Assembly (NCBI GenBank): GCA_022616555.1
Contig: JAKEEG010000006.1
Coordinates: forward strand, 1 to 34,269
From: Ignavibacteriota bacterium
GTDB taxonomy: Bacteria > Bacteroidota > Ignavibacteria > UBA10030
Direction of reading: 5' to 3'
DNA: 34,269 nucleotides
A model generated the notes under the pieces. That model did no database searches. It saw only the letters and a program-made list of their open reading frames with translations, and was not told where the DNA came from. Shown here piece after piece: positions 1 through 34,269 of the stretch. Made by a program: the position numbers and the translations under genes. Within the stretch, counting starts at the first letter, position 1. The number at the start of each line of letters is the position of its first letter.

Positions 1-431
1 ATGCTGCTCACCGACGCAACGACAATCACATTCGGGTCGCCGCTCAACAACGCGCTCGTTGCGCGGAGCCGCAGACGGTCGATTTCTTCGTTCACAGAGG
101 AATCTTTTGCGATGTACGTGTCCGAGCTGGGCACGTACGCTTCCGGCTGGTAGTAATCGTAGTAACTGATAAAGAACTCGACGCGGTTCTTTGGGAAGAA
201 ACCCTTGAACTCGGCGTACAACTGCGCGGCAAGGGTTTTATTGTGGGACATCACCAACACAGGCTTATTCAACTGCGTGATAACGTTTGAAATGGTAAAC
301 GTCTTCCCGCTGCCAGTCACACCCAGCAGTGTTTGGTAACGGTCGCCGCGCCTAATTCCTTCCATCAGTTGACGGATCGCATCCGGCTGGTCGCCGCTTG
401 GTTTATATTCGGAGATTAATTGATAAGACAC
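1..431 (-). CDS. uvrB: UvrABC system protein B, N-terminal part (gene runs off the window)
   Basis: This is the damage-verifying helicase of nucleotide excision repair, which works with UvrA and UvrC in the cytoplasm. The visible part encodes about 143 N-terminal residues on the minus strand. Near the start lies the family's SGDQPDAI block, then the Walker A loop GVTGSGKT, then [13 protein letters not shown], the [12 protein letters not shown] block and [11 protein letters not shown], all typical of UvrB. No ATG lies in frame upstream before a stop. The GTG at 429-431 gives [16 protein letters not shown], which fits the family, so I chose it. The region just upstream is a 7-base-period repeat string that ends only a few bases from the start codon. 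The 3' part of the gene is outside the window. Confidence 0.95.
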
Positions 432-437
432 AGTCTC

Positions 438-552
438 ATTGTCAATTGTAGATTGCCGATTGACGATTTATAAAAAACTTATACAGAACAACCACTACGA
501 ATTTCTGCTTGCCCACAATGCAATTATCAACTGACAATCGAAAATCGTCAGG
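438..552. repeat. Two heptad-periodic CAAT/ATTG strings in inverted orientation
   Basis: Between uvrB and the next gene, ATTG starts at 438, 445, 452 and 459, with ATTT at 466: an exact 7-base spacing with three variable bases between. A second string on the opposite strand has CAAT or close variants starting at 521, 528, 535, 542 and 549. The pair shares TGACGATTT (461-469) and its complement (542-550), so the region could fold into a stem. No gene was found here. Confidence 0.6.
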
Positions 553-557
553 AGCGT

Positions 558-1007
558 CTACGCTTCCTTCCCGCCTGTTCTTGCAACGTTGAGGAATGCA
601 TCCCGGACAAAGTCGGCTGAATTCGTTTCGAACGCCGGCGGTATGCCTTTCTTCAACTGGTCGTACGTAATCGCCTGGCCGCCCGCTGAAATGGTCATGT
701 TCGGGTTAATAATAATCGACCGTGTCGCGCCTCCGCACTTCATGAGCACGCTGGTTTTAACATTCGGAAATGTCGCGTCGATAACCGCACTAATCTGAAC
801 CGGGACTTTGAGGATTTTCATCGTGTCGGGCGAATCCGCTTCGACATCGATGTTTTGCAACTTGAAAAAAACGAGACTATCCTGCACACATTTGCGCGTA
901 ATCGCTGCAATTTCTTCGGCGATAACGGCAAACTTATCGCGGTCGCCCGTGAATTTCGCCCATTCCTTCACGGTGTTCATGAGAATAGCTTTTGTTGCTT
1001 CGTTCAT
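558..1007 (-). CDS. Hypothetical protein, 149 residues
   Basis: I do not recognise this family. The protein is soluble-looking, with no signal peptide, membrane segment or metal-binding cluster. Residues 1-60 appear helical and rich in Lys, Glu and Ala. The middle (about 65-115) has alternating hydrophobic residues suggesting beta strands, with a conspicuous KCGGATRSIIINPN stretch. The ATG at 1007 is preceded by GGAG at good spacing, and a sigma70-like promoter lies about 40 bases further up, so it is probably a real single-gene transcript. Its downstream neighbour uvrB is separated by the repeat strings, so a functional link is not indicated. Confidence 0.65.
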   Translation of the reverse strand: MNEATKAILMNTVKEWAKFTGDRDKFAVIAEEIAAITRKCVQDSLVFFKLQNIDVEADSPDTMKILKVPVQISAVIDATFPNVKTSVLMKCGGATRSIIINPNMTISAGGQAITYDQLKKGIPPAFETNSADFVRDAFLNVARTGGKEA

Positions 1008-1046
1008 GGGATGCTCCGTGTTTTGGTCGTGAATATTCTTTGGGGG

Positions 1047-1076
1047 ATTTTAGCGAGCTACAATATACGCTTTCAA
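1047..1076 (-). promoter_or_regulatory. Sigma70-like promoter for the 149-residue gene
   Basis: On the minus strand TTGAAA (1076-1071) is followed after 18 bases by TAAAAT (1052-1047). Both hexamers match consensus at 5 of 6 positions. The expected transcript start is near 1040, giving a leader of roughly 33 bases before the ATG at 1007. Confidence 0.45.
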
Positions 1077-1127
1077 CGGTAGGGTTTCAATACGGGATTT
1101 TTTGCCGATGTACGGCTGCTAAACGTA

Positions 1128-2273
1128 TTACTGCTCAATGGCGACTGTTTCGCGTTCCATCATGGCAATGAATTGCGAGAATAGATAATCGCTATCGTGC
1201 GGACCGGGTGATGCTTCGGGGTGGTACTGAACACTAAAGATTGGAAGCTCGCGGTGGCGAAAGCCTTCGTTGGTATTATCGTTCAAGTTTACATGCGTAA
1301 TTTCGAGAGTTGCGGGGTCCAACGAAGAAGGGTCAACTGCAAAGCCGTGGTTTTGGGATGTAATTTCAATTGAACCGGAAATGAGATTCTTGACCGGATG
1401 GTTTGCTCCGCGATGGCCGAATTTCAATTTGAACGTCTTTCCACCTAACGCAAGAGCGAGAAGCTGATGCCCAAGGCAAATACCGAAAATCGGTTTCCTG
1501 CCAGCCAGCTTTTTGATGTTCTCTATCGCATACCGGACAGCCGCCGGATCACCGGGACCGTTGGAAAGAAAAATTCCATCCGGCTGAAGCTCCAACACCT
1601 GCTCGGCTGAATACGACGACGGCACGACGGTGAGCTTGCACCCATACGCTGTGAGCCGGCGCAGGATGTTACGCTTCACACCATAGTCGAAGACTACCAC
1701 GTTCCAACGTTTCCCGTTCAGCTTGTGGCCTGCCGCAGGCGCAAGTGCGAACGGCGTTCGGTCAACATCGTCCCATGCGTACGGCTCGGCGGTCGTGACC
1801 TGCTTCGTGAGGTCGAGGCCCTTCATCTCAGGTGATGAGTGGGCCTTCGCAATAAGACTGTCGTCATCTAAGTCCGTTGTCGATAGAACTCCACGCAACG
1901 CGCCAGTTGTACGGATGAGTTTCGTCAGTTTGCGCGTATCTATGCCCTGAATCGCAACAATACCATGTTTGGCAAGCCACTCGCCGAGGTTGCCGTTCGC
2001 GCGGAAATTGCTGTAGAATTCAAAATACTCCCGCACAATGAAGCCGGCGACCTGAGGCTTGGCGGATTCGAGATCTTCCGGGTTAATGCCGTAATTGCCG
2101 ATAAGCGGATACGTCATCGTGACAATTTGCCCGGCGTACGACGGGTCTGTGAGAATTTCCTGGTATCCCGTTAGGCTGGTATTGAAAACAACTTCGCCTG
2201 TGATTTCGGAAGCGGCGCCGAACGCTTCTCCCGTAAACACCGTACCGTTTTCGAGTGCGAGTTTTGCTTTCAA
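1128..2273 (-). CDS. carA: Carbamoyl-phosphate synthase small (glutaminase) subunit
   Basis: The protein hydrolyses glutamine and channels ammonia to the large subunit CarB, feeding pyrimidine and arginine synthesis. Its 381 residues match the family length. The N-terminal CarA domain (about 1-150, with [21 protein letters not shown]) is followed by a class I amidotransferase domain (about 190-375). The nucleophile is Cys266 in GICLGHQ, and His351 and Glu353 in [10 protein letters not shown] complete the triad. The start is TTG at 2273: it gives [13 protein letters not shown], the usual CarA beginning, and no in-frame ATG lies nearby. An AGGA lies about 12 bases upstream. CarB is not in the window, so the subunits are encoded apart or carB lies elsewhere. 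Confidence 0.97.
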
Positions 2274-2315
2274 CGCGGTGAGTGATCCTGAATCAATTGG
2301 TGAGTAATTGAAAAT

Positions 2316-2344
2316 AAAATACGAATTATTTCCCGCTCAATCAA
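2316..2344 (-). promoter_or_regulatory. Possible carA promoter
   Basis: On the minus strand TTGATT (2344-2339) and TATTTT (2321-2316) are separated by 17 bases, each matching consensus at 4 of 6 positions. The transcript would start near 2309, leaving a leader of about 36 bases before the TTG start of carA. The rest of the 273-base gap between carA and hrcA shows no gene. Confidence 0.35.
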
Positions 2345-2493
2345 TATGAACGTTGTTCCACAAATCTCAAAAAATTTTGGACCACTATGCTCATCTGCAT
2401 TCACATTGAGAGAATATTACGGCTGGCAAGACAGCATTCGCACTTTCGGCTGTTATTGCGATTACATGCACACCTACATCATCGAAACTTACC

Positions 2494-2522
2494 TTGACAA
2501 ACCTGTCAAAAATTGTTAAATT
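2494..2522 (+). promoter_or_regulatory. hrcA promoter with an inverted repeat over the -35 element
   Basis: A perfect TTGACA (2494-2499) is followed after 17 bases by TAAATT (2517-2522). The -35 element is also the left arm of an inverted repeat, TTGACA-AACC-TGTCAA (2494-2509), which could be an operator. The classical CIRCE operator of HrcA (TTAGCACTC with its complement) is absent here. An AAGG (2534-2537) serves as ribosome-binding site before the ATG at 2547. Confidence 0.45.
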
Positions 2523-2546
2523 TATTGAAAATAAAGGCTTTTTTTG

Positions 2547-3596
2547 ATGGTCGATACAGGAAAGAAAGAAGACTTAAACGAACGCGAACGGAGCGTGCTG
2601 CGGCACGTCGTCTATAATTACATCCTCACGGCAATTCCTGTCGGCTCGCGCATCCTTTCCAAGCGCATCGAAGAGCAATGGAGCCCTGCAACGATTCGCA
2701 ACGTCATGGCGGACCTCGAGGAGGTAGGTTATCTCTCCCACCCGCATACTTCGGCTGGAAGAGTGCCGACGGATTTAGGCTACCGCTACTACGTCGATTA
2801 CCTTATGGAAGTGGAAGCACTGAGCAAACAGGAAAAGCAATCGATCGAAACTCTTATCGACCAGGCGATAGGGCAGGACGAACTTTTCCGTGAATCCTCC
2901 CGCCTCCTGGGGAAAATCTCAAAGCAATTAAGCGTAGTCGCGTCGCCACACCTCAGCAGCGGAGTTTTTGAGAAACTAGAGCTTATCCCGCTTTCCAGCT
3001 CGCGGCTGTTGGTTGTCATTTCGATACGTACGGGATTGGTGAAAACCGTGATGCTTGAAGTGAAAGCGGAAATTCACCGCGATACTCTGCTGCGCATTAA
3101 TCAATTGCTCAATGAGCGCCTCTCCGGATTAACTCTTCAGCAAATTCGCGATACGTTCGCTGCGCGGCTCAAAGATATGAAGTCCGAAGAGAGCGGGCTG
3201 GTGCGCCTGTTTATCGAATCGGTCGATGTTCTGTTCGACGATACGAAAGAACGTGAGCGCGTGCACATTTCCGGCACGCAGAATATTATCGAACAGCCGG
3301 AATTCATCGACCCGAAGAACTTCCGCAGCGTGATCGAATTAGTCGAAAACGAAAACGTTATTGTCCACTTGCTCGAAAAACACCAGGCATCGGACAAGGA
3401 TTTTGTTATCACCATCGGGACAGAAAACAACGAAGATATCGCAAAAGAGTACAGCATGGTAACAACATCCTATTCGGTCGATGGTGTATCGGGCAGGCTC
3501 GGGATTATAGGACCTAAACGGATGAATTATTCAAAGGTCGTCCCGCTTATAGACCATGTTGCAAAAACCATCGCCAAAATGTTGAAAGGACACTGA
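2547..3596 (+). CDS. hrcA: Heat-inducible transcription repressor HrcA
   Basis: HrcA represses chaperone operons and is kept active by GroEL in the families where this was studied. The 349-residue protein has an N-terminal winged helix (about 10-80) with SKRIEEQWSPATIRNVMADLEE and the diagnostic GYLSHPHTSAGRVPTDLGYRYYV block. The dimerisation domain follows, and the C-terminal part contains GIIGPKRMNYSKVVPLID, also typical. A TTG three bases upstream is in frame, but the ATG at 2547 is the more likely start. It is the first gene of hrcA-grpE-dnaJ; the grpE start is only 11 bases beyond the stop. Family length is about 340, so the gene appears complete. Confidence 0.96.
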   Translation: MVDTGKKEDLNERERSVLRHVVYNYILTAIPVGSRILSKRIEEQWSPATIRNVMADLEEVGYLSHPHTSAGRVPTDLGYRYYVDYLMEVEALSKQEKQSIETLIDQAIGQDELFRESSRLLGKISKQLSVVASPHLSSGVFEKLELIPLSSSRLLVVISIRTGLVKTVMLEVKAEIHRDTLLRINQLLNERLSGLTLQQIRDTFAARLKDMKSEESGLVRLFIESVDVLFDDTKERERVHISGTQNIIEQPEFIDPKNFRSVIELVENENVIVHLLEKHQASDKDFVITIGTENNEDIAKEYSMVTTSYSVDGVSGRLGIIGPKRMNYSKVVPLIDHVAKTIAKMLKGH

Positions 3597-3607
3597 GACG
3601 GGGAGAC

Positions 3608-4198
3608 ATGACAAATCAAGAAGTGAAAAAGCAGGCGGCAGAACAAACAGAAACGCCTCCACAGGGGCTTGACCTAACACAGAAACTCGCTGAAGCTGAA
3701 CAACAAGTCCAGCAATACAAAGACTTATTGTTGCGCAAGGCAGCGGAGTTCGAAAATTACAAAAAACGTGTCGAGAGCGAATCGGCTGTGATCGTCAAGT
3801 TTGCTAATGAGCAGTTGTTATTGGAAATTCTTCCGATCGTAGACGACCTCGAACGCTCGCTTAAGCTCAGCAAAGAGAAAAAGGATTTCGAATCTTTTTA
3901 TAAGGGTATTGACTTAATTTACCAGAAGACAGTAAAGTTGCTCGCAGACCAGGGCGTAGCACCGATGGAAACCGTCGGCAAAGAATTCAGTGTGGATTTC
4001 CACGACGCACTCATGCAAGTGCCGAAGAGCGACGTTCCGCCTCATACTATTCTCGAAGAAGTTGAAAAAGGATACACACTCAACAATAAAGTTCTGCGGC
4101 ATGCGAAGGTTATCGTTTCAACGGCTCCAATGGCCGAGGCGGAACCATCGCCAAACCCTGGCGCCTCTTCCGATCACCAACAGCACGCAACGGAGTAG
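3608..4198 (+). CDS. grpE: Nucleotide exchange factor GrpE
   Basis: GrpE releases ADP from DnaK in the Hsp70 cycle. The 196-residue protein has a long charged N-terminal helix predicted as coiled coil (about 20-90, containing LLLRKAAEFENYKKRVE) and a C-terminal beta domain with the conserved FDVxFHDALM-like stretch, here FSVDFHDALM, followed by VEKGYTLNNKVLRHAKVIVS. A GGGGAG lies just before the ATG. The last 20 residues are rich in Pro, Ser and His and look disordered. It sits between hrcA and dnaJ with very short gaps, consistent with one heat-shock operon. DnaK itself is not in the window. Confidence 0.96.
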   Translation: MTNQEVKKQAAEQTETPPQGLDLTQKLAEAEQQVQQYKDLLLRKAAEFENYKKRVESESAVIVKFANEQLLLEILPIVDDLERSLKLSKEKKDFESFYKGIDLIYQKTVKLLADQGVAPMETVGKEFSVDFHDALMQVPKSDVPPHTILEEVEKGYTLNNKVLRHAKVIVSTAPMAEAEPSPNPGASSDHQQHATE

Positions 4199-4207
4199 CG
4201 GAACAGT

Positions 4208-5380
4208 ATGACCAAACGAGATTACTACGAAATACTCGGCGTTCCGCGCGGCGCAAGTCCGGACGAAATCAAAAAGGCGTACCGGCAGATGGCAATGAAG
4301 TACCATCCAGACCGAAACCCGAACGACAAACAAGCGGAAGAAAAATTCAAGGAAGCAGCTGAGGCGTACGATGTGCTCGGCGATCCAGACAAACGCCGCC
4401 GCTACGACCAATTCGGTCACGACGGGATGCGCGGCGGCGCGCAAGCGCGAGACTTCCACGACATCAACGATATCTTCACCACATTCAACGACATTTTCGG
4501 CGGCGGGTTCGGCGGGAGTATTTTCGACGAGGTGTTCGGCGGAAACCGCGGGCGCAGGCGTGGACAAGGACAGGTGGGCACACCCGGCTCCGACTTGCGC
4601 GTCAAACTTCGCTTAACGCTGGAAGAAATTTCCACCGGCGTAGAAAAGAAAATCAAGATCCGACGACTGAAGAAGTGCGACACGTGCAGCGGCAGTGGTG
4701 CGAAATCCGGTACAGGAAAAGATACGTGTCCACAGTGCGGCGGCACGGGCGAATTGCGAAAAGTCTCGCGCTCGATGTTCGGACAATTCGTCAACATCAC
4801 TGCGTGCCCAACGTGCGGCGGTGAAGGCAGAGTCATCCGTACCCCGTGTTCTGAATGTAACGGCGAAGGCAGGTTACAGGGCGAATCAACTATCCGTGTG
4901 AACGTACCGGCCGGAGTCTCGGAAGGCAACTACATCCCGCTCGAAGGACAGGGCAACGCCGGCCGCAGAGGTGGGCCAGCGGGCGACCTGATCGTGGAGA
5001 TCGAAGAAGAACCGCATACGCTTTTTACCCGGAACGGCGACGATATCATCTACGACTTGCTCATTAGTTTTCCGACGGCAGCGCTCGGCGGCGAGGTGGA
5101 AATTCCCACTCTTACTTCAAAAGCAAAGCTAGTCATCGACCCCGGAACTCCGGCGGGTAGGATGTTGCGCATGCGCGACCGGGGCATCCCGCACTTGAAT
5201 GGCTACGGCCGCGGCGACCAGCTGGTACGAGTCAACATCTGGGTACCACAAAATTTGAACAAGCACGAAAAAGAATTATTGCGCGAGTTATCGAAGTCCG
5301 AGCATATGAATCCCAGCGAAGAAGACCGGCGGTCGGCGTCGAAGACGTTCTTCGAAAAAGTCCGCGACGCGTTCTCCTAA
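4208..5380 (+). CDS. dnaJ: Chaperone protein DnaJ
   Basis: DnaJ delivers substrates to DnaK and stimulates its ATPase. The 390 residues hold every standard part. The J domain (1-70) has HPD at 33-35. A Gly/Phe-rich linker (about 75-120) follows. The zinc domain carries four CxxCxGxG motifs ([32 protein letters not shown]). The C-terminal substrate-binding domains include the [15 protein letters not shown]-like region. Nothing is missing. The start is 9 bases after the grpE stop, and the next gene begins 5 bases after the dnaJ stop, so the heat-shock genes probably share a transcript with the competence/pilus-like genes that follow. Confidence 0.98.
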
Positions 5381-5385
5381 CGGCG

Positions 5386-5814
5386 ATGCGACGCATCTGG
5401 TTACGGCTGGTTGACTGGCTCGCGCTGACGGTAATCGAACAGCGGGTGGTTCTCTTCCTTGCGGGCGCGCTCCTCTTAGGGTTGGGAATCCGGTACTTCC
5501 TGCCGACGAACTCGGAATTGTCGCAGTTCGACTACCGGGAAAGCGACAGCACCTTTGCGGCTCTCAGCGCGGCGGTGAAAGCCGACACGCTCCAAAGTGA
5601 TGGAAAACTGAATTTGAATACGGCGACGGATGTCCAACTGGAATCGCTCCCGGGTATCGGTCCGGTGCTCTCGGAGCGCATTATTCGGCATCGGGAAGCC
5701 AACGGACGGTTCACTTCTGCCGATGAATTGCTGAAAATTAAAGGCATTACGAAAAAGCGATTGGAACAAATCAAAGATTTCATTACTATCGATACTGCTG
5801 CAACTGGCTATTGA
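5386..5814 (+). CDS. ComEA-like membrane-anchored helix-hairpin-helix DNA-binding protein
   Basis: ComEA-type proteins bind incoming double-stranded DNA at the cell envelope during natural transformation. The 142-residue protein has one N-terminal membrane segment (about 22-42, VVLFLAGALLLGLGIRYFL), a short linker, then two helix-hairpin-helix units (about 74-136). These contain the expected LNLNTATDVQLESLPGIGP and the second hairpin LLKIKGITKKRLEQI. It begins 5 bases after dnaJ and precedes a membrane-anchored protein and a PilM-like protein. Some proteins of this architecture act in repair or have no tested role, so the DNA-uptake function is inferred from domain and context. Confidence 0.8.
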   Translation: MRRIWLRLVDWLALTVIEQRVVLFLAGALLLGLGIRYFLPTNSELSQFDYRESDSTFAALSAAVKADTLQSDGKLNLNTATDVQLESLPGIGPVLSERIIRHREANGRFTSADELLKIKGITKKRLEQIKDFITIDTAATGY

Positions 5815-5844
5815 TAGATCAACATTTATCCGTTCGGAGGAATA

Positions 5845-6309
5845 ATGTCCGTTTACCACGAAGCAAAAGGCTCTCCCATCTATAAAGGGATTATCGTCGC
5901 ACTGCTGGCGCTGCTCGTCTATGTCGTCTACGAGCCGTATACAATCAAAGCTGAAGAAGAAGCATGGCGCGCAGAATCGCGCGCAAGGATGCTGAACATT
6001 CGCGCGGCACAGCTTCAGTACATCAACCGGTTCTACCGCTACAATAGCTCTCTGGATTCCCTGGTGACGTTCATTAAAGACAGTTTGATTTCCACCAACC
6101 CCTGGCAGACGTATTTCGTTCCGTTAGAGGGCGGCGAGTTCTCACCGGAATCCCTGCTGCGCTCACCAAAATCGGGACAGCCTTACCAGTTCACGGCAGT
6201 CGATACGACGAGAATCAAAAAGTACGAGCTTATCTGCCCGGACGGCTACGGCTCCATCGGCTCACTCACGGACGACGGCCGCGTCAACAAAGCGTCCTGG
6301 ACGGACTAA
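5845..6309 (+). CDS. Membrane-anchored protein of unknown function, between ComEA-like and PilM-like genes
   Basis: The 154-residue protein has one N-terminal membrane segment (about 14-30), a helix rich in Glu, Arg and Ala (about 35-60), and a C-terminal domain outside the membrane. The stretch RMLNIRAAQLQYINRFYRY followed by a spaced DSLVTFIKDSL resembles a Bacteroidota-type envelope protein family in which a single anchor precedes an IRAAQ-type helix. That helix also recalls the stalk of pseudopilins, but no prepilin peptidase site is visible before the membrane segment. An excellent GGAGG (5836-5840) precedes the ATG at 5845. Its location next to ComEA-like and PilM-like genes suggests a shared envelope or DNA-uptake task; function not assigned. 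Confidence 0.75.
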   Translation: MSVYHEAKGSPIYKGIIVALLALLVYVVYEPYTIKAEEEAWRAESRARMLNIRAAQLQYINRFYRYNSSLDSLVTFIKDSLISTNPWQTYFVPLEGGEFSPESLLRSPKSGQPYQFTAVDTTRIKKYELICPDGYGSIGSLTDDGRVNKASWTD

Positions 6310-6318
6310 CCAGCGCAC

Positions 6319-7233
6319 ATGAAATCGACCCGTCAACTCGGCGTGTCCTTTTACGATAACCGCATTCAGATTGCGGAAGTCGAGCAAGGAAAGCAGCCGC
6401 TTGTCACCGTGCTTGCTGAAAGGGAATCCTCCTTGGATATGTCGAGCGAAGGAGCACACCTCTCCGCCGACAATCCAAAAATTTCCTCTATCGTCGAAGA
6501 ATTGTCCGGTTTGCTCCGACAGTCAAAAGTAAATGCGGGAATGATCTCCTACGCTTTGCCGACGAACCCGGTGTTTATCCATACCTTTCCGGTCGACCCT
6601 ACACTCGAAAACGAAGAACTGCAAGAATACCTCTCGTGGGAGTTGAGGCAATATTTCCCCGGATCGGGTCCGAAGGATTTCATCACGGACGCCCACGTGA
6701 TACCCTCGAAGGACAAAGATGCGCGACGCACATTTATGGTCGGGGTGCAGCGAGGCATTGTCGCCTTCCTCCAGAAAGTAAGCGCCGGCTTGAAGTTAAA
6801 ACTTCAGATTATCGACATCGACCATTTTTCGAGCGAAAAAACATTTAAAGCCAATTACCCGGAGCTGCAAAAAGACGTGGCAGTACTCTTGGGTATCGGC
6901 GGGTCCGGAGTTGATGCGAGCGTTGTCAAAAACCATGAAATGGTAGGCTACCGTTCGTATCCCGATGCGTCGGCGAGCCTCGGCGCGACGATAAAGAATT
7001 ATCTCAAGCACATCAAACAGCAGGACGACGTCCAAAAGGTCGCCGGCTTGTACCTTCACGGCAGCCAAGTTCCTTCCGATTCACTCGCATCGCTGAAATC
7101 CGAAACCGGCGTAACTGCATTTTCGGTCAACGCATTCCGTAAGCTTGCTGCCGCAAGCTCGGTCGATAAAGCTCTCGTGAAGGAAAGCCACCGGTTCGCT
7201 GCTGCAATCGGATTAGCCCTGCGCGCATCGTAA
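6319..7233 (+). CDS. PilM-like actin-fold protein (type IV pilus or competence assembly)
   Basis: The 304-residue protein has the beginning typical of PilM/ComM-type actin-fold ATPases: a short beta strand with LGVSFYDNRIQIAEVEQ, an EELQEYLSWELRQYFP helix at about 95-112, and an LLGIGGSGVDASVVKNHEMVGYRSYP strand pair around 190-215. PilM binds the PilN tail at the inner face of the membrane in type IV pilus machines. No pilN, pilO or pilQ gene follows here; the next gene is rsmD, whose ATG directly abuts the TAA stop. It may work with the two preceding envelope proteins in a reduced uptake or pilus module. The assignment rests on fold-level resemblance. Confidence 0.65.
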   Translation: MKSTRQLGVSFYDNRIQIAEVEQGKQPLVTVLAERESSLDMSSEGAHLSADNPKISSIVEELSGLLRQSKVNAGMISYALPTNPVFIHTFPVDPTLENEELQEYLSWELRQYFPGSGPKDFITDAHVIPSKDKDARRTFMVGVQRGIVAFLQKVSAGLKLKLQIIDIDHFSSEKTFKANYPELQKDVAVLLGIGGSGVDASVVKNHEMVGYRSYPDASASLGATIKNYLKHIKQQDDVQKVAGLYLHGSQVPSDSLASLKSETGVTAFSVNAFRKLAAASSVDKALVKESHRFAAAIGLALRAS

Positions 7234-7821
7234 ATGAGGATCATCGGCGGCACGTACGGCGGAAGAACGCTCACAACCCTGCGCGACCTTTCCATACGCC
7301 CGACAACCGACCGCGCAAAACAAACGATGTTTGATATCCTCACGAACCGCGTGAACTTTGAGGGCATTGAGGTGCTCGACCTCTTCGCAGGAAGCGGGAG
7401 CCTTGGCTTGGAAGCGATCAGCCGCGGGGCACGCTCAGCGGTGTTCGTGGAGAAATCGTTGAAATCGATCTCCGCGCTGGAAAAGAATATAGAAACGCTC
7501 AGCTGCCGAGAGCGATGCACGATTCACCAGGCGGATGTATTTTGGTATTTAAAGAATGTGCGGCATCAGTTTGATATAGTGTTCGTTGACCCGCCGTACA
7601 AGCTCGAACGAATACCAGAGTTGCCGGCAGCGATCTACGGTGCCCGGATTACAAAACCGTCGTCGTACATCGTGATGGAGCATAGTCGCGAAACTCCGGT
7701 TGTCGTGTCCGAATCGATGTACGAAATCATCAAAAAGCCGTTCGGGCAAACAACGATGTTGATTTTAAAACCGCTGCAATCTTCCGAAGGTTTAAACCCT
7801 TCGGAAGGGTCACTAGAATGA
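7234..7821 (+). CDS. rsmD: 16S rRNA (guanine-966-N2)-methyltransferase RsmD
   Basis: RsmD methylates G966 of 16S rRNA using S-adenosylmethionine. The 195-residue protein starts with the family signature MRIIGGTYGGR, has the RPTTDRAKQTMFDIL motif (22-36), the SAM-binding loop VLDLFAGSGSLGLEA (47-61) and the catalytic DPPY at 119-122. The ATG follows the previous stop codon without a gap. The C-terminus is unusual: the last 14 or so residues (SSEGLNPSEGSLE) are encoded by a palindromic repeat at 7781-7807 that appears to have extended the reading frame past the natural end. The gene precedes coaD by 7 bases; rsmD-coaD pairs are common in bacteria. Confidence 0.95.
   Translation: MRIIGGTYGGRTLTTLRDLSIRPTTDRAKQTMFDILTNRVNFEGIEVLDLFAGSGSLGLEAISRGARSAVFVEKSLKSISALEKNIETLSCRERCTIHQADVFWYLKNVRHQFDIVFVDPPYKLERIPELPAAIYGARITKPSSYIVMEHSRETPVVVSESMYEIIKKPFGQTTMLILKPLQSSEGLNPSEGSLE
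7781..7807. repeat. Palindromic repeat inside the 3' end of rsmD
   Basis: Perfect 10-base arms CTTCCGAAGG (7781-7790) and CCTTCGGAAG (7798-7807) surround a 7-base centre. The outline resembles the palindrome at 31730-31747 (CCGAAG/CTTCGG). It lies wholly within the rsmD frame, 12 bases before the stop codon. No T-run follows, so it is not a classical terminator. Confidence 0.75.
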
Positions 7822-7828
7822 GACGCCT

Positions 7829-8311
7829 ATGAAAATCGCCATCTACCCCGGTAGTTTCGATCCGATTACGAACGGCCACCTCGATATTTTAGAGCGGGCA
7901 ATTACCCTGTTTGATAAGGTTGTCATTACAATTGCGCGTAACTCGTCGAAAAACCCGCTGTTTACTGAGGAAGAGCGTTTGCAGCTCATTCGTGAAGCTG
8001 TCAAAAAGCATAAGCAAGTTGAAGTGGATTCGTTCGAGGGGTTGCTGGTCGATTACGCCCGGAAGAAAAATGCTACTGCCGTTGTGCGGGGATTGCGAGC
8101 GATTTCAGACTTCGAATATGAGATGCAAATGGCATTGATGAACCGCAAGCTAAATCCCGACGTACAAACGGTCTTCCTGATGCCAAACGAGCGATACACG
8201 TATTTGAATTCGTCCATCGTGCGGGAGATTTCTCGGCTGGGCGGGGACGTGAATGATTTTGTGCCCAAAGTCGTCAAGCAAGCGCTGGATAAGAAATTTA
8301 AAGTCAAATAA
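7829..8311 (+). CDS. coaD: Phosphopantetheine adenylyltransferase CoaD
   Basis: CoaD transfers AMP from ATP to 4'-phosphopantetheine, the penultimate step of coenzyme A synthesis. The 160 residues match the family exactly. Visible signatures are the nucleotidyltransferase motif GSFDPITNGH (8-17), the RGLRAISDFEYEMQMALMNR block (about 88-107) and the second ATP motif NSSIVREIS (about 127-135). The ATG at 7829 is 7 bases after rsmD. It is the last gene of the dense plus-strand run that starts at hrcA; the following gap contains an octad-periodic repeat string. Confidence 0.97.
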   Translation: MKIAIYPGSFDPITNGHLDILERAITLFDKVVITIARNSSKNPLFTEEERLQLIREAVKKHKQVEVDSFEGLLVDYARKKNATAVVRGLRAISDFEYEMQMALMNRKLNPDVQTVFLMPNERYTYLNSSIVREISRLGGDVNDFVPKVVKQALDKKFKVK

Positions 8312-8326
8312 CAACCCATAGAAATG

Positions 8327-8358
8327 CCTCTTAGTGCCTTTGTGCCTTCGTGGTGAAA
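8327..8358. repeat. Octad-periodic intergenic string before the aminotransferase gene
   Basis: GTGCCT starts at 8334 and 8342 and GTGGTG at 8350, an exact 8-base period, in the gap between coaD and the aminotransferase. The GTG at 8350 is in frame with the aminotransferase and would create a false early start. From memory, similar strings occur between genes of many environmental genomes; this was not checked. Confidence 0.55.
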
Positions 8359-8370
8359 AGATTTTGCCCT

Positions 8371-9567
8371 ATGCTCAAACTCTCAAAAAAAGCCGCCGGA
8401 CTTGAAGCGTCACAAACTCTCGCTCTTTTCGCCCGTGCTAAAAAAATGAAAGCTGAAGGGCTGGACGTCGTTAGTCTCACAGCGGGGGAACCGGACTTCC
8501 CCACTCCCCAACCCGTAAAGGACGCCGGCATCAAAGCGATAAACGACAACTTCACAAAGTACACAGCGAATCCCGGCATTCCCGAATTGCTCAAAGCCAT
8601 TTCAGAGAAGCTGAGCCGCGAGAATAACGTGAACTTCCCGCCCAGCCAGATTCTCGTCTCGAACGGCGCAAAACATTCCGTCTACAACGCGCTTCAAGCT
8701 ATTTGCAACAAAGGTGACGAGGTGCTCATCCCCGCACCGTACTGGGTAAGCTATCCCGAAATGGCAAAACTGGCGGATGCAACGCCGGTCGTGATCAATT
8801 CGTCAATCAAAAATGATTTCAAGATCACTCCAGCGCAACTCAAGAAAGCCATCACAAAGAAAACTAAAGTGTTGATCCTCAACTCGCCCAGCAACCCAAC
8901 CGGCTCGGTGTACTCACGCGCTGAGCTTGAAGCGCTTGGCGAGGTTGTCCGCAAAACGGGAATCTATGTGATTTCGGATGAGATTTACGAGAAGGTGATG
9001 TTCGACGGCGAGACGCATTTCAGTATCGGCTCGATAGACGCGATACGCGATCAGGTAATTACGATTAACGGTGTGTCGAAAGCGTATTCCATGACCGGCT
9101 GGCGCATCGGCTACATGGCTGCACACAAGGACATTTACGCTGCGGCAGAGAAGCTACAGAGCCAGATGACCTCCAACGCCTCGTCTATCTCGCAACGAGC
9201 AGCTCACGCCGCGCTCACGGTGAATTTCAACAAAGAAATTGCCTATATGGTGAGCGAGTTCGATAAGCGCCGCCGCTACTTGATGGAGCAGTTCAAGTCA
9301 ATGAATGTCGAGTTCAACTACCCCAAAGGCGCGTTCTACCTGTTTGTCAACATGAAGCCGTTCTTCAATACCTCCGCAGACGGCGTGAAAATAAAAACAG
9401 CGGATGATCTGAGCGAGTATTTCCTCATGAAGCATCATTTGGCGATGGTCCCAGGCGGCGGCTTCGGCGCAAAAGACTTCGTTCGTATCTCCTACGCATG
9501 CTCAATGGCTGAGTTGGAGAAAGCAGTTGAGCGGCTGAGAAAAGGTTTTGGGTTGTTGAGGGATTAG
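8371..9567 (+). CDS. aspC: Class I pyridoxal-phosphate aminotransferase, aspartate aminotransferase type
   Basis: The enzyme moves amino groups between aspartate (or a related amino acid) and 2-oxoglutarate. With the ATG at 8371 the protein has 398 residues and starts MLKLSKKAAGLEASQTLAL, typical of the family. An in-frame GTG at 8350 lies inside the octad repeat and is rejected as start. Signatures are SLTAGEPDFPTP (35-46), NPTG at 175-178, DEIYEKV (203-209), the cofactor lysine K237 in NGVSKAYSMTGWRIGY, and the C-terminal arginine region DFVRISYA. It matches the bacterial Ib aspartate aminotransferase subgroup; substrate specificity (aspartate versus prephenate or others) cannot be settled from sequence alone. 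Confidence 0.92.
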   Translation: MLKLSKKAAGLEASQTLALFARAKKMKAEGLDVVSLTAGEPDFPTPQPVKDAGIKAINDNFTKYTANPGIPELLKAISEKLSRENNVNFPPSQILVSNGAKHSVYNALQAICNKGDEVLIPAPYWVSYPEMAKLADATPVVINSSIKNDFKITPAQLKKAITKKTKVLILNSPSNPTGSVYSRAELEALGEVVRKTGIYVISDEIYEKVMFDGETHFSIGSIDAIRDQVITINGVSKAYSMTGWRIGYMAAHKDIYAAAEKLQSQMTSNASSISQRAAHAALTVNFNKEIAYMVSEFDKRRRYLMEQFKSMNVEFNYPKGAFYLFVNMKPFFNTSADGVKIKTADDLSEYFLMKHHLAMVPGGGFGAKDFVRISYACSMAELEKAVERLRKGFGLLRD

Positions 9568-10559
9568 ATGGAAAGACTTAGTAAAGGCTTATATTACCTA
9601 GCAAACCCGGCTATTTTTTTGCACTGTTGCTTTTTTGCAGCTGTAACAATAGTACGGGACCGGCAGCTCGACCATGGACCTCAAAGAATCTCTGGTCTAT
9701 CTTTTTTGTTACGAACGACTATGGCGTAGTGGTTGGCACGGATGGAATGATTGGGCAGACTTACGATGGGGGAGCAACTTGGAGCGTGGCAGACTCGATA
9801 ACTCCAAACGACCTGCATTCAGTATATTCAGCTTCGCCTAATTTGGTTTGTGCAGTTGGAGAAGGCGGCACTGTTATAAGAAGTACGAACCAAGGTATGA
9901 CATGGCAAATACATTCCTTAACAGAGCAACCCCCACCTTGGCTTAACGAAGTTTCTCTTGCAAATGATTCTATCGGAATTGCAATGAGTAGTGGCGGGAC
10001 CGTCTTTAGAACTTCAAACGGCGGACTCGCATGGAACATTGTTTATACCCCTACTCCCGGCATAGAAAACTATTATGATGTTAAATTTATTAATGAAGAT
10101 ACTGCTGTTGCTGTTGGCGTTAACGGACACCTTCTCTTGACTTTTGATAGTGGCATTACTTGGTTAAGGTACGACTCACTCCCTTCCACATTCTTCCTAG
10201 GACTTTTCTTCGCTTCACCAACTATGGGCATAGCAGTTGGAGGCTATGGCAAAATTATAAAAACCACCGATGGTGGTATAACTTGGCAAGAAAAACCGTC
10301 CGGAGTTACTTTGGACCTTAGTGGTGTTTCATTTGCAGACACCCTACATGGGTTCGCTATTGGTCATGGAGGGACTACACTATTTACAAGTGATGGAGGC
10401 GAATCGTGGAATCCGATCACTTCGCCTACAGATCAATATTTGTTCTCTGTCTACGCGGTATCTCCAACACTAGCTTTTGCGTCGGGGTACCAAGGGACAC
10501 TGATCAAGATTATTGATGGTACCATTGCAATTGTTAAATCACCCAATGACGATTTTTGA
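9568..10559 (+). CDS. YCF48/BNR-repeat beta-propeller lipoprotein with apparent frameshift in the signal peptide
   Basis: An ATG at 9568 abuts the aminotransferase stop codon (TAGATG) behind a good GAGGGA site. It opens MERLSKGLYYLANPAIF, the first half of a signal peptide. The second half and the mature protein lie in another frame, from about 9621 (FFALLLFCSCNNSTGP). The switch falls at a run of seven T (9614-9620); one more T would join them into a lipoprotein signal with a Cys lipobox. The mature part (stop at 10559) has about six repeats of roughly 43 residues, each ending in a DGGxTW-like turn (TYDGGATW, TSNGGLAW, TTDGGITW, TSDGGESW). This is the YCF48-like propeller fold used in protein assembly or binding outside the cell. 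The coding region is visibly more A+T-rich than its neighbours, suggesting transfer or relaxed selection. Confidence 0.7.
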
Positions 10560-10581
10560 ACCATCCCCATTTCGAATTTGT

Positions 10582-10609
10582 TTAGCATTTAGATATTAGA
10601 GTTTAGGAT
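10582..10609. repeat. TTAG heptad-periodic intergenic string
   Basis: TTAG starts at 10582, 10589, 10596 and 10603, an exact 7-base period with three variable bases after each. It fills most of the 60-base gap before the zinc-ribbon gene, directly ahead of its start codon. Confidence 0.55.
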
Positions 10610-10619
10610 TTGACCGTAT

Positions 10620-10934
10620 ATGCCAACTTACGATTACCGCTGCACAGAATGCGGACACGAGTTTGAAGAGTTTCAATCCATGTCCGCAGAGACGCTCAAG
10701 ACCTGTCCCAACTGCGGCAAGGATACGCTGAAACGCGCCATGGGTACCGGCGCGGGAACGATCTTTAAGGGTGGCGGCTTTTACCAAACGGACTATAAGA
10801 ACACCGGCGGAGAGAAAAAAGCTGGTAAGACAACATCAGACAAGAAAACCGAAACCAAACCCGATAAACCCACTGAAACAAAAAAGTCGGAGACGAACTC
10901 CGACTCCAAGTCTACAAAAAGCGATACGAAGTAA
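10620..10934 (+). CDS. FmdB-family zinc-ribbon protein
   Basis: The 104-residue protein starts MPTYDYRCTECGHEFE and carries a CxxC (Cys8, Cys11) and CPNC (Cys29, Cys32) zinc ribbon, then the conserved GGGFYQTDYK motif near residue 52-61, all marks of the FmdB/CxxC small zinc-ribbon family. The role of the family is poorly defined; FmdB was named as a regulator of formamidase genes. The C-terminal 40 residues are almost only Lys, Thr, Ser, Asp, Glu and Pro and are probably disordered. The gene ends 4 bases before the end of doxX on the other strand, so the two are convergent. Confidence 0.85.
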   Translation: MPTYDYRCTECGHEFEEFQSMSAETLKTCPNCGKDTLKRAMGTGAGTIFKGGGFYQTDYKNTGGEKKAGKTTSDKKTETKPDKPTETKKSETNSDSKSTKSDTK

Positions 10935-10938
10935 ACTC

Positions 10939-11379
10939 CTATTGCAGCAGCAATTGGTCCATTGAATACTTTCCCCCGCCTGTCATCAAAAGCGCAAGAC
11001 ACAGTCCAATCACAAGCAGGTGGAATTCAAACCCTTCGCCCTGCTGCGCTCCCATCCAGTTCATAAAGAATCCGTTTTGCAGGTGAGAGGTAATAACGAT
11101 GCCAGCCATCAAGCCAATGAATGCCACCGCCCACACCCGTGTCGCGAATCCCGTCACAAGCAGAACCGCACCGATCGATTCAATAACAACCACGGCGAAT
11201 GCCACAATCCAAGGGAGTTGCATGCTCTGCGTGAAAAAGCCCATCGTGCCCGAAAACCCATGACCGCCAAACCAGCCGAAGAGCTTTTGCGCTCCGTGCG
11301 GGAACATGACTAGCCCTACTGTCAAGCGCAAGAGCAAACCGGTCCAATCGTCGCCTGTCGAAAAAAGAAGATGTTTCAT
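10939..11379 (-). CDS. DoxX-family membrane protein
   Basis: The 146-residue protein has four hydrophobic segments (about 12-30, 50-72, 76-95 and 112-133), the DoxX size and layout. The first segment carries LLLRLTVGLVMFPHGAQKLFGWFGG, the strongest family signature. DoxX proteins are linked to redox or sulfur chemistry at the membrane, with varied specific roles. A clear GGAGG precedes the ATG. The gene lies directly downstream of a Crp/Fnr-type regulator on the same strand, with an FNR-style palindrome between them, so regulation by that protein is likely. Confidence 0.88.
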   Translation of the reverse strand: MKHLLFSTGDDWTGLLLRLTVGLVMFPHGAQKLFGWFGGHGFSGTMGFFTQSMQLPWIVAFAVVVIESIGAVLLVTGFATRVWAVAFIGLMAGIVITSHLQNGFFMNWMGAQQGEGFEFHLLVIGLCLALLMTGGGKYSMDQLLLQ

Positions 11380-11421
11380 AATGCCTCCGATCTTTGGTAA
11401 AAAAGAAGAAAACGTTTTTTA

Positions 11422-11448
11422 CAAAGATACGAAGGTGGCAGTGGGCAA
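11422..11448 (-). promoter_or_regulatory. Possible doxX promoter of Bacteroidota type
   Basis: On the minus strand TATCTTTG (11429-11422) matches the Bacteroidota -7 element TAnnTTTG exactly. A TTG (11448-11446) lies 16 bases upstream, slightly closer than usual. A rival sigma70-like reading is TTGACC (11488-11483) with TAATAT (11464-11459) at 18-base spacing; in that case the palindrome at 11474-11489 would cover the -35 element. Confidence 0.35.
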
Positions 11449-11473
11449 CGAATAATCTATATTAAAAAACACT

Positions 11474-11489
11474 ATTGACCTAGGTCAAT
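11474..11489. promoter_or_regulatory. Perfect 16-bp palindrome, FNR/CRP-style operator candidate
   Basis: ATTGACCTAGGTCAAT is fully self-complementary and contains TTGAC-N4-GTCAA, the geometry of Crp/Fnr-family sites (FNR: TTGAT-N4-ATCAA). It overlaps the stop codon of the Crp/Fnr-type gene and lies about 95 bases upstream of the doxX start. Its centre is about 62-65 bases above the start expected from the TATCTTTG element. Confidence 0.5.
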
Positions 11490-12093
11490 TTTTTTTGCGC
11501 CGATTGACAGTCAGTTCGCTGCGCATGCGGCTTAAAAATTCCGGCGTCATGCCCAAATAGGATGCGATGTGCTTCTGGGGAATGCGTTGAACGAGCTTGG
11601 GGTAACGGGTCACAAAATCGAGATAGCGCTGTTCTGCAGTTTGCGCAATGATGCCGAGAATACGGCGCTGGTGCGCCACAAAGGCGTTCTGCAGAAGCAT
11701 CCGGAAGAACCGGTCGAACGTGGGAACCCTTGCGTAAAGCTCCTCCTGGGCTCCCTTCTCTAGTTGCAACACTTCGGAATCTTCCAGCGCGTCGATTGCC
11801 AACGTTGCAGGCTCGCCAGTAATGAAACTTGCCATGTCGCCGATCCACCAATCTTCTATCGCAAACTGCAACACATGCTCGAACCCCTCGTTATCAACCA
11901 CGTACGCTCTCAAACATCCGCTGAGCACGTATGATTCGTAGTGGCTAACGTCGCCTTCTTGCAGAAGATATTGCCTACGGCGGATCCGACGAACAGTAAA
12001 GAGAGACCGAAGGACTTCCGCTTCTTCTACTGTCAACGCGATGTGGCGGGAGATGTGTCGCCTGAGTATATCGAACTTTTCAGCGCTAACCAT
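11485..12093 (-). CDS. Crp/Fnr-family transcriptional regulator
   Basis: The 202-residue protein has an N-terminal cyclic-nucleotide-binding-type beta barrel (about 15-120), a long dimerisation helix (about 125-155), and a C-terminal winged helix (about 160-197) with the helix-turn-helix IPQKHIASYLGMTPEFLSRM, the form common in Bacteroidota regulators. Only one Cys (Cys60) is present, so it cannot hold an FNR-type iron-sulfur cluster, and the canonical cAMP-binding GELAL/R signature is not seen. The effector is unknown. The next gene on the same strand is doxX, with a palindromic candidate site between them; this is its most probable target. No promoter was recognised upstream. Confidence 0.88.
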   Translation of the reverse strand: MVSAEKFDILRRHISRHIALTVEEAEVLRSLFTVRRIRRRQYLLQEGDVSHYESYVLSGCLRAYVVDNEGFEHVLQFAIEDWWIGDMASFITGEPATLAIDALEDSEVLQLEKGAQEELYARVPTFDRFFRMLLQNAFVAHQRRILGIIAQTAEQRYLDFVTRYPKLVQRIPQKHIASYLGMTPEFLSRMRSELTVNRRKKN

Positions 12094-12123
12094 TTGTATC
12101 GTTGGCTACTGTCTTCATAAATA

Positions 12124-12141
12124 CGCAGTCTGAAGCCTGCG
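12124..12141. repeat. Short palindromic repeat CGCAG/CTGCG
   Basis: CGCAG (12124-12128) and CTGCG (12137-12141) surround an 8-base centre that continues the stem after one mismatch. It lies in the 95-base gap between the regulator gene and tyrA. Its shape resembles intergenic palindromes known to me from other environmental genomes. Confidence 0.5.
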
Positions 12142-12163
12142 ACTACCCTCACTCCATTAACTC

Positions 12164-12191
12164 CAATCTACAATCTTCAATCTACAGCCTA
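12164..12191. repeat. CAATCT heptad-periodic string at the 3' end of tyrA
   Basis: CAATCTA, CAATCTT and CAATCTA start at 12164, 12171 and 12178, and CAG continues at 12185: an exact 7-base period. The heptamer CAATCTA also occurs, on the opposite strand, in the string beside uvrB (438-469). It runs into the last bases of tyrA. Confidence 0.6.
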
Positions 12192-13283
12192 AGACTCCAC
12201 CTCAAACCCTTTGCCTCGCAAAATCTTCGCCGCGCGTTTGGAGACTTCGGGCGAATCAAACGACAACCGAAACGTCCCCCCGCTCCCCTCGCGTATCTTC
12301 AACAGCTCCATATCTTTGATATTGATCTTCGCTTTGGCGAGCGAGCCAGTCATTGTTGCCAGTACGCCGGGCTTATCCTGCACATAAACGTACACATCGC
12401 TCAATGTGTGTAGGAAACCTTTCATATTGCGCGGAATAGCATTCCTCAGCTTGCGCGCAGAGGCAAAATTCGTGCGCAATGCAGAGCGCGGCTTGCCGAT
12501 TGCAGAACGGTATGCCTTCAGCTCCTTTGTCAGTAATTCCAACGCACGGAGGATTTCGGTACGATTCAATTTTAGTATGTCATCCCACACGTCATAGCGG
12601 CTCCCCGCAATGCGGGTGAGATCGCGGAAACCACCAGCAGCGAGCTGTAAATGCTTCCGCGCCTGCTTGTGCCGTTTGCCGGCGACGTTCATCAGTGCCA
12701 CAGCGGTAAGCTGAGGCAAGTGGCTGACCGCTGCGGCGACGGTATCGTGCGTTCGGGCATCCAACTTGAGCACTCTCGCCCCAAGCACATGTAGGAAATC
12801 GCTGAGTCGTTTGATTTGTGTGTTCGGAGTTTTTCGAAGTGGCGTGAACACATACACGGCGTTTTCAAACAGCAAAGGATGCGCAGCTTCAATCCCTGAC
12901 AACTCTATCCCCGCCATCGGGTGCCCCCCGATGAAATTGCCGTGTGGAAACAGCTTGTTTGCAGAATCGACAATTGCTGATTTTACGCTTCCAACGTCGG
13001 TTACAAGCGCGTGTGAAGAAACGTAACGTGCAACAGTCGGAAGCAGAGAAAGAATTTTCGTAGTTGGACTAGCGAGGATAACGAGGTCTGCAGTTTCCAC
13101 CGCGCTGGCAATACTAGAAGCCGCAACATCGATGGCTCCGCGTGTGCGAGCTTTGCGAAGCACTTCGGGTTTATCCCAACCGGAAATCATCACTCCCTTC
13201 ATCCCCCGCTTGATGGCTAACCCAAGCGAGCCGCCGATGAGTCCAACGCCGATAATGGCAATGTGCGTGAAGGGATTCTTCAT
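12189..13283 (-). CDS. tyrA: Prephenate dehydrogenase with C-terminal ACT domain
   Basis: TyrA oxidises prephenate to 4-hydroxyphenylpyruvate on the way to tyrosine. With the ATG at 13283 the protein has 364 residues. The NAD-binding GVGLIGGSLG loop sits at 12-21, the HPMAGIELSG active-site stretch near 125, and HDTVAAAVSHLPQL near 190. An ACT-type domain (about 290-364, VYVQDKPGVLATMTGSLAKAKINI) probably binds tyrosine for feedback control. A TTG at 13316 would lengthen it by 11 residues but overlaps the preceding gene, so the ATG is preferred. It is 13 bases downstream of the DAHP synthase gene, forming a first-and-late-step pair of aromatic synthesis. Confidence 0.92.
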   Translation of the reverse strand: MKNPFTHIAIIGVGLIGGSLGLAIKRGMKGVMISGWDKPEVLRKARTRGAIDVAASSIASAVETADLVILASPTTKILSLLPTVARYVSSHALVTDVGSVKSAIVDSANKLFPHGNFIGGHPMAGIELSGIEAAHPLLFENAVYVFTPLRKTPNTQIKRLSDFLHVLGARVLKLDARTHDTVAAAVSHLPQLTAVALMNVAGKRHKQARKHLQLAAGGFRDLTRIAGSRYDVWDDILKLNRTEILRALELLTKELKAYRSAIGKPRSALRTNFASARKLRNAIPRNMKGFLHTLSDVYVYVQDKPGVLATMTGSLAKAKINIKDMELLKIREGSGGTFRLSFDSPEVSKRAAKILRGKGFEVES

Positions 13284-13296
13284 CACCGTAATGGCG

Positions 13297-14313
13297 TTAT
13301 GCCAACGTACGCCCAATCGCCTCTGCGATGATTTTGATTTCCTTCATCATCTGGTCGAATTGATTCGGGTAGAGTGATTGCGCGCCGTCCGATTTCGCGT
13401 GGTCGGGGTCGTTATGCACTTCCACCATAATGCCGTCAGCGCCCGCGGCAACGCACGCCCGCGCCATGGGTATAACCTTATCGCGAATGCCAATGCCATG
13501 TGACGGGTCGGCAACGATAGGCAAGTGGCTCTTTTTCTTCACAACTGGAATCGCACCGATATCCAGCGTGTTACGCGTTGCCGTCTCAAATGTGCGTATA
13601 CCCCTCTCGCACAGGATCACATTATGGTTTCCGCCGGAGAGGATATACTCCGCTGACATTAGCCACTCTTCAATCGTGGCGGCCAATCCGCGCTTGAGCA
13701 TTACCGGTTTGGAGGCTTTGCCGAGTTCTTTCAGGAAAGTAAAATTCTGCATGTTCCGCGCGCCCACCTGCAGCACGTCCGTATATTTTTCAACAATGGC
13801 AATCTGGCTGCGGTCCATCACTTCCGTGATAACGCTCAGTTTGTATTCATCAGCCGCAGCGCGCAGAAGCTTCAGACCTTCTTCTCCTAACCCTTGGAAT
13901 GAGTACGGCGAGGTGCGCGGCTTGAACGCCCCGCCACGAAGCACCTTCGCTCCGGATTGAGCGACAGCTTGTGCGACCGTGAAAATCTGTTTCTCGTTTT
14001 CAACAGAGCACGGCCCCGCTATGATCACAACCGGGTCGCCGCCAATCTTGACCGTACCGAGGTCTATGACCGTGCCCTCGGTCTTGAAGCCTCTGCTCGC
14101 AAGCTTATACGGCTCGGTTATGCGGATGACTTCCGCCACACCCGGCAGCAGCTCAATTTGGCGGTGGTCAAAGTCCGGCCTGACACCGATCGCGCCTAGT
14201 ACGGTTTGCTGTACGCCCGTCGAGCGGTGCACGTCGAACCCGTGCTCGTGCAGGACTTTAATAATGTGTTCGATTTCTTTTTCTGTAGCCCCAGGAACCG
14301 TTACGACAACCAT
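13297..14313 (-). CDS. aroF: 3-deoxy-7-phosphoheptulonate (DAHP) synthase, AroF/type I-beta
   Basis: The enzyme condenses phosphoenolpyruvate with erythrose 4-phosphate, the first step of the shikimate pathway. The 338-residue protein has an N-terminal ferredoxin-like regulatory domain (about 1-70) and a TIM-barrel (about 85-338). GPCSVE sits at 100-105, followed by VLRGGAFKPRTSPYSFQGLG, LQVGARNMQNF, PVMLKRG, and PIVADPSHGIG with the metal-binding His, then EVHNDPDHAKSDGAQSL. This is the Thermotoga/Bacillus-type arrangement with N-terminal allosteric domain. The gene is followed by tyrA at 13 bases and preceded by lptB at about 40 bases, where a heptad-periodic string lies. Confidence 0.95.
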   Translation of the reverse strand: MVVVTVPGATEKEIEHIIKVLHEHGFDVHRSTGVQQTVLGAIGVRPDFDHRQIELLPGVAEVIRITEPYKLASRGFKTEGTVIDLGTVKIGGDPVVIIAGPCSVENEKQIFTVAQAVAQSGAKVLRGGAFKPRTSPYSFQGLGEEGLKLLRAAADEYKLSVITEVMDRSQIAIVEKYTDVLQVGARNMQNFTFLKELGKASKPVMLKRGLAATIEEWLMSAEYILSGGNHNVILCERGIRTFETATRNTLDIGAIPVVKKKSHLPIVADPSHGIGIRDKVIPMARACVAAGADGIMVEVHNDPDHAKSDGAQSLYPNQFDQMMKEIKIIAEAIGRTLA

Positions 14314-14330
14314 AAATTGTAATTCGTCTT

Positions 14331-14358
14331 AATTGTGAGTGATGAGTTATAAATAATT
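14331..14358. repeat. Heptad-periodic string between lptB and aroF
   Basis: AATTGTG, AGTGATG, AGTTATA and AATAATT start at 14331, 14338, 14345 and 14352, again a 7-base period with a common A-(A/G)-T beginning. It fills the short gap and touches the lptB stop codon. Confidence 0.45.
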
Positions 14359-15181
14359 ATTCGTACCTATCAAGTTTAAATTTCTCGCCAAGGTACAACT
14401 TGCGCGCTTCCGCGTCGTTCGCAAGGAATGACGCTGTGCCTGATTTCAGAATTTTCCCTTCAAATAACAAGTACGAGCGGTCGGTAATCGAGAGCGTCTC
14501 GTGTACGTTATGGTCGGTGATTAACACACCGATATTGTTCTTTTTTAATTGGCTGACGATCCGCATAATGTCTTCGACAGCAATCGGGTCGATACCTGCA
14601 AACGGCTCATCGAGTAGAATAAATTTCGGGTCGAGTGCCAACGCCCGCGCGATCTCCGTGCGGCGGCGCTCCCCTCCCGAAAGCATAAAGCCTTTGCTGT
14701 TGACAAGATTTGTGAGGCGAAAATCTTCCAATAGCCTGTCGCATTTTTCCGCTTGCGCCTTACCCGGCAAGTCGCTGAGCTCAAGCACCGCCATGATATT
14801 CTCGCGCACAGACAGTCGACGAAATACCGAAGCCTCCTGCGGGAGATAGCCAACACCGAGCCGCGCGCGTTTGTACATCGGTATCGTCGTAATGTTCGTC
14901 GAGTCGAAGTACACACTGCCGCCTTCCGGCCTCACCATCCCGACAATCATATAGAACGTCGTTGTCTTGCCGGCGCCGTTGGGGCCGAGTAAACCGACAA
15001 TTTCTCCCTGATTGACATCCACACTGACGGAATTGACAACCGTACGCTTCTTGTAACGCTTCACCAAGCCCTCGGCGCGGAGGCTGCTCCCCATCAACGC
15101 CGGCTGTTCTTCAACCGCCTTTGGTGCAGCTTTCGAAGCCCGGGGACGAGTTTTTGGCTTATGATTTTTTCGATTCTTCAT
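14357..15181 (-). CDS. lptB: LPS export ABC transporter ATP-binding protein LptB
   Basis: LptB powers extraction of lipopolysaccharide from the inner membrane through LptFG. The protein has 274 residues: Walker A GPNGAGKT at 66-73, signature LSGGERRR near 168, Walker B ILLDEPFAGIDP near 188-199 and the switch His at 223. The first 29 residues are a Lys/Arg-rich tail absent from typical LptB (about 240). A second Met at 30 would give the usual length, but the ATG at 15181 overlaps the lptA stop (ATGA), which supports the long form by translational coupling. The permease genes lptF and lptG are not in the window. Confidence 0.93.
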   Translation of the reverse strand: MKNRKNHKPKTRPRASKAAPKAVEEQPALMGSSLRAEGLVKRYKKRTVVNSVSVDVNQGEIVGLLGPNGAGKTTTFYMIVGMVRPEGGSVYFDSTNITTIPMYKRARLGVGYLPQEASVFRRLSVRENIMAVLELSDLPGKAQAEKCDRLLEDFRLTNLVNSKGFMLSGGERRRTEIARALALDPKFILLDEPFAGIDPIAVEDIMRIVSQLKKNNIGVLITDHNVHETLSITDRSYLLFEGKILKSGTASFLANDAEARKLYLGEKFKLDRYE

Positions 15182-16464
15182 TGAACGATTGAGAGATTCT
15201 GCCGCCGCGGCCTGTTTTCAATCCAGCGAAAGCCATCAAGATTATATTGGTGTTCGCGATTGGCAATCATATTTTCCGGGTAAAATTGCCCCTGCACTCC
15301 TCCAACGATAGTAATGTCGTTCACTTGACCGTCGATGAAATCAATTCTGATACGGTCTCCGCTCGCGCGGTTCGCCCCATTCGGGCGTTCATCGTCGAAC
15401 AAATAATAGAGACTCGTTGCGTTCCGTTCGACGTCGATATGTTCGAGCTTTTGCCCCTCGAAATACATTGTCAGCTCGCGGCCCGTCAACTGATCGAAGC
15501 GATTCGTGTGGGTGGTATCAGTTTGTGATATTGCCATCGCCCGCCCGTTGACATACACGCTCCGTAGTTTTCTGTCTTCCAGCGAAACCACTATCGAATC
15601 GCCTGAAACTTGACTCACATCATACCATACGATGGGCTGGCGTTCGAGTATCATGCTGTCGCCGCTCGCATAGTACGTCGCCCTGCCCGCACGCGCGCTG
15701 AGGTCGGAGCGAGCAATCAACACGCTATCCGTCGCAATAAACCGGTCGTACGGATCGCGAAATGCTTCCATCGTTTGGCTGACGACAACCAACGTGTCAA
15801 CCGCCGCGCTCTCGGTAGAATCGACCTCGACCAAGCGTGGGTTTTTCGGCACAATGGTATAGCCGATCTTTCCATAACGCACAAGCGAATCCCCATAAAC
15901 CGTCATCGCCCGTTCGGAGTTCACAACTTTCACGTTACCGACGGCGATGGAACGCTCGTCATCTTCAAAGTACGTTAGCTTCTCGCAGGTTGTAACTGAC
16001 GCCGAGTCGATCACAACCACATCACCGGTAAAATGTGCTCGCTTGAGTTCAGAGAAATACTCGCCTGCGTTCGAGGTCAACGTCATCGAGCCGCGTTCGA
16101 GCCTCACTTTTCTGCGCATGACCGCGCGTTTGTCGTCGCCCCAGTACACTCCTTCAGCAGCTCTCAGTTTCGTGCTGTCTCGTTCAACACGCACCCTGCC
16201 GAACAGCTCCACTTTATTCTGCGTCATGTAGCGCAATGCCCGGTCGCACCAAAGTTTAACGACTTCGCCCGACGCCGAGGTTTGCACCATGTGCACGTTC
16301 CCCACCAGCTCCCGGACTTCCTCATTGCCGAAGCGTTTCCCCAAAAGCGAATCGGCAGTTTTCAATTCGATGACTTTGTCCTGGCTTCTCGCAAACTGTC
16401 CGACAACAAACAGAGCAAAGAACGCAAAGACGAACTGCCTATACGGATGTCTCGTTCCGTGCAT
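15178..16464 (-). CDS. lptA: LptA/OstA-family LPS transport protein, long form
   Basis: LptA forms the periplasmic bridge carrying LPS between the membranes. The 428-residue protein has a signal peptide (about 1-27, ending FARSQ), then a long series of short beta strands typical of the OstA jellyroll, containing LVGNVHMVQ, LFGRVRVERDS, GDVVVIDSASV and GNVKVVNSERAM. Proteobacterial LptA is about 185 residues; the longer form, with more repeats, is usual in Bacteroidota-like lineages. The family match is by fold pattern, so an LptD-like N-terminal relative cannot be excluded. It starts 2 bases after lptC and overlaps lptB by 4 bases. Confidence 0.82.
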   Translation of the reverse strand: MHGTRHPYRQFVFAFFALFVVGQFARSQDKVIELKTADSLLGKRFGNEEVRELVGNVHMVQTSASGEVVKLWCDRALRYMTQNKVELFGRVRVERDSTKLRAAEGVYWGDDKRAVMRRKVRLERGSMTLTSNAGEYFSELKRAHFTGDVVVIDSASVTTCEKLTYFEDDERSIAVGNVKVVNSERAMTVYGDSLVRYGKIGYTIVPKNPRLVEVDSTESAAVDTLVVVSQTMEAFRDPYDRFIATDSVLIARSDLSARAGRATYYASGDSMILERQPIVWYDVSQVSGDSIVVSLEDRKLRSVYVNGRAMAISQTDTTHTNRFDQLTGRELTMYFEGQKLEHIDVERNATSLYYLFDDERPNGANRASGDRIRIDFIDGQVNDITIVGGVQGQFYPENMIANREHQYNLDGFRWIENRPRRQNLSIVQ

Positions 16465-16466
16465 GG

Positions 16467-17009
16467 CTACTGGGGAACCGTCTCGCCGCTCACGCGGAAA
16501 ATCCTGTAGCTTCGCAAGTGTTGGTCGGACTCAAAGCCGAAGCCCTGCAAACGTTCTTTTGTTGAGTTGATGCGAACAAACTCCGGAGTATGAATAAGTT
16601 GTTTACGATTATCCCAGTACAATTTTTCCGTGCGCAACTCCGTGCTATCGGATGAAACCACGAGAACATTGCCGGAGGCTTCCAAATTTTTGGTGATGTC
16701 GTTCACAATGCCTTCATTGGCTGTCAACACGGAGCTCTCCACTCCGGCGTCATCATAAAAATGCACGATAATGCCTTCGCGCATGTGTGTCTCGGCGGGT
16801 GATTGAAACGTCATCAAGTATCCCGCATAAATCACAGCCTTGACGCGACCGGAATCTGAAACGACAATTTTGCTGTTCCAACTTTCTTGCTGCGGCAGTG
16901 TCGAGCTATCGATACCCGGAAGCACCGACGGTTTGATTTTATCTTCACAGCCATAGGATGCAATTGCAAGAAGCAAGCCGATGCCCGCCATCCGAATCCA
17001 CCGCGCCAT
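16467..17009 (-). CDS. lptC: LPS export protein LptC, lipoprotein form
   Basis: LptC hands LPS from the LptBFG complex to LptA. The ATG at 17009 overlaps the kdsD stop (TGATG), so that start is chosen over the GTG one codon earlier; the product has 180 residues. A signal peptide ends in ASYGC, placing Cys21 as the likely lipidated residue, unlike the membrane-helix anchor of proteobacterial LptC. The mature part has beta-strand stretches such as VKAVIYAGYLMTF, MREGIIVHFYDDAG, LTANEGIVNDITKNLEASGNV and LRTEKLYWDNRKQLIHTPE, all typical of the LptC/YrbK fold. Its place between kdsD and lptA supports the call. Confidence 0.88.
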   Translation of the reverse strand: MARWIRMAGIGLLLAIASYGCEDKIKPSVLPGIDSSTLPQQESWNSKIVVSDSGRVKAVIYAGYLMTFQSPAETHMREGIIVHFYDDAGVESSVLTANEGIVNDITKNLEASGNVLVVSSDSTELRTEKLYWDNRKQLIHTPEFVRINSTKERLQGFGFESDQHLRSYRIFRVSGETVPQ

Positions 17010-17986
17010 CACGCCGATTCTCCACCGATGCCCGCTTTTACAAGATCGTGGAGGTGGAGAATACCAACCGGGCGGTTCTCTTCATCGATAACGGGAAGCT
17101 GTGTAATGCTGAATTGCTCCATTTCTTCCAGCGCAGCAACGGCAAGCAGCCCTTTGCGGATCCTCTTAGGATTCTTCGTCATCGCCTGCACTGTTGTAAC
17201 GTTCGAGACGTCTTTTGTTCGCTGAAGTAAACGGCGGAGGTCTCCATCCGTGATGATACCGCACAGCTTTCCCGATCCGTCGATCACACAAGTCGCACCG
17301 AGCCGCTTCGACGTCATCTCGACAATGGCTTCAGCCAGCGATGCTTCCTGCCGCACAACAGGAACGTCGGATCCCGACGCCATGATTTCCTCGACGCGGA
17401 GTAACAGTCGTTTCCCGAGATTTCCACCGGGATGGAACATGGCGAAATCTTCTTTGCTGAATTGTCTCTTATCAAGCAATGCTATGGCAAGCGCATCCCC
17501 CAGCACAAGCGTCGCTGTCGTCGACGCGGTAGGCGCAAGGTCGTGAGGGCACGCTTCCTCTTTCACGCTGATATCCAGCGCGATATCGCTGTGCTTCGCG
17601 AGGTGGGAATCGAGATTCCCAACCATCGAAATAATTTTCGCTCCGATCCGGCGAAACATGGGTAGCAGCTCGCGAATTTCCTCCGTGTCGCCGCTCTTGG
17701 AAATGCAAATGACAACATCATTTTTCCGAACCATCCCAAGGTCGCCGTGCACTGCATCAGATGGGTGCAAGAAAATCGCCGCAGTGCCGGTGGAATTCAT
17801 CGTTGCGACAATTTTGCGCGCAACCAGACCGGATTTCCCGATACCGGTGATGATGACACGGCCAGTAGAACCATAAATAAGATCGACGGCTTGCGAGAAG
17901 GACCCGTTAATTTTATCGGCAAGAGCGGCAACTGCTTCCGCTTCAATGCGAATGACCTCTTTGCCTTTTTGGATCGATGTGCTCAT
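17009..17986 (-). CDS. kdsD: D-arabinose-5-phosphate isomerase KdsD
   Basis: KdsD converts ribulose 5-phosphate to arabinose 5-phosphate, the precursor for Kdo. The 325-residue protein has an SIS domain (about 35-170) with GIGKSGLVARKIVATMNSTGT and HPSDAVHGDLGM containing the active-site His, and two CBS domains (about 205-260 and 270-325), the usual architecture. The last residues overlap the lptC start. The start is 7 bases after the unknown gene of the operon. Together with kdsA, kdsC and the lpt genes this forms a Kdo synthesis and LPS export operon; kdsB is not in the window. Confidence 0.95.
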   Translation of the reverse strand: MSTSIQKGKEVIRIEAEAVAALADKINGSFSQAVDLIYGSTGRVIITGIGKSGLVARKIVATMNSTGTAAIFLHPSDAVHGDLGMVRKNDVVICISKSGDTEEIRELLPMFRRIGAKIISMVGNLDSHLAKHSDIALDISVKEEACPHDLAPTASTTATLVLGDALAIALLDKRQFSKEDFAMFHPGGNLGKRLLLRVEEIMASGSDVPVVRQEASLAEAIVEMTSKRLGATCVIDGSGKLCGIITDGDLRRLLQRTKDVSNVTTVQAMTKNPKRIRKGLLAVAALEEMEQFSITQLPVIDEENRPVGILHLHDLVKAGIGGESA

Positions 17987-17993
17987 GGGCTCA

Positions 17994-18758
17994 TCACCTT
18001 TCCGAAGAACCCGGACGGAACGCCCGTCTCAATCGCTCGATGATGCCCGCCTGCTTTACCGGAACAACGATGTTTCCGTCGAGCTCGACTTTCATACGTA
18101 GCTGGTTGTACGTTTTGAGGGCGAGAATCAAGTCCGTATCGCTGAAGTGCTCCAGGTCGGTAAACAGTCGTTTGGAATCAAGAGCGATTTTGGGATCCCG
18201 GATATTTTTGTGTAACATCAACTCGTTATAATAATTTGTGAGGGGAATCGGATGATTGACCCCCGTGCGTGCGTCGTACAGCCAAAGCATTCGGTCTGTG
18301 GTGCAAATTGCAAGTTCCAACTGCTGCCCGCGCTCTGAGGACATCGCCACCTCACGCACACTCGCCCCGCACTTTGGACAAGACAGAGCGGGCAACCATG
18401 TCGAAAATGTCCATCGCCGGATTTCCTTGAATTCAACCGGGCTTACCTCACCATGCAGACCGGCAATCTCAAACTCAATCTGATCTTCAAGCCTCTCTCG
18501 TATGCTTACCGACAACTCGCCAGTCTGGGCAATAATGCTTCCGTGTGCGAAGATCTGGGGCAGCGGGGAATCATTATCGGCCTTCACTTTGGGGTCGGCT
18601 ATGATGTAGTTCCCTTCGCCCCTTCTTCCTTTGGCGACTACACTGGAGTTTTCAATAAACATTCGGTACTGCTGATATCCAGGACGATCCTCCGGTAATA
18701 TCCACAACAACAACTCGCGTTCGACGCTCGTCAGCTCGCGCGGAAATTGTTCATCCAT
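17994..18758 (-). CDS. Protein of unknown function embedded in the Kdo/LPS operon
   Basis: I do not recognise this 254-residue protein. It overlaps the end of kdsC by 8 bases and stops 7 bases before kdsD, so it is translated with the Kdo genes. It has no signal peptide or membrane segment and should be cytoplasmic. The N-terminal 50 residues contain VERELLLWILPEDRPGYQQY, a helical stretch that could be a protein-interaction element. The middle has a beta-rich region, and one CPKC (127-130) precedes another Cys at 152, too few for a clear zinc ribbon. The C-terminal part is helical (FTDLEHFSDTDLILALKTY) and ends with a basic tail. A role in Kdo synthesis control or LPS assembly is possible but unproven. 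Confidence 0.75.
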   Translation of the reverse strand: MDEQFPRELTSVERELLLWILPEDRPGYQQYRMFIENSSVVAKGRRGEGNYIIADPKVKADNDSPLPQIFAHGSIIAQTGELSVSIRERLEDQIEFEIAGLHGEVSPVEFKEIRRWTFSTWLPALSCPKCGASVREVAMSSERGQQLELAICTTDRMLWLYDARTGVNHPIPLTNYYNELMLHKNIRDPKIALDSKRLFTDLEHFSDTDLILALKTYNQLRMKVELDGNIVVPVKQAGIIERLRRAFRPGSSER

Positions 18759-19251
18759 CTCCCCGTCCCTGCAAAATCAAATCGATAACTTCCCTAACGG
18801 CTCCCTCTCCACCACGCCGTTTGGAAACAAAATCCACCGCTTTACGTACATTTGGGACTGCATCTGCCGGTGCTGCCGAGAACCCCACGACGCGAAGCAC
18901 CGGAAGGTCAAGCTCATCGTCACCGATGTGTGCGATTTCGTCGTCACGTAAATTGAATTTTTGCTTCACGCGTTCGTAAGCTGTTATCTTATCATCAAAA
19001 TTCTGGTACACTTCAGCGATGCCCAATTCCTCAGCCCTGCGCTGGACCATTTTGGAGTTTCCCCCTGTGATGATACCCACACGCACGCCACGCTGCTGCA
19101 ATTTGACAATGCCGTACCCGTCTTGAATATTGAATTTCTTCATCCGGTCGCCGGATTCTGCAATGTACACGCCGCCGTCGGTCATCACACCATCGACGTC
19201 CAACAGGAGCAGTTTAATCTTTTTGAGTTTCGATTGTAAGCTGCGTGCCAA
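18751..19251 (-). CDS. kdsC: 3-deoxy-D-manno-octulosonate 8-phosphate phosphatase KdsC
   Basis: KdsC removes phosphate from Kdo 8-phosphate, working as a HAD-family tetramer without a cap domain. The 166-residue protein has the nucleophile motif LLLDVDGVMTDG at 15-26, the VGIITGGNSKMVQRRAEELGI block with the phosphate-binding residues near 57-77, and GDDELDLPVLRVVGFSAAPADA with the acidic metal ligands near 109-130. The start is TTG at 19251, preceded by GGAG at about 5 bases; no better start is available. It lies 18 bases after kdsA, and its end overlaps the unknown protein gene. Confidence 0.95.
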   Translation of the reverse strand: MARSLQSKLKKIKLLLLDVDGVMTDGGVYIAESGDRMKKFNIQDGYGIVKLQQRGVRVGIITGGNSKMVQRRAEELGIAEVYQNFDDKITAYERVKQKFNLRDDEIAHIGDDELDLPVLRVVGFSAAPADAVPNVRKAVDFVSKRRGGEGAVREVIDLILQGRGDG

Positions 19252-19269
19252 GCTGCTCCAGGTTACTGT

Positions 19270-20109
19270 TTATGATAATGAAAATTTCTTCATCGCCTTG
19301 TCAATTGCCGTCACCTGCTCAAGCAATCGGTCAACAAGGTCGAGCCTCAATTGGCTCGCAGAATCGCTTAGCGCTTTCGCCGGGTTCGGGTGAGTTTCAA
19401 TGAACAGCGCGTCAACACCCGTAGCGACACCGGCGCGTGCAATCGGAAAAATAAACTCCGGCTGGCCGCCGCTTTTCTTTGCTTTGTCTCCACCCGGAAG
19501 CTGCACAGAGTGCGTCGCATCGAGCACCACGGGGTAACCCATCTCACGCATGATCGCCAACGAGCGCATATCAACGACAAGATTGTTATACCCAAAGGTG
19601 GTTCCGCGTTCCGTGAACAAGATTTGCTTGTTGCCCGTGGCCTCGACTTTCTCAGCAGCGGATTTCATCTCATACGGTGAGAGAAACTGTCCTTTTTTGA
19701 TATTGACAACCTTGCCGGTCTTACCAGCAGCACGCAATAACTCAGTCTGCCTGCATAAAAATGCGGGGATCTGAAGAATATCCGCTACCTCCGCTGCTAT
19801 GGCGGCTTCATGCTGAGCATGAATATCGGTAAGAATCGGAATGCCGAATTCTTGCCTTACTTCATTCAGAATCGAGAGCGCTTTTTTATCTCCGATACTC
19901 GAGAACGATTCGACGCTCGTCCGGTTGGCTTTTTTATACGATGACTTGAAAATAAGAGGGACGCGATGTTTTTTCGCGACCTTCTGTAATTTCGCCGCCG
20001 TCTTCAGCACGATGTCTCTGCTTTCGACGACACATGGACCAGCAATCAGTACAAGCGGCGCACCGCCACCGATAGTAATGTTCCCGATTGTAACTACGCG
20101 TGTGCTCAA
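19270..20109 (-). CDS. kdsA: 3-deoxy-D-manno-octulosonate 8-phosphate synthase KdsA
   Basis: KdsA joins arabinose 5-phosphate and phosphoenolpyruvate to make Kdo 8-phosphate for lipid A-core. The 279 residues fit the family. Signatures are LIAGPCVVES (near 21-30), FKSSYKKANRTSVESFSS, GIPILTDIHAQHEA, LQIPAFLCRQTELL, NIKKGQFLSPYEM, LFTERGTTFGYNNLVVDMRSL, LDATHSVQLPGG, and the C-terminal FIETHPNPAKALSDSASQL. The start is TTG at 20109, because the codon two positions upstream is a stop. It is the first gene of the operon and has a candidate promoter immediately upstream. Confidence 0.97.
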   Translation of the reverse strand: MSTRVVTIGNITIGGGAPLVLIAGPCVVESRDIVLKTAAKLQKVAKKHRVPLIFKSSYKKANRTSVESFSSIGDKKALSILNEVRQEFGIPILTDIHAQHEAAIAAEVADILQIPAFLCRQTELLRAAGKTGKVVNIKKGQFLSPYEMKSAAEKVEATGNKQILFTERGTTFGYNNLVVDMRSLAIMREMGYPVVLDATHSVQLPGGDKAKKSGGQPEFIFPIARAGVATGVDALFIETHPNPAKALSDSASQLRLDLVDRLLEQVTAIDKAMKKFSLS

Positions 20110-20139
20110 GTGTCAGGTGTGAAAATTGTTTAGTTATTT

Positions 20140-20168
20140 AACATACGAAAAAATGCCCGAACAATCAA
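20140..20168 (-). promoter_or_regulatory. Possible promoter of the kdsA-lptB operon
   Basis: On the minus strand TTGATT (20168-20163) and TATGTT (20145-20140) are separated by 17 bases, each matching consensus at 4 of 6 positions. A transcript would begin near 20133, about 24 bases before the TTG start of kdsA. The divergent ispE begins on the other side. Confidence 0.4.
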
Positions 20169-20232
20169 AAATCGCTTGCCCATGCGGGTTTTCTTGCTTC
20201 TCGGTCGTTATTCGCGTATTTTGTTTATCACT

Positions 20233-21099
20233 ATGACTCTCCGTGCGTACGCCAAAATCAATCTCGGCTTGCAAATACTCGGAAAACGCCCCGACGGGTA
20301 CCACGATATCGAAACTGTCTTCCACCAAATCAATATCGCGGATGAAATTGAGGTTACCCATGGCAGCCATGGCGTGCGGTTGCACAGCGATTCGCGCGAT
20401 ATCCCCTCGGACCAAAGCAACCTGTGTGTCAAAGCTGCATTGCTTCTGCAACAAATTACCGGAATGCAACGCGGTGCCGACATTGTTTTGCGAAAGCGCA
20501 TTCCCATCGGCGCGGGGTTAGGCGGCGGCAGCAGCGACGCCGCAGCGACGCTGATTGGGCTCACGAGACTTTGGGGATTAGATATTTCGAACGACGAACT
20601 ACGGACTCTCAGCCTCAGCCTCGGCGCTGACGTGCCGTTCTTCATTGACGGCGGCACTGCCTATGCCACTGGCAAAGGCGAGCGCCTGGAACCGATAGAA
20701 CTTGAAGTCCCTTATTGGATTCTTACTGTCACGCCGGCAGTGCACGTATCCACATCCTGGGCGTACGGAAAACTTGAACTCAACCACCACCTGCGACACG
20801 AAAATCTGAGGACACTGGTCGCCACGCGTATCCATGAGCCACGCGTCATGCTCAATAAACTGCGCAATGACTTTGAACCGTTGGTCTTTAGATACTATCC
20901 AGAAGTCATGCAAGCAAAGGAGCGGGTCGTGCGCGGCGGCGCCGACTTTGCGCTGATGAGCGGCAGTGGTTCATCAGTATTCGGTTTGTTCAGCGATGGT
21001 TCCTATGCAAAAGAACTTGCTGACGCTCTTGTGAACGACTACCGCGTATCGCTCACCGAGCCATATTTCAAACCCGAACCGATTGTCATTTCGGAGTAA
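20233..21099 (+). CDS. ispE: 4-diphosphocytidyl-2-C-methyl-D-erythritol kinase IspE
   Basis: IspE phosphorylates CDP-methylerythritol in the MEP pathway of isoprenoid synthesis. With the ATG at 20233 it has 288 residues and begins MTLRAYAKINLGLQILGKRPDGYHDIETVF, the typical opening. A TTG at 20176 in the same frame would add 19 residues but is not needed. The GHMP-kinase ATP loop PIGAGLGGGSSDAAA is at 91-105, the SLGADVPFF motif with the catalytic Asp near 135, and the C-terminal GADFALMSGSGSSVFGLF loop near 240. The gene is divergent from kdsA and 18 bases upstream of the outer-membrane protein gene. Confidence 0.96.
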   Translation: MTLRAYAKINLGLQILGKRPDGYHDIETVFHQINIADEIEVTHGSHGVRLHSDSRDIPSDQSNLCVKAALLLQQITGMQRGADIVLRKRIPIGAGLGGGSSDAAATLIGLTRLWGLDISNDELRTLSLSLGADVPFFIDGGTAYATGKGERLEPIELEVPYWILTVTPAVHVSTSWAYGKLELNHHLRHENLRTLVATRIHEPRVMLNKLRNDFEPLVFRYYPEVMQAKERVVRGGADFALMSGSGSSVFGLFSDGSYAKELADALVNDYRVSLTEPYFKPEPIVISE

Positions 21100-21117
21100 C
21101 GGCAGACATTCTCCGCT

Positions 21118-22998
21118 ATGCATCGAACACTCTTTGTTATCCTCATTCTGGCCTGCCTCCCTTCGCTTGCTTACACAATAGTTTTTCAGGATACGACAAC
21201 CGTTGGCAAACGAGATTCCATCGCGACGACGATTGATACCACGCGGACGCGTTTCATTCCCGGCTTGGGAAGTCTTCACGCGCAAATCGATTCTACAAGC
21301 ATCCTCCACAATTCTCAATTCGACTGGTCTGACGCGCGATACCTTGGGGATCTGCTCTGGAAAATTCCGGGCTATTACCTCCGCGGTTTAGGCGAAGCAG
21401 GAAAACTTGACCAGTTTACCGCTTTCGGACTTGACGGAAGAAGCATCCCCATCCTCCTTGACGGCAGACCGATTAACGAACCATACACCGGAACGGTAAA
21501 CTTATATGATATTCCCCTCGAAGCTATCGAACAAATTGAGGTTATGGACGCTCAAGATGCAGTCATGTACGGTTCGCAAGGCGTTGGCGTCAACCTTGTG
21601 ACGCGCCAACACAACAACAATCGCCCAATTACAAAGTTGAGATACATGCAAGGTCCTTTTGAGTACGGACTGACCGATGGAATGTTCGCTCAAAACATTC
21701 TACGCGGCACAAACCTCATGGTCGGCCTCCAGCGCCACACAACAGACGGCAGGTTTACGAATTCAGCTTACGACTCGTGGAATATCAGAAGCCAGCTCCG
21801 CTATAATGTATCCGACCGATTCAATATCGCCGCGAGTTATTTTTATCATTCAGCCGACAACGGTCAGAACAATGGGATCGATACATCGAGCCCTTCCCTG
21901 TTTAACGAAGTGGATGCGATCGTGCACGACTCCACTGCTCATGAAAGCACATCTCGGCATGACTTTGCCATCACTGGCATAGCTCGATTGTTCCCTGACT
22001 CAACGAGCATAACCCAATTCTCGTTATTCTCGATGGAGTCTGACCGAGAATATACCGATAGCTTGAAAGTTCAAGGCTCGTCGTCACTCATGGGCGGACG
22101 GGTACTTCAGCGCTTCTCGATAAAAAGTCTAAGCGCCGCGTTAGGCTTGGACATCATACGAGAAAGTTCGTCCGGTTACACTTGGTACAAGCAGGGCGAG
22201 CGTAATCGCTCCGCGTTCTTCGGAAAGCTTGAGTTACTACTCTTAGGCCGACTGAACTTAGCCGCTTCGTTTAGAACTGAGCTGCAGGCCAACAGGAGAG
22301 GTACTATTTCAAACGGCTTGAGCTTTCAGCTGCATATCAACGAACATATTAATTTATGGGGCAACCTTTCCGCCTTTGCTCCTTATCAACTGCCGTGGAC
22401 ATTAGAATACTTTTCGGCGGGAATCGACCTCCGCGCTAACAATTCAACAGTCTTCAGTATTTCAGCATACACACGGTCTCACGAATACCCCCTGCCATAT
22501 TCTCGATTGCTTGGCAACGACCTAACCGGCTGGACTATTATCCCAGCGATGAGCGGAGCGACGGGAGGTTCTGCCTTACTCTCGGCAAAGTTCTGGCAAT
22601 TGGAAAGCATTTTGACTGGAACAATGACGATTTTTGATAACGAATATCCTGTTATTCTAACTACATCTTTCCCAAAATGGATCGCCACGGGCGAGTTTGC
22701 GTACCGCGACGTTATTCTGACTGACGTTATGGAACTCCGCACTGGAGTACGATTCAAATATGCCTCGCCATATCAAGGCGTAGGTTACAATTCGCGCTAC
22801 GCGTTATTTGTCCCAAATACAGGAGCACGTATCGATGAATCGTTCACGCTGGACCTTTTTGCCGTTGCACATTTGGGTGATGCATACCTTACGCTCAGTT
22901 GGGAGAATATTCTGAACGAAGGATACGTGACCGTCGCGCGGTACCCCATGCCGGGGAGGACATTCCGTTTCGGATTCAATTGGACATTTTTTGATTAA
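21118..22998 (+). CDS. TonB-plug-domain outer-membrane protein
   Basis: The 626-residue protein has a signal peptide (1-20), then a plug-like domain (about 60-165) with LLWKIPGYYLRGLGEAGKLDQFTAFG, RSIPILLDGRPINEPYTGTVNLYDIPLEAIEQIEVMDA and MYGSQGVGVNLVT, characteristic of TonB-dependent receptors. The rest is made of alternating strands suited to a beta barrel and ends in aromatic WTFFD. It is shorter than most siderophore receptors (over 650-700). No carboxypeptidase-like domain or SusD partner is present, so it may be a receptor for a small ligand or a plug-containing porin. It overlaps none of its neighbours and ends 2 bases before a LOG-family gene. Confidence 0.82.
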   Translation: MHRTLFVILILACLPSLAYTIVFQDTTTVGKRDSIATTIDTTRTRFIPGLGSLHAQIDSTSILHNSQFDWSDARYLGDLLWKIPGYYLRGLGEAGKLDQFTAFGLDGRSIPILLDGRPINEPYTGTVNLYDIPLEAIEQIEVMDAQDAVMYGSQGVGVNLVTRQHNNNRPITKLRYMQGPFEYGLTDGMFAQNILRGTNLMVGLQRHTTDGRFTNSAYDSWNIRSQLRYNVSDRFNIAASYFYHSADNGQNNGIDTSSPSLFNEVDAIVHDSTAHESTSRHDFAITGIARLFPDSTSITQFSLFSMESDREYTDSLKVQGSSSLMGGRVLQRFSIKSLSAALGLDIIRESSSGYTWYKQGERNRSAFFGKLELLLLGRLNLAASFRTELQANRRGTISNGLSFQLHINEHINLWGNLSAFAPYQLPWTLEYFSAGIDLRANNSTVFSISAYTRSHEYPLPYSRLLGNDLTGWTIIPAMSGATGGSALLSAKFWQLESILTGTMTIFDNEYPVILTTSFPKWIATGEFAYRDVILTDVMELRTGVRFKYASPYQGVGYNSRYALFVPNTGARIDESFTLDLFAVAHLGDAYLTLSWENILNEGYVTVARYPMPGRTFRFGFNWTFFD

Positions 22999-23000
22999 CC

Positions 23001-23537
23001 ATGACGCAGAAAACAGTTACAATTTTCGGGAGCTCCAGCCCGCCTGAGAGCAGCGACGAGTACCGCGTCGCGTTCGAGCTTGGCAAAAGCCTTGCGCTGG
23101 CAGGCTTCACTGTTTGCAATGGTGGCTTCGGCGGCATCATGGAAGCCTCAGCGCGGGGAGCAAAAGAAGCCGGCGGAGCAACGGTCGGCATAACCGTTAG
23201 CGTGTTCCCGCGGAAAGCCAACGCGTGGATCGAAAAGGAAATGCGATTCCCCGACCTTACCCAACGGCTGGTAAAGCTTGTCGAATTGGGCGACGCATAC
23301 GTCATACTCAAAGGAGGCACGGGGACATTGCTGGAGTTCGCGTACGTGTGGGAGTTTATCAATAAAGGTTTGATGCAAGAGAAACCAATTGTTGTTTTAG
23401 GAACGTTCTGGGACGGCGTCATCGACACTCTGAAGAAAGAACTCATTTGGGAAGGGTTGGGCGATTGTACGAAACATATTCGGCAGGTTAAAACAGTCAA
23501 CGAGTGTGTCGAGTATCTAAGAAGTATGTTGCGGTAA
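23001..23537 (+). CDS. LOG-family (lysine-decarboxylase-like) protein
   Basis: LOG-family proteins cleave nucleoside 5'-monophosphates to release the base in several organisms and include cytokinin-activating enzymes; bacterial members vary in substrate. The 178-residue protein has a Rossmann start VTIFGSSSPPESSDEY, the GGFGGIMEASARGAKEAGG helix (41-59) and the GGTGTLLE motif (105-112) matching the family PGGxGTxxE loop, with Lys replacing Pro. It starts 2 bases after the outer-membrane gene and therefore is probably co-transcribed. Substrate cannot be assigned. Confidence 0.85.
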   Translation: MTQKTVTIFGSSSPPESSDEYRVAFELGKSLALAGFTVCNGGFGGIMEASARGAKEAGGATVGITVSVFPRKANAWIEKEMRFPDLTQRLVKLVELGDAYVILKGGTGTLLEFAYVWEFINKGLMQEKPIVVLGTFWDGVIDTLKKELIWEGLGDCTKHIRQVKTVNECVEYLRSMLR

Positions 23538-23559
23538 TACACATGAAGTAACCTCCCCG

Positions 23560-23603
23560 TCCCGCTACAAAACAGCGGGACACCCCTCCTTGGTCAGGAG
23601 GGG
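23560..23603. repeat. Two adjacent palindromes between convergent genes
   Basis: TCCCGCT (23560-23566) pairs with AGCGGGA (23574-23580), and CCCCTCCT (23583-23590) pairs with AGGAGGGG (23596-23603). They lie between the convergent LOG and glycosyltransferase genes. No T-run follows on either strand in the right place (an A-run follows on the plus strand), so they are repeats rather than intrinsic terminators. Confidence 0.7.
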
Positions 23604-23639
23604 AAAAAACGAGAGCGAACGATTTGCTCCCCTCTAATA

Positions 23640-24752
23640 TTATTTCCGCACACCTGCCACACGCTCCAGTACCGAAAGCATTTTCTCAGCAGAATCATCC
23701 CACTGAAACGACCTTGCCCAAGACAACGCCTCGCGGGAAAGCCGCGCTCGCAGCCGCTCATCCCTTAGTATTAACATTATCTTGGCGGCGAGTTGCTCGA
23801 TATTGCCGTACTCGTAGAGCAACCCCGTCTTCTCATCCAACACGGCATCGCGCAACCCCGGGACATCGCTTGCGACAACCGGCACGCCGCACGCATTCGC
23901 TTCAATAACCGTCAGTCCCCAGCCTTCCTTTGCCGAGCAGTTAACGGCGAGCGTCATACGGTTGAGCAAACGCACTTTCTCGTTCTCGTCAACCTGTCCG
24001 GTAAACGTTACAGTTTCGCCGAGCCGCAGGTCATCCGCTTTGCGTTTCAGAAAAGGCAGATAATCTCCCTCACCTACGACAAGCAACTGTGCGTCGGGGA
24101 TTTCGAGTCGTACGATGGCAAACGCATCCAGCAAGTGGTCTGCGCTTTTGTATTTTTTTAACCTCCCCAAAGAGCCAACGACGGGCGCCTGTTGCTGAGG
24201 GACTTCGTGCGGACGATAGTGCGCAGTATCAACCGCGTTCGGAATCACGGTGATGCGACTTTCATTGAAGCCTTTGCGAATGAGCTCTGACCGGGTGCTT
24301 TCGGAAACAACCGCAAGCGGTGTGTTGCGGTACGCACGGGGGACGAGTTTTTCCGCGCCATAGACGTACAACGCCGCGGGAAGGGATGCTTCGCGGAAAA
24401 TGCTCGTATCGAACAAGTGATGGATGATGGCGACAAGCGGTTCCTGCACAAACCGTGGTGTGTAAAAGGGAATCTTGTTAATGTCGTCCACTACAACATC
24501 GTATCGTTCCTGGCGAAATCGCCGGCGGTAGTAACCCTTGACGCCATAGTTGAAGAGGTTGCGGCTTCCCGACCTTATGACACGAATACCGTCCAGGATT
24601 TCCTCCGCGGGTGCGCCCGGGAACGACGAACAGAACAGCGTAACGGAGTGACCCCGCGCGGCAATGCGCTTGAAGATTTCGTGCAGATGGACTTCAGCGC
24701 CGCCACCCAACGGGTTGCGGATATCCTGCCAGTTCAGAACAAGTATCTTCAT
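23640..24752 (-). CDS. Glycosyltransferase family 4 protein
   Basis: The 370-residue protein transfers a sugar from a nucleotide donor, probably in envelope polysaccharide or glycan synthesis. The N-terminal domain starts MKILVLNWQDIRNPLGGGAEVHLHEIFKRIAARGHSVT, the glycine-rich acceptor-side loop of GT-B enzymes. The C-terminal domain has VGSLGRLKKYKSADHLLDAF near 215-235, the LLVVGEGDYLPFLKRKADDL strand-helix, and the SAKEGWGLTVIEANACGVPVVASDVPG motif near 300 with the EX7E pair typical of the family. It has no membrane segments. A gap of 165 bases with three palindromes separates it from the DUF2723 gene upstream, so co-transcription is uncertain. Donor and acceptor cannot be named. Confidence 0.9.
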   Translation of the reverse strand: MKILVLNWQDIRNPLGGGAEVHLHEIFKRIAARGHSVTLFCSSFPGAPAEEILDGIRVIRSGSRNLFNYGVKGYYRRRFRQERYDVVVDDINKIPFYTPRFVQEPLVAIIHHLFDTSIFREASLPAALYVYGAEKLVPRAYRNTPLAVVSESTRSELIRKGFNESRITVIPNAVDTAHYRPHEVPQQQAPVVGSLGRLKKYKSADHLLDAFAIVRLEIPDAQLLVVGEGDYLPFLKRKADDLRLGETVTFTGQVDENEKVRLLNRMTLAVNCSAKEGWGLTVIEANACGVPVVASDVPGLRDAVLDEKTGLLYEYGNIEQLAAKIMLILRDERLRARLSREALSWARSFQWDDSAEKMLSVLERVAGVRK

Positions 24753-24811
24753 GGCGAGCTACGGTGCGAGGAGTTAGAAGAATAACTTGCAAGTAACGGG
24801 GATGACCCCCT

Positions 24812-24876
24812 GCGTCCTTCGACAAGCTCAGGACGCGCCAGCCTGCCGGCAGGCAGGTCCCCCTTGGTAGGGGGAC
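24812..24876. repeat. Three stacked palindromes between the GT4 and DUF2723 genes
   Basis: GCGTCCT (24812-24818) pairs with AGGACGC (24830-24836). GCCTGCCGGCAGGC (24841-24854) is a 14-bp perfect palindrome. GTCCCCCT (24857-24864) pairs with AGGGGGAC (24869-24876). They sit back to back in the 165-base gap. No U-run follows on either strand. Confidence 0.7.
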
Positions 24877-24917
24877 AAATTGCTTGCGTGTCAATTTTCC
24901 ATCTGACAACTCTACCC

Positions 24918-27641
24918 TTACTTTTTTCCTGATTGAGCCTGGGCAGCTTGTGCGCTATCGCGCCGCGCGGCCTGCGCTCGCAGCGTTTCAATCTCTCGCT
25001 TGCGTGCCTCCACAAATTCGTTCACGCCTTGCACTAAGGGGTACTGTTCTCTAATGGTATCAAGCAAAGCAGAGGCTTCGTCGAACTTGTTCTGCAGAAC
25101 GTACACCTGCAGAAGAATGAGATACGGATGGTCGCGCGAAAGCTCTTCGGATGTTCCGCTTTGAATAAGCGGCTGGATATCATCTGTCAGCTCGCGCAGA
25201 TATACATTGTACGTCTCTGAATCGCCTGCAAACTCATAATAATTTGCAATCACAAGCTTCAATCTACTCTGCATCGGATGAACGCTGCGAGGAATGACTT
25301 CTTCCATGCGGCTCAGCACCCTGAGAACATGCTCCGGCTCGTTGCGAACATTCAGATAGTACCCTGCCAAAGAAATAAACACCTGCCGATAGTTGCTCAT
25401 CATGCGGCGGGAATCTTCTTCGAAATAGGCGTCTGGGTCGCCCAGGTTGCGCCAGAGGAAGCCGGTCTCAGCTCCCTGCGCAGGCTCCGCACGGTCGGAG
25501 AACAAATGCTCTTCCATTCTCCGGGGGTCGATGTTCGACCATGGCATCGTTTGTTTTTTGGGCAAGAGCCGAAACGCCAAGCCGTCCCAGTGCAGATAAT
25601 CCTGTAAGCCGATTTTCCCAGCGTCATTCACCGTCATCGCAAAATAAATGGGCCGCTTCCAGTCGTTCGTTCTGATAATGTCGTACACCATGAGATCCTG
25701 CACCATCAAACCGCCGTATTGGCCCCATTGGAATGTCGCCGGAAAATGGAACGAAATCGCCTTACGATTTGTGATTGACGTATCTTGAACGCCGTACTTC
25801 TCCAGCACATCCTGAGACACGGGGATTTGGAAATTCTTCGCCTGGTACGGAACGAGCGGCCGGATGGTTTCGATGTACTGGTCGGATGCGCTGATCGGGA
25901 CTTTCTTTGCTCCGTACGGCTCTTCGTTCTTCAACTGGTCGATATACCAATTCGTATTCAACAAACTCAGGCATGCCACGCGCACATCGCGGCGAATTCC
26001 TTCCACATCCTGCAAGTACCAAAGCGGGAAGGTATCATTGTCGCCGTTGGTGAAGATAATAGCATCCTGTTCGAGGCTTTGCAGCGTGTTGTATGAATAA
26101 TCGTATGGTACCCAATTCTTTGAGCGGTCGGCTTCCGGGAGATTCGTGCGGAACATGTTCAACGGCACGACGGCAAACGCGACTACCAGAATGCCGTAGA
26201 CAACCGGCTGTAGATTCTTCGACTCTCCTAATTTCTCCTTTGCAAAGTCGATTAATGAGAGCACGCCCATTCCTATCCACATGGAGAAGAAGAAAAATGA
26301 CCCAACAAAGAAATAATCACGCTCCCGCGGCTGGGGCTCCTGCATGTTCATTTGCAACGCCAAAATGACGCCCAGGATCAGGAAACTTACTATAGCAATG
26401 AACGCCATTTTCTTATCTCGCACCCAATGGTAAAGTGCCCCCCACATCGCGAGAAGGAGTGGTATTCCCCATAACTGTTTCACATCGACACCTGCCTCTT
26501 TGGAGTCGCCTGCCACACCAACGTAATTCCAAAGGAGGTAACGGACATACATCTTATAAACTTGGTAGCGCAAGAGGAAGTCCATGTCGCTTGTATAGTC
26601 CGAGTACATCCGTTGGTGTTCGGGTTGGTCGCTAAACCGGCGTTTGGTCAAAGGCGCGTCGCCGTATTGCTCACGGTTAAGATAAGAAACGAGACGCGTT
26701 AAGTTGTCCGGGTTATTCTCATTCATCGGCGGATTGGCGTTCGCGCGGATAATCACCAGCGCATACACTGAATATCCGATCACAATCAAGACAAACGACA
26801 GAAGCGATACATGAATAACACGGTGGTGTGTTTTCGCTGAGCGATAGATGCCGTACAACGCGCCGGCAATCATAAGAATTGGAATAAACGTAAAAATTTC
26901 ACTCCGCGTGCCGCCCAACTCGCCGTCCAGTAACGAGGGAAACCACTTTACAACGCCGGGATAGATAATGCCGAAGATGACAAGGGCGACAGCGCCGAAT
27001 TTGATAAACGACTGAGCAGAAAATTCATAATACCGGAAGTAAAACAACAGCATTACGGCAGGAAGCGTCAACAGCGCAAGCAAGTGGACACCAACGGACA
27101 AACCGATCACGTAGGCAATAATGAGCAAATAGACGTCGCTGCGTTCCCACTCGGCGCGCTCGTACCATCGAAGGGCAAGCCAGAGGATTGAGCTGACAAA
27201 TAGCATGCTGGGACCGTACACCTCAGCTTCCGATGCGTTAAACCAGAATGTTTTGCTAAAAGCCAGCGAAAGGGCTGCGATGGCAGAAACGCCGTACACG
27301 GCCGTCCGGTCGAGAGCCGATTCCGGTTTTCCGCGCCAGAGGCAAATAAACCGCACGGAAACGAGATAAAGGAACATCACCGTTAACGCGCTGGCGAGCG
27401 TTGAAACGAAATGCATCCGCACTGCGATATCGGGCGAGATGGGAATTAACGAAAAGATCTTTGCAGCCAGCAAGAACAGAGGCGCGCCCGGAGGATGCGG
27501 CACTTGGAGTGAAAACGCCGCTGCGCAGAACTCGCCAACGTCCCAGAACACTACTGTGGGAGGCAGTATGATGATGTACCCGAGAAGCGTAATTGAAAAA
27601 ACACCGATACCGACGTACTTGTTTATTTTTTGATGTTCCAT
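24918..27641 (-). CDS. DUF2723-domain integral membrane protein with C-terminal helical repeats
   Basis: The protein has 907 residues from the ATG at 27641 (MEHQKINKYVGIG); a start seven residues earlier is possible but less convincing. The first 500 or so residues carry about a dozen hydrophobic segments and begin with the family's VFWDVGEFCAAAFSLQVPHPPG motif, containing the Asp-Val-Gly-Glu and His-Pro-Pro-Gly stretches expected for a GT-C glycosyltransferase. An animal relative, TMEM260, is reported to be a protein O-mannosyltransferase, so this could glycosylate exported proteins. Residues 500-740 form a soluble domain with VPYDYSYNTL and FTNGDNDTFPLWYLQDVEG. The tail (about 740-885) is TPR-like and ends in an Ala/Gln/Arg-rich stretch. 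The gene is separate from neighbours. Confidence 0.88.
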   Translation of the reverse strand: MEHQKINKYVGIGVFSITLLGYIIILPPTVVFWDVGEFCAAAFSLQVPHPPGAPLFLLAAKIFSLIPISPDIAVRMHFVSTLASALTVMFLYLVSVRFICLWRGKPESALDRTAVYGVSAIAALSLAFSKTFWFNASEAEVYGPSMLFVSSILWLALRWYERAEWERSDVYLLIIAYVIGLSVGVHLLALLTLPAVMLLFYFRYYEFSAQSFIKFGAVALVIFGIIYPGVVKWFPSLLDGELGGTRSEIFTFIPILMIAGALYGIYRSAKTHHRVIHVSLLSFVLIVIGYSVYALVIIRANANPPMNENNPDNLTRLVSYLNREQYGDAPLTKRRFSDQPEHQRMYSDYTSDMDFLLRYQVYKMYVRYLLWNYVGVAGDSKEAGVDVKQLWGIPLLLAMWGALYHWVRDKKMAFIAIVSFLILGVILALQMNMQEPQPRERDYFFVGSFFFFSMWIGMGVLSLIDFAKEKLGESKNLQPVVYGILVVAFAVVPLNMFRTNLPEADRSKNWVPYDYSYNTLQSLEQDAIIFTNGDNDTFPLWYLQDVEGIRRDVRVACLSLLNTNWYIDQLKNEEPYGAKKVPISASDQYIETIRPLVPYQAKNFQIPVSQDVLEKYGVQDTSITNRKAISFHFPATFQWGQYGGLMVQDLMVYDIIRTNDWKRPIYFAMTVNDAGKIGLQDYLHWDGLAFRLLPKKQTMPWSNIDPRRMEEHLFSDRAEPAQGAETGFLWRNLGDPDAYFEEDSRRMMSNYRQVFISLAGYYLNVRNEPEHVLRVLSRMEEVIPRSVHPMQSRLKLVIANYYEFAGDSETYNVYLRELTDDIQPLIQSGTSEELSRDHPYLILLQVYVLQNKFDEASALLDTIREQYPLVQGVNEFVEARKREIETLRAQAARRDSAQAAQAQSGKK

Positions 27642-27752
27642 GCAATCCTCTATTATGAGCAATCCAGACCGGTTTTCAATCTATTATGAAATAGCCTGAA
27701 CTGCAAGCGTTTTCAACGCCTGCTAGAAGCTCGACCTCAAAAAAGTCCGTCA

Positions 27753-27771
27753 CCCCGAACTTTTTTCGGGG
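27753..27771. repeat. Palindrome CCCCGAA/TTCGGGG
   Basis: CCCCGAA (27753-27759) and TTCGGGG (27765-27771) surround five bases. It lies upstream of the DUF2723 gene. The word resembles an intergenic repeat I recall from other genomes; unverified. Confidence 0.55.
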
Positions 27772-27790
27772 TCTATTTATAGTCGTTTGC

Positions 27791-27900
27791 GTCTGGAGGA
27801 AACTCCTGACGCCACACGGTAACACCCCTTGCGCCTCCTCAACCGCCAAGTTTCTTAATTTCGGTCAGGAGGTAACAACTGACACCACCGAGTAACACCC
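27791..27900. repeat. Two copies of a longer dispersed repeat with the GTCAGGAG palindrome
   Basis: Copy A starts with a 20-base palindrome at 27791-27810 (one mismatch) and copy B with one at 27864-27883. Both continue with a shared tail: about CCAC, a few variable bases, then GTAACACCC (ending near 27829 and 27900). The same head palindrome occurs at 33859-33878 and 33894-33913. Confidence 0.65.
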
Positions 27901-28074
27901 TTTTAGACGTGGCTAGCGCATGCACCGTTCCGAGTGTTAACGTGAGGGCACACCTCTGCGTCGGCGGCTTCGCGTTTTTTTACCAAGACAAACATTGGTC
28001 GCTGAAAAGATCCTTTTTCTCTCGTATGAGGCGTATAAGAGAGCGATATGGTCTGCTGTGTGGGTTCTGGCTTC

Positions 28075-28140
28075 TCTTGACGGGACTGGAGTCCCATCCT
28101 GCTTTTCTTCTTTCTGTTGACAGGCTTGGAATCCAGTTCT
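28075..28140. repeat. Two related short palindromes with TTGAC head
   Basis: TTGACGGGACTGGAGTCCC (from 28077) and TTGACAGGCTTGGAATCC (from 28117) share TTGACnGGnnTGGAnTCC. The first has 5-base arms GGGAC/GTCCC; the second is decayed. They adjoin the structured element. Confidence 0.5.
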
Positions 28141-28151
28141 CAATGTTTCAT

Positions 28152-28470
28152 CCTAACAGAAAAGGCGTCGCACCGAGGCAAAGAGAGAGTTGACGACAAA
28201 TAGATTCACTCGGCACGGCCCGACTGGGAGAATTCCCGCGGGACAAACCCAGAGTTTCCGGAGCCCGTCGCCCGCCTTTGGCGGACGGCGTGTCGTAGGC
28301 CCCTACAAAGGACCCTGAGGGGGGACGCCTTTTGTTAGGAATACGTGACTGTTACGGTTGCCCGCTGGACCGATTCACGGGCAAGCTGCGGATTCGACAA
28401 GCGTCTGCCACCCTTTTCCGCAGAGGGTGATATTGCGCTTGTCAGCATTACCGTATTTAGTTTATTAATG
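28152..28470 (-). ncRNA. Candidate structured non-coding RNA of unknown class
   Basis: Seen in the sequence: two hairpins at the 5' side (28396-28403 with 28436-28443, enclosing 28409-28414 with 28424-28429; and 28358-28364 with 28378-28384), then a compact domain. Its closing stem pairs 28324-28339 with 28152-28169, 16 base pairs with a 2-base bulge. Inside it, stems 28170-28177/28209-28216, 28217-28224/28292-28301 and 28301-28304/28318-28321 abut with almost no unpaired bases, a four-way junction. The second stem has two A-C mismatches on the plus strand that become G-U pairs on the minus strand, agreeing with a strong minus-strand promoter. The 3' end is not determined; no intrinsic terminator was found. 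It lacks recognised hallmarks of tmRNA, RNase P RNA, 6S and SRP RNA. Alternative: several dispersed palindromes that happen to nest. Confidence 0.45.
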
Positions 28471-28476
28471 TAATTT

Positions 28477-28505
28477 AATATAATACACTAATTTGAATTT
28501 GTCAA
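28477..28505 (-). promoter_or_regulatory. Near-consensus sigma70-type promoter for the candidate RNA
   Basis: On the minus strand a perfect TTGACA (28505-28500) is followed after 17 bases by TATATT (28482-28477), 5 of 6 matches, in an A+T-rich region. The expected start is near 28470. It points away from hemW and toward the paired element; the only protein gene downstream, DUF2723, begins about 830 bases later. Confidence 0.6.
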
Positions 28506-28618
28506 GAGAAAAAATAAAAAATGTACACTTTCCCGCTAACAGCTTGAGGCGCAGAGACTTACAGCCGATTACATTTTACATTTTCGGTTTGATGTTCCGG
28601 AAATTGCCACGATGAACA

Positions 28619-29776
28619 TTAGATGAGGAAGGAAGCGCAAATCTCATCGCACAGCGGGTAGCCTTTGGCGGTCAGCTTAAAGCGGTCGTCATGAAGAACG
28701 GCAAGCCGCTCATTCAACAGGTGTTCAATCGTTTGTCGATGTGTTGCGAACAAATCGGTATCGTACCGTTTCCGGAATCCCGCGATGTCCACGCCCTCAC
28801 TACGGAGCCCCAAAAAGAGCTCCTCGTTACGCAACTGGTCGACGTTCAAGCGCTCATCTCCGGCAACCGGCAACACGTGTTGCTCCAGGCGCGTCGAGTA
28901 CTCAACGACGTTAGCGACATTCCACCAGCGCTGCCGCTCCCAGAAGGAATGCGCAGAGGGGCCGAATCCGAGGTAATTGCTATGGTTCCAGTAATTACCA
29001 TTATGGCGGGATTTGTAACCGGGTTGCGCGAAGTTGGAGACTTCGTATTGCTCATAGCCGTGCGATGCGAGAAAGTCTATCGTGAATTCGTACAGTTCCG
29101 CATCGGCTTCCGCGCTGAGCGGCATCACTTGCTTCGATTCCACCATACGATGCAGGGGTGTGTTCGGTTCAACGATAAGGCTGTAGGTGGAGATATGTTT
29201 TGGTGCAAGCTCCATCGCTTGTTCAAGGTTCGAACGCCAGCGTTCGCGCGTTTGAGACGGCAGTGCAAAAATCAAATCGAAGCTCACATTGTCAAAGCCG
29301 GCTTGATACGCATTCCGTACGCATTCCTTCGCCTGTTCTGCCGAGTGAATCCGGCTCAGGAATTTCAAATCGTCGTCGTGAAACGACTGGATACCCATGC
29401 TGATTCGGTTTACGCCCGCTGCTTTGAATTGCCTGAGTTTCTCGATGTCCACCGTTCCGGGGTTTGTCTCCAGTGTAATTTCCGCGCCCGAGAGGACCTG
29501 GAAGCGCGTAGAGAGAAGGTTAAGGATTTCCTTTATCTCGGACAGCGCGAGCAGCGACGGCGTGCCACCGCCAAAAAAGATTGTCTCGTAGGGAACCTGA
29601 AACCGCTCGTCCCCCGAACGCACATCGACTTCCTTTTTGAGTGAGTCTAAGAACCGCTGAACAAGCGCGCTATACGCGTCCGCGCTGCCGTTGGGTGCAA
29701 CGGAGTAGAAGTCGCAGTAGATGCACTTGTGCTCGCAAAAAGGAATATGGAGGTAGAGACTGGACATAGATTTCAT
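28619..29776 (-). CDS. hemW: HemW-type radical SAM protein (coproporphyrinogen III oxidase-like)
   Basis: HemW proteins bind an iron-sulfur cluster and S-adenosylmethionine and act as heme chaperones; they were long annotated as oxygen-independent coproporphyrinogen oxidase. The 385-residue protein has the radical SAM motif CEHKCIYC (Cys14, Cys18, Cys21) with the following DFYS, the FFGGGTPSLL loop near 69-78, ETNPGTVD, NRISMGIQSFHDDDLKFLSRIHS, and the C-terminal HemN-like domain with NYLGFGPSAHSF. The short N-terminus, without the extra cysteine region of true HemN, supports HemW. The start at 29776 directly abuts the lepB stop, so it belongs to the lepA-lepB-lepB-hemW run. It ends next to the intergenic candidate RNA. 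Confidence 0.92.
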   Translation of the reverse strand: MKSMSSLYLHIPFCEHKCIYCDFYSVAPNGSADAYSALVQRFLDSLKKEVDVRSGDERFQVPYETIFFGGGTPSLLALSEIKEILNLLSTRFQVLSGAEITLETNPGTVDIEKLRQFKAAGVNRISMGIQSFHDDDLKFLSRIHSAEQAKECVRNAYQAGFDNVSFDLIFALPSQTRERWRSNLEQAMELAPKHISTYSLIVEPNTPLHRMVESKQVMPLSAEADAELYEFTIDFLASHGYEQYEVSNFAQPGYKSRHNGNYWNHSNYLGFGPSAHSFWERQRWWNVANVVEYSTRLEQHVLPVAGDERLNVDQLRNEELFLGLRSEGVDIAGFRKRYDTDLFATHRQTIEHLLNERLAVLHDDRFKLTAKGYPLCDEICASFLI

Positions 29777-30745
29777 TTATCGTATCATTGTGCCGATTCT
29801 ATTCCACCGAATGCTGACGAGTTTATCCCGCACACTGCTCACCGGTACGGCGGGGTTCCACGACCAATAGACAAACAACGCCTCGCCAATCAAATTGCTT
29901 TCCGGGACAAATCCCCAATACCTGCTATCGAGGCTGTTATCGCGGTTATCGCCCATCACAAAATAATAATTCTGTTCAACAGTGTATGACGATGACGGTT
30001 TACCATCGATCAGTATCTCGTCGCTCCCACGGAGTTGAACCGTATGTCCCTCCCGCTGAATGACCAAACGCCACATGCCCAAATTTTCCTCTGTGAGGGC
30101 GATACGGTCACCCTTTTGGGGAATAACAAGCGGCCCGTAACGTTCCTCGGTAAAACCGAATCCCCACGGAAACATGGTCGAGCTACGGTGGCGTCCAGCG
30201 GCATTGTATTCGTTCAACCGAGCGTGCCGGGGCAATCCCACCGGATTGCCGTTGACATACACCTGTCCGCGAATGATTTCAACAACATCGCCCGGCAACC
30301 CGATGCACCGCTTGATATAATTTACAGGCTCATCTTCACCTTGCACATTTTGTACATTGGGTGAATCTATCGAGCCGGGGAACTCAAACACCAGAATATC
30401 CCCGCGTTCCACGCTCTTAAACACCGGCGCGTAGTACGTGGGGATAGCGAGGTTCGTCAGCGGAATATACCGTGGCGTGCGAATACCGTACGCCAATTTA
30501 TTGACGAGTAAAAAATCACCGACAAGCAGCGTCTCCTCCATCGAGCTGGATGGAATGCGAAACGCTTCCACCACAAAGGCTTTCAGCAACAGCGCAACGA
30601 GCAGAGTGACGAGCACAGTCCTTGCATATCCGGCAAACGAGTGCAAGCGTTTACTCGAAAGCGCACGCTGCCCGACCGGCGCTTCTTCCGCCACCGTCAC
30701 TGCGATACTTTGCTGCGATGCGTTTTGTATTGATTCCTCGTTCAT
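29777..30745 (-). CDS. lepB: Signal peptidase I (second copy in tandem)
   Basis: Type I signal peptidases cut signal peptides from exported proteins at the outer face of the inner membrane. The 322-residue protein has one membrane segment (about 43-62), then the Ser box IPSSSMEETLLVGDFLLVNK with catalytic Ser68 and the Lys box VNYIKRCIGLPGD with catalytic Lys145. The conserved GDNRDNSLDSRYWGFV lies near 275. It directly follows the other lepB and immediately precedes hemW. Both copies hold the catalytic pair, so both may be active, perhaps with different substrates. It has a Gln/Ala/Ser-rich N-terminal tail that is probably cytoplasmic. Confidence 0.95.
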   Translation of the reverse strand: MNEESIQNASQQSIAVTVAEEAPVGQRALSSKRLHSFAGYARTVLVTLLVALLLKAFVVEAFRIPSSSMEETLLVGDFLLVNKLAYGIRTPRYIPLTNLAIPTYYAPVFKSVERGDILVFEFPGSIDSPNVQNVQGEDEPVNYIKRCIGLPGDVVEIIRGQVYVNGNPVGLPRHARLNEYNAAGRHRSSTMFPWGFGFTEERYGPLVIPQKGDRIALTEENLGMWRLVIQREGHTVQLRGSDEILIDGKPSSSYTVEQNYYFVMGDNRDNSLDSRYWGFVPESNLIGEALFVYWSWNPAVPVSSVRDKLVSIRWNRIGTMIR

Positions 30746-30750
30746 TTCAT

Positions 30751-31680
30751 TTATTTAATCAGGGTTCCAATACGGCTCAGCCTCACCGACCCTAACTTAT
30801 CGATCAGCGAATACAGAGGGATGTTTGGGTCCCAAGACCAATAGACAATCATCGGCGTGCCGACAAGGTTTTCTCGCGGGATAAAACCCCAGTAGCGGCT
30901 GTCGAGGCTATTATCGCGGTTGTCGCCCATGCCGAAAAGATAATCGCGCTCCACAACGTACTCGGTCACTTCCTGTCCGTCAATAAGGACCTTCCCATCA
31001 ACCAATCTGGGCTGATGACCTTCCCGTTTAATGAAGACCTCCCACGCGCTGAGATTCTGCGGAGTGAGCGAAATCCGCATTCCTTTTTTTGGAACAACGA
31101 GTGGACCGTAATTATCTTCATTCCACATAGAGCTTTTCGGGAATATTCCCTCTACCGCTACGCCGGGCGGCAACACCTCGCCACGATTGAATTTCAAATT
31201 GCGCGGCAATGGGAACTGCTCGCCATTCACGTACACGACGCGGTTCACCACCTGTACCGTATCTCCGGGAAGTCCAACGCACCTTTTAAGGTAGAACGTG
31301 AACTCTTCCGGTTCCACTTCATCCCGGAATCCCGGGAACACAAAGACGATCACATCACCGCGCTCGACGTCCTGGAAGCCCGGCACGCGAAACCACGGCA
31401 GGCGGACGTTGGTGAACGGAATATTCCGCGGCGAGGTGCCGCCGTAAATGAATTTATTGACAAAGAGTAAATCGCCAGCCATCACCTCGTTTTCCATCGA
31501 GCCGGTCGGCACCATGAACGACGCGAGAACGAAATTGTTCAGCACTAAAAAGGCGCCGAGCACAATAAAAAATTCTTTAAAGAACGCTTTCGTTTTCTCA
31601 ACGAGCGCGGAAGATTTCTGCTCTTTTTTCTTTTGTTCCTTCTCCTGCTCTTTTTCGGTCCCAAGTTCTTGTTCAGACAT
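30751..31680 (-). CDS. lepB: Signal peptidase I (first copy in tandem)
   Basis: A second full type I signal peptidase. The ATG at 31680 (MSEQELGTEKEQEKEQKKKE) is chosen; an upstream in-frame start at 31776 would add 32 residues encoded partly by a palindromic repeat region and is unlikely. The 309-residue protein has a charged Glu/Lys-rich N-terminus, a membrane segment (about 33-56), the Ser box VPTGSMENEVMAGDLLFVNK with Ser61, and the Lys box FYLKRCVGLPGD with Lys132. GDNRDNSLDSRYWGFIP lies near 255. The repeat-filled gap of 138 bases separates it from lepA; the other lepB begins 5 bases after its stop. Confidence 0.94.
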   Translation of the reverse strand: MSEQELGTEKEQEKEQKKKEQKSSALVEKTKAFFKEFFIVLGAFLVLNNFVLASFMVPTGSMENEVMAGDLLFVNKFIYGGTSPRNIPFTNVRLPWFRVPGFQDVERGDVIVFVFPGFRDEVEPEEFTFYLKRCVGLPGDTVQVVNRVVYVNGEQFPLPRNLKFNRGEVLPPGVAVEGIFPKSSMWNEDNYGPLVVPKKGMRISLTPQNLSAWEVFIKREGHQPRLVDGKVLIDGQEVTEYVVERDYLFGMGDNRDNSLDSRYWGFIPRENLVGTPMIVYWSWDPNIPLYSLIDKLGSVRLSRIGTLIK

Positions 31681-31729
31681 AGTAGCCCTTTCTGTGAATT
31701 TCTCTAACTCTGAGTAGGACGGACATTTG

Positions 31730-31747
31730 CCGAAGACATTCCTTCGG
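31730..31747. repeat. Palindrome CCGAAG/CTTCGG between lepA and lepB
   Basis: CCGAAG (31730-31735) and CTTCGG (31742-31747) surround six bases. The arms match the inner part of the palindrome inside rsmD (7781-7807), so the two may be of one family. Confidence 0.5.
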
Positions 31748-31782
31748 GACCTGTCTGCCCTCGTTGTCTTCTTCAAAACTCT

Positions 31783-31804
31783 GGACAGGCAAGAATGCCT
31801 GTCC
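31783..31804. repeat. Perfect palindrome GGACAGGCA/TGCCTGTCC
   Basis: Nine-base perfect arms (31783-31791 and 31796-31804) around AGAA, in the gap between lepA and lepB. A related degenerate stretch (GGACGGACATT) is about 60 bases away on the lepB side. No T-run follows, so it is not an intrinsic terminator. Confidence 0.7.
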
Positions 31805-31818
31805 TACCCTTGTTTTTG

Positions 31819-33618
31819 TTAATCCTCCATCGAAAGCACGGCAAGGAACGCCTCTTGCGGAATTTCAACCCTGCCGACTTGTTTCATCCGCTTCTTGCCT
31901 TCCTTTTGCTTCTCCAACAGTTTCCGCTTGCGGGAAATATCCCCGCCGTAGCACTTTGCGAGCACGTTCTTGCGCATCGCGCTGATGCTTTCGCGTGCAA
32001 TCACCTTGCTGCCGATAGCCGCCTGAATCGCGACTTCAAACATTTGCCGCGGAATCAGCTCGCGCAGTTTCGCGCAGAGCTTGCGCCCCCACTCGTACGC
32101 CTTCGTGCGGTGCACGATGGTCGAGAGCGCATCAACCTGCTCGCCGTTCAGCAAAATATCCAGCTTGACCAAATCGGATTCACGGTTCTCCAAAAAATCG
32201 TAGTCGAGCGAGGCATAGCCGCGTGACATGGATTTCAACTTATCGTAGAAGTCGAAAATAATTTCCGACAAGGGCAATTCAAAATGGATGTCCGCCCTCT
32301 CAGGACTCAAATACGTCGTGTTCCGATGTATGCCGCGGCGCTCCATGCACAGCTTCATGATGCCGCCGATGTATTCGGTAGGCGTAATGATCTGTGTCTT
32401 TACGTACGGCTCTTCCACTTTTTCGATCTGCCCCGCGGGCGGCATCGTCGCCGGATTATCGACAGCAACCACCTCGCGGTCGGTTTTCGTGACGCGGTAT
32501 TCGACGTTCGGCACTGTGTTAATGAGCGATTGGTTGTACTCGCGCTCGAGCCGCTCCCGGATAATCTCCATGTGGAGTAAACCGAGAAATCCGCAGCGAA
32601 AACCGAATCCGAGCGCAACGGATGATTCCGGCTCAAACGACAGAGCGGCATCATTCATCTGAAGCTTTTCCAGCGCGTCGCGCAGCTCAGCGAAGTTATC
32701 GGCATTGGACGGGTAGACGCCGCTGAACACCATTGGCTTGACTTCCTTATAGCCAGGCAAAGGCGCGGCAGCAGGGTGTTCAGCGAGGGTAATAGTATCG
32801 CCGACCTTCGTCTCGTGGACATCCTTAATGCTTGCAATGATGTAGCCTACGTCACCCGCTCTCAATTCCCCAACGCGTTTGCGTTGCATTTCCAGGATGC
32901 CGACATCTTCCGCTTGAAATTCCTTTCCCGTTGAGAAAAAGAGAATCTTGTCTTTCTCACGGATCTTGCCGTCAAACAACCGCACGTACGCGACAGCGCC
33001 GCGGTACTCGTCAAACATGGAATCAAAAATCAGCGCGCGCGGCGGCGCGTTCGGGTCGCCTTTGGGCGCTGGAACGCGATGCACAACGGCTTCGAGGACT
33101 TCTGCAGTACCGATACCAGACTTTGCACTACCGAGAAGAATTTCTTCCTCCTTGCAGCCAAGAAGCTCGATCACCTGGTGCTTCGTCGTCTCTAACATAG
33201 TTTGCGCGCTTGGGAGGTCGATTTTATTGATAAAGGGTATAATCTCCAGCCCGGCATCTATCGCAAGGTACAGGTTGGAAATGGTTTGCGCTTCGACTCC
33301 CTGTGTCGCATCGACAACGAGAATCGCTCCCTCGCATGCGGCAAGCGAGCGTGAGACCTCGTAGGTGAAATCCACATGCCCGGGCGTATCGATAAGATTC
33401 AGGATATAGTCTTGCCCGTCGCGCGCTTTGTAATTCAACTGGATGGCATGGAGCTTAATGGTAATGCCGCGCTCTTGTTCGAGCTCCATATCATCCAACA
33501 CTTGCTTGGTCATCTCACGCGCAGTAACGGCGCCGGTCATTTCCAGCAAGCGGTCGGCAAGGGTGGATTTCCCATGGTCGATGTGGGCGATAATGCAGAA
33601 ATTTCGGATATGCTTCAT
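31819..33618 (-). CDS. lepA: Elongation factor 4 (LepA), ribosome back-translocating GTPase
   Basis: LepA is a translation GTPase that acts on stalled or mistranslocated ribosomes. The 599 residues are the normal length. The G1 motif is AHIDHGKST (11-19), with [18 protein letters not shown] and NKIDLP in order, and the C-terminal LepA-specific domain contains the [14 protein letters not shown] stretch and [38 protein letters not shown] at the end. It is the first gene of the run lepA-lepB-lepB-hemW; the association of lepA with a signal peptidase gene is common in bacteria. The upstream gap is 333 bases. Confidence 0.98.
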
Positions 33619-33951
33619 ATTTCAGCGCTGAGCCGCATTCCGCCCCTGTTTACGTTAGACGAACTTGCGGCAGAAATCGTTTCTTCTTACTTCCTTTAGT
33701 CTCTCTCAATAAAACAACAAAAGTAAAGAGTGAACACAGTGGGCACCCTTTACTCGGTTGAAGCGCCGTCAATATGGCGTTCTTTAACCTTTAAAATATA
33801 GCTGAAAAAGGCTTGAAGAGCAAGGAAACAGAACGTAAAGCGGCGTCTTTGTTTGTGCGTCAGGACTTACGTCCTGACCGAGACATTGCTTGTGTCAGGA
33901 GGTAACTCCTGACATCACTCATATAGATATCGAGTTAGGATACCGCCGACA
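33619..33951. other. Intergenic stretch upstream of lepA
   Basis: No gene was found in these 333 bases between lepA and the symporter gene. The part near lepA should hold its promoter, but only weak matches were seen. The part at 33859-33913 contains two palindromic repeats. Confidence 0.6.
33859..33913. repeat. Pair of GTCAGGA palindromes with compensatory changes
   Basis: GTCAGGACTTACGTCCTGAC (33859-33878) and GTCAGGAGGTAACTCCTGAC (33894-33913) are perfect 8-base-arm palindromes with 4-base centres. They differ at the innermost pair in a compensated way, C-G against G-C. Further copies lie at 27791-27810 and 27864-27883. Confidence 0.75.
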
Positions 33952-34269
33952 TCAATCGGGTTGAGAAACTTCTAAAGCAGGGACGACCTTAACGACCGGC
34001 TCACGAAATGCCAATACGACATACACTACCAACGAGCAAAGCGTTGCCCCGATAAAGCTAAACTCAAAGTCGAATATATAATAGGCCACGAACCAAAGGA
34101 CGCTACCGACTACGAGCGCGCTCGCGGCGCTACGGGCGCCGCCGAACTTTGTGTACATCCCGAACATGAACACCACGAACACGGCGCCGCTGCCGAACGC
34201 CGACGCGTCCTTCACCAAATTGTATACCCCTTCCGCGTGCATAGCCAGCGTGTACGCGAGAATGCCAAT
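33952..34269 (-). CDS. Sodium/solute symporter family protein, C-terminal part (gene runs off the window)
   Basis: Only the last 105 residues are inside the window. They start IGILAYTLAMHAEGVYNLVKD and contain three hydrophobic segments (about 25-38, 45-62 and 66-86), with SAFGSGAVFVVFMFGMYTKF, as in the late helices of the solute:sodium symporter (SSS) family. The C-terminal tail is short and acidic. The remaining N-terminal 400 or so residues lie beyond the window, so the substrate cannot be named. The stop is 333 bases before the lepA start. Confidence 0.7.
   Translation of the reverse strand: MGILAYTLAMHAEGVYNLVKDASAFGSGAVFVVFMFGMYTKFGGARSAASALVVGSVLWFVAYYIFDFEFSFIGATLCSLVVYVVLAFREPVVKVVPALEVSQPD

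Follow-up and report, generated by a model that had tools for sequence, protein, structure and literature searches.

A stretch of intergenic DNA between hemW and a DUF2723 gene in an Ignavibacteriota genome encodes one member of a structured, strand-specific RNA family, which the comparative sequence data make almost certain to be real. The family is previously undescribed and is confined to one sampled genome, where it comprises two subfamilies, about 20 copies, a common promoter architecture and modular leaders. From these features we infer a set of some 20 stand-alone, co-regulated structured RNAs, with the copy in the window (the whole 34,269-nt stretch of DNA analysed) as one gene, a reading that we regard as evenly poised between right and wrong. 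An earlier note on this DNA had proposed a new structured RNA class here, and covariation among paralogues of the same genome now supports that interpretation; the existence of the wider gene family goes beyond it.

A blastn search with positions 28130-28520 as the query returned nine more distinct copies in the same genome, with 73-87% identity across the greater part of the ~190-nt core; it gave no match in 60 relatives. A covariance model built from these ten copies, which define subfamily A (model R1), recovered another A copy together with seven diverged copies of a second subfamily, B (E 8e-14 to 5e-7), and a combined model (R2) added two further copies. In all, 20 distinct copies were recovered, from intergenic sites unrelated to one another: 11 A copies, window copy included, and nine B copies, among them a divergent one (C84) and a truncated one (C30), with mirror-image copies on contig C31 counted once. 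The cores of A and B are only ~71% identical and adopt a common multi-helix fold. Pairwise core identity reaches a maximum of 94%, the medians being 83% (A) and 88% (B), and near-identical copies are absent. The copies share descent, and copy counts are not independent.

Contig C31 (1-125326) itself appears self-reverse-complementary, with 100206-100396 mapping exactly onto 24931-25121 between identical flanks, probably through an artefact of assembly by which genes are duplicated. Other dispersed repeats (GAAATCGAGGCGGTGTGCG..., at most 200 nt, 75-95% identical) cluster near RNA copies, downstream of C6, C71, C26, C5 and C84 and upstream of C64 and C40. Additionally, downstream of two A copies lies a paralogous stretch with 74% DNA identity (L002, +713..893; L010, +603..780; counted from the core start), near small basic ORFs that contain an RRPKP motif.

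The window copy, read on the minus strand from promoter to tail, is organised as follows.

28576-28581, 28569-28574 and 28559-28563, minus strand: three operator-like TTACA/TGTAA half-sites (enriched 5-mers) 5' of the promoter
28505-28500 (TTGACA) and 28482-28477 (TATATT), minus strand: -35 and -10 elements of a sigma-70-type promoter, 17-nt spacer, 11 of 12 consensus matches
28468-28473, minus strand: fourth TTACA/TGTAA half-site
28341-28470, minus strand: 5' leader, variable between copies; its two hairpins (28396-28443 and 28358-28384) appear in the minimum-energy fold
28150-28340, minus strand: conserved A-type RNA core (model R1 positions 1-193, 196 bits)
28323-28340, minus strand: 5' strand of P1, the closing helix, paired to 28151-28169
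28151-28169, minus strand: 3' strand of P1, GACGCCTTTTCTGTTAGGA
28248-28321, minus strand: arm P2-P3-P4, in which 11 pairs are changed on both sides among A copies (P2 28321-28310/28259-28248; P3 28303-28298/28265-28260; P4 28290-28281/28275-28266)
28217-28244, minus strand: arm P5, a variable hairpin in which four of five pairs covary across A and B
28170-28216, minus strand: arm P6 (stem 28216-28209/28177-28170) with the highly conserved loop UGAAUCUAUUUGUCGUCAACU
28291-28296 (ACGACA, P3/P4 internal loop) and 28198-28193 (UGUCGU, P6 loop), minus strand: candidate pseudoknot
28044-28149, minus strand: purine-rich 3' tail with CCATATCG at its end (28051-28044), an instance of the ACATAYCG motif

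The near-consensus minus-strand promoter that the earlier note had described is thus in place, and 28477-28505 is the sole promoter-like site detected across 27660-28620; transcription of the window copy would start near 28470. Both of the 5' hairpins that it had described are likewise present. The domain that it had closed with 16 base pairs is formed by CCTAACAAAAGGCGTC (28339-28324) and 28152-28169, as 16 bp with one 2-nt bulge, and the proposed four-way junction corresponds to P1 enclosing three arms (P2-P4, P5 and P6).

Folding energy surpasses that of shuffles to a moderate degree (z of -3.2 on the minus and -3.6 on the plus strand) but does not discriminate between the strands, and since both score alike it was dropped as strand evidence. 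The minus strand was instead chosen on the covariation, the position of the promoter and an excess of G-U pairs, energy alone being insufficient. Across the alignment there are 60 G-U cells vs 13 A-C cells, which indicates that the minus strand is the functional RNA and, by inference, the one transcribed. Stem P6 illustrates this point: as the earlier note had seen, two A-C mismatches of the plus strand are wobble pairs on the minus strand (U-G and G-U), and over 10 copies the first of these positions is U-G in nine (C-G in one) and the second G-U in all 10.

Within A, 15 of 63 pairs carry two-sided changes vs 7.5 +- 1.8 in shuffles, and the covariation score is 0.198 vs 0.115 +- 0.010. The A structure pairs 93.1% of cells; sliding the partners by 1-3 columns reduces this to below 50%, and the covariation of every slid structure is far lower. 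For A and B together, 95.1% of cells are paired and 16 of 44 pairs are changed on both sides vs 8.1 +- 1.7 in shuffles, this structure having been derived from the same alignment (A3) that was used for the count. Helix P2 provides a clear example, with CAGAGUCC/GGACUCUCUG in A replaced by GGGGUUC/GAACCCC in B. The conserved fold therefore displays the strand-specific covariation of a structured noncoding RNA. Furthermore, core lengths differ modulo 3, so that no reading frame is kept and the RNA is noncoding. A copies hardly vary in the P6 loop UGAAUCUAUUUGUCGUCAACU, and ACGACA and UGUCGU are invariant across 10 aligned A copies, giving complementarity without covariation; from the sequence, a pseudoknot between them is possible in A, and an equivalent in B, sought by eye, was not found.

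The ends of the core raise the question of whether the conserved entity is DNA, either a folded single-stranded attC site or a REP-like palindrome, with the RNA incidental. In other copies P1 consists of TCCTAAC/GTTAGGA and AGGCGTC/GACGCCT, with the outer strand diverged or interrupted in a few. The ends TCCTAAC...GTTAGGA resemble attC R boxes, and the copies are dispersed, as such elements would be. Nevertheless, the outer base of these ends (T/A in most copies) misfits RYYYAAC/GTTRRRY, about 90 internal positions are conserved, unlike the otherwise unconserved hairpin of integron attC sites, the fold is a multi-arm junction and not a single hairpin, and a fixed promoter precedes every copy. 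We consider a DNA-level element very improbable.

Comparison with known families returned nothing that would name this RNA. The window and 13 copy loci gave no hit at the gathering score to the covariance models of Rfam 15 (RNase P, tmRNA, 6S, SRP, HEARO, riboswitches, ROOL, GOLLD and OLE included), which bears out, even for diverged paralogues, the earlier failure to match the RNA to known classes. Permissive Rfam scans yielded scattered hits at chance level, none of them consistent for A or B, and ARAGORN found no tmRNA or tRNA gene at five copy loci. Many bacterial RNA families diverge quickly, and a very diverged member of a known family might for that reason have been missed by the Rfam models; with no gathering-level hit over 13 copies, no consistent weak hit and no tmRNA or tRNA, this too is hardly likely. 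A literature search found no description of such an RNA family.

The family was equally absent from searches beyond its own genome. No copy was found in 97 other genomes of the order by DNA and covariance-model searches, in 31 other genomes of the family with deeper scoring, in samples of the class and phylum, searched with strict filters and six candidates scored per genome, or in phages and plasmids by blastn. A pattern scan over 84,980 species gave a lone hit (L034) with no covariance-model match, and a viral-contig hit (L073) matched over only 30 nt in an apparently coding region; both are taken as chance. The expectation that relatives would conserve the paired arms has therefore fared in two ways, relatives lacking the RNA altogether and 19 paralogues of the same genome preserving these arms through compensatory changes.

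Each of the 19 copies for which upstream DNA is available possesses a promoter of TTGACA type with TATAxT at 16-17-nt spacing, 93-260 nt before the core. Between -90 and +55 these copies contain 57 TTACA/TGTAA 5-mers vs 15.8 +- 3.5 in shuffles, an enrichment that is inflated by their common ancestry, and every copy has some; a regulator may bind these half-sites. The genome holds four instances of the promoter-region pattern TTTTACATTTTC..TTGAC, and every one of them precedes a copy. Such a common promoter pattern suggests, at the level of sequence, that the copies form one regulon. At the other end, 16 of the 17 copies that could be tested have ACATAYCG (at most one mismatch) after the purine-rich tail, 42-104 nt 3' of the core, and no clear intrinsic terminator was found close after the core.

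The leaders present a further pattern. A G+C-rich self-complementary hexamer lies in a predicted hairpin loop in 12 of 19 leaders, vs a shuffle mean of 0.53 and a maximum of 2 (60 sets); several leaders share ancestry, so that the palindromic loops may amount to some six independent classes. These classes recur on different stems: AACGGCCAM in C9 and C20, GAGCUC in C71, C5 and C26, UGGCCA in C49, C70, C74, C87 and C84, and GGGCCC in C40 and C69. The AACGGCCAM loops and two other members fall outside the 12, their hexamer being not fully self-complementary or partly in a predicted stem. All four classes hold both A and B cores; the window copy's own leader loops are not palindromic. Indeed, an A and a B copy can resemble each other more closely in leader or promoter than do members of one subfamily (the C71 and C5 leaders score 94 vs a null maximum of 35, and the C64 and C84 promoters are 88% identical), which implies that modules have been exchanged between copies.

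These observations suggest, on predicted loops, that the leaders could form kissing-loop dimers. Each gene unit comprises its own promoter with upstream half-sites, a variable leader hairpin, a ~190-nt A or B core and a purine-rich tail. Minus-strand transcripts of the copies would be co-regulated and the RNA would act in trans, with self-complementary leader loops (GGCC, GAGCUC, GGGCCC, UGCA and CUAG) pairing like-looped copies into homodimers or A-B dimers and the core offering a platform for a protein or RNA partner. We favour this trans-acting mechanism through leader kissing loops because every copy retains promoter and core, and because the loops persist on changing stems; our support for it is tentative and falls a little short of even. 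It is tempting to speculate further that about 20 co-regulated RNAs, with two interchangeable cores and palindromic loop specificities in exchangeable leaders, would form defined homodimers and A-B dimers as a multi-member RNA assembly or regulatory code, a proposal that we think rather unlikely to hold.

The genomic neighbourhood bears on whether the RNA might instead act in cis, as a riboswitch-like leader controlling the downstream gene. The window copy does sit in the hemW-DUF2723 gap, oriented like both genes, and a promoter precedes it. Across copies, the next ORF is 72-809 nt distant, lies on the opposite strand in five of 18 and shows no common function; these neighbours look unrelated, unlike the consistent 5' UTR position before related genes expected of a cis-regulatory leader. 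Relatives, moreover, keep DUF2723 after hemW without the RNA. A cis-acting leader is on this evidence improbable. Flanking ORFs, read by eye, are apparently unrelated and largely housekeeping genes on either strand, which argues for action in trans. Some contain C-terminal QNYPNPFNP motifs, which we take to mark cargo of type IX secretion and which suggest a place on the Bacteroidota/Ignavibacteria side.

The gap between hemW and DUF2723 measures 977 nt here; for 21 relatives within the family the median is 121 nt, and their loci gave no significant RNA match. A short, empty gap in relatives implies that the RNA gene was gained here or lost in all of those relatives, and sequence comparison makes gain in this lineage the probable course. 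One relative (L062, genome G005) has an 879-nt gap with no R2 match. In the window, two consecutive signal peptidase I (lepB) genes occupy 29777-31776, followed by hemW and DUF2723, an order kept in most of the family.

Gain of this kind, together with some 20 copies at unrelated sites, no recognised common neighbour genes, absence from all relatives searched and modular exchange of leaders, promoters and cores, could instead mark a selfish dispersed element: a mobile or repeat-sequence candidate, or a bacterial SINE analogue, that is self-transcribed and whose structure is kept for spreading. Multicopy occurrence is a criterion for mobile or repeat candidates (PMC11109978), and the 20 copies in this genome do occupy variable sites. 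Presence in a single genome would be unusual for an essential RNA and also fits a selfish element. Against this, the lack of near-identical copies gives no sign of recent spreading, no transposase was recognised among the flanking ORFs by eye, and terminal repeats were not recognised. Of the transposase, integrase, nuclease and helicase genes that accompany mobile or repeat candidates, the same reading by eye showed a single possible case, a DEAD-box helicase-like ORF that precedes one of the copies. A retroelement-mobilised RNA (group II intron, retron or SINE-like) needs a reverse transcriptase, and PF00078 gave no match in this 98% complete assembly, with positive controls in three genomes. 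Promoters are kept in all copies, and the G-U bias of the covariation is that of an RNA. We hold a selfish element to be a genuine possibility, at a level well below even.

The features of these probably co-regulated RNAs recall several known systems, from each of which they differ. To our knowledge, structured RNA families of this complexity usually have few copies spread over many genera; some 20 copies that bear promoters and fall into two diverged core types, all in one sampled genome, are unusual and would offer a tractable case of the birth of an RNA gene family. Sibling sRNAs, as far as we know, are small with simple stem-loops, and the present RNAs differ from them in their large junction core, its two subfamilies and their exchangeable leaders. 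They resemble the sibling sRNAs of Neisseria (PMC5362039) and LhrC of Listeria (PMC13350326) in having several paralogous, independently promoted and probably co-regulated RNAs per genome. Mobile or repeat-sequence candidates and REP elements (PMC11109978, PMC12306157) similarly have many dispersed, structured intergenic copies; here, unlike in those elements, every copy has a promoter, the fold is a four-way junction and no linked transposase is recognised. If selfish, the family would stand as the bacterial equivalent of SINE-like, self-transcribed elements, with no reverse transcriptase recognised. The ornate RNAs OLE, ROOL and GOLLD form RNA-only multimers assembled partly by kissing loops (PMC12286853). 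In contrast to these, the present RNAs have no Rfam match, are far smaller (a ~190-nt core plus leader), occur as about 20 dispersed copies and show no link to phages. They share with OLE, ROOL and GOLLD an intricate fold without coding potential, and the kissing loops proposed here from predicted leader loops would, if they truly pair copies, constitute a natural multi-specificity system of RNA dimerisation.
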